Assembly (NCBI GenBank): GCA_902761655.1
Contig: CACWLD010000010.1
Location: forward strand, 1-39,986
Direction: 5' to 3'
DNA: 39,986 bases
DNA from: an uncultured Bacteroidia bacterium
GTDB lineage: Bacteria > Bacteroidota > Bacteroidia > Bacteroidales > UBA932
Shown here: piece after piece, positions 1 to 39,986 of the stretch
Layout: each line of letters starts with the position of its first letter
Position numbering within the stretch: the first letter of the stretch is position 1
Notes under the pieces: generated by a model
The model's database searches: none
Told to the model about the DNA's origin: nothing
Seen by the model: the letters and a program-made list of their open reading frames with translations, nothing else
Made by a program: the position numbers and the translations under genes

Positions 1-797
1 CGGGTGGACATCTGGATGTTCAATGTCCCGTGGGTGTACTCCGCATCAAGGTCGGTTGTCACGCGGATATCGTTGATCCTGTTGCGGTTGCGGGCATACA
101 GGTAACTGTCGCGGGCAATTCCGCTGAGGCGGAAAAAGTCCTGGTCCTCAAGGTAGGTGCCGTCGCACCAGCGGAACACCTGCAATGCTATGAGATTCCT
201 CTGGCCCGGCTTCACATACCGGCTGATGTCAAATTCAGCCTCCATCTTGCTGTCTTCGCTGTAGCCCACATAACGGCCGTTAACCCATACGTAAACGTTG
301 GATGTAACTGAGCCAAGATGCAGGAATACGTCCTTTCCGGTCCAGCTGACGGGAAGCACGAACTCTTTGCGATAGGTTCCAACGTGATTGTCTTCCTGCG
401 GCACAGCAGGCGGATTAGTCCTGAAATGGTCCCTCCAGGCATATCCGTAGTTTACATATAACGGGTCTCCATAACCGTTCAGCTCCCACATTCCCGGAAC
501 GGGCATTGTGTCCCAGGAACTGTCATCGTAATCTGTTCTCCAGAAATTTGCATTGGGACGCAGTGCCGCGTCCTTTACCCAGCGGAATTTCCATATTCCG
601 TTTATTGACAGATAGTTGGATGACTTTTCCGGCTCCTCTCCCTGGGCCTCCTGTAAATTGGCGTATGCGAAATAGCGGGTATGCGTAGCCGCGCGGTTCA
701 CTTCGTTCACCTTTGGATCCTGCCACTCTTTGAAAGTCTGGGAAAAGGCTTGAACCGTAACGGTAAAAAGGAGAAGGGCCGTAAGTATTTTTCTCAT
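1..797 (-). CDS. GH2 beta-galactosidase, N-terminal part (cut by window edge)
   Basis: The first 265 residues of a secreted glycoside hydrolase family 2 enzyme read without interruption from an ATG at 797 to the window edge; the catalytic barrel lies outside. Residues 1-20 form a signal peptide ending in AFSQ, so it acts in the periplasm or at the surface. The mature start (EWQDPKVNEVNR, then a His-containing stretch) is the typical opening of long LacZ-type beta-galactosidases. Residues about 50-230 form the jelly-roll sugar-binding domain, with motifs such as VPGMWELNGYGDPLY and VWVNGRYVGYSEDSK. The gene follows the EEP gene at 811-1752 by 13 bases and is probably its operon partner. The likely role is hydrolysis of beta-galactosides from dietary or host glycans. 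Exact substrate cannot be read. The family is certain; the substrate is inferred. Confidence 0.93.
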   Translation of the reverse strand, partial: MRKILTALLLFTVTVQAFSQTFKEWQDPKVNEVNRAATHTRYFAYANLQEAQGEEPEKSSNYLSINGIWKFRWVKDAALRPNANFWRTDYDDSSWDTMPVPGMWELNGYGDPLYVNYGYAWRDHFRTNPPAVPQEDNHVGTYRKEFVLPVSWTGKDVFLHLGSVTSNVYVWVNGRYVGYSEDSKMEAEFDISRYVKPGQRNLIALQVFRWCDGTYLEDQDFFRLSGIARDSYLYARNRNRINDIRVTTDLDAEYTHGTLNIQMST

Positions 798-810
798 ACT
801 GCTAATATAA

Positions 811-1752
811 TCAAAATTCCACATTTACGGAAACGGGCAGATGGTCGCTCACCCCACCGTTATATCTTGGGCCGGAATAGGTCCTGAAAGGCTTGTATCC
901 GGAATGGGTGTTGTCCCGCACAAGCAGGAAGGGGGCCTGAAGGACCGTAAATACGGCCTTGGAGAAGCCCCCACGGCTCACAAAGGCGTTGTCTATCAGC
1001 TGCCACTGCCCGTCAAAGCGTATGCTGCCGTGGGGGCAGCCGCGGCCAAGGTTCTCAAATGTTCCGTCAAGGACATTGAACAGTTCCGCGCCTGCGTCTT
1101 CATTGAAGTCCCCTATGGCCACCTGCCTTGTCCAGCCGCAGCTGCGCAGGGAATCCGACAGGCTGAGCAGCCGCTCCACCGCTACGCTCCTCTTTGCGTC
1201 CGTCCCTTCGCCTCCATACTTGGAGGGATGATGGTTCACCATCAGCGCCAGGCTGTCCCCGGAATCGGTTATGAACTGCGCCAGCAGGATGTCCCTGGTA
1301 ACGATTCCGGAGATGGCCACCGGCGCTGAGGACACCTCCCTCAACAGCGCGCCGCGATATATCAGCCCCACGTCTATGCCCCGCGCATCGGGCGAATCGT
1401 AATGGATGATCCTGTAGCCTTTCTTGCGCAGGAGGGTTTCATACAGGAGCCTGCGCAGCACTCCTGCGTTTTCCAGTTCGGCAAAAGCCACTATCTGGGC
1501 GGGATCTCCATCCCTTGCTTCCCATAGAATGAGCTTTGATATGACGCCGCATTTGGTCAGGAAGCGCCTGCGCGTCCAGCGGCGCTCCCCGCGTGAGGAG
1601 AACTCGGCGTCCGAAGGACCGGAGCCGGAATCAGTGTAGTCGAAGAAGTTCTCGACATTCCAGAAAAGTATCTTTAGGGAGTCCCTGCCCATTGCCGGAC
1701 AGGCCTGTGCGCACAAGAAAAGGGCGCACGCAATGCACACGAAGTTTTTCAT
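811..1752 (-). CDS. Secreted endonuclease/exonuclease/phosphatase (EEP) family protein
   Basis: A 313-residue protein of the EEP superfamily, metal-dependent phosphodiesterases/phosphatases related to DNase I. Residues 1-22 look like a signal peptide, so the protein is exported. All expected motifs are present: FWNVENFFD near residue 30 (metal/phosphate Asn), the ELEN acidic motif, NHHPSKYGG (catalytic His), GDFNED (catalytic Asp and Asn), and SDHLPV near the C-terminus (general-base His). This intact set contrasts with the second EEP gene at 34328. In Bacteroidales such proteins are usually annotated as endonucleases, but the substrate could equally be a nucleotide, phospholipid or sugar phosphate. 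It is followed after 13 bases by the GH2 gene and is divergent from ychF. A CATATTTG -7-like element lies only 4 bases before the ATG. Confidence 0.85.
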   Translation of the reverse strand: MKNFVCIACALFLCAQACPAMGRDSLKILFWNVENFFDYTDSGSGPSDAEFSSRGERRWTRRRFLTKCGVISKLILWEARDGDPAQIVAFAELENAGVLRRLLYETLLRKKGYRIIHYDSPDARGIDVGLIYRGALLREVSSAPVAISGIVTRDILLAQFITDSGDSLALMVNHHPSKYGGEGTDAKRSVAVERLLSLSDSLRSCGWTRQVAIGDFNEDAGAELFNVLDGTFENLGRGCPHGSIRFDGQWQLIDNAFVSRGGFSKAVFTVLQAPFLLVRDNTHSGYKPFRTYSGPRYNGGVSDHLPVSVNVEF

Positions 1753-1776
1753 ACTCCAAATATGGCATTTAATTGT

Positions 1777-1784
1777 TAAATTTG
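1777..1784 (+). promoter_or_regulatory. -7 promoter element of ychF
   Basis: TAAATTTG matches the Bacteroidota -7 consensus TAnnTTTG and ends 22 bases before the ychF ATG. No good TTTG -33 element sits 19-21 bases upstream, so the assignment rests on the -7 box and its position. Confidence 0.5.
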
Positions 1785-1806
1785 CATAAATAAATCTCTC
1801 AGCACT

Positions 1807-2907
1807 ATGTCATTGAAGTGTGGTATAGTAGGTCTCCCAAACGTGGGCAAATCTACCCTTTTCAACTGCGTCAGCTCCGGCAAGGCCCAGAGCGCCAATT
1901 TCCCTTTCTGCACCATAGAGCCCAACCTTGGCTCCACCAACGTACCTGACAGGCGCCTGGACGCGCTTGCGGACCTCTGCAAGCCAAAGAGGGTGATACC
2001 AGCCACGGTGGACATCGTGGACATTGCAGGCCTGGTGAAAGGCGCCAGCAAGGGCGAAGGCCTGGGCAACCAGTTCCTGGCCAACATCCGCGAGACGGAC
2101 GCCATCCTGCACGTGCTGCGCTGCTTTGACGATGACAACATAGTGCACGTAGACGGCACCGTAGACCCTGTCCGCGACAAGGAAGTGGTGGATATGGAAC
2201 TGCAGATAAAGGACCTTGAAACGGTAGAAAACCGCATTGGAAAGGCGGAAAAGGCCGGCAACGCCGGCAACAAGGAGGAGAAGAAACTCTTCGGCCTTCT
2301 CACCCGTTACCGCGAAGCCCTGCAGCAGGGCAAATCCTGCCGCACGGTGGAGCTTAACGACCCTGAGGAGGAAGCCCTTGCCCACGACCTGTTCCTGCTC
2401 ACCAACAAGCCCGTAATGTACATCTGCAACGTTGACGACGCCTCCGCCGCAAGCGGCAACAAGTATGTTGACGCGGTGCGCGAAGCCGTCCGTGAGGAAA
2501 ACGCGGAAATCCTGGTGATTGCCGCGCGCACGGAAGCTGAGATAGCGGAGATTGAAAGCTACGAAGACCGCCTTATGTTCCTTGAAGAACTGGGGCTGGA
2601 GGAGTCAGGCGTAGTGCGCCTGATCCAGGGCGCGTACAAGCTGCTCGGCCTCCAGACATTCTTCACCGCCGGCGCCGACGAGTGCCGCGCCTGGACCATC
2701 CGCAAGGGAGACAAGGCCCCCAAGGCCGCAGGAGTGATCCATTCTGACTTCGAGAAAGGATTCATCCGCGCGGAAGTGATCAAGTTCCAGGACTATATAG
2801 AATATAAAACAGAGGCGGCCGTACGTTCTGCCGGCCGCCTCGCCACTGAGGGAAAAGAGTATGTGGTACAGGACGGTGACATAATGCACTTCCTGTTCAA
2901 CGTCTGA
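1807..2907 (+). CDS. ychF: Redox-regulated ribosome-associated ATPase YchF (OLA1 family)
   Basis: 366 residues, close to the usual length of about 363. YchF is a universally conserved Obg-family P-loop protein that prefers ATP, binds ribosomes and is linked to stress responses. Visible features: G1 loop GLPNVGKST at residues 8-16, switch region ending in DIAGLVKGAS, NVDD near residue 201 in place of the GTP-specifying NKxD (typical of this ATP-binding subfamily), a coiled-coil insertion around residues 125-200, and a C-terminal TGS domain beginning near residue 280 (LQTFFTAG, later EGKEYVVQDGDIMHFLFNV). The ATG follows a TAAATTTG -7 element. The gene is the only plus-strand gene in the left 11.6 kb and ends 3 bases from the convergent ppiD stop. 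Confidence 0.97.
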   Translation: MSLKCGIVGLPNVGKSTLFNCVSSGKAQSANFPFCTIEPNLGSTNVPDRRLDALADLCKPKRVIPATVDIVDIAGLVKGASKGEGLGNQFLANIRETDAILHVLRCFDDDNIVHVDGTVDPVRDKEVVDMELQIKDLETVENRIGKAEKAGNAGNKEEKKLFGLLTRYREALQQGKSCRTVELNDPEEEALAHDLFLLTNKPVMYICNVDDASAASGNKYVDAVREAVREENAEILVIAARTEAEIAEIESYEDRLMFLEELGLEESGVVRLIQGAYKLLGLQTFFTAGADECRAWTIRKGDKAPKAAGVIHSDFEKGFIRAEVIKFQDYIEYKTEAAVRSAGRLATEGKEYVVQDGDIMHFLFNV

Positions 2908-2910
2908 TTC

Positions 2911-5010
2911 CTAGAAGAACCTTGCCCTGTTGTCCTTGTAATTGGTAGCCTGCTCCATTACAGGGATGATCATCTGGGTGTAGTACTGGTTCATCTGAGT
3001 CTTGTAGTTCTTAGCGTCTTCCTCTGTATAGAAAGCGCCGTTCTCACGGTTGGTAACCTGGAATACGTAAACTCCGATGGTTCCTGCAACAGGACCGCAG
3101 ATTGTGTTCTCAGGTGCGGATGCGATAGCGCCCAGGAACTTGGGATCGATGCTCTGTGAGGTAAGGGATGAGAATGCAACTCCGTTGTTTGTGCTGACAC
3201 CTGCATTGAGCTTGTCTGCAATCTCCTGGAGGTCTGACATTCCCTTGATCTTCTCTGCAGTTTCTGCTGCAACCTTCTCTCCAAGCTTGTCAAGGTAGAT
3301 GGCTGTCTTGATATCGCTTGCAAGATCACTGATAGGGGTTGTTCCCTCTTTGTGGATATCCTTGAGGGTTGCTACAAAGAAGTAGTTGTTGTTTACGGTC
3401 ATAATAGGGGATACAGCGTTCTTCTTGGCATCGAACACCCACCTGGTGATTTCCTTGGCGTTGTCAATTGCGCCGTAAGAGGATGTGCTCTCAAGAACGT
3501 TGTTTACCGGATGTGAGTAAACACCCATTGAATCAACGGCTGCGCGGTAGTTCTCATAGCTGCCGGCTGCAAGGGTCGCGAACTTGTTTGCCTTTGCATA
3601 GTAGTCGTTGAAGGTCTCCTTGCTGGCAACGGCGTCTTTCTCATAAATAGCCACCTGCCTCATCTGTACGGGACGGGTCTTGTCTGTTACAAGTACGAGG
3701 TGTGTTCCGTAGATGGTGTTCAGGACGAACGGCTCGCCTACCTTTGCGTCAAGGACGGACTCCATTCCCTGGATCATATAGTTCTGGGTCATCCAGCCAA
3801 TTGATCCAAGCTCGCCGTCAACAACTGAGCTCTGGTCTGCTGAATAGAGGGCTGCAAGTGTTGAGAAGGGGGTTGTGCCCTTCTTTACTACGTCAAGAAG
3901 GCTGTCGGCAGTAGCCTGTACGTTCTCTCCTGAAAGGAGGATATGCTTTACGAATACGGAGTCAGCCCTGTCGGCTATATCCATAACCTTTGCAACATAG
4001 AAGTTGTTTCCGTCGCGGATAACCGGAGAAACGTCTCCCACCTTGGTCTCGGGAGCGAATACAAAGTCATTGATTTCTGTGGAAACGGTGTAGAGCTCGC
4101 CGGACTTGTACCAGTAAGAAGAGAAAGGCCTGTCAGAATTCTTTGTGAGGAAACTGCGCATATTGTCAGTTGTGGAGAACTCCTCATAAAGGCCGTTGAC
4201 CTCCTCAAGTGCAGCTGTGATGTCGCTCTCTGAAGGAACTACTTCGTAAACGATGTATTCCATATCCCTGCTTGCCTGCTGGGTGTATAACTGCTTGTGG
4301 GCCTCGTAGTAATCCTTGATCTCCTGCTCGGTAACGACAATGGTAGAGTCTGTGTCGTATCCGTAAGGAATCATTACGAAATCTACGTCAGCAGTGGTGT
4401 TGTTCTCTTCCAACGCCCTTTTAAGCATAGTCTTGTTCAATACGTCGCTGTAAGTGAAGAGGGCTGCGTACTTATTGTAGAACTGCTGTGTGTAAACTGA
4501 ATTCTGTACATAGTCCCAGAGGGTCTGATACCTGCCTGTAGCGTCGTCAGGAATGGTCCTGACAAAGTTAACTACGTTCTGGGGATCGAATGTACCGGTC
4601 TCGTCCGTGAAGAGCTGGGTAACCATTGGAGCAGGATTGGCTCCTGTTGTAAGGTCAACCATCTCGTCTTCTCCCACTACTATTCCTGCGTCCTTGGCGC
4701 TCTTGACAAAGAGGTATTTGTCAATGAGACCCTGCCACGCGGCATCCCTGATGCCTGCCTGGGTTTCCTCGTTCTGAACGGAACCGCCGGTGAGCATCTC
4801 GTTGATGGTGGTGTATTTTTCTACGTCTTCCAGGAAGTCAGTATAGGAAATGTTCTTTCCGTTGATCTTTCCAACGTCATATTTTGAGGACATTGTCTGC
4901 ATTGCAGACTGGAGCGTGCCTGGGTCGATGATAAATGACAAGAGGGCCAGAGCGATGATGATAGATATCGCAAGACCGAATTTTACGCGAATTTTTTGAA
5001 GAACCGCCAT
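2911..5010 (-). CDS. ppiD: Membrane-anchored periplasmic peptidyl-prolyl isomerase (PpiD/SurA type)
   Basis: 699 residues. One transmembrane helix (about residues 10-30, LAISIIIALALLSFIID) anchors a large periplasmic chaperone. Residues about 30-190 correspond to the SurA-type N-terminal chaperone region. A parvulin (PpiC rotamase) domain lies at about residues 340-440: VKHILLSGENVQATADSL, then DGELGSIGWM and GTHLVLVTDKTRP. The remainder resembles the C-terminal chaperone lobes of Bacteroidota PpiD. The protein should help outer-membrane and periplasmic proteins fold after Sec export. It lies 68 bases downstream of lptC in a minus-strand envelope cluster. Bacteroides genomes, as I remember them, have a CBS-domain hemolysin/CorC-type gene between lptC and ppiD; it is absent here. 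Confidence 0.93.
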   Translation of the reverse strand: MAVLQKIRVKFGLAISIIIALALLSFIIDPGTLQSAMQTMSSKYDVGKINGKNISYTDFLEDVEKYTTINEMLTGGSVQNEETQAGIRDAAWQGLIDKYLFVKSAKDAGIVVGEDEMVDLTTGANPAPMVTQLFTDETGTFDPQNVVNFVRTIPDDATGRYQTLWDYVQNSVYTQQFYNKYAALFTYSDVLNKTMLKRALEENNTTADVDFVMIPYGYDTDSTIVVTEQEIKDYYEAHKQLYTQQASRDMEYIVYEVVPSESDITAALEEVNGLYEEFSTTDNMRSFLTKNSDRPFSSYWYKSGELYTVSTEINDFVFAPETKVGDVSPVIRDGNNFYVAKVMDIADRADSVFVKHILLSGENVQATADSLLDVVKKGTTPFSTLAALYSADQSSVVDGELGSIGWMTQNYMIQGMESVLDAKVGEPFVLNTIYGTHLVLVTDKTRPVQMRQVAIYEKDAVASKETFNDYYAKANKFATLAAGSYENYRAAVDSMGVYSHPVNNVLESTSSYGAIDNAKEITRWVFDAKKNAVSPIMTVNNNYFFVATLKDIHKEGTTPISDLASDIKTAIYLDKLGEKVAAETAEKIKGMSDLQEIADKLNAGVSTNNGVAFSSLTSQSIDPKFLGAIASAPENTICGPVAGTIGVYVFQVTNRENGAFYTEEDAKNYKTQMNQYYTQMIIPVMEQATNYKDNRARFF

Positions 5011-5078
5011 TTTATTATGATATTTTTAGTTTTTCCGATATTGGGGTGCGAAGTTAACAATTTTCCGTTAAAACACCA

Positions 5079-5708
5079 TTATTTTTTAAGAAAAGGGCCT
5101 ATAAAATTCACAGAATCAACGAAAACCGCAGTTGTGTCCTGTACTACCACGGAATAACTGTTGAAAGGCCTAAGAATGGTGGCGTCGTGGGCGTTCTCAT
5201 CGGAGCGCATCCCATACCCCTGCATAAATCCGTCAGGGGAATACATCCTGATGTAGGAATCGGTGTAGATATGACCGGCGAATCTGTCCCAGTAAAGGGT
5301 ATCGGTCTCCATTGTCTGCCGGTCTATGACATTCTGGATGACCACGTTTCCCGTCACTTCCCACAGTTCGCCGTTGGTGGCCTTGTAGGTAAAGTGGCTG
5401 GCATTGTCTGCGAAAATAGTCGTTTCAAGCAGGCCTTCTGAATTGTAACCGTACAGGGCAAAGCCCTGGGGAAACTTCTCGATGGTTGCCGTGTCGTTCT
5501 CGTAACGGGCCATCTGAGGGGCCTCAACGCGCATCTTGACACGGCCGTTCTCCGTTTGGACGGCGAACATACTGTCCACTATCTGGCGTGGGGTCTCGTC
5601 AAGGTTCAACTCCTCCGCCTGCTTTAGTTTGCCCGAACACGAAAACAAGATAGTAGCAACCACGAACGTGATTGCTACTATTCCTGTCGTATTTGTCAAA
5701 CTCTTCAA
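5079..5708 (-). CDS. lptC: LPS export ABC transporter periplasmic protein LptC (lipoprotein form)
   Basis: 209 residues. LptC passes lipopolysaccharide from the inner-membrane LptBFG extractor to the periplasmic LptA bridge. The N-terminus has a hydrophobic stretch followed by LFSC (Cys24), a lipobox, so the protein is predicted to be lipid-anchored rather than held by an uncleaved helix as in E. coli. The rest is the OstA-like beta-jellyroll: DSMFAVQTENGRVKMRVEAPQ opens it, and short strands such as LWEVTGNVVIQNV and TDTLYWDRFAGHIYTDSYIRM follow, the usual LptC/LptA pattern in Bacteroidota. The gene starts 6 bases after the TPR gene stop, so the two are probably co-transcribed. The family call is based on motif pattern and context. 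Confidence 0.87.
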   Translation of the reverse strand: MKSLTNTTGIVAITFVVATILFSCSGKLKQAEELNLDETPRQIVDSMFAVQTENGRVKMRVEAPQMARYENDTATIEKFPQGFALYGYNSEGLLETTIFADNASHFTYKATNGELWEVTGNVVIQNVIDRQTMETDTLYWDRFAGHIYTDSYIRMYSPDGFMQGYGMRSDENAHDATILRPFNSYSVVVQDTTAVFVDSVNFIGPFLKK

Positions 5709-5714
5709 AACGCT

Positions 5715-7037
5715 TTATTTCTGAGTCCTTACAGTTGTGGTTGCCCTGAGGCCGCCGCAGGATACTGTGTAGGACTGTCCGTCCTGAACGTCGTACATAA
5801 AGGCGTCGGCTGTTGCAGGGAAGTACCTTGAGTACTGTCCGATGAGCCTGTTGGCCTCGTCTGCGAGTGAAGGATCTGCGGTCCTGGCCCTCTGCAGATA
5901 ATCTACGGCTACCCAGTAAGGTGCCCTGTTCTCAATCTCGTTTCCACCGCACCTGATGGATCCCCAGATTGTTCCAAGGAGCATATAGGACTTGCCTGCA
6001 AGGCTCTCGTCAAGCTCCACTGCCTTCCTGGCTGCGTCGGCTGCCTTTACGTTCTGGCCGTTCTTGTAGCAGAATGCTGCAAGCTCGTAGTTGTAGTTGG
6101 CGTCTGTGATGGTATCGGAATCAGGAGAAGCGATTGCCTCCTCAAGATACTTGATGGCGTCAGCGGCGTTGCCCCTTACGGAGTTGAGCCTGTAAAGGAA
6201 GTATGCAGAGTTGTAAGAAGGATCGAGCCTGTACATTGCGGTAACGGCGTTGAGGTAGAGGTCGTTGTCCTGGCATCCGTCGGTGTTGCTCATCATCCTT
6301 GCAATGTTGGTAACAAGTGCGAGGTCGTCAGGATTGGCGTTGAACCTGGGGGTGTAGAGCTCGAGCAGGGTCTCGCAGGAAGCAACCTTGCTGGAGATGA
6401 ACACGGTCTCGATGTCGGTCTTGAGCTGGGCGTTCTCAGCTTTCTCCTCATCGTTCTTTCCAGGAATCTTCTCAAGAAGGGAGATGTTGTCGTTATAGGT
6501 GTTGATGATATCCTCTGCGCTAAGGTCGCCGTTCTTGAACATCTCGATTGCGGCGTTGAGCTGGAAGAGGAGGGCCTTGGGATCAACATTCTCCTTGTTG
6601 GCGGCAATGACGTCCTTCAGTCCGTTGTAAAGAGCCTTTGGATCCTTTACGTAGTTGTTCATATCAATTGCCTTGTTGTTGAGGGCAGTAACCGCATAGG
6701 ACGGATAGTACTGAGCCCTGACATCGTGAAGGGTGAGCAGGGTATCAACAAGACCGGCTACATATTGAGGATTGTTGGCGTTCCTTTGGATAAGGGTCCT
6801 GACCAGAGTGGTACCGTTCAGAATGAGGTTCTGGCTTGCCGTAGGAGGGCAGAGCTTGTAAGCGGTTCTCCAGTTAGGAATGGCATCGTCATAGTTCCTC
6901 TGCTTGTAATAATCCTGATAATAAGAGAGGTACTTGATGCACTCTGCGCTGTCAGCGCCATACTTTCCCTGGGCGAAAGCGTTTGTGCCCGTAAGGATCA
7001 TTGCGATTCCCGCAATAGCGATTAAGATTCTTTTCAT
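5715..7037 (-). CDS. Secreted tetratricopeptide-repeat protein
   Basis: 440 residues from the ATG at 7037. An in-frame TTG at 7049 would add four residues, but the ATG directly precedes a clean signal peptide (MKRILIAIAGIAMILTG, ending AFAQ), so I chose it. The mature protein is helical TPR repeats: early copies around YYQDYYKQRNYDDAIPNWRTA and later ones around YNYELAAFCYKNGQNVKAA. The C-terminus carries a short extension ending ATTTVRTQK. Codon use is strongly biased, consistent with high expression. The position between an outer-membrane barrel gene and lptC is typical of Bacteroidales and suggests an envelope-assembly scaffold. No enzymatic motif is visible. Confidence 0.9.
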   Translation of the reverse strand: MKRILIAIAGIAMILTGTNAFAQGKYGADSAECIKYLSYYQDYYKQRNYDDAIPNWRTAYKLCPPTASQNLILNGTTLVRTLIQRNANNPQYVAGLVDTLLTLHDVRAQYYPSYAVTALNNKAIDMNNYVKDPKALYNGLKDVIAANKENVDPKALLFQLNAAIEMFKNGDLSAEDIINTYNDNISLLEKIPGKNDEEKAENAQLKTDIETVFISSKVASCETLLELYTPRFNANPDDLALVTNIARMMSNTDGCQDNDLYLNAVTAMYRLDPSYNSAYFLYRLNSVRGNAADAIKYLEEAIASPDSDTITDANYNYELAAFCYKNGQNVKAADAARKAVELDESLAGKSYMLLGTIWGSIRCGGNEIENRAPYWVAVDYLQRARTADPSLADEANRLIGQYSRYFPATADAFMYDVQDGQSYTVSCGGLRATTTVRTQK

Positions 7038-7062
7038 ATCCTGATTCAATTAGTTTTCAACA

Positions 7063-7161
7063 TTATCTGTAGTAGTTCTTCTGGAACCAAATATCATAAG
7101 TATTGATACCTATGGTGAAGTTTATGTAGTTCTCTTTTACTCCATTATCAATATTTATGCC
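7063..7161 (-). other. Out-of-frame C-terminal tail of the upstream barrel gene
   Basis: Directly after the homopolymer at 7162-7168, the other reading frame continues for about 32 codons to a TAA at 7063-7065. It encodes a barrel-like end: GINIDNGVKENYINFTIG, then INTYDIWFQKNYYR. As I remember the family, relatives end in a similar YDIWF segment. This is seen by reading the minus strand with one base of the 7-base homopolymer skipped. Confidence 0.75.
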
Positions 7162-8389
7162 TTTTTTTGCCAAACTCCATTCCAAAGGTCAGTCCGTTGG
7201 ACAGTTGGAAGACAGGCATTGTGATTCCAAGGGTGATTCCAATGTTGTCCTGCTGTATGCCGTTGAAGGCAAAATAGGACTGTTTCCAGAACACTCCGGC
7301 GCGGTATGCCCACCTGCGGTAGAAGTACCTTACGTCATTGGCGTTGGGGATGTATTCGAAGCCCGCGCGAAGCGCCTGGGCCTTGGTTGTGGTAAACTGG
7401 AAGCCGTCTCCTGCCACTGCCAGTCCTCCTATGGAAGACATTCCGGAATTTGTCCAGTCAGACAGCGTGTAATCCACTTCCGCCCTCCATCTCTGGCCTG
7501 ACTTGAGGGTGATGCCCACTCCAATCTCGCTGCCGAACCTTAATGGCACGGTGGAACGTCCCAGGGTGTCTACTTTATACCTGAGTGTATCGGTGGTAGC
7601 GCCTTTGGAAAGCCTGGTGTCCGTAACGTAACCGTTGATATTGGACCCCATAGTGTATGTGGCGCCCACTCCAAGGGTGACGTTGCCAATGGGCTGCTCG
7701 TACTGGAGACCGAACTTTGCGGTATATCCCTTGAGGACTATCTGGTACGAACTCTCAAGGCTGCTGTATGAAGTGTTCGTGAAAGTGCGGGGGTAGAACT
7801 GCTTTGTGATGTTTCCAAAGTAGTGGATGCCCTCGACTCCCAGGGAGAGGCGGTTCCAGAACGTTACGCCCGCAGCCACGAACAGTTTGTAAGTGCTTCC
7901 CTGTCCCATTGCCGTGGAGTTGATGTCCTTGGTCTGGGAAATGAGGGCGGGATCGTCAATGTACATTGAGTACTTGTATCCCGTGGTGCTGTAAGGCATT
8001 ATTCCCACCATCATCGCAGAAGAGCGGTAGATAGGGAATGATATTACTATGTCCTTGAGGTTGAACAGATTGTTTGCGGAAGTCTTGTCTCCCTGACGGA
8101 GAATTGTGTTTCCCTGATACAGGCTGAAATCCGCCATAAAGGAAAGGGAGTCCCTTGCCGTGACGGCAGCAGGATTCAGGAGGTTGATGTATCTGGTATT
8201 CCTTGAAGCTATTCCAACGCCACCCATAGTCATTGTGTAGGCGTTGCCCTGGTCGAACAGATCTCCTATTCCGAACAGATTGTACGGGGAGTAACCGCTG
8301 TATGCACCATTTTGTGCAAGAGCCGCCGCCGCGCCCGCGCAAGTCAGGATGATGGAGAAAAGTATTCTTTTAATAGCCTGTTTTAACAT
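7148..8389 (-). CDS. Outer-membrane beta-barrel protein (OmpP1/FadL-like), frameshifted near the 3' end
   Basis: 413 residues as read. A signal peptide (residues 1-25, ending ALAQ) is followed by a start typical of a Bacteroidales barrel family: YSPYNLFGIGDL, then TMGGVGIASRN and NLLNPAAVTARDSLSF. Alternating amphipathic strands follow to the end. The open frame stops at 7148 just after a run of seven A residues (minus strand, 7162-7168). Dropping one A would continue the protein to about 441 residues and restore a barrel C-terminus. The break may be a sequencing or assembly error, a real mutation or slippage. The gene starts 52 bases after mfd ends and heads the TPR-lptC-ppiD cluster. Its exact cargo is unknown; FadL-like proteins move hydrophobic molecules. 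Confidence 0.83.
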   Translation of the reverse strand: MLKQAIKRILFSIILTCAGAAAALAQNGAYSGYSPYNLFGIGDLFDQGNAYTMTMGGVGIASRNTRYINLLNPAAVTARDSLSFMADFSLYQGNTILRQGDKTSANNLFNLKDIVISFPIYRSSAMMVGIMPYSTTGYKYSMYIDDPALISQTKDINSTAMGQGSTYKLFVAAGVTFWNRLSLGVEGIHYFGNITKQFYPRTFTNTSYSSLESSYQIVLKGYTAKFGLQYEQPIGNVTLGVGATYTMGSNINGYVTDTRLSKGATTDTLRYKVDTLGRSTVPLRFGSEIGVGITLKSGQRWRAEVDYTLSDWTNSGMSSIGGLAVAGDGFQFTTTKAQALRAGFEYIPNANDVRYFYRRWAYRAGVFWKQSYFAFNGIQQDNIGITLGITMPVFQLSNGLTFGMEFGKKRHKY

Positions 8390-8441
8390 TATACTTTATA
8401 ATGAACTACAAATTTGGGGATTTTCCCTCTTTTTACAAAAT

Positions 8442-11400
8442 TTATTTCATCTTCTGGAGCAATGCATATGCCTTTTGCATTGAATCTATGCCCCTTGTGA
8501 CAACTTTCAGCTTCCCTTCGGACTGCTTGAGGCTTAAATTGTCAATTGAAGCCGTCCTTTCCAGAACGTTCTGGAAAGTGTCCGACTTGTAGAACGGCGA
8601 CATAGGATTGCTCACGAAAAATGCAATAAACATTCCGTTCTTGACTATTATCTTTTCAAATCCAAGGCTTTCTCCCAGATTCCTGAGCTTTACCACGTAG
8701 AATAGATTCAGTGCCGGCTCCGGCAATTCCCCGAAACGGTCTGCCAGCTGGACCTGGAAACGGTTTATGTCCCTTTCCTTCTTCATTGAGTCAAGCTGTT
8801 TGTAAATGCGGAGCTTTTCCGCCTGGACGTCTATGTAAGAATCCGGGATGTAGGCCTGCAGGTCCGTCTCTATGGTACATTCCACAATGAAATCGGAAGC
8901 GGCGCCACCCGTCTTTATTCCGCTCTCCATTCCCAGTTCCTCCATTGCTTCCGACAGGATCTTCTGGTAGGTTTCGTAACCCATTTCAGCAATGTAGCCG
9001 CTCTGCTCTGCGCCAAGGAGGTTTCCCGCGCCGCGGATGTCAAGGTCCTGCATTGCTATGTTGAAGCCGCTGCCAAGGTTGGAGAACTCCTCTATGGCCT
9101 TGAGCCTGCGGCGCGCCTCGTCCGTAATGCTGATGAGGGGAGGGACTATCAGGTAGCAGAACGCGCGCTTGTTGGAGCGGCCTACGCGCCCGCGAAGCTG
9201 GTGCAGGTCGCTCAAGCCAATGTTCTGCGCCTGATTGATGATTATTGTGTTGGCGTTGGGGATGTCCAGGCCGTTCTCTATGATGGTGGTACAGAGAAGC
9301 AGGTCGTAGTCCCCGCGGATGAAGTCAAGCATACGGTCCTCCAGCACCTTCGCTTCCATCTGACCGTGGGCTATGCATATTTTCATATCCGGCACAAGAC
9401 GGTGCAGGATATCGTAGATGGACTGCAGTTCCTCAACCTTGTTGTGAAGGAAGAATATCTGGCCGCCTCGGTTCAACTCATAGTTCAGGATGCTCTTTAT
9501 CTCTTTCTCGTCGAACAGTATTATCTCAGTCTGGATTGGAATCCTGTTGGGCGGAGGAGTGTTTATGATTGAAAGGTCCCTGGCGCCAAGCAGTGAGAAC
9601 TGGAGGGTGCGGGGGATAGGGGTGGCGGTAAGGGTGAGGGTATCCACGGAGGCCTTCAGGTTGCGCAGCTTTTCCTTTGCCGCAACGCCGAATTTCTGTT
9701 CCTCGTCAATTATCAGGAGGCCCAGGTCCTTGAACTCGAAGCCTGCCCCAAGCATCTTGTGCGTTCCTATGAGTATGTCTATGCGGCCGTCCGCAAGCTG
9801 CTTCTTTATTTCAGTGATTTCCTTTGCGGTACGAAGGCGGCTCACGTATTCCACCGTGCAGGGGAAGTCCTTGAGGCGCGTGCGGAAAGTCTCGAAATGC
9901 TGGAGCGCAAGGATGGTGGTGGGCACAAGCACAGCCACCTGCTTGCCGTCGGTGGCGGCCTTGAAGGCGGCGCGTACGGCAAGTTCTGTCTTGCCGAAGC
10001 CTACGTCGCCGCAAATGAGCCTGTCCATAGGGCAGGAGTCCTCCATATCGTGCTTGATGGCCTCGCACGCGGTCTCCTGATCGGGGGTATCCTCAAATAT
10101 GAATGACGATTCCAACTCCTTCTGAAGGTATGTGTCAGCGCTGAACGCGAAGCCTTTTGACGCCTTTCGCTTTGCGTAAAGGCGGATGAGGTCCTTTGCG
10201 ATGTCCTTGACCTTGGACTTGGCTCCGGCCTTGAGCGCCTGCCAGGCCTTGGAGCCAAGCTTGTTGACGCGCGGAGGCTCGCCATCCTTGGAGCGGAAGC
10301 GGGAAATCTTGTTCAGGGCGTGTACTGAAACGAACACAACGTCGCCGTCCTTGTAGGAGAGCTTGACCACTTCGCGGTAGCGGCCCTTGTCATCCTTCAT
10401 CCTCACAAGGCCGCCGAATACTCCCACTCCGTGGTCGATGTGCACCACATAATCGCCAATGTTTATGGCGTTGAGGTCGTTAATTGTAAGCTGTTCGCTC
10501 TTCTCCACCGTACGGCGCATTGTCACGCGGTGGAACCTGTCAAAGATTTCGTGGTCTGAGTAGCAGCATACACGGTTTTCATTATCTATGAATCCGTTAT
10601 GGATATTCTTCCCATTTACGAATTCAGGCATAAGGCCCCCGTTCTGGAAGAAGATGGTCCTGAGCCTTTCCAGCTGGGATTCCTTCTCTCCGTAGATGTA
10701 TACTTTATATCCGCTTTCAATGCGTGCGCGGATATCCTCAGTCAGCAGCTCGAAGTTCTTGTTGAAAGAAGGCTGCGGAGAGATCCTGAACATTACATCA
10801 GGAACCTCCTTATGGGAAATGGGGGAGTCTATATATACTCTGCTGAACCTTTCAAGACCTCCGAAGAATTCCTGGTTGGAGTACATATCGGAAGAATCCA
10901 GCCAGACGATTGTACCCTTTGGAAGGATATCTGTAAAAGGCTTTCCTCCTTCATTGTCCTGGGATACGGTATTGGAAATGATGTCCATAGAATCCACCTT
11001 TTCCTTGGAAAGCTGGGTGTTGCAGTCAAAGACACTGATTTCCTCTATCTCATCCCCAAAGAAAGATACCCTGTAAGGATCATTGAAGGAATAGGAAAAT
11101 ATATCTATGATGGATCCCCTTACCGCAAACTGTCCTGGAGCGGAAACAAAATCCACTTTCTCAAATTCAGCCTTGAAGAGGGCTTCCTTCACGCTTTCAT
11201 ACGATACTTCCTCTCCAGATTTAAGGGTGAAGATGGATGATTTGAGCGTAGAGGAGTCAGGAATCAGTTCAGAAAGGGCTTCAGGATAACTGACTATGAA
11301 AAGGGGATCGTTCCCGGAATAACTTACTACCTTGCCTATCGCGGCTGTACGCTGCACACCAAGGGATGATTTATAATTGCTCCTTTCTATCTTGCGGCCG

Positions 11401-11627
11401 GATGAAGGCAGGAAGAATACCCTGTCTCCCTCAACCAGGCTGTAAAGGTCTGCGCTGCAATATTCTGCGCTCTCCTGAGTAGGCAATACAACAAGGTGTA
11501 CGCCTTTGTTTGCTACATTTGAAAGCACGAACCACCGCGCAGAAAGAAATAATCCGCTGCAGAAAACTTCTTTTTGCGTTACCAGCAATCCCTTGATTTT
11601 AGCAGAAGAATCAGAACTTATCAACAC
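8442..11627 (-). CDS. mfd: Transcription-repair coupling factor Mfd
   Basis: 1061 residues. Mfd removes RNA polymerase stalled at DNA damage and recruits UvrA. Residues about 1-320 form the UvrB-like N-terminal modules (APGQFAVRGSIIDIFSY near 163). The RNA-polymerase-interaction domain spans roughly 385-455 (GDYVVHIDHGVGVFGG). Translocase motifs follow: Walker A GDVGFGKT at about 540-547, DEEQ at 641-644, TATPIPRTLQFS, and the QLRGRVGRS arginine-finger motif. The C-terminal TRCF domain closes the protein. No ATG is available near the start: an in-frame stop lies four codons upstream of GTG (11627), followed by TTG, so a non-ATG start is used and the first helix is short compared with E. coli. 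The gene is divergent from ruvB across an AT-rich spacer. Confidence 0.97.
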   Translation of the reverse strand: MLISSDSSAKIKGLLVTQKEVFCSGLFLSARWFVLSNVANKGVHLVVLPTQESAEYCSADLYSLVEGDRVFFLPSSGRKIERSNYKSSLGVQRTAAIGKVVSYSGNDPLFIVSYPEALSELIPDSSTLKSSIFTLKSGEEVSYESVKEALFKAEFEKVDFVSAPGQFAVRGSIIDIFSYSFNDPYRVSFFGDEIEEISVFDCNTQLSKEKVDSMDIISNTVSQDNEGGKPFTDILPKGTIVWLDSSDMYSNQEFFGGLERFSRVYIDSPISHKEVPDVMFRISPQPSFNKNFELLTEDIRARIESGYKVYIYGEKESQLERLRTIFFQNGGLMPEFVNGKNIHNGFIDNENRVCCYSDHEIFDRFHRVTMRRTVEKSEQLTINDLNAINIGDYVVHIDHGVGVFGGLVRMKDDKGRYREVVKLSYKDGDVVFVSVHALNKISRFRSKDGEPPRVNKLGSKAWQALKAGAKSKVKDIAKDLIRLYAKRKASKGFAFSADTYLQKELESSFIFEDTPDQETACEAIKHDMEDSCPMDRLICGDVGFGKTELAVRAAFKAATDGKQVAVLVPTTILALQHFETFRTRLKDFPCTVEYVSRLRTAKEITEIKKQLADGRIDILIGTHKMLGAGFEFKDLGLLIIDEEQKFGVAAKEKLRNLKASVDTLTLTATPIPRTLQFSLLGARDLSIINTPPPNRIPIQTEIILFDEKEIKSILNYELNRGGQIFFLHNKVEELQSIYDILHRLVPDMKICIAHGQMEAKVLEDRMLDFIRGDYDLLLCTTIIENGLDIPNANTIIINQAQNIGLSDLHQLRGRVGRSNKRAFCYLIVPPLISITDEARRRLKAIEEFSNLGSGFNIAMQDLDIRGAGNLLGAEQSGYIAEMGYETYQKILSEAMEELGMESGIKTGGAASDFIVECTIETDLQAYIPDSYIDVQAEKLRIYKQLDSMKKERDINRFQVQLADRFGELPEPALNLFYVVKLRNLGESLGFEKIIVKNGMFIAFFVSNPMSPFYKSDTFQNVLERTASIDNLSLKQSEGKLKVVTRGIDSMQKAYALLQKMK

Positions 11628-11779
11628 TGTTCTTTTTTATTCTGTTAAAAGCCTGTGTAAAACCTTGTTTAAAACCACCCCTTTTGTTTTTGATAAAAAA
11701 GCCGGAAGATTTTTCAACAATTGACAAGCAGGGTAAAAAACAATATCCTAACAGGTATCTGTCTTTATATAGTATTGTG

Positions 11780-11805
11780 TATCAATCTATTGATAAAGTT
11801 ATCAA
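11780..11805. repeat. Two overlapping 16-bp palindromes
   Basis: TATCAATCTATTGATA (11780-11795) and TTGATAAAGTTATCAA (11790-11805) are both perfect inverted repeats with 7-base arms and 2-base centres. They share the central TTGATA arm, so three alternating half-sites are spaced about 10 bases apart. This arrangement would suit a dimeric DNA-binding protein or strand opening. Confidence 0.7.
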
Positions 11806-11853
11806 CATATTAACAGCAGTATTATAACCAACAAAAAATGAATAAAAAAATAT

Positions 11854-11861
11854 TATATTTG
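11854..11861 (+). promoter_or_regulatory. -7 promoter element of ruvB
   Basis: TATATTTG matches TAnnTTTG and ends 21 bases before the ruvB ATG. No TTTG -33 element is seen at the standard spacing. Confidence 0.5.
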
Positions 11862-11882
11862 TGATATAAAACTGATTGTCAA

Positions 11883-12908
11883 ATGTCTGATTTCGACCCT
11901 CACAATACCAACGCGGGCAAAGATAAGGATTTAGACGGAATAATTAGGCCCCGTGAACTGGATGATTTTACAGGGCAGAAAGAAATTATCTCAAATCTAA
12001 ATATCTATATCCAGGCCGCCAAGATGCGCGGAGAGGCTTTGGACCATACTCTGTTCCACGGTCCTCCCGGTCTGGGAAAGACAACCCTAGCACATATCAT
12101 AGCAAATGAGATGGGCGTCAATATGAAGATAACCTCCGGTCCTGTCCTTGACAAGCCCGGAGACCTTGCCGGTCTTCTTACATCACTTGATCCGGGAGAT
12201 GTCCTCTTCATTGACGAGATCCACCGCCTTTCCCCTGAAGTTGAGGAGTACCTCTATTCCGCAATGGAGGATTATGTGATAGACATTATGATAGACAAGG
12301 GCCCTGGCGCAAGGTCAGTGCGGATATCGCTCAATCCTTTCACATTGGTTGGTGCAACCACGCGCAGCGGATTGCTGACCGCGCCCTTGCGCGAGCGCTT
12401 CGGCATAAAATGCGCGCTTGAATATTACGATACGGACGATCTCATAAAGATTGTGACCAGGAGCGCGCGCATCCTCAAGATTGACATAGACAAGACTGCA
12501 GCGCGCGAGATTGCGCTCAGGAGCCGCGGTACGCCCCGTATAGCAAATGCACTTCTAAAGAGAGTCAGGGACTTTGCCCAGGTGATGGGAGACGGTTTCA
12601 TAGACCTGAAGATTACAAAATACGCCCTTGACAAGCTTAACATTGACACAAGGGGACTGGATTCAATAGACAACAAGATACTGAGGACCATCATCACAAC
12701 TTTCAAGGGAGGTCCTGTAGGAGCCAGTACAATTGCCACGGCTATAAGCGAGGACCAGGGAACGTTCGAAGAAGTTTACGAGCCTTTCCTTATCAAAGAG
12801 GGTTTCATACTGCGTACTCCAAGAGGAAGAATTGCCACTGACCTTGCATACAAGCATCTCAAAATGGAGGATTACATACCTCCAAAAGAAGAAGGGTCGC
12901 TCTTTTAG
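11883..12908 (+). CDS. ruvB: Holliday junction branch-migration ATPase RuvB
   Basis: 341 residues, the normal length. RuvB forms the hexameric AAA+ motor that, with RuvA, drives branch migration of Holliday junctions. Visible: [12 protein letters not shown] at the N-terminus, Walker [10 protein letters not shown] at 60-68, Walker B FIDEIHRL at 109-116, sensor-1 GATTRSGLL, the arginine-finger region APLRERFGI, and the C-terminal winged helix ending in [16 protein letters not shown]. ruvA lies in this window too, but 8 kb away on the other strand, so the pair is split. The sdhA gene starts 20 bases after the ruvB stop, so read-through or an operon is likely. Confidence 0.98.
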
Positions 12909-12928
12909 TAAGTTAACATAATATTTAA

Positions 12929-14875
12929 ATGCCGGATAAGTTGATTTCAAAGATTCCTGCCGGACCCCTGGCGGAAAAATGGACCAGACGCAAGTCGGAA
13001 GTCAGCCTTGTAAGTCCCAACAATAAGAGAAAGCTTGACATCATAGTGGTTGGTACAGGACTGGCTGGAGCTTCAGCCGCTGCATCCTTGGGAGAACTTG
13101 GATACAATGTTAAAATATTCTGTATCAGTGACTCCCCCCGCCGAGCCCATTCCATTGCAGCTCAAGGAGGAATCAATGCGGCCAAGAATTATCAGAATGA
13201 CAACGATTCCGTATACCGCCTTTTCTATGATACTATAAAAGGTGGAGATTACCGTTCGCGCGAAGCAAATGTCTATCGTCTTGCGGAAGTCAGTTCCGCA
13301 ATAATAGACCATTGCGTAGCCCAGGGGGTTCCTTTTGCCAGGGATTATGCCGGATATCTTGCAAACCGATCTTTTGGCGGCGTTCAGGTCAGCCGTACCT
13401 TTTATGCAAGGGGCCAGACCGGCCAGCAGCTTCTTCTTGGAGCATACGCATCTCTTAACAAGGAAATTGCCGCCGGAACGGTTGAATGCTTTTCAAGGTA
13501 TGAAATGCTGGACCTTGTCCTTGTAAATGGAGAAGCAAAGGGTATAATTGCCCGTAATCTTGTTACAGGAAGGTTGGAAAGGTTTGGCGCGCACGCAGTT
13601 GTAGTTGCAACCGGCGGTTACGGTAATACATATTTCCTTTCCACTAACGCAATGAACAGCAACGGATCTGCAATAATGCAGTGTTTCAGGAAAGGAGCTT
13701 TCTTTGCAAACCCTTGTTTTGCCCAGATCCATCCTACTTGCATACCTGTTCACGGAACCCAGCAGTCAAAGCTTACCCTTATGTCAGAGTCTTTGAGAAA
13801 TGACGGAAGGATATGGGTTCCTAAGAAATTGGAAGACGTACAAAAGCTTAGGAAACACCAGATAAAGGCTTCACAGATACCTGAAGCTGACAGGGATTAT
13901 TATCTTGAGCGCAGATATCCCGCCTTTGGAAACCTTGTTCCTCGCGACGTTGCTTCAAGGGCTGCAAAAGAGAGATGTGATGCCGGTTATGGAGTAAATG
14001 AAACTGGTCTGGCCGTATTCCTTGATTTCAGGGATGCCATTTCCCGCCTTGGACACGACAAGGTTGAGGAAAGATACGGAAATCTCTTTGAGATGTATAA
14101 GAAGATTACGGATTCCAACCCCTGGGAAGAACCGATGATGATATATCCTGCCATCCATTATACAATGGGAGGCCTGTGGGTGGACTATGACCTGCAAACA
14201 ACAGTTCCAGGACTTTTTGCCATTGGAGAAGCCAATTTCTCCGATCACGGTGGAAACAGGCTTGGAGCATCTGCTCTTATGCAGGGTCTTGCAGACGGTT
14301 ATTTCATTCTTCCTGTGACTATAGGAGACTATCTTTCCAAGAAGTTTTCCGAATCCAAGACAGATGTGACATCTCCTGAGTTCGATGCCGCTGAAGAGCG
14401 TGTACAGGCAAGGATAGACCGCCTTTTCTCAATCCAGGGCAACTGTACGGTGGATTCCCTGCATAAGGAACTGGGTGGCATAATGTGGGAATATGTCGGA
14501 ATGGCCCGCAATGAAGAAGGACTCAAAAAGGCAATTGTGGAAATAGACCTTCTAAAGGAAAAGTTCTATAAGGAAGTCAGGGTTTCCGGCACGCCCAATG
14601 AGTTTAACCAGGAACTTGAAAAGGCACTCAGGCTGGAGGATTTCTTTGATATTGGAAAACTTATGGCCCTAGATGCCCTTCAGAGAAAAGAATCCTGTGG
14701 CGGACATTTCAGGATTGAAAGCCAGACTCCGGATGGAGAGGCAAAGAGGGACGATGAGCATTATATGTATGTTTCCGCCTGGGAGTTTAAAGGCCCTGAT
14801 GCCTTCCCGGAACTGCATAAAGAGCCGCTCAATTATGAATTCACAGAGGTAAAAACCAGGAATTATAAAGAATAG
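12929..14875 (+). CDS. sdhA: Succinate dehydrogenase/fumarate reductase flavoprotein subunit
   Basis: 648 residues, as in type-B enzymes of Bacteroides. The subunit carries covalent FAD and interconverts succinate and fumarate; in anaerobic Bacteroidales it mainly reduces fumarate. Visible: the dinucleotide-binding VGTGLAG at residues 41-47, His74 in [12 protein letters not shown] as the flavin-linking His, substrate-site motif [24 protein letters not shown], and [20 protein letters not shown]. sdhB follows after one base. The cytochrome b membrane subunit, normally the gene immediately before sdhA in Bacteroidales, is not here: ruvB occupies that place, 20 bases upstream. The anchor must be encoded elsewhere or be missing. 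Confidence 0.96.
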
Positions 14876-14876
14876 G

Positions 14877-15620
14877 ATGGATTTCAACTTGAAAATATGG
14901 CGGCAGAAAAACGCCAGGGAGAAAGGTCATTTTGAGACTTATAAGGTTTCTGGTATAGAGGAGGACACTTCCTTCCTTGAGATGCTTGATATCCTCAATG
15001 AACAGCTCATAATGAAGGGTATAGATCCTGTTTCCTTCGATCACGACTGCCGCGAAGGAATATGCGGTGCCTGCTCTCTGTATATTGACGGAAGGGCCCA
15101 CGGCCCGGATGACAAGGTCACTACCTGCCAGCTGTTTATGCGCCATTTCAAGAACGGTGCGACAATAACCGTAGAGCCGTTCAGGAGTGCTGCTTTCCCC
15201 GTAATCAAGGACCTTGTTGTAGAAAGGAAGGCTTTTGACAAGATCCTGCAGGCCGGAGGATTCATTTCAGTACGAACCGGTTCCGCCCAAGATGCAAACG
15301 CCACGCTTATTCCTCACGACAAGGCGGAGGAGAGTATGGACGCGGCCGCCTGCGTAGGGTGCGGCGCCTGCGTCGCTACCTGCCGCAACGGCTCCGCAAT
15401 GCTCTTTGTGGCCGCGCGCGTAAGCTCGCTTGCCCTGCTTCCGCAGGGCCGCGCGGAAGCCGCCCGCCGCGCAAAGGCTATGGTGGCCAAGATGGACGAA
15501 CTTGGCTTTGGCAACTGCACCAACACGCGCGCCTGTGAGATGGAATGCCCAAAGGGCATTTCCGTTGCTCACATTGCGCGCCTGAACCGCGAATTCCTCA
15601 AAGCCAAATTCAGCGATTAA
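14877..15620 (+). CDS. sdhB: Succinate dehydrogenase/fumarate reductase iron-sulfur subunit
   Basis: 247 residues. It carries the electron relay between the flavin and the quinone-side membrane subunit. All cluster ligands are visible: [2Fe-2S] Cys58, 63, 66 and 84 (CREGICGAC and later TTCQ); [4Fe-4S] Cys159, 162, 165 (CVGCGAC) with the final Cys in CPKG; and [3Fe-4S] Cys169, Cys214/220 region. The exact sharing of the later ligands follows the type-B pattern. The second half (from about 15340) is visibly more GC-rich than the first. The stop codon overlaps the convergent hflX stop (TTAA at 15617-15620). Confidence 0.96.
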
Positions 15621-16789
15621 TACAGGAAGTTATTGAAGGGATAACGGCCGGCGTGAATTTCCGCAACCATCTTGTAGATGTCGTTGCGGAGTTTTTCTAT
15701 GTTCAATTTCTGCTTTGCCGATATGAAGATGCAAGGAGTTTTCTCCTTTGCAATCCAGCTGTTCTTCAGTTCATCAAGAGTGAGATTCTCCTTCGCCTTG
15801 GGCTCAAGGGAGAACTCATCGTACTCCTGATAGGAATATGCGTCTATCTTGTTGAATATCACAAAGATAGGCTTGTTGCGGGCGCCAATGTCCTGCAAAG
15901 TCTTTTCCACTGTGGCCATCTGTTCCTCGAAGTCCGGATGGGAGATGTCCACTACGTGCAGGAGGATGTCTGCTTCGCGAACCTCGTCAAGGGTGCTTTT
16001 GAATGCCTCGATAAGCTGTGTGGGCAGTTTGCGGATGAACCCTACGGTATCGCTCAAAAGGAAAGGTACATTGCCTATGACAACCTTTCTTACCGTAGTG
16101 TCCAGGGTTGCAAAGAGCTTGTTCTCTGCAAAGACATCAGACTTGGCAAGCAAGTTCATCAGTGTGCTTTTTCCTACGTTTGTATATCCCACAAGCGACA
16201 GGCGCACCATCTGCCCGCGGTTGCCTCTTTGAGTGGCCATCTGGCGGTCCACTTTCTTGAGCTGCTCCTTGAGCCTGGTGATTCTTTCCTTGACAATTCG
16301 GCGGTCAATCTCTATCTGGGTTTCACCCATACCGCCTCTGGTTCCCATACCTCCGCGCTGCCTTTCAAGGTGGGTCCACATACCCGCCAGGCGCGGCAGC
16401 ATATAGTTGTACCTGGCCAGTTCCACCTGCATCTTTGCGTAAGAAGTCTTGGCCCTTTGGGCGAAAATTTCCAGGATAAGGCTTGTCCTGTCAATGACGT
16501 GGCTGACCTTTATGATTTTTTCTATGTTCCTTTGCTGTATCCCGGTGAGTTCATCGTCAAAGATTACGTACTGGATACAGTTATCCTCGCAGTATTGGGC
16601 AATCTCCTGCAGCTTACCGCTTTTTATATATGTAGAATTGTCCGGCTTGTCCAGCCTCTGGATAAAGTTCCGGTCTCCGTCCACTCCGGCCGTCTCGGCC
16701 AGGAAACGCAGTTCCTCAAGGTATTCAAGGACTTTTCTCTCCTCGTCTTCCCGTTTTATTATGCCTACGAATACTGCTTTTTCTTCCAT
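15617..16789 (-). CDS. hflX: Ribosome-splitting GTPase HflX
   Basis: 390 residues from the ATG at 16789. An upstream in-frame ATG at 16798 lies inside the T-tract of the tonB terminator, so I prefer the later start ([10 protein letters not shown]). HflX rescues stalled ribosomes by splitting them. The N-terminal domain is followed by the glycine-rich linker ([19 protein letters not shown], near residues 145-160), a coiled coil, then the G domain: Walker [10 protein letters not shown] at about 201-209, switch motif [10 protein letters not shown], and FNKID for guanine specificity. It converges on sdhB with overlapping stop codons. Confidence 0.96.
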
Positions 16790-16796
16790 AAAAGTC

Positions 16797-16825
16797 AAAA
16801 AAAGGCCATCCTTTTGGACAGCCTT
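16797..16825 (-). terminator. Intrinsic terminator of tonB
   Basis: On the minus strand, AAGGCTGTCC, loop AAAA, GGATGGCCTT form a 10-bp stem with two G-U pairs, followed directly by a T7 run. It lies between the tonB stop and the hflX start and supports separate transcription of hflX. Confidence 0.8.
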
Positions 16826-16845
16826 ATTATTAGATAGATTCTGTA

Positions 16846-17541
16846 TTATCTCAGCTGGAATACTACAGGGAAGGTGTAAGTAACCTTAACTGCGCGGTCC
16901 CTCTGGCGTCCAGGAGTCCAGTTAGGAGAGCTGGATACAACCCTCACGGCCTCCTTGTCAAGAGAAGAGTCAATGCCTCTGAGCACCTTTACATTGGATA
17001 CGGAACCGTCTGCGTTAACGGTGAACTGCAGGGTAACACGGCCCTGTACTCCGTTCTCCTTTGCAATTTCAGGATAGACGATCCTTGAGTTCACCCACCT
17101 GGTGAAATCGTTGGCGTCTCCGCCCTGGAACTTAGGTTTTTCCTCTACAAGCTGGAAAGGAATGGCTTCCTCTTCTACTTCCTCTTCCTCTACCACTGCC
17201 TCTACATAGTCCATAATGGCGATACCTACGTTGGCATCATCCTCAAGGTTAAGGAACAGGTTGTCGTCAACGACGATTTCGTCGTCCACAATGTCAATCT
17301 GGTCTGAAAGTGCCTGCACTTCCGGAGTCTCCGGTGGCGGAGGGGTGTTCTCCTGTGTGATAGGAACCATTTCCTCTACGTCAACTGCCTCATTGATCTC
17401 CTCAAATACTGCAACTTTCTTTTCCTTGGTGCTGTATGAGAAAGCTCCCCATACTACAAGAAGGGCCAAGATTAAACCAATTTCAACGAAGAGCAATTTT
17501 TTGTTCTCCAGGCTGGCTTTTTCTGATTTCTTGATTTCCAT
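16846..17541 (-). CDS. tonB: Energy transducer TonB
   Basis: 231 residues. TonB couples the proton-motive-force motor ExbBD to outer-membrane receptors such as the two in this window. There is one N-terminal transmembrane helix (residues about 16-36, LLFVEIGLILALLVVWGAFS), a short proline segment TPPPPETPEV, and an unusually acidic linker (VVEEEEVEEEA) in place of the Pro-Lys-rich spacer of E. coli. The C-terminal TonB fold (about 155-231) contains YPEIAKENGVQGRVTLQFTV and WTPGRQRDRAVKVTYTFPV. ExbB/ExbD are not adjacent. Transcription should start from the TATATTTG element at 17575-17582 and end at the hairpin before hflX. Confidence 0.93.
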   Translation of the reverse strand: MEIKKSEKASLENKKLLFVEIGLILALLVVWGAFSYSTKEKKVAVFEEINEAVDVEEMVPITQENTPPPPETPEVQALSDQIDIVDDEIVVDDNLFLNLEDDANVGIAIMDYVEAVVEEEEVEEEAIPFQLVEEKPKFQGGDANDFTRWVNSRIVYPEIAKENGVQGRVTLQFTVNADGSVSNVKVLRGIDSSLDKEAVRVVSSSPNWTPGRQRDRAVKVTYTFPVVFQLR

Positions 17542-17574
17542 ATCTTTTTGTCTTAATTATGCGTTTTAGGCCTC

Positions 17575-17606
17575 CAAATATAGAAAGAATTAATTTCAAA
17601 TCCAAT
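17575..17606 (-). promoter_or_regulatory. Promoter of tonB
   Basis: On the minus strand a -7 box TATATTTG (17575-17582) is preceded by ATTGG, whose TTG is separated from the -7 box by 20 bases, close to the Bacteroidota TTTG-N19-21-TAnnTTTG pattern. The leader to the ATG at 17541 is about 30 bases. Confidence 0.6.
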
Positions 17607-17614
17607 TTTTTAAG

Positions 17615-17622
17615 TAGATTTG
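17615..17622 (+). promoter_or_regulatory. -7 promoter element of ybeY-mnmG
   Basis: TAGATTTG matches TAnnTTTG and ends 16 bases before the ybeY ATG. A TTATCAACA 9-mer (17630-17638) fills the gap up to the start codon. Confidence 0.5.
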
Positions 17623-17638
17623 CACAGATTTATCAACA

Positions 17639-18070
17639 ATGGTCTCATATTATACACAAGACATAGAGTTTACTTTCAAAAATAAGGCCGCAAACAACCA
17701 GTGGCTCAGGCTTGTAGCTGAAAGTGAACTAAAAAAGCTGGGTCCGGTGTCAATTATCTTCTGCTCGGACAATTACATCCTGGATGTAAATATGAAATAT
17801 CTGGGTCACGATTATTTTACCGACATCATTACTTTTGACTATTCCAAGGGAGACAAGATTTCCGGCGACCTTTTCGTGAGCATTGACAGCGTCAGGGAAA
17901 ATGCCAATGAGTACAAGGTGGATTTCAAGGACGAGCTCTACCGGGTCATTGTCCACGGCATCCTTCATCTCATAGGCTATGACGACCACACTCCGGAGGA
18001 GATTGCCCAGATGCGCGCCAAAGAAGATTACTACCTTTCCGTCAGGGAAGCAATGTTCGGTTTTATCTAG
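17639..18070 (+). CDS. ybeY: Endoribonuclease YbeY (rRNA maturation)
   Basis: 143 residues, in the normal range. YbeY is a zinc-dependent RNase needed for 16S rRNA 3'-end maturation and ribosome quality control. The metal motif is HGILHLIGYDDH at residues 106-117: His106 and His110 are in place. At the third ligand position the usual GYDH is here GYDD followed by His, so Asp116 occupies the usual His position and His117 is next to it; Bacteroidota YbeY proteins often vary here. The N-terminal half has the typical DILDVN-like stretch and TDIITFDYS. The stop is followed immediately by the mnmG ATG, indicating translational coupling. Confidence 0.93.
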   Translation: MVSYYTQDIEFTFKNKAANNQWLRLVAESELKKLGPVSIIFCSDNYILDVNMKYLGHDYFTDIITFDYSKGDKISGDLFVSIDSVRENANEYKVDFKDELYRVIVHGILHLIGYDDHTPEEIAQMRAKEDYYLSVREAMFGFI

Positions 18071-19930
18071 ATGTCCTTCCAATATGATATCATAGTAGTG
18101 GGAGGCGGCCACGCCGGATGCGAAGCAGCTATGGCTGCCGCCAACCTCGGATCCTCCGTCCTTCTCATAAGTATGGATATGCTGGGCTTTGCCAAGATGT
18201 CCTGCAACCCGGCAGTGGGCGGAATAGCCAAAGGACAGATCGTCCGGGAGATCGATGCGCTTGGTGGATATATGGGAATGGTCACGGACGATTCCACCCT
18301 CCAGTTCCGTATGCTCAACAAGTCAAAGGGACCGGCAATGTGGAGCCCGCGCGCCCAGTGTGATAAAATCCAATTTTCCCTCAACTGGCGCAAATTGCTC
18401 GAAAGTCATTGTAAATTAGACATTTACATAGATTCTGTCACTTCTTTTCTCTTTGAAAATTCAAAAATCGCGGGGGTGGGTACGACTACCGGTGCAATTT
18501 TCAAATCTCGCGCAGTTATCCTCACCGCCGGAACGTTCCTCTCCGGCAAGCTCTTCATAGGAAGGACTTGCTTTGAAGGAGGCCGCATTGGAGAGCTCGC
18601 TTCGCACGGACTCACCGAGCAATTGAAATCTTTGGGAATCCGGACCGACAGGATGAAGACCGGGACTCCCCCAAGGATTGACATCAATTCCGTCGATACT
18701 TCAAATTTGATCTTGCAGTACGGCGATGCTGACCCGGGCAGGTTTTCCTATTTGCCACGACCTTCCTCAATTCAGAAGAGCGGTGAACAGATGCACTGCT
18801 TCATCCTTCATACCACGGAGGAAGTTCACGAAATCCTTCGAACCGGCTTTAAGGACTCTCCGCTTTTTACCGGGTTGATTCACGGCAAGGGCCCTCGTTA
18901 TTGCCCCAGCATCGAAGACAAACTGCGAGTATTCCCTGACAAGAATACTCACCAGCTTTTCCTGGAACCTCAAGGCAGAAATACTTCCGAATACTATCTT
19001 CAGGGATTTTCTTCTTCGTTGCCTCTTGACGTACAGTTGCGCGCCCTTCACGCAATCCCCGGATTAGAGAACGCAAAGATTTTCAAACCTGCCTATGCTG
19101 TGGAATACGATTATTTCGATCCCACTCAACTCAAGGCTACAATGGAGTTGAAGGATATCGAGAATCTTTATTTTGCCGGTCAGATTAACGGAACTACCGG
19201 TTATGAGGAAGCTGCAGCACAGGGCTTGATTGCTGGAATCAACGCCCATCTGAAACTTGCAGAAAAGGATCCTTTCATCCTTCGCCGCGACAGTTCTTAC
19301 ATTGGTGTTCTCATTGACGATCTCATCACCAAGGGAGTTGATGAGCCTTACCGTATGTTTACTTCCAGGGCTGAGTATAGAATACTGCTTAGGCAGGATA
19401 ACGCGGATCAGAGACTAACGGAGCTATCTCATAACATAGGTCTGGCTTCTGAAGAGCGTTACGCCTTTACTATGGAGAAATATTCTCAGGTTGAGAGACT
19501 CTCCGAGATTGCAGCCAATACAAAAGTGAAGGCTTCTCAGGTAAATGATTTTCTTGAAAGTGTCGGATCTGCAGTGCTGACGGATTCCAAGAAGATGGAG
19601 GAAATTGCCGTGCGTCCCGAAGTATCCCTTGAGGAACTTTTAAAAATTGTTCCACGAGGAACATTTGACAGAGAAGTCATAGAATCCGTTGAAATATCTA
19701 TAAAGTACCGCGGTTATATTGACCGAGAGAAGCAGATGGCTGCCAAGATTCAGCGGTTGGAAGACTTGGCAATTCCAGAGGATTTCGATTTTGACAAGGT
19801 AGCCGGTCTTACCATTGAGTGCCGTCAAAAGCTCAAGAGATACGCACCCCGCACAATAGCCCAGGCTTCCCGTATTTCTGGCGTTTCCCCTGCTGACATC
19901 TCCGTACTTCTGGTCTACTTCGGCCGCTAA
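18071..19930 (+). CDS. mnmG: tRNA uridine-34 carboxymethylaminomethyl synthase subunit MnmG (GidA)
   Basis: 619 residues against about 629 in E. coli. With MnmE it forms cmnm5U at the tRNA wobble position using FAD and methylene-tetrahydrofolate. Visible: the FAD-binding motif [10 protein letters not shown] at residues 11-20, [21 protein letters not shown], the [13 protein letters not shown] motif, TSRAEYR, and the C-terminal helical domain ending [18 protein letters not shown]. The ATG abuts the ybeY stop. Bases 19648-19663 inside the 3' part read as a near-perfect parS site (TGTTCCACGAGGAACA), in a stretch encoding VPRGTF. mnmG is often found near the replication origin in bacteria. Confidence 0.98.
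19648..19663. other. parS-like site inside mnmG
   Basis: TGTTCCACGAGGAACA differs at one central base from the palindrome TGTTCCACGTGGAACA, a known form of the ParB-binding consensus TGTTNCACGTGNAACA. It is 1.13 kb from a second such site at 20777-20792. Coding-sequence location is not unusual for parS. Confidence 0.6.
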
Positions 19931-20013
19931 TTTCCATTTGTTACCATAACTTTTCCTTATATCCATCAGCTAAAGGAAGAAATAGACTCTTCTCTCAAGA
20001 TGATAAGTAATGG

Positions 20014-20145
20014 GAGGCGGGAGGGTGTTGCCTCAGGAAGCCTTCCGCTTCGCTTCATCCCTCCCACTGCGCTACGCTTGTGGGCCCCTCCCGTTCACGA
20101 GGCCACGGGCGGCCACGGGCCCCTGAGGCAACACCCTCCCGCCTC
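20014..20145 (+). repeat. Structured repeat element, copy A
   Basis: A 24-bp perfect inverted repeat (20014-20037 with 20122-20145) encloses 84 bases. Inside are, in order, a conserved segment starting CCTTCCGCTTCGCT (20041-20061), an inner hairpin CCCAC...GTGGG, and a conserved 30-mer at 20090-20119 that includes the tandem 10-mer GGCCACGGGC twice. The two conserved segments recur in inverted orientation in copy B. Confidence 0.85.
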
Positions 20146-20335
20146 TTTTCACTCAAATGACTGCTGGAATTGCAGCATCATTCGCCGCCGTCAGCGGAGT
20201 CCTTTCTCCTCCTTTAGCTGCGTTGAATAAAGATTAGATGTGTTGAGATTTTGTGGAGAAGGTGCTCCATCCCGGTCCCGCCCGTCGCCGCTCGTGGAAC
20301 AGTTTAAGTCCTTTCATCAAGGTGCGACTGACGTC

Positions 20336-20423
20336 CCTGAAACACGGACGTGGGGAGCGAAATAGGGGGTAAAACGCGCCCGTCGTCCTGAAACCCCGGA
20401 CGTCAGGAGCACGGGAGGGGGTA
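20336..20423. repeat. Degenerate direct repeat, two units of about 36 bases
   Basis: 20336-20371 and 20387-20423 both begin CCTGAAAC, continue with CGGACGT and GGAGC, and end in AGGGGGTA. The period is 51 bases. Confidence 0.65.
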
Positions 20424-20505
20424 GCTCAAGAGGGCAGAGGGATCGGCTCAGGATGTCAGGAATGTGTTCTGGAAGACAGTCGAGGAGGGGTTGGGAGGTG
20501 GTGCG

Positions 20506-20591
20506 TGGAAAACCCGTGGCCGCCCGTGGCCTCGTGAACGGGTGGATGGCGCTCGCGCCAGACGGGATGGAGCGAAGCGGAAGGTTTTCCA
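20506..20591 (-). repeat. Structured repeat element, copy B (inverted relative to copy A)
   Basis: 20513-20542 is an exact reverse complement of the 30-mer at 20090-20119, and 20564-20584 matches the reverse complement of 20041-20061 at 20 of 21 positions. The outer stem (TGGAAAACC with GGTTTTCCA) and inner hairpin (TGGCGC, GA, GCGCCA) have different sequences from those of copy A but the same paired layout. Confidence 0.85.
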
Positions 20592-20646
20592 GGTACCCCC
20601 TTCCGCGGACTGGAGCGACTCATTAGGTTTGGGAAGATGCCCGGTC

Positions 20647-20701
20647 AGGCCGGGCATGACGAGAGGCCGTGCATGAAGGGAGGCCGGGTATGACGAGAGG
20701 C
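20647..20701. repeat. Direct repeat, two 21-base units
   Basis: 20647-20667 and 20681-20701 share AGGCCGGG, one variable base, then ATGACGAGAGGC, so 20 of 21 bases agree. The period is 34 bases. Confidence 0.75.
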
Positions 20702-20776
20702 TGGACGTGAGGGGAAATCGGACACGACAGGAGAGTTTGACCGCGGTGGATAGGGGGCGGTTACAAATGTTAAGGG

Positions 20777-20792
20777 TGTTCCACGTGGAACG
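20777..20792. other. parS-like site
   Basis: TGTTCCACGTGGAACG contains a perfect 14-bp palindrome and agrees with TGTTNCACGTGNAACA at all but the last base. It lies 12 bases beyond the 3' end of ruvA. ParB would be expected to load here and condense the origin region. Confidence 0.75.
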
Positions 20793-20803
20793 GTAAGGAG
20801 GCG

Positions 20804-21397
20804 CTAAAGAATTTGTAGGGCGGCCTTGATAAGGTCCTCCACCTTGGCGTCAGGGGTTTTCTTGAGGATGGCCTGGAGAGCCTTGTTCACGTTAGGCTTG
20901 GAGAAGCCAAGCATAACAAGGGCGCGGGCCGCTTCCTCCATAGCCTCGTTGTTGGTCTGGACAAAGAGCTGGCCGGCGGCCTCTCCCTCCCCTTTCACAA
21001 TCTTGTCCTTAAGCTCAAGGATAAGCCTCTGGGCGCTTTTAACTCCAAGGCCCTTTACGCTCTTGAGACGGTTGACGTCCTCCGAGAGGATAGCCTGGTT
21101 GAACTCATCGGAAGTGAAAGTAGACAGGATCATCCTGGCGGAGGCGGCGCCCATACCTGAGACGCCTGTTATCAGGCGGAACAGTTCACGCTCCGCCTTG
21201 GTGGCAAAGCCGTAGTCAACGAAAGAACCGTCGCGCGGGTTGAGCTGACGCTGCACGTATACCGTTGCCTGGGACTTCCCTTCCAGTGCCGAATAAGTCT
21301 GGAGAGAGATCTCAGAAATATAGCCTATTCCCTGATTGTCTATCACTACCTGGGTGGGAGTCAGCTCCGCTACCCTGCCTGAAATATAGTCTGTCAT
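20804..21397 (-). CDS. ruvA: Holliday junction DNA-binding subunit RuvA
   Basis: 197 residues from the ATG at 21397; the open frame runs further upstream, but that extension is antisense to sufS and has no RuvA character. RuvA binds four-way junctions as a tetramer and loads RuvB. Visible: the N-terminal OB fold MTDYISGRVAELTPTQVVID with NQGIGYISEIS, two helix-hairpin-helix motifs around LITGVSGMGAASARMIL and LKSVKGLGVKSAQRLILEL, and the C-terminal RuvB-binding helix bundle from about residue 145. It is divergent from sufS across 55 bases. Confidence 0.97.
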   Translation of the reverse strand: MTDYISGRVAELTPTQVVIDNQGIGYISEISLQTYSALEGKSQATVYVQRQLNPRDGSFVDYGFATKAERELFRLITGVSGMGAASARMILSTFTSDEFNQAILSEDVNRLKSVKGLGVKSAQRLILELKDKIVKGEGEAAGQLFVQTNNEAMEEAARALVMLGFSKPNVNKALQAILKKTPDAKVEDLIKAALQIL

Positions 21398-21424
21398 AAC
21401 AAGAACAAAAATAATAAAAAATGC

Positions 21425-21432
21425 TAAATTTG
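21425..21432 (+). promoter_or_regulatory. -7 promoter element of sufS operon
   Basis: TAAATTTG matches TAnnTTTG and ends 20 bases before the sufS ATG. No -33 TTTG is seen. Confidence 0.5.
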
Positions 21433-21452
21433 TAGGCTCCAATTGCGTAATT

Positions 21453-22679
21453 ATGACCATTGAACAGCTTCGCAGCCAGTTCCCTATCCTGGAAGAAAAA
21501 GTGTACGGGCGTCCGCTCGTATACCTGGACAACGCGGCCACCAGCCAGCGTCCTGTTTCCGTAGTGGAGAAGTGGAACCAGATCACCCTGAAGAGCAACG
21601 CCAACCTGCATCGCGCGGTGCATAAGCTGGCGGCCGATGCCACAGCCGAGTATGAAAATGCGAGGCAGGCCGCGGCCGACTTCATTGGCGCTGCCGATGC
21701 GCACAGCATAGTGTTCACATCGGGTGCTACGGCAGCGCTGAACTTGGTTGCGTTCTGCTTTGGCGAAGCGTGCATCAAGCCTGGAGACCAGATCATCGTC
21801 ACGGAAGAAGAGCATCACTCCAACATCGTTCCCTGGCAGCTGATGGCTCAGCGCAAGGGTGCGGTGCTCAAGGTTCTTCCCGTGGATGACAATGGCAGGC
21901 TGTGCGTGGAAATGCTGGACGATATGCTCTCCAGCGGAAAGGTTCGCCTGCTGAGCGTGGCGCATATTTCCAATGTGCTGGGCATAGTGAATCCTGTGCA
22001 GGAAATTGTGGCCAAGTGCCATCAGTACGGGTGCGCCGTGATGGTGGACGGAGCCCAGGGAATAGTGCACCAGAAGGTGGACGTGACAGCAATGGACTGT
22101 GACTTTTACGCCTTCTCCGGACATAAGCTGTATGCTGCTCCGGGAACGGGCGTTCTGTACGCAAAGAAACAGTGGCTGGAGGAATTCCCCCCATATATGG
22201 GAGGCGGAGAAATGATAGAGACAGTTCGCTGGACTGGGACAACGTTTGCAAAGCCCCCGCACAAATTTGAGGCTGGAACACAGAATATTTCTGGCGTGCC
22301 AACGCTGGTGCCAGCCTTTGGAATTGCTACCCAAATGAGAGAGCAATCCATTGATTCAGAAGCAATTGCAATTAAAGATTATATTTACGACACCCTTAGG
22401 AAAGACCCTCGCGTAAAACTGTTCGGATGTCCGGACAACCCGCAGGAAAAGATTCCCCTTTTCTCATTCTGCGTGGACGGAGTGCATCACGAGGACCTTG
22501 CCCTGATACTGGACAAGATGGGATTTGCGGTGCGTTCCGGACAGATGTGCGCGGAGCCCCTGATGGACCGTTTTGGAGTTACGGGAATGCTGAGGGTATC
22601 GTTTGCGCCATACAATACAATGCAGGAAGCGCAGCAGTTTATAACAGCCTTGGACAAGGCAGTAAATATGTTGAGATAG
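21453..22679 (+). CDS. sufS: Cysteine desulfurase SufS
   Basis: 408 residues, a type-II cysteine desulfurase that takes sulfur from cysteine for Fe-S cluster assembly. Visible: YLDNAATSQRP near the N-terminus, the conserved EEHHSNIVPWQ (His stacking on PLP), DGAQGIVH, the PLP-binding Lys225 in SGHKLYAAPGTG, and the persulfide-forming Cys366 in RSGQMCAEPLM. The last motif places it in the SufS rather than the IscS group. Its partner SufE domain starts one base after the stop. The sufBCD scaffold genes are not next to it. Confidence 0.96.
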   Translation: MTIEQLRSQFPILEEKVYGRPLVYLDNAATSQRPVSVVEKWNQITLKSNANLHRAVHKLAADATAEYENARQAAADFIGAADAHSIVFTSGATAALNLVAFCFGEACIKPGDQIIVTEEEHHSNIVPWQLMAQRKGAVLKVLPVDDNGRLCVEMLDDMLSSGKVRLLSVAHISNVLGIVNPVQEIVAKCHQYGCAVMVDGAQGIVHQKVDVTAMDCDFYAFSGHKLYAAPGTGVLYAKKQWLEEFPPYMGGGEMIETVRWTGTTFAKPPHKFEAGTQNISGVPTLVPAFGIATQMREQSIDSEAIAIKDYIYDTLRKDPRVKLFGCPDNPQEKIPLFSFCVDGVHHEDLALILDKMGFAVRSGQMCAEPLMDRFGVTGMLRVSFAPYNTMQEAQQFITALDKAVNMLR

Positions 22680-22680
22680 T

Positions 22681-23478
22681 ATGACATTGGAAGAGAAAAA
22701 GCTGCAGGTTGTGGAGGATTTCTCCTTGTACGACGAGTGGCTTGACAAATACGAGTATCTGATAGAGCAAGGTAAGAACCTGGCACCGTTCCCGGAAGAA
22801 TCCAAAACTGAGGATAAACTTATAAAAGGCTGTCAGTCAAGGGTTTGGCTTGATTATGAACTAAAAGACGGCAAGATGTATTTCAAGGCCGATTCCGATG
22901 CCATAATCACCAAGGGAATCATTTCCCTGCTCATTGACGTCTACTCCGGAAGGACTCCCCAGGAGATTGCCGAGGATGACTTTGGATTCCTTGACCAGAT
23001 TGGTCTCAAGGAGAACCTCTCCCCTACCAGGGCGGGCGGCCTGGCCTCTATGGTTGAAACCATAAAGAGGGTAGCGGCCGAAGTCAAGGACAAGAAAGAA
23101 GCCTCAGATGACTCACAGGTGCTCTCTGCTGATGATGTAAAGGAACTGGCCCCGTTGTACGAGAACGTTGTGCTGGCGCTCAAGCAGGTCTATGATCCTG
23201 AGATTCCGGTGAACATCTACGATCTTGGCCTGATTTACGAGATCAACATCAACAAGGACCACAAGGCGTATATCCGTATGACTTTCACCGCACCTAACTG
23301 CCCTATGGCAGATATGGTTATCTCCGATGCGAAAACCTGCGTGGAGGATGTTCCCGGCATTACGGGATGCGACATCGAACTGGTATTCGAGCCTGCCTGG
23401 AACACCAGTATGATGACGGACGAAGCCAGGGTTGCCCTGAATATGGATTTTGACGTAGACGACAATTCTCAGGAATGA
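22681..23478 (+). CDS. SufE sulfur acceptor fused to a MIP18/DUF59 (SufT-like) domain
   Basis: 265 residues with two domains. Residues 1-135 are SufE, which accepts the persulfide from SufS; its active Cys51 is in IKGCQSRVW. Residues about 155-260 are a DUF59/MIP18 domain, with DPEIPVNIYDLGLIY at 172-186 and TAPNCPM at 203-209 (conserved Cys207), a fold used by SufT and the eukaryotic CIA factor for Fe-S maturation. A low-complexity linker (KDKKEASDDSQ) joins them. In Bacteroides I recall these as separate neighbouring genes. The frame is continuous with no sign of sequence error. It overlaps folK by 4 bases (ATGA). Confidence 0.92.
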   Translation: MTLEEKKLQVVEDFSLYDEWLDKYEYLIEQGKNLAPFPEESKTEDKLIKGCQSRVWLDYELKDGKMYFKADSDAIITKGIISLLIDVYSGRTPQEIAEDDFGFLDQIGLKENLSPTRAGGLASMVETIKRVAAEVKDKKEASDDSQVLSADDVKELAPLYENVVLALKQVYDPEIPVNIYDLGLIYEININKDHKAYIRMTFTAPNCPMADMVISDAKTCVEDVPGITGCDIELVFEPAWNTSMMTDEARVALNMDFDVDDNSQE

Positions 23479-23912
23479 CGGTTTTCCTTTCATTGGGCAC
23501 GAACAAAGGTAACAGGGAGCGCAACATAAAGCGCGCCCTTTGTCTTTTGAATATCGCCCTTGGGAAACGCTACAAGGCCGTTTCTGATATCATAAACACA
23601 AAGGCCGCGGGCTTCGAAGGCCCGGATTTCCTGAACTGCGTGGCGGCGTACGAGCTGCGGCTCGCGCCCGGCGCCCTTCTGCGCCGATGCAAGAGGATAG
23701 AGCGCCTGATGGGGCGCCGGGACGCCCCGGAGTACGCCGCCGACGGCAGCCGTATCTATCACGACCGCATCATAGACATAGACATTCTTCTATATGGCGA
23801 TATGAAAGTGGACGAGCCGGGACTGACAATCCCCCATCCGCAGCTGGACGCGCGTCCTTTCTTTGGAGAACTTATTGCTCAGGTTCGGCGGGAGCTTGAT
23901 ACCAGGGAGTAG
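23475..23912 (+). CDS. folK: 2-amino-4-hydroxy-6-hydroxymethyldihydropteridine pyrophosphokinase (HPPK)
   Basis: 145 residues. FolK pyrophosphorylates 6-hydroxymethyl-dihydropterin in folate synthesis. Visible: FLSLGTNKGNRERNI at the N-terminus, the pterin-site Asn in FLNCVAAYE, the ATP/Mg motif near DRIIDIDILLYGD, and IPHPQLDARPF. It is slightly shorter than many (about 155-160), with a compact loop 3. Its ATG overlaps the previous gene's TGA. The last 41 bases overlap the 3' end of the convergent DUF4249 gene. Confidence 0.94.
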   Translation: MTVFLSLGTNKGNRERNIKRALCLLNIALGKRYKAVSDIINTKAAGFEGPDFLNCVAAYELRLAPGALLRRCKRIERLMGRRDAPEYAADGSRIYHDRIIDIDILLYGDMKVDEPGLTIPHPQLDARPFFGELIAQVRRELDTRE

Positions 23913-25020
23913 ATGTTCCGGTAAGGGTTCCCAGGACTCCGAATCCCCCTTTAATATTAGTGTAGCTGAAGGTAGACGGCGACAAACCTACCGTGGCCAG
24001 ATAGTTGTCTTCAATCATTGACTGCGCTTTGTTGAACCTGTAAAACTCCGGGGATACCCTGAATACCTCCACTTTATACCTGCCTATGGTGTTGATGGAT
24101 ACGTGCCCTATTATCCATTCGCCGGTTTCAGGGTCTATATCGCGGGTTTCACTTATACCTTGGGAAGAGAAATAGCCATTGCAGTCAAATTGCAGATGGC
24201 CGTCTTTTATGCGGCTTCCGGGGATTATGTACAGATTCCGTCTGCCAAAAGAATCTATGAAATAGTTATTGTAAAGGGAGGGAGTCCAATCGCCGGTAGC
24301 ATTCTGAACTTCGTCCAGCACTCCGGAGCCGGTCCTGTTGATGATTCCTGCGTATGCGGAATAGTTGTAACTTTCAACACGCCCGTCATCGTAAGTGTAG
24401 GTGTTGTTCACTTCAATGGGAATGCGTACGCCATAATACTCTTCAGGGGAAACGTCCGCTATGCTTACGTCAAAGCTCAGATAACTCTCTTTGTACGAAA
24501 CGTCGAAATCCGTGACGGTGGTAACCTTTGGAGTTACCTTAACATCCTGTATGACAACCTTTTGAGGGACTCTTGCAGAGGCGGATACGCTTTCCATACC
24601 CTTGGCTTTCACTTCCAGGGACAGTTCATCGCTGTCTTTTATGGGGGCGTCCGTGTACCAGATATTGTAGCGCTTCAGGGTGTAATATTCTTCCAACTCC
24701 CAGGGGAGAGGAGGCGCAACAGAGGTTTTGGTAACACCATAATATGGATTTTCCGGCGGATCAGGCAGGACGAACTTTTCAATGGCACATTCCCTGCCGT
24801 TAACTTTCAGGGAAATGGACTCCACATCCGGCATTATGTCTCCGCTGCTGTTTACACCCATTGCTTTCTGGATGTTGATGAAAGTGCGGTCAGAATTGCC
24901 TGCTATGCACTGAACGTAAAGTTTGGAATCCCTGTCCAACCCCTCCAGGTCAAAATAGTAATCGCAACTGCTGAGGCAGCAGCCCAGGATCAACAATATG
25001 AATGGTATCCGCAGTTTCAT
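23872..25020 (-). CDS. DUF4249-family outer-membrane lipoprotein
   Basis: 382 residues from the ATG at 25020, chosen because it gives a clear lipoprotein signal (MKLRIPFILLILGCCLSSC, lipobox LSSC); the longer open frame adds 22 unrelated residues. DUF4249 proteins are beta-rich surface or periplasmic lipoproteins almost always encoded beside a TonB-dependent receptor in Bacteroidota, as here (4 bases after it). Typical segments are LYVQCIAGNSDRTFINIQKA and the late SPEFYRFNKAQSM. The likely role is as an accessory or substrate-binding lid for the receptor; the cargo is unknown. Confidence 0.88.
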   Translation of the reverse strand: MKLRIPFILLILGCCLSSCDYYFDLEGLDRDSKLYVQCIAGNSDRTFINIQKAMGVNSSGDIMPDVESISLKVNGRECAIEKFVLPDPPENPYYGVTKTSVAPPLPWELEEYYTLKRYNIWYTDAPIKDSDELSLEVKAKGMESVSASARVPQKVVIQDVKVTPKVTTVTDFDVSYKESYLSFDVSIADVSPEEYYGVRIPIEVNNTYTYDDGRVESYNYSAYAGIINRTGSGVLDEVQNATGDWTPSLYNNYFIDSFGRRNLYIIPGSRIKDGHLQFDCNGYFSSQGISETRDIDPETGEWIIGHVSINTIGRYKVEVFRVSPEFYRFNKAQSMIEDNYLATVGLSPSTFSYTNIKGGFGVLGTLTGTSTPWYQAPAEPEQ

Positions 25021-25024
25021 TTCG

Positions 25025-27244
25025 TCAGAATTTAAGGGTGTAGCCAAAGGTTGGAATGATTGGGATAAGGCCGAAGGCCTCTCCAATGCTTCTTCCTGTG
25101 GGTCTTGTGTTAGGATAGCCTTCCGGTGTTATGTAGTCTTCATATTCATCCGTTATATGGGCGAACACCGCGTTCATACGGCAATAGACATTGTAGATGC
25201 TCAAATTCCAGGTGGATTCGTGTCCTCTGCGGGTGGTGCGCTTGAAGTTAAGGCCAAGGTCAAGTCTGTGATAGTCAGGTAGTTTAAGACTGTTAGGACG
25301 GTCATAGATCTCAAAGCGGGCGAAGGGTGTGCCCTGGTCGTCGACGCCCTTTACCACATAGGAGGCGGCGGTCATCTTGTTGCCGGTATGGTAATGCCAT
25401 CCGGCGTACAGTTCAAACCTGGGGCTTACGTACCAGTTTGCCAGGAGGTCTATCTTGTGGCGGTTGTCGTTGCGGTCCGGATACCAGTCAAAATAGAAGT
25501 CGTCGAACTTGCGCAGGCTCCAGCTGAGGGTGTAGTATGCCTGTGCGGTGACTTTTTCCCATTCCATTTCGAATCCGGCTTCGGCGCCCCAGGACTTACC
25601 GCGGCCTTCGGTGAAAAGGGTTTCCCAGGAGTCTATGGGCGGGTAAATGGCCATTGGACCACCGTATTCGTACAGGTGGTCCATTGTCTTGTACCAGCCT
25701 TCCAGGGTGATTTTGAGCCAGGAGGCGGCGGTGGTGTAGAAACCTCCCGCAATCTGGCGGGAGAACATAGGTTTCACCACCGCCGTGGAGGGCATCCACG
25801 TGTTGGTGGGCAGGTCAAGGTAGGTGGTGGCCACGCTGTGGTCGAACTGGTTCATCTCCGAGTAGGAGAATTTCAGGTCCGAGTTGTCCCCAAGGCGGAA
25901 CATCAGCGAGGCGCGGGGCTCCAGTTTGGCCCAGTTCTTTCCGTTCACGGAGAACAGGGCCCCGCGCACGCCCAGGTTGGCCTTGAGCCAGGGGAGGACG
26001 GAGATTTCATCTTCCGCATAAATGGAACTCTCCCAGGCTTTGAACAGCACATCGTTCTTTCCGGAGAACTTCAGGTCCGAGGACCTTCCCACGCTTTCTG
26101 TAAGGTACTCTCTTTCAGGCGCATAGCCCTTGTGTTGCACCAGGGCACCAAAGCGGATGTGATGCGCCTCAACGGGCTTGAAATAGGCGTTTGCGGTCAA
26201 CCCTGTGGTCACGGTGTGGGCTCGGACGTCCTCTCCAATGTTGTAGTAGACGTCCTTGCCGTCCCAATCCCACATTGACAGCCTTGCGCCAATTATGTTC
26301 TTGTTCTTGGAACGATAGGCGGTGGTTTCCAGGTATAGCTTGTCCGTGATGTCATACTGCCAGTTGAGGGAGGCCAGGATGTTGCCCCATTGAAGCCTGC
26401 CCCTGACGGAGTCGTAGCCCCAGTGCTCCACGCCGGCATCGGTAGTGGAAGAAGCAGTCTTGACAGTTATGGGCAGGCGGTCTTCCCCACCGTAGAGATT
26501 CAGGGAAAGGCGGTTGTCGTTGGAGAATTTGTGGGTGACCTTCAGGTTGAAGTCGCTGAAATTGTAGCTGGCGTTCACCTTGTCCGACTTGCCTTCGCCA
26601 TTGTCCTCAAATTCCTTTTTATTCACATAATAAAGCACAGGGATGCTTACAACCTCGCTCCAGGTGCGCCTGAGGCCTATGTTGAACGATGTCCTGTCCT
26701 TGACGATTGGCCCTTCCACCTGGATCCTGCCGTCGATGAGTCCCAGCGCAAAGGTGCCGTGGTATTCCTGGAAGCTGCCTTCGCGCGTGCGGACGTCCAC
26801 TACGGAGGACATCCTTCCGCCATATCGGGCTGGGAAGCCGCTTTTGTAGAAGTTGACTTCTTCCGTAAGGTCCGTATTGAAGGAGGAGAAGAGGCCAACG
26901 AGGTGCGATACCTGGTACAGGGGCACGCCGTCCAGAAGGAACAGGTTGTCAGTTCCGTCTCCGCCGTGAACGTAAAGTCCTGACATAAGTTCAGTGCCTC
27001 CGGCCACGCCCGGCATCATCTGCAGGGTCTTGATTATGTCCGGGGTGTTGAAAAGGGCGAAGCCGCGGCGCAGGATGCTGCCGTCAAGGCGCTGCAGGCC
27101 CGTCTGGGTTGCGGCGCGGTCCCTGCGGACCCGGTCCGCCACAATGCGGGCCTCGCGCAGGGTATCCGTGCGCTCAACCTCCTGGCCAAAGCCGGAGAAA
27201 AGGGCGCACAAAGCCAATCCTATGCTTATTATCAGCCGTTTCAT
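25025..27244 (-). CDS. TonB-dependent outer-membrane receptor
   Basis: 739 residues from the ATG at 27244 (a TTG four codons upstream is also possible). A signal peptide ends near FSGFGQ. There is no N-terminal carboxypeptidase-D-like domain; the plug begins soon after cleavage (about residues 40-160, with IIKTLQMMPGVAGGTELMSG and LFLLDGVPLYQVSHLVGLF). The rest is a 22-strand barrel pattern ending in Phe (GYTLKF), the usual sorting signal. It pairs with the DUF4249 lipoprotein and depends on TonB. Its substrate cannot be deduced; no metal-uptake or vitamin riboswitch is seen upstream. A TACTTTTG -7-like element lies 6 bases before the ATG. Confidence 0.93.
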   Translation of the reverse strand: MKRLIISIGLALCALFSGFGQEVERTDTLREARIVADRVRRDRAATQTGLQRLDGSILRRGFALFNTPDIIKTLQMMPGVAGGTELMSGLYVHGGDGTDNLFLLDGVPLYQVSHLVGLFSSFNTDLTEEVNFYKSGFPARYGGRMSSVVDVRTREGSFQEYHGTFALGLIDGRIQVEGPIVKDRTSFNIGLRRTWSEVVSIPVLYYVNKKEFEDNGEGKSDKVNASYNFSDFNLKVTHKFSNDNRLSLNLYGGEDRLPITVKTASSTTDAGVEHWGYDSVRGRLQWGNILASLNWQYDITDKLYLETTAYRSKNKNIIGARLSMWDWDGKDVYYNIGEDVRAHTVTTGLTANAYFKPVEAHHIRFGALVQHKGYAPEREYLTESVGRSSDLKFSGKNDVLFKAWESSIYAEDEISVLPWLKANLGVRGALFSVNGKNWAKLEPRASLMFRLGDNSDLKFSYSEMNQFDHSVATTYLDLPTNTWMPSTAVVKPMFSRQIAGGFYTTAASWLKITLEGWYKTMDHLYEYGGPMAIYPPIDSWETLFTEGRGKSWGAEAGFEMEWEKVTAQAYYTLSWSLRKFDDFYFDWYPDRNDNRHKIDLLANWYVSPRFELYAGWHYHTGNKMTAASYVVKGVDDQGTPFARFEIYDRPNSLKLPDYHRLDLGLNFKRTTRRGHESTWNLSIYNVYCRMNAVFAHITDEYEDYITPEGYPNTRPTGRSIGEAFGLIPIIPTFGYTLKF

Positions 27245-27265
27245 ACCGGGCAAAAGTAATCAATA

Positions 27266-27296
27266 TTTGATACTATTCTAATTATTTTTAATTTTG
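27266..27296 (+). promoter_or_regulatory. Promoter of glyS
   Basis: TTTG (27266-27269), a 19-base spacer and TAATTTTG (27289-27296) match the Bacteroidota housekeeping promoter TTTG-N19-TAnnTTTG exactly. The leader to the ATG is about 35 bases. Confidence 0.82.
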
Positions 27297-27336
27297 CGTC
27301 CTCAAGATAAACGTTTAATTTACTGAATTACTGCGT

Positions 27337-28875
27337 ATGACTCAGGATGAGCTTTTTAAAGTGCTTGTAGCGCATTGCAAAGAGTACGGTTTCATTTTCC
27401 CTTCCAGCGAGATTTATGACGGACTGGCAGCCGTGTATGACTACGGCCAGATGGGAGTAGAACTCAAGAACAACATAAAGAGTTATTGGTGGAACGCAAT
27501 GACCCGCCTCAACGAGAACATTGTGGGAATCGATTCCTGCATTTTTATGCACCCCCGCATCTGGGAGGCTTCAGGTCACGTCAGCGCGTTCAACGATCCG
27601 CTCATCGACAATAAGGATTCCAAGAAAAGATACCGCGCAGATGTCCTCATAGAGGATTATCTGGGCAAGATCGAGGAAAAGATAAACAAGGAGGTTGAGA
27701 AGGGCCGCCGCAAATTTGGCGACAGCTTTGACGAGGAACAGTTCCGCGCCACCAACCCCAACGTCCTCCGCGAGAAGGCAAAATACGACCAGGTACACGA
27801 GCGCTATGTAAAGGCCGAAAAAGCAAACGACCTTGCAGAGTACAGGCAGATAATCATCGACTGCAACATTGTGTGCCCTATCAGCGGAACCTGCAACTGG
27901 ACTGACGTCCGCCAGTTCAACCTTATGTTCAGCACTTCTATGGGAAGCACTTCAGAGGGAGCCAATATCATTTATCTGCGTCCTGAGACCGCACAGGGCA
28001 TCTTTGTAAACTACCTGAACGTCCAGAAGACCGGAAGGATGAAGATTCCTTTTGGAATTGCACAGATAGGAAAGGCCTTCCGCAACGAGATCGTAGCCCG
28101 TCAGTTCATCTTCCGAATGAGGGAGTTCGAGCAGATGGAGATGCAGTTCTTCATCAAGCCAGGAACAGAGCTCGAGTGGTTCGCAAAGTGGAAGGAGCAG
28201 CGTATGAAATGGCACGTGAACCTGGGAATGGGAGCCGAAAACTACCGCTTCCACGACCACGAGAAACTGGCCCACTACGCCAATGCCGCCACTGACATCG
28301 AGTTCCAGTTCCCGTTCGGATTCAAGGAGCTCGAGGGTATCCACAGCCGCACCAATTTTGACCTTGGAAACCACCAGAAATTCTCCGGAAAGAAGATCCA
28401 GTACTTTGACAACGAGACCAACGAGAGCTACACTCCGTACGTAATCGAGACAAGTATAGGCGTTGACCGCACCGTGCTCGCAGTGCTCAGCCATTCATTC
28501 CACGAGGAGCAGTTGGAGAACGGCGAGACCCGCGTTGTCCTGAGCATCCCTGCAGCCCTGGCACCTGTAAAGGCCGCTGTGCTGCCTCTGGTAAAGAAGG
28601 ACGGCCTTCCCGAGGTTGCCCAGAAGATAATGAACGATCTCAAGTACGACTTCAACTGCCAGTACGAAGACAAGGACAGCATTGGAAAGCGCTACCGCCG
28701 CCAGGATGCAATCGGAACTCCTTTCTGCATCACTGTGGATCACGAAACCCTCAACGACAACTGCGTCACCGTGCGCGACCGCGACACAATGCAGCAGCAG
28801 AGGGTTCCAATTGCTGAACTCCACGACCTGATTGACAAGAAAGTCAGTCTGAACAATCTCTTAAGGAACCTCTAA
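27337..28875 (+). CDS. glyS: Glycyl-tRNA synthetase (alpha2 type)
   Basis: 512 residues. A class II synthetase of the dimeric type found in Bacteroidota, archaea and eukaryotes rather than the alpha2beta2 form of E. coli. Visible: YDYGQMGVELKNNIK near residue 30, the glycine-site loop with LRPETAQGIFVNY, motif 2 around FRNEIVARQFIFRMREFEQ, motif 3 around IGVDRTVLAVLSHSF, and a C-terminal anticodon-binding domain from about 400. It is transcribed from a perfect promoter and ends in a terminator whose loop contains the stop codon. Confidence 0.98.
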   Translation: MTQDELFKVLVAHCKEYGFIFPSSEIYDGLAAVYDYGQMGVELKNNIKSYWWNAMTRLNENIVGIDSCIFMHPRIWEASGHVSAFNDPLIDNKDSKKRYRADVLIEDYLGKIEEKINKEVEKGRRKFGDSFDEEQFRATNPNVLREKAKYDQVHERYVKAEKANDLAEYRQIIIDCNIVCPISGTCNWTDVRQFNLMFSTSMGSTSEGANIIYLRPETAQGIFVNYLNVQKTGRMKIPFGIAQIGKAFRNEIVARQFIFRMREFEQMEMQFFIKPGTELEWFAKWKEQRMKWHVNLGMGAENYRFHDHEKLAHYANAATDIEFQFPFGFKELEGIHSRTNFDLGNHQKFSGKKIQYFDNETNESYTPYVIETSIGVDRTVLAVLSHSFHEEQLENGETRVVLSIPAALAPVKAAVLPLVKKDGLPEVAQKIMNDLKYDFNCQYEDKDSIGKRYRRQDAIGTPFCITVDHETLNDNCVTVRDRDTMQQQRVPIAELHDLIDKKVSLNNLLRNL

Positions 28876-28889
28876 TGGTTCCTTTTTTT
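28863..28889 (+). terminator. Intrinsic terminator overlapping the glyS stop codon
   Basis: AAGGAACC (28863-28870), loop TCTAAT, GGTTCCTT (28877-28884) give a perfect 8-bp stem with a T7 tract (28883-28889). The glyS TAA stop lies in the loop. Confidence 0.88.
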
Positions 28890-28917
28890 GTTATATTTAC
28901 AAAAAAACTGGATACAT

Positions 28918-31395
28918 ATGAAGAGACTGACCTTTATACTGCTGGCGTTGGTTCTGCCTGTTATGCTGTTTGCGCAGGGGGAGACGCAGGATACTGTCTT
29001 AAAGGATTGGGAATTCCGGTTCGGGCACGATATAGAGGCCGTGCAGGGGTGGCAGGATGTGACGGTGCCGCACGACTGGGCCATTTCAGGCCCGTTCGGG
29101 AGCACGCACGACGTGCAGACGGTGGCCATAGTCCAGAACGGAGAGACCGAGGCTACCCGCAAGGAAGGCCGCACGGGCGGACTTCCGTGGGTGGGAAAGG
29201 GCTGCTACGTGACGGACGTGGACATATCCGGCACGGAGGGCCGCGTATATGAACTTCTGTTTGACGGGGCAATGAGCCACGCGCAGGTGTTCGTAAACGG
29301 GACTAAAGTTGGCGAATGGCCGTACGGATACAATTCATTCCATTTTGATATAACGGAAAGCGTAAAGGAGGGGAGCAACCACATAGTTGTGCTGCTGGAG
29401 AACCAGGATCAGTCTTCCAGGTGGTATCCAGGGGCGGGACTATACCGCAAGGTAAGGCTCAGGAGTTCTCCTGCCGTACACGTTCCTGTATGGGGTACTT
29501 ATGTCACTACCCCCAAGGTTTCTTCAGAGGAGGCTACGATAACCGTAAGTACGGAGATCCAAGGTGCGGCACAGGGTGATGTGCTTACATTGGAGACAAG
29601 CATACTGGATGCGAAGGGAAGGATTGTTGCAGTTGCGCGCGATACCCGTATCTATTATCAGGACCAGCCTGTTACACAGCAACTTATAGTTAAGAATCCG
29701 GACCTTTGGAGCCCGGAGAATCCTGTGCTGTACTGTGCCAGGACGGAGATCAGGACCGGAGGTAAAGCGGATACGCAGAAGGACTCCAGAACTGGAAGGA
29801 ACAAGATTGTGCTTACCGCGGGAACCATTCCGGCAGACAAGGTGGAGACATCCTTTGGAATACGGTCCATAGAGTTCCGCCCATTGGAAGGGTTCTTCCT
29901 GAACGGGGAAAAGACAATGTTCCGCGGCGTGTGCCAGCATCACGACCTTGGCCCTTTGGGCGCGGCCGTGAACGTGGCGGCGCTGCGCCATCAGCTGGTT
30001 ATGTTAAAGGATATGGGCTGCAATGCCATAAGGACATCGCACAATATGCCGGCGGAGGAACTGGTGCAGCTTTGTGACCAGATGGGATTTATGCTTATGG
30101 TGGAGCCGTTTGACGAGTGGGACGTTGCAAAGACCCGCAACGGCTATCACCTGCTGTTCAATGACTGGGCGGAGAAGGATATGGTCAATATGCTCAGGCA
30201 TTTCAGGAACAATCCGTCGGTGGTTATGTGGAGCATAGGAAACGAGGTGCCCAGCCAGGGCCGTCCGGACGGTCCCGCTACGGCCAAGTTCCTGCAGGAT
30301 ATATGTCACAGGGAAGATCCCACCAGGCCCGTGACCTGCGGAATGGACCAGATTGACGCAGTGCTTGCAAACGGTTTTGCAGCAGTTCTTGACATACCTT
30401 CATTCAATTATAAGGTGGACCGTTTTGAGCAGGCCTATACGCTTCTGCCTCAAGGATTTATCCTTTCCAGCGAGTCTGCTTCCACAGTCAGTTCAAGAGG
30501 GGTTTACTACCTTCCCGCACAGGGTGGAATAAACAGGCAGCACCCGGACAACCAGTCCTGCTCGTATGATTTGGAATACTGCAGCTGGTCCAACATTCCG
30601 GACGAAGACTTTGTCGCTGACGAGGACCTCCCGTACGTAATGGGACAGTTCGTCTGGACAGGTTTCGACTACCTTGGAGAGCCTACACCATACAACAGAT
30701 GGCCTAACCATTCGTCGCTGTTCGGGATAATAGACCTGGCTTCGTTGCCAAAGGACAGGTTCTACCTGTACAGGAGCGTTTGGAATCCGGAGGCTGAAAC
30801 GCTGCATATCCTTCCGCATTGGAACTGGGAGGGGCACGAAGGGGAAACGGTCCCGGTATTTGTGTATACGTCTTATCCGCAGGCGGAGCTGTTCCTGAAC
30901 GGGCGCAGCCTGGGGCGTCGCAGCTTCAGCAAGGATGAAGTGCTGACGCGCCACAGGCTTATGTGGGACGATGTCAAATACGAGAAAGGCGAGCTGAAAG
31001 TAGTGGCGTACGACGCTGCGGGCAGGGTGGCTGCGCAGAAGGTGATGCGCACCGCCGGAAAGGCATTTACGCTGCAGCTGTCCGTGGACAGGCAGCTGAT
31101 AAATGCCGACGGCGAGGACCTTGCCTATGTAACCATAAAGGCTGTTGACAGGGACGGGAACCCGTGCCCCTTGGACAGCCGTCTTGTAAAAGTGAAAGTT
31201 AGCGGGGCGGGCAGTTTTGAGGCCGTTGCCAACGGCGACCCTACCTGCCTTGAAAGCTTCCAGGAGCCGCAGATGCACCTGTTCAGCGGTCAGATGACCG
31301 CGATAGTGCGCAGCGGCGCAGTACCTGGAGAAATAACGTTGGAAGCCTCTGCAAGCGGGCTTAGGAAAGCTGCAATTAAAATAAGCGCAAGATAA
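28918..31395 (+). CDS. GH2 beta-galactosidase (secreted)
   Basis: 825 residues from the ATG at 28918, which starts a signal peptide (MKRLTFILLALVLPVMLFAQ); an in-frame ATG ten codons earlier would spoil it. Domains in order: jelly-roll sugar-binding (about 25-185), immunoglobulin-like (190-315), TIM barrel (315-600), then C-terminal beta domains including a DUF4982-like segment and a big_2-type domain. Catalytic residues: acid/base Glu443 in WSIGNEVPS and nucleophile Glu519 in SSESAST. It is shorter than the LacZ-type enzyme at 1-797 and belongs to a different GH2 subgroup. Its TAA overlaps the malQ ATG by one base. A TATATTTA -7-like element lies at 28892-28899. Confidence 0.94.
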   Translation: MKRLTFILLALVLPVMLFAQGETQDTVLKDWEFRFGHDIEAVQGWQDVTVPHDWAISGPFGSTHDVQTVAIVQNGETEATRKEGRTGGLPWVGKGCYVTDVDISGTEGRVYELLFDGAMSHAQVFVNGTKVGEWPYGYNSFHFDITESVKEGSNHIVVLLENQDQSSRWYPGAGLYRKVRLRSSPAVHVPVWGTYVTTPKVSSEEATITVSTEIQGAAQGDVLTLETSILDAKGRIVAVARDTRIYYQDQPVTQQLIVKNPDLWSPENPVLYCARTEIRTGGKADTQKDSRTGRNKIVLTAGTIPADKVETSFGIRSIEFRPLEGFFLNGEKTMFRGVCQHHDLGPLGAAVNVAALRHQLVMLKDMGCNAIRTSHNMPAEELVQLCDQMGFMLMVEPFDEWDVAKTRNGYHLLFNDWAEKDMVNMLRHFRNNPSVVMWSIGNEVPSQGRPDGPATAKFLQDICHREDPTRPVTCGMDQIDAVLANGFAAVLDIPSFNYKVDRFEQAYTLLPQGFILSSESASTVSSRGVYYLPAQGGINRQHPDNQSCSYDLEYCSWSNIPDEDFVADEDLPYVMGQFVWTGFDYLGEPTPYNRWPNHSSLFGIIDLASLPKDRFYLYRSVWNPEAETLHILPHWNWEGHEGETVPVFVYTSYPQAELFLNGRSLGRRSFSKDEVLTRHRLMWDDVKYEKGELKVVAYDAAGRVAAQKVMRTAGKAFTLQLSVDRQLINADGEDLAYVTIKAVDRDGNPCPLDSRLVKVKVSGAGSFEAVANGDPTCLESFQEPQMHLFSGQMTAIVRSGAVPGEITLEASASGLRKAAIKISAR

Positions 31396-33272
31396 TGCGG
31401 GCAATATTCAGAATTAAATACAATACGGAATGGGGTCAGAACCTATTCCTTGTGGCGAGAGACAAGAAGTATCCGATGAAGTGGGGTGAGGGCGCCGTAT
31501 GGAGCGTCACAATTCCCAAATTCACCCTGGCGGACCTGGAAGATTACACTTACGTGGTGATGCGCGACGGTTGCATTGAACGTACGGAATGGAAACATCA
31601 CAGCCAGAAAGTGCCAAAAGGTACGGTTGACGGAGTGTTCAATGACAAATGGCTGGAGTGTCCAATCAAAGGATGCCCTTTCCCGCGCGAACACCAGGCC
31701 GCAATCTTTGACAGGCCTGGATTCCGCGGCGCGGGTACGGCGGTTCCAATCTTCTCCCTGCGCAGCGCCGCAGGCTTTGGAATAGGGGAATTCAGGGATC
31801 TGCATCCCCTTATTGACTGGGCATCGGCCACAGGCCAGTGCGTAATACAACTGCTCCCGATCAACGACACCACAAGGGACGGAAGCTGGGGAGATTCCTA
31901 TCCGTACAAGCCTGTAAGCAGCTTTGCGCTGAATCCAATGTACATCCGTCTTGAGGAGATTGGCGTGAAGGATGACGCCGCGTTCTGCAGGAAGCGCAAG
32001 GCTCTGAACAAACTCCCGGACATTGACTACCCTGCGGTTTACAAGGCCAAGACCGCATATATGCACAAGGCATTCGAGGTACAGGGCCAGATAGATGCGA
32101 AGACTGCCGCATACAAGAAGTTCTGCAAGGACAACGCATATTGGCTGGATGAATATTCAGCCTTCTGCGCCGAAAGGGACTCGGACTCCCCCGACTTCCA
32201 CCGCTGGATCCAGTACCACCTGGAGAAGCAGCTCAAGGAGGAGGTGGCCTACGCGCGCTCCAAAGGCGTCTCCCTGAAGGGAGACCTGCCAATTGGAGTA
32301 AGCGCGGACAGCGCCGACGCCCGCTTCCATCCGGAACTCTTCAACCTGGACTCACGCGCCGGCGCCCCGCCGGATTTCTTCTCCAAGGAAGGCCAGAACT
32401 GGGGCTTCCCCACCTACAACTGGGACAAGATGGCCATTGACGGCTATGCCTGGTGGAAGGCGCGCCTGCGCAAGATGGCGGAGTTCTTTGACGCTTTCAG
32501 GATAGACCATATCCTTGGATTCTTCCGCATATGGGAGATTCCCGCCCAGTATTCAGGCGGCAGCAAGGGCCATTTCAATCCTGCGCTGCCTTACAGCGCG
32601 GATGAACTGGCCAAGGCCGGCCTTCCTGAAGACCCTGCCATCTTCCTTGAAGATCCGCACCGCAAAGGATGGTTCCACCCACGCATCTCTCCGGACACAT
32701 CGGCACTGGATTTCTGGCAGAAAAAGACCTTTGACGGAATGTACTGGGACTTTTTCTACAACCGTCACGAAGCCTTCTGGAAGCACAACGGCCAAAAGAA
32801 GATTCCGGAACTGCTCACCGCCACCGGAATGCTTGCCTGCGGCGAAGACCTTGGAATGGTGCCAAAATGCGTGCACGAGGTGATGGATCACGAGAAAATC
32901 CTCTCCCTTGAGATGCCTCAGATGGACAAGGGCCGTCCGTGGCCGTACCTGAGCGTCTGCGCCACCTCCAGCCACGACCTTGAGACCCTGCGAATGCAGA
33001 AGCCGGAAGAAGACCGCACCCCTCAGGAATGCGAGCAGATCCTCCGGGACAACCTTGGATCCGTATCAATGCTGGCAATATTCCCCATACAGGACTGGCT
33101 TTCAATTGACCCTGACCTGCGTCGGAAGGACTTTATGTCTGAGAGGATCAATTTCCCGGCAGATGCCCAGAACCAATGGAAATACCGCCTTCACATCAAT
33201 CTGGAGGACTTGGCAAAACAGGAGAAATTCACCGCCAAGGTGGCGGATATGATAAAGAAAGCAGGCCGTTAG
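31395..33272 (+). CDS. malQ: 4-alpha-glucanotransferase (GH77)
   Basis: 625 residues. MalQ transfers maltooligosaccharide segments between glucans. Residues 1-90 resemble one CBM20-like starch-binding module (FRIKYNTEWGQNLFLV), and the GH77 barrel follows. Catalytic residues: nucleophile Asp371 in FRIDHILGFF, acid/base Glu484 in ACGEDLGMVP, and Asp528 in TSSHDLETLR. Bacteroides MalQ proteins are usually about 890 residues with two N-terminal CBM20 modules, so this is a compact version. No signal peptide: cytoplasmic. It is translationally coupled to the GH2 gene (TAATG) and its TAG overlaps the convergent ThiL-like stop. Confidence 0.95.
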   Translation: MRAIFRIKYNTEWGQNLFLVARDKKYPMKWGEGAVWSVTIPKFTLADLEDYTYVVMRDGCIERTEWKHHSQKVPKGTVDGVFNDKWLECPIKGCPFPREHQAAIFDRPGFRGAGTAVPIFSLRSAAGFGIGEFRDLHPLIDWASATGQCVIQLLPINDTTRDGSWGDSYPYKPVSSFALNPMYIRLEEIGVKDDAAFCRKRKALNKLPDIDYPAVYKAKTAYMHKAFEVQGQIDAKTAAYKKFCKDNAYWLDEYSAFCAERDSDSPDFHRWIQYHLEKQLKEEVAYARSKGVSLKGDLPIGVSADSADARFHPELFNLDSRAGAPPDFFSKEGQNWGFPTYNWDKMAIDGYAWWKARLRKMAEFFDAFRIDHILGFFRIWEIPAQYSGGSKGHFNPALPYSADELAKAGLPEDPAIFLEDPHRKGWFHPRISPDTSALDFWQKKTFDGMYWDFFYNRHEAFWKHNGQKKIPELLTATGMLACGEDLGMVPKCVHEVMDHEKILSLEMPQMDKGRPWPYLSVCATSSHDLETLRMQKPEEDRTPQECEQILRDNLGSVSMLAIFPIQDWLSIDPDLRRKDFMSERINFPADAQNQWKYRLHINLEDLAKQEKFTAKVADMIKKAGR

Positions 33273-34270
33273 TCCTGTGGCCAGCCCTGGGCCGTGAGGG
33301 GCATTTCAAGGCCTTCCGGGGTCACAAGGACGGTGCCGGCCTCCGGGAGTGCCAGGTGGCCTATGATATCGAAGGTCTGGAAGTCCCTGCGGAATTTCTC
33401 AAGGCTCAGGATTGGGATGGTGAAGAGCAGTTGAAAGTCGTCCCCGCCGTTCATTGCGGCTGATATGGGGTCTATGTCCATCTCTTTTCCCAGGTTGAAT
33501 GTGTTGCCCTCGAACGGGATCATTGCGGCGTAGACCTTTGCGCCAAGGCCGCTGTCGCGGGAAAGGCGTTTTATGGCATCGGCTAGTCCGCGGGTAAGGA
33601 AATAGCCGTGGGAAGGGTAGATTTCAGCATCTTCCAGCTGGGACACAGTGCCAGGATTCAGCTCCGGCTTCAGGTAGGCCTGGACAAGCATCTTGTTTGC
33701 CTCCAGGCTCACTTCGCCGCCGCTCTCAAAGAACTTCTTTTCCCTTTGCAGCACCCTCAGGCCCATATAGGCCGCGCCCAGGCGCCCGGAAATGCAGATG
33801 AGGTCCTTGCTCTTTGCGGCGCCGCGGCGCTTGGCCGTCAGCAGGGAGGTCTCCCCTACTGCGCTTACGCTTATTACAAGGCCGTTCTTTGAAGGCGTCA
33901 GATCCAGGTCCACTTCTTTGAAGCCGTGTTCCTTGGCTGCCGTGACAATCCCCTGCCATATATCTTTAACCTGCGGGTAATCCAGTTTTGCAGAAACGCC
34001 CAGATTGACGTTGAGGCTGCGGGGATGGGCCAGTTTAGCGTAGAGTTCTCCGCAGACGGCCAGGACGGACTTGTATCCAAGGTGCTGGAGAGGGAAGTAT
34101 ACAAGGTCAAAGTCTATACCTTCCAGCATTGTCCTAGAGGCTGTCACTATCTGTGCCCCTTTTTCCGAGGCGGCGAATGCCGAACCCCCGAACGGTTTAT
34201 AGCCGGTTCCTGAATATAATTGCCCTATGGCCTGTATTTTGCCCAACTGGGAGAATGTGTCTTCAGACAT
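33269..34270 (-). CDS. ThiL-family (AIR-synthase fold) protein with a lost active site
   Basis: 333 residues, full length for thiamine-monophosphate kinase and alignable by eye along its whole length to Bacteroides ThiL: LEGIDFDLVYFPLQHLGYKSV, KDLICISGRLGAAYMGL and NGGDDFQLLF are retained. The Mg-ATP motifs are not. GDDAA is GGSAF (28-32), TTD is TAS (43-45), the SD of NxSDIxAM is GE (74-75), GGDTT is LDLTP (122-126), and SDGL is TRGL (226-229). The frame is intact, so this is more likely a pseudoenzyme with another role than a decaying gene. A TACTTTTG -7 element lies at 34295-34302. It is divergent from the EEP gene at 34328. Not recognised as a named protein. Confidence 0.85.
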   Translation of the reverse strand: MSEDTFSQLGKIQAIGQLYSGTGYKPFGGSAFAASEKGAQIVTASRTMLEGIDFDLVYFPLQHLGYKSVLAVCGELYAKLAHPRSLNVNLGVSAKLDYPQVKDIWQGIVTAAKEHGFKEVDLDLTPSKNGLVISVSAVGETSLLTAKRRGAAKSKDLICISGRLGAAYMGLRVLQREKKFFESGGEVSLEANKMLVQAYLKPELNPGTVSQLEDAEIYPSHGYFLTRGLADAIKRLSRDSGLGAKVYAAMIPFEGNTFNLGKEMDIDPISAAMNGGDDFQLLFTIPILSLEKFRRDFQTFDIIGHLALPEAGTVLVTPEGLEMPLTAQGWPQD

Positions 34271-34294
34271 AGATCGTTCAATTTACGTGTCTGG

Positions 34295-34302
34295 CAAAAG
34301 TA
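34295..34302 (-). promoter_or_regulatory. -7 promoter element of the ThiL-like gene
   Basis: On the minus strand TACTTTTG matches TAnnTTTG and ends 24 bases before the ATG at 34270. Confidence 0.45.
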
Positions 34303-34327
34303 GCAATAATATTTATATCTTTGTTGT

Positions 34328-35155
34328 ATGAAAAGAGTTCTATTGGCCTTCCTGGCGGCTTTGATTTACGTTTTTTCCTTTGCTAAGGAACCTTCAAGCA
34401 TAACCGTGATGTCTTTTAACATTCGCGGAAGCGAGAATAACGACGGTACCAATTCCTGGGATTTCCGTTTCTCCCCCGTCGGATATATGATGGATGATGT
34501 CCTTCCGGACGTGGTGGGTATGCAGGAGCCTTCCCAGAGCCAGTTGGTTTTCTTCAAGGATAATTTCTCTCAGTACAAGTGGGTGGGAGTTGGCAGGAAC
34601 GATGGCAAGAAGCTTGGCGAGTTCACCTGCATCCTTTACAATTCAAAGAAGGTCTCAGTGGGAAAGAGCGGTACTTTCTGGCTGTCAGACACCCCGGACA
34701 AGCCATCGTTCGGCTGGGAGGCGGACCACGCCTGCACAGCGGTTTGGGCCGTGATCAAGGATAAGAAGTCCGGCAACAGTTTCTTTATGGTGAACACCCA
34801 TATAGATGTTGACGGAGCTGAATTCCGCGGCAAGGCAATAGAGCTGATACTCAAGAAGATAGATGAACTGAACACATCCAACCTGCCTGTTGTGCTTACT
34901 GGCGGATTCAATATGGAAGAGGACAACCTGATGCTTGCTCCGGTCAAGGAATCCTTCCAGAACGCCCGCGCGGTTGCCTTCCAGACTGACGATGTCCGTA
35001 CATACCACAATTACGGCAAGGTTTCCCAGAAGATAGACCACATTTTCATCAAGGGATTCAGTTCCTGCCTTGAATTCAAGACAATAACGGAACGATATGG
35101 AGACAGGGCCTATGTGTCCGACCACAATCCCATAATTGCTACACTGATACTCTAA
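34328..35155 (+). CDS. Secreted EEP-family protein lacking the catalytic Asp
   Basis: 275 residues with a signal peptide (MKRVLLAFLAALIYVFSFA). It belongs to the exported EEP group common in Bacteroides: VMSFNIRG (Asn), VGMQEP (Glu), VNTHIDVDG (His), QKIDHIF (Asp) and YVSDHNPI (His) are in place. The TGDFN motif reads LTGGFNME: the catalytic Asp is Gly (codon GGA), while the Asn two residues later is kept. Activity is therefore doubtful. It is followed by the MFS gene after 10 bases and is probably co-transcribed with it. A TATCTTTG element (34316-34323) lies 4 bases before the ATG. Confidence 0.88.
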   Translation: MKRVLLAFLAALIYVFSFAKEPSSITVMSFNIRGSENNDGTNSWDFRFSPVGYMMDDVLPDVVGMQEPSQSQLVFFKDNFSQYKWVGVGRNDGKKLGEFTCILYNSKKVSVGKSGTFWLSDTPDKPSFGWEADHACTAVWAVIKDKKSGNSFFMVNTHIDVDGAEFRGKAIELILKKIDELNTSNLPVVLTGGFNMEEDNLMLAPVKESFQNARAVAFQTDDVRTYHNYGKVSQKIDHIFIKGFSSCLEFKTITERYGDRAYVSDHNPIIATLIL

Positions 35156-35165
35156 ACCTCTCTTT

Positions 35166-36623
35166 ATGTCCACACAGAAAAAACTGATGACCAACTGGCG
35201 CTGGTGGATAATTGCGCTGCTGTTCATTGCCACTACAGTCAATTATCTGGACCGCCAGGTCCTTTCCCTTACCTGGAAAGATTTCATTGCCCCGCAATTC
35301 CATTGGAATGACAATGATTATGGTACCATAACATCCATATTCTCAATAGCTTACGCTATATGTATGCTGTTTGCGGGAAAGTTCGTAGACTGGATGGGCA
35401 CAAAGAAAGGCTATCTGTGGGCCATTGGAATCTGGTCCGCCGCAGCCTGCCTTCACGCATTCTGCGGAAGGATGACTATGCAAATCCACGGTTATGAGAG
35501 CATAGAAGCGCTGCGATCCGTCCAGAACGGATCCGCCGCCGCGCTTGCCATAGCTTCTACCAGCGTGTGGCTGTTCCTGGCGGCCAGGTGCCTCCTCGCC
35601 CTTGGCGAGGCCGGCAACTTCCCCGCCGCCATCAAGACTACGGCGGAGTATTTCCCAAAGAAGGACCGCGCCTTTGCCACCTCAATCTTCAATGCCGGAG
35701 CGTCCGTGGGCGCGCTCGTCGCCCCCGCTGCAATCCCGCCTCTGGCGCAGAAATTCGGCTGGGAGATGGCCTTCATCATAATTGGAGCCCTGGGATTCCT
35801 GTGGATGGGACTCTGGCTCTTCAGCTACGAGAAGCCGGAGAAGAGCAGGCACGTGAATGCCGCCGAACTGGAATATATTCATCAGGACGATGAGGCCGAG
35901 GCCGCAGAAGCCAGGGCGCAGGCCGCGGAGGCTGCAAAAGAAAAGCAGGTTTCCCTGTGGAAATGCTTCACTTTCAAGCAGACCTGGTCTTTCATTACCG
36001 GAAAGGCGCTCACAGACGGAGTATGGTGGTTCTTCCTGTTCTGGGCGCCGGCGTATTTCTCTGACCAGTTCGGGTATAAATCATCCTCAGGAATGGGAAT
36101 GGCGCTGATAATAGTGCTTTACGCCATAGTTACGGTGCTATCCATTTTTGGAGGTTATCTCCCCAGGGTTTTCGTAGACAATAAGGGAATGCATCCGTAC
36201 AACGGAAGGATGCTGTCAATGCTCATATTTGCCTTCTTCCCCCTCTTTGCGTTGTTCGCCCAGCCAATGGGAGTGCATTCAGCGTGGTGGCCGGCTGTGT
36301 TCATCGGCCTTGCTGGCGCCGGGCATCAGGCTTGGAGCGCAAACCTGTTCTCCACCATCGGCGATATGTTCCCCAAGAGCGCTGTGGCTACCATCACTGG
36401 AATTGGCGGAATGGCCGGAGGAATTGGATCGGCAATAGTACAGAAGGCTGCGGGAGCCCTTTTCACCAAGACGGAGGCTATGGGAGCAGCTTTCAACTTC
36501 CTTGGATTTGAAGGAAAGCAGGGCGGTTATTTTGTAATGTTCTGTTTTTGCGGAATAGCTTATCTGGTGGCGTGGATAATAATGAAATCCCTTGTGCCAA
36601 AGTATAAGCCGGTCAAGATTTAG
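35166..36623 (+). CDS. MFS transporter, hexuronate (ExuT) type
   Basis: 485 residues with about 12 transmembrane helices. The start WRWWIIALLFIATTVNYLDRQVLSL and the motif RCLLALGEAGNFPAAIKTTAEYFP are characteristic of the anion:cation symporter family that includes ExuT and its Bacteroides relatives. A charged cytoplasmic loop with an Ala/Glu-rich stretch (about 235-260) separates the two halves. The likely cargo is a hexuronate or other sugar acid; the exact substrate is inferred from family resemblance only. Its last 11 bases overlap the convergent gtrA-like gene. Confidence 0.9.
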   Translation: MSTQKKLMTNWRWWIIALLFIATTVNYLDRQVLSLTWKDFIAPQFHWNDNDYGTITSIFSIAYAICMLFAGKFVDWMGTKKGYLWAIGIWSAAACLHAFCGRMTMQIHGYESIEALRSVQNGSAAALAIASTSVWLFLAARCLLALGEAGNFPAAIKTTAEYFPKKDRAFATSIFNAGASVGALVAPAAIPPLAQKFGWEMAFIIIGALGFLWMGLWLFSYEKPEKSRHVNAAELEYIHQDDEAEAAEARAQAAEAAKEKQVSLWKCFTFKQTWSFITGKALTDGVWWFFLFWAPAYFSDQFGYKSSSGMGMALIIVLYAIVTVLSIFGGYLPRVFVDNKGMHPYNGRMLSMLIFAFFPLFALFAQPMGVHSAWWPAVFIGLAGAGHQAWSANLFSTIGDMFPKSAVATITGIGGMAGGIGSAIVQKAAGALFTKTEAMGAAFNFLGFEGKQGGYFVMFCFCGIAYLVAWIIMKSLVPKYKPVKI

Positions 36624-37035
36624 GTCTGAAGATTACCTTCTCGTTCATAAAGAAGTTGATGAAGCCGCATATGGTGACGGCTATGAGGTTGCACCATACA
36701 ACGTCCCATCCGCTGAGCCTTTCAAGACCAAGGAGGAGAGCCATCTTGAGCAGGAACACTCCGGCATAGGAAGCGTTGAAACCCAGGAAATGTTTGAAAT
36801 ATGAGCCAAGACTCAGGCCTTTCATACGGTCTTTCCACACCAGTTTGCTGGAAGACAGGAAATTGACCAGAGTTGCGCACTCAAAGGATATTATAGGGGA
36901 GATGATGTATTCTCCTACATAGCTTTTGAACACCAGTGAAGAAAGGAACCACAGCACCAGGGTGTCCGTGGCCGTTCCAAGGAGACTGAAAAGAGTATGT
37001 TTGGCAAGCCTTTTTAGGGTGTCTACAAAGCCCAT
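36613..37035 (-). CDS. GtrA-family membrane protein
   Basis: 140 residues with four hydrophobic helices: about 12-32, 42-62, 85-103 and 112-130. The pattern (LFSLLGTATDTLVLWFL, then FECATLVNFLSSSKLVWKDR and a final GFINFFMNEKVIFR) is that of GtrA proteins, which are thought to flip undecaprenyl-phosphate-linked sugars for cell-surface polysaccharide modification. No glycosyltransferase partner is adjacent. Start is the ATG at 37035. Confidence 0.88.
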   Translation of the reverse strand: MGFVDTLKRLAKHTLFSLLGTATDTLVLWFLSSLVFKSYVGEYIISPIISFECATLVNFLSSSKLVWKDRMKGLSLGSYFKHFLGFNASYAGVFLLKMALLLGLERLSGWDVVWCNLIAVTICGFINFFMNEKVIFRPKS

Positions 37036-37082
37036 GGAGTTTTCTTTCAGGTTTTAGCGGCTACAATTTTAAGAAAAAAAAC

Positions 37083-38546
37083 GTGCAAAGCATAATAAAA
37101 ATATCCGGACCACTTGACATTTGCCTGCAGGACGGGCAGCAGATAGCCGTCATTGGGGACAATGCCGCCGGAAAGACGGATCTTGTAAACATACTCCTGG
37201 GACGCCGGCGCCTGCCAGGAAATCCCATCAGTTACGACTTTTCACCTTCGCACTCCCCTATGGTCAGCGACAACATAAGGTATATCGCTTTCCAGGATGC
37301 ATATGGCGAAGCCGGAAACAACTATTACCACCAGCTGCGCTGGAACAGCGTTGAAATTGACGAGGAGACGCCAACGGCGGGGGAGTTGCTTGACAACGCC
37401 TTTGCCCTCGCGTGCGCTTCGGGCAATGACGTTCCCGCAAAGGAACGCCTCCGCGACAGCCTGTACGATATGTTCGGCCTCAGGCCTCTCCTTGACAAAT
37501 ACATCATATCCCTCTCCAGCGGTGAGCTGCGCAAATTCCAGATTGCAAGGGCGCTTTTCTCTATGCCTCGCGTCCTGATATTGGATAACCCTTTCATAGG
37601 CCTCGATGCCCCTACCAGAGACTTGCTGTCCGCACTTTTGGGAGAGCTTGGCAGCAAGAACAGGATAATGATGATCCTTGTGATGTCCCGTGTAGACGTA
37701 TTGCCTTCTTTCATAACACACATCATTCCCGTTGAGGGTTTGTCACCACGCAAGATGATTCCTGCGTCTGAATTCAAGCCCCATATGGAGTTCTCTGATA
37801 TTGGTGCTGAAATCAAGGAAGAGATTCTTTCTCTGCCTCATAAAGATTATTCTGCCGAGAGCTTCTACAAGGCAGACAAAGGAGACGTTATCTTGAAATT
37901 TAACAGAATAACCATCCGATATGATTCCCGCACCATACTTGACAATCTCAGCTGGACGGTCAGGGAAGGGGAGTGCTGGGCAATTACTGGACAGAACGGG
38001 GCTGGAAAGTCGACGCTCCTGTCACTTGTCTGTGCAGACAATCCACAGGCATATGCCTGCGATTTTGAGATATTCGGCCATAAACGCGGTACAGGAGAGA
38101 GCATATGGGATATAAAGCGTCATATAGGCTATGTAAGCCCGGAGATGCACCGTTCCTACCAGAAGAACATAACTGCTCTTGAAGTTGTAGCCAGCGGCCT
38201 TTTTGATACCGTAGGGCTTTATATGCACCCTGACAAGGAACAATTGTCTAACAGCCTTCGTTGGATGAGGATATTTGGAATAGACGGTCTTTCTGACAGA
38301 TCTTTCCTCAAGCTGTCTTCCGGAGAACAGCGTATGTGCCTGCTGGCCAGGGCATTTGTAAAAGATCCAGAATTGCTTATCCTTGATGAGCCAATGCACG
38401 GCCTTGATTTACACAAAATAAGCCTTATAAAGCAGATTATCGACACCTTTATGCAGCGTCCTCACAAGACCTTGCTTATGGTAAGTCATTATAAATCAGA
38501 ACTTCCGTCCTGTATTACAAACAATCTGACGCTCATCAGGCGCTAG
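37083..38546 (+). CDS. Tandem ABC ATPase (ModF-like), first ATPase domain degenerate
   Basis: 487 residues with two ABC nucleotide-binding domains and no membrane segment. Domain 1: Walker A GDNAAGKT (25-32), signature LSSGE (144-148), Walker B VLILDNP, where the catalytic Glu is Asn169, and the switch His appears to be Arg (MSRVD). Domain 2: Walker A GQNGAGKST (303-311), LSSGEQ (411-416), LLILDEP and VSHYKSE, all intact. The layout resembles ModF/PhrA-type proteins, which have no permease of their own. The start is GTG at 37083; no in-frame ATG exists nearby. It ends before an AT-rich spacer with a terminator-like hairpin. Function unknown. Confidence 0.88.
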   Translation: MQSIIKISGPLDICLQDGQQIAVIGDNAAGKTDLVNILLGRRRLPGNPISYDFSPSHSPMVSDNIRYIAFQDAYGEAGNNYYHQLRWNSVEIDEETPTAGELLDNAFALACASGNDVPAKERLRDSLYDMFGLRPLLDKYIISLSSGELRKFQIARALFSMPRVLILDNPFIGLDAPTRDLLSALLGELGSKNRIMMILVMSRVDVLPSFITHIIPVEGLSPRKMIPASEFKPHMEFSDIGAEIKEEILSLPHKDYSAESFYKADKGDVILKFNRITIRYDSRTILDNLSWTVREGECWAITGQNGAGKSTLLSLVCADNPQAYACDFEIFGHKRGTGESIWDIKRHIGYVSPEMHRSYQKNITALEVVASGLFDTVGLYMHPDKEQLSNSLRWMRIFGIDGLSDRSFLKLSSGEQRMCLLARAFVKDPELLILDEPMHGLDLHKISLIKQIIDTFMQRPHKTLLMVSHYKSELPSCITNNLTLIRR

Positions 38547-38551
38547 TTTTC

Positions 38552-38588
38552 AATTTTTTGTCAAATCCTTTTAAATTTTTGTCAAATC
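38552..38588. repeat. Direct repeat of a TTTTTGTCAAATC motif
   Basis: AATTTTTTGTCAAATC (38552-38567) and AAATTTTTGTCAAATC (38573-38588) differ by one base and have a period of 21, two helical turns. They lie just after the ABC gene stop. Confidence 0.7.
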
Positions 38589-38610
38589 GGTTTTCTGAGC
38601 CGATTTTTTC
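38584..38610 (+). terminator. Probable intrinsic terminator of the ABC ATPase gene
   Basis: AAATCGG (38584-38590), a 9-base loop and CCGATTT (38600-38606), followed by a T-rich stretch. The stem overlaps the second direct repeat. Confidence 0.55.
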
Positions 38611-38652
38611 ATTTTTTGCCAAAAAATTAAATCGTTTTGATAAAGTTCAAAA

Positions 38653-38675
38653 AGAATTCACCAAAAATGAATTCT
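38653..38675. repeat. 8-bp inverted repeat upstream of susC
   Basis: AGAATTCA, a 7-base loop (CCAAAAA) and TGAATTCT form a perfect inverted repeat 70 bases before the SusC ATG. It could be an operator or a leader hairpin. A near-consensus -7 box TATATTTT lies downstream at 38713-38720, so the repeat is in the upstream promoter region. Confidence 0.55.
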
Positions 38676-38744
38676 ACTTTTACAAGCCTAAAATGGCAAC
38701 GAATAACACTACTATATTTTTATTCAATTCTATCTAATTTATTT

Positions 38745-39986
38745 ATGAAACAATTTTTCGCTAAAGTGACTTTGGCCGCAATGGTCATCTTCACCCTCCT
38801 GTCCAGCGCTTCTGCTCAGAACCGCGCTATCAGAGGAAAAGTTGTTGACCAGAATGGTCTCGCCGTTATCGGTGCTTCCGTAATTGCAGAGGGCACCACA
38901 ATTGGAACGGTTACAGACATGGACGGTAACTTCTCCCTTTCTGTTCCAGCAGGAGCAACTCTCAGTGTTTCCAGCATCGGTTATACAACAGTAACCGTTC
39001 CTGTAGGAAACCAGACTAACTTCAACATCACTCTTCAGGAGGACAACGAAATTCTTGAGGAGACGGTTGTAATCGGTTACGGTGTACAGCGCAAGAGCGA
39101 CCTCACCGGATCAGTTGCTTCCGTACGTTCTCAGGATCTCTCCTTCCGTTCAACTTCAGATGCAGCTGCAGCCCTCCAGGGAAAGGCAGCCGGTATCCAG
39201 GTAAGCAACGCATCAGGTGCTCCTGGTAAGGGATCTGACATCCGCGTCCGTGGTATATCATCCAACGGCCAGTACGGACTTGGTCCTCTTATGATTGTTG
39301 ACGGACTTAAAGTAGACAACATCCAGTACCTTGACCCTTCAATGATCGAGTCTATCGAGGTTCTGAAGGACGCCGCATCAGCCGCCATCTACGGCGCACA
39401 GGCTGGTAACGGTGTAATCCTCGTAACCACAAAGAACGGAGCAAAGGCAACTGACGGAAACGTATTCTTCCAGTATCAGATCGACCTCAACCGCCTCGGC
39501 CACCGTGCAAGGGTTATGAACGCGGAGCAGTACATCGACTGGATGACCCAGGCCGGCTATGTAACCTCCAAGGAGGCCCTCATCGCAGAAGGCAAGTGGG
39601 ACGGCAAGACCGACACCAACTGGGCTGACGCAGTATACGGACTCGGTATCAACCACCGCGTGACCGTAGGTGCCCAGAGCGGATCCGACAAGGGATCATA
39701 CTATGTAGCCCTCACCTATGTTGACCAGGACGGTATGGTAAAGGGAAACAAGGACTTCTACAAGCGCCTCACCGCACAGATCAACGCAGACTATAAGATT
39801 AAGAAGTGGTTCACTATTGGAACCAACACCTCAATCGAGCGTTATGAGAGCCAGGCAGTGTCCGAGCACTCCGAGTATTCCAACGGTGCCAACGGTACCT
39901 CACTCCTCGGAACCCTCATCATCGACCCTCTCACTCCGGTTTACTACACCAGCTACGACCAGCTTCCCAACGGAATGAAGTCAGCC
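38745..39986 (+). CDS. SusC/RagA-type TonB-linked outer-membrane receptor, N-terminal part (cut by window edge)
   Basis: The first 414 codons are open to the window edge. Signal peptide (MKQFFAKVTLAAMVIFTLLS, ending ASAQ), then a carboxypeptidase-D-like domain (about 28-105: IRGKVVDQNGLAVIGASV, TDMDGNFSLSVPAG, SVSSIGYTTVTV), then the SusC signature ETVVIGYGVQRKSDLTGSV and the plug (LQGKAAGIQVSNASG, IRVRGISS, IESIEVLKDAASAAIYGAQ). The barrel begins near residue 235. A SusD-like lipoprotein is expected downstream, outside the window. It would import a glycan or other oligomer using TonB. Codon use is strongly biased, suggesting high expression. Confidence 0.96.
   Translation, partial: MKQFFAKVTLAAMVIFTLLSSASAQNRAIRGKVVDQNGLAVIGASVIAEGTTIGTVTDMDGNFSLSVPAGATLSVSSIGYTTVTVPVGNQTNFNITLQEDNEILEETVVIGYGVQRKSDLTGSVASVRSQDLSFRSTSDAAAALQGKAAGIQVSNASGAPGKGSDIRVRGISSNGQYGLGPLMIVDGLKVDNIQYLDPSMIESIEVLKDAASAAIYGAQAGNGVILVTTKNGAKATDGNVFFQYQIDLNRLGHRARVMNAEQYIDWMTQAGYVTSKEALIAEGKWDGKTDTNWADAVYGLGINHRVTVGAQSGSDKGSYYVALTYVDQDGMVKGNKDFYKRLTAQINADYKIKKWFTIGTNTSIERYESQAVSEHSEYSNGANGTSLLGTLIIDPLTPVYYTSYDQLPNGMKSA

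Follow-up and report, generated by a model that had tools for sequence, protein, structure and literature searches.

Two predicted parS sites at mnmG of an uncultured Bacteroidales bacterium, one of them in frame in the MnmG coding sequence

ParABS homologues together with 1-10 parS sites, mostly clustered, have been described in 12 gut genomes, among them those of Bacteroides caecimuris and Muribaculum intestinale (PMC10197239, in the part of its text available). In a stretch of 39,986 nucleotides from an uncultured Bacteroidia bacterium of the order Bacteroidales, which is referred to throughout as the window, two 16-base sequences lying 1.1 kb apart resemble the palindrome TGTTNCACGTGNAACA, and one of them falls inside a gene for a tRNA-modifying enzyme. 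The locus raises the question of whether these sequences are parS sites of the chromosome, sites for some other protein, a by-product of the enzyme's own sequence, or chance.

The first site, TGTTCCACGAGGAACA, is found at positions 19648-19663 of the forward strand within mnmG, and the second, TGTTCCACGTGGAACG, at 20777-20792 of the same strand in the gap between mnmG and ruvA. Each departs from TGTTNCACGTGNAACA by a single mismatch, exactly as an earlier sequence-only reading of the window had reported. Even when two mismatches are allowed, the window contains no further match; in 100 dinucleotide shuffles of the window the mean was 0.09 matches at that threshold and two matches never occurred (0/100). 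The organism's own genome (2,005,445 bases in 63 contigs) was scanned at up to one mismatch and gave 2 matches, both at mnmG, with 1 match for the pattern read backwards; the sites are not scattered, since 2/2 lie within 1.1 kb. With equal base frequencies, arithmetic predicts about 0.3 chance matches per genome at this threshold, or 0.006 in 40 kb. Once two mismatches are allowed, the genome yields 4 matches versus 13 for the backward control, so that the looser pattern carries no signal and only the strict pattern is informative. A lone site in 2 Mb is unremarkable, but a pair 1.1 kb apart is not.

The gene that holds the first site, mnmG (18071-19930, forward strand), encodes the tRNA uridine-5-carboxymethylaminomethyl(34) synthesis enzyme (TIGR00136, 807.8 bits against a cut-off of 524.85) and matches structure 3cp8 over its whole length. 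Directly upstream is ybeY (17639-18070, forward; TIGR00043, 104.7 bits, cut-off 45), which stands beside mnmG in many relatives too. Downstream, ruvA (20804-21415) is on the reverse strand (TIGR00084, 171.2 bits, cut-off 85) and is followed by sufS (21453-22679, forward), whose copy in the window is without the third parS-like site that is present in 19 relatives. Next to sufS, a single frame at 22681-23478 joins a SufE domain (residues 6-134) to a SUF-associated domain (159-255) and is likely a fusion. The mnmG-ruvA gap (19931-20803) contains the second site and is built of repeats that recur elsewhere in the genome: a segment at about 20480-20605, for example, is found at 91-98% identity on contigs 36, 30, 28, 42 and 19. 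The gap also has a perfect 24-bp inverted repeat (20014-20037/20122-20145) and a direct repeat with a 17-bp step (20647-20731).

Is the association with mnmG peculiar to this genome? In 61 genomes (the organism's own, 36 of its genus and 24 of its order) a site at up to one mismatch was found in 47, and in 30 of the 33 that are at least 90% complete with at most 5% contamination; the total was 97 sites versus 21 for the backward pattern. Within the genus, 27 genomes, the present one included, have any site, and 49 of their 51 sites lie in the mnmG region, the sites there being in mnmG itself, between it and ruvA, within sufS and, once, in hflX; the two outside this region both belong to one genome (G005), on other contigs. 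No site at up to one mismatch was found in 10 of the 37 genus genomes, and in 4 of these mnmG can be read over the place concerned. Three of the four (G008, G015 and G021) retain GTT CCA CGT GGA ACT and miss the threshold by a second mismatch alone, one (G010) has lost the motif, and in the remaining 6 siteless genomes mnmG is absent or partial. A site is present in each of the 14 closed Bacteroidales genomes and is beside mnmG in 13 of them; the other (G239) has two sites, neither of them seen beside mnmG. Across the class Bacteroidia a perfect site is present in 42 of 70 genomes, with none for the backward control, and MnmG is encoded at 26 of the 30 loci examined from these 42 genomes. At the other four MnmG was not seen within 3 kb, two having ybeY alone and two neither gene. 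The sites remain linked to mnmG across the order and, in 26/30 loci, across the class, and both the place and the sequence of the sites are conserved in evolution, as is expected of parS. In a genome from another order of the class (G366), one locus (L242) carries seven perfect parS sequences in a tandem array at steps of about 99 bp, and further sites on three other contigs bring that genome to 12 in all.

The first site is read in frame by the ribosome. Codons 527-531 of mnmG (19649-19663, forward strand) are GTT CCA CGA GGA ACA, giving Val-Pro-Arg-Gly-Thr, and the departure from the palindrome, T to A at position 10, is synonymous and yields the Arg codon CGA. In the predicted MnmG model (mean pLDDT 87), residues 527-533 form the loop that connects helix 520-526 to helix 534-545. 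Of 32 MnmG sequences of the family, 30 have the motif or a close variant of it, and its codons are identical to those of parS in 136 of 143 cases against 34.8 expected from codon usage in the same genes, a count biased upward because most of these loci had been selected for the presence of a site. Among 24 family loci selected by protein, and so unbiased by the site, although some of them nearly duplicate the window and two are contigs of a single isolate, Val-Pro-Arg-Gly-Thr is found in 23. A comparison covered 235 columns in which a residue with four or six codons is conserved; in it the Val, Pro and Gly of the motif each used one codon throughout and made up 3 of only six such columns. More variation is seen at the motif's other two residues: among the 235 columns Arg ranks 18 and Thr 35, and among the 228 left after thinning they rank 9 and 89. 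The other three single-codon columns, 116, 146 and 149, are as invariant as Val, Pro and Gly of the motif. The pentapeptide was found in 0 of 20 MnmG sequences from outside the family that passed a word filter. The codon conservation is directly observed, and selection acting on the DNA would be what fixes these five amino acids of MnmG.

Two other features of mnmG were noted. Codons 112-158 (window positions 18404-18544) form a second patch of unusual codon conservation with many near-invariant neighbours; no parS-like site is present there, and the patch may represent another element within the coding sequence. Part of the genus and family MnmG proteins, including that of the closed genome G190, also carry about 70 to 90 additional residues, inserted directly after the pentapeptide (loci L042, L047, L050, L052, L054, L083, L089, L172 and others).

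The same motif recurs in SufS. In 19 loci a variable loop of SufS holds the parS-written motif VP(R/H)-G/R-T/I, with GTT in 19/19, GGA for 17/17 Gly codons and ACA in 16/19, the Pro codon being CCT in 9, CCA in 8 and CCC in 2. SufS copies lacking the motif, that of the window among them, have different residues at that place. MnmG and SufS are unrelated enzymes and yet share a pentapeptide written by the same kind of DNA site, and for this reason selection on the DNA is the best explanation for the motif.

Both sites in the window are imperfect, and the first has a broken CACGTG core, which speaks against their being parS. Natural variation at the locus bears on this objection. At 52 family loci we counted 88 sites at up to one mismatch (44 in mnmG, 29 in the gap or flank, 14 in sufS and 1 in hflX), related loci being taken separately. 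Of 51 single mismatches, 26 fall at positions 1/16, 18 at 7/10, 4 at 9 and one each at 2, 6 and 11, so that the deviations in the window, at position 10 in the first site and 16 in the second, are at the two most variable position pairs. The core change of the first site is found, on either strand, in 16 of the 88 sites: in mnmG, in SufS and beside mnmG in G190. Five loci whose MnmG is 90-100% identical to that of the window (L212-L215 and L232) all retain the CGA with the other 15 letters unchanged. The variant at the second site is identical in L214 and L232, and L213 has a perfect palindrome at the like place. In Pseudomonas aeruginosa, ParB binds in vitro both sites with an end mismatch and sites with a CACGAG core and a second mismatch, and an intact CACGTG core matters for its affinity (PMC4368675, available text).

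The sequence-only reading presupposed a parB gene in the genome, and one is present on contig 21 (core at 6800-7309), adjoining a parA just upstream (5880-6647 of that contig); the two genes are therefore on another contig than the sites. This is the sole ParB-family gene found in the genome. The best matches of its product among solved structures are Spo0J and ParB proteins, and alignments to these structures place R and G at the positions equivalent to 173 and 201. According to the available text of PMC7383237, R and G are conserved in ParB and Q and R in Noc, and these residues decide between parS and the Noc site. At the relatives' ParB loci, 13 of 16 could be read by the search pattern and R and G are present in 13/13. 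The two sites do not qualify as Noc-binding sites (NBS), the only ParB-family gene found here having R and G and not Q and R. The presence of parA-parB, and the clustering at mnmG that is kept in relatives, lend support to the proposal of the earlier reading that this is a chromosomal centromere (parS) cluster.

If so, where does the cluster lie with respect to the replication origin, to which the earlier reading took the window to be close? Closed genomes that have a site beside mnmG, 13 in number, have dnaA about 0.55 to 2.3 Mb away. GC skew was sampled in two closed genomes, G190, which belongs to the family of the window, and G219, with 20 stretches of 20 kb in each. The best skew origin of G219 is at 1.81-1.85 Mb and parS at 1.804 Mb, with a score reached by 0 of 2000 shuffles; that of G190 falls 20 kb from the parS at mnmG (7 of 2000 shuffles), and in both genomes dnaA taken as the origin gives a negative score. 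Two draft contigs were also read, of which one (G050:C3) has a skew sign change about 70 kb from parS and the other (G016:C1) is ambiguous; the window itself, from a genome in 63 contigs, has no clean skew switch. Words resembling DnaA boxes are not enriched in the window (31 versus 24.9 expected); some are grouped at 17630-17658, in the gap before ybeY, and at 11618-11807, in the gap before ruvB. An origin away from dnaA has precedent: the origin of gut bacteria need not be at dnaA and parS clusters have been used to place it (PMC10197239, available text), and in two Flavobacteriaceae the predicted origin is at mnmG (PMC11278836 and PMC12843772, available text).

Taken on their sequence and context, the two sites are very probably parS sites of the chromosomal ParB, predicted to form a small centromere cluster that lies at mnmG, next to the replication origin. 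The cluster is most likely this bacterium's centromere, and a chromosomal parS cluster is an already known kind of element. By analogy with ParABS systems that have been studied, each 16-mer would be bound by ParB, which would load as a CTP-dependent clamp and spread along the flanking DNA; ParA, whose gene adjoins parB on another contig, would go on to separate the newly copied origin regions. The first site would meanwhile be translated as Val-Pro-Arg-Gly-Thr in the inter-helix loop of MnmG, the second would act from the gap, and in relatives the motif would also be written into the SufS loop.

The near-invariance of the pentapeptide in MnmG (30/32 and 23/24 sequences) would also be expected if it were kept for reasons of the protein, the parS likeness of its codons being a by-product. 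Protein function does not, however, call for codons that agree with parS in 136/143 cases where 34.8 are expected, a count from loci mostly chosen for the site, nor for the complete lack of alternative codons at Val, Pro and Gly; the MnmG sequences read outside the family do without the motif, and the same peptide in like codons appears in SufS, so that we regard this explanation as very improbable. The sites might instead be bound by a different protein, such as a nucleoid-occlusion factor resembling Noc or a repressor acting locally on ruvA or mnmG, given that similar palindromes are bound by relatives of ParB and that the genome's ParB does match the Noc model TIGR04285, although its 242.2 bits are below the cut-off of 315. 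With a single ParB-family gene found, bearing ParB-type residues, and with in-gene sites at two different genes, which is unlike operators, we give this possibility very little weight.

A more serious alternative is that only the gap site at 20777 works and that the mnmG site, with its CGA, is a decayed relic. The broken CACGTG is in its favour, as changes in the core lower affinity in P. aeruginosa (PMC4368675, available text). A relic would hardly keep its remaining 15 letters in L212-L215 and L232, however, and its core change also turns up, on one strand or the other, at mnmG, in SufS and beside mnmG in G190 (16/88 sites, related loci counted separately), while in vitro ParB does bind P. 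aeruginosa CACGAG sites that have a second mismatch (PMC4368675); decay of the first site is accordingly judged unlikely. As for chance, the expectation of about 0.3 matches per genome and the single match of the backward control would leave room for one stray site, but not for two sites separated by 1.1 kb at a position that carries a site in 13 of 14 closed relatives as well, and this positional conservation refutes a reading that we consider scarcely credible.

Compared with the ParABS systems of Bacteroidota in PMC10197239, the present case is alike in its clustered parS and, as judged from closed relatives, in an origin that is not always at dnaA, and differs in mnmG, the in-gene sites and the codon constraint, which go unmentioned in the available text of that paper. 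The parS sites of P. aeruginosa are likewise 16-bp palindromes, perfect or with 1-2 mismatches, and some are intragenic; parS7-parS9 have a CACGAG core like the first site and parS1 and parS4 an end mismatch like the second. P. aeruginosa, however, has ten sites around its chromosome and parAB about 7 kb from oriC, whereas here two sites lie within 1.1 kb and parAB elsewhere (PMC4368675, available text). In the two Flavobacteriaceae, Ori-Finder and GC skew put the origin at mnmG and not at dnaA, much as skew does in the closed relatives G190 and G219; unlike here, parS is not treated in the available text of either paper (PMC11278836, PMC12843772), and in the former a figure legend marks mnmG as ter, contradicting the paper's own text. 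A search of the open-licence literature found no paper whose entry joins parS to mnmG or to a peptide imposed on enzymes.

For the family as a whole, the evidence makes it likely that a loop of MnmG carries parS in frame, that a SufS loop has come to carry it too, either independently or by transfer, that chromosome segregation dictates Val-Pro-Arg-Gly-Thr in both enzymes, and that the centromere of the class Bacteroidia is anchored to mnmG, apart from dnaA and from parAB. The parS sites of Bacteroidota matter the more because no known condensin was found in the two Bacteroidetes of PMC10197239, as far as its available text goes. On this reading the locus would offer a clear natural example of protein sequence being shaped by a signal in the DNA, and mnmG with parS would serve as a simple marker of the origin for Bacteroidia, where dnaA misleads.
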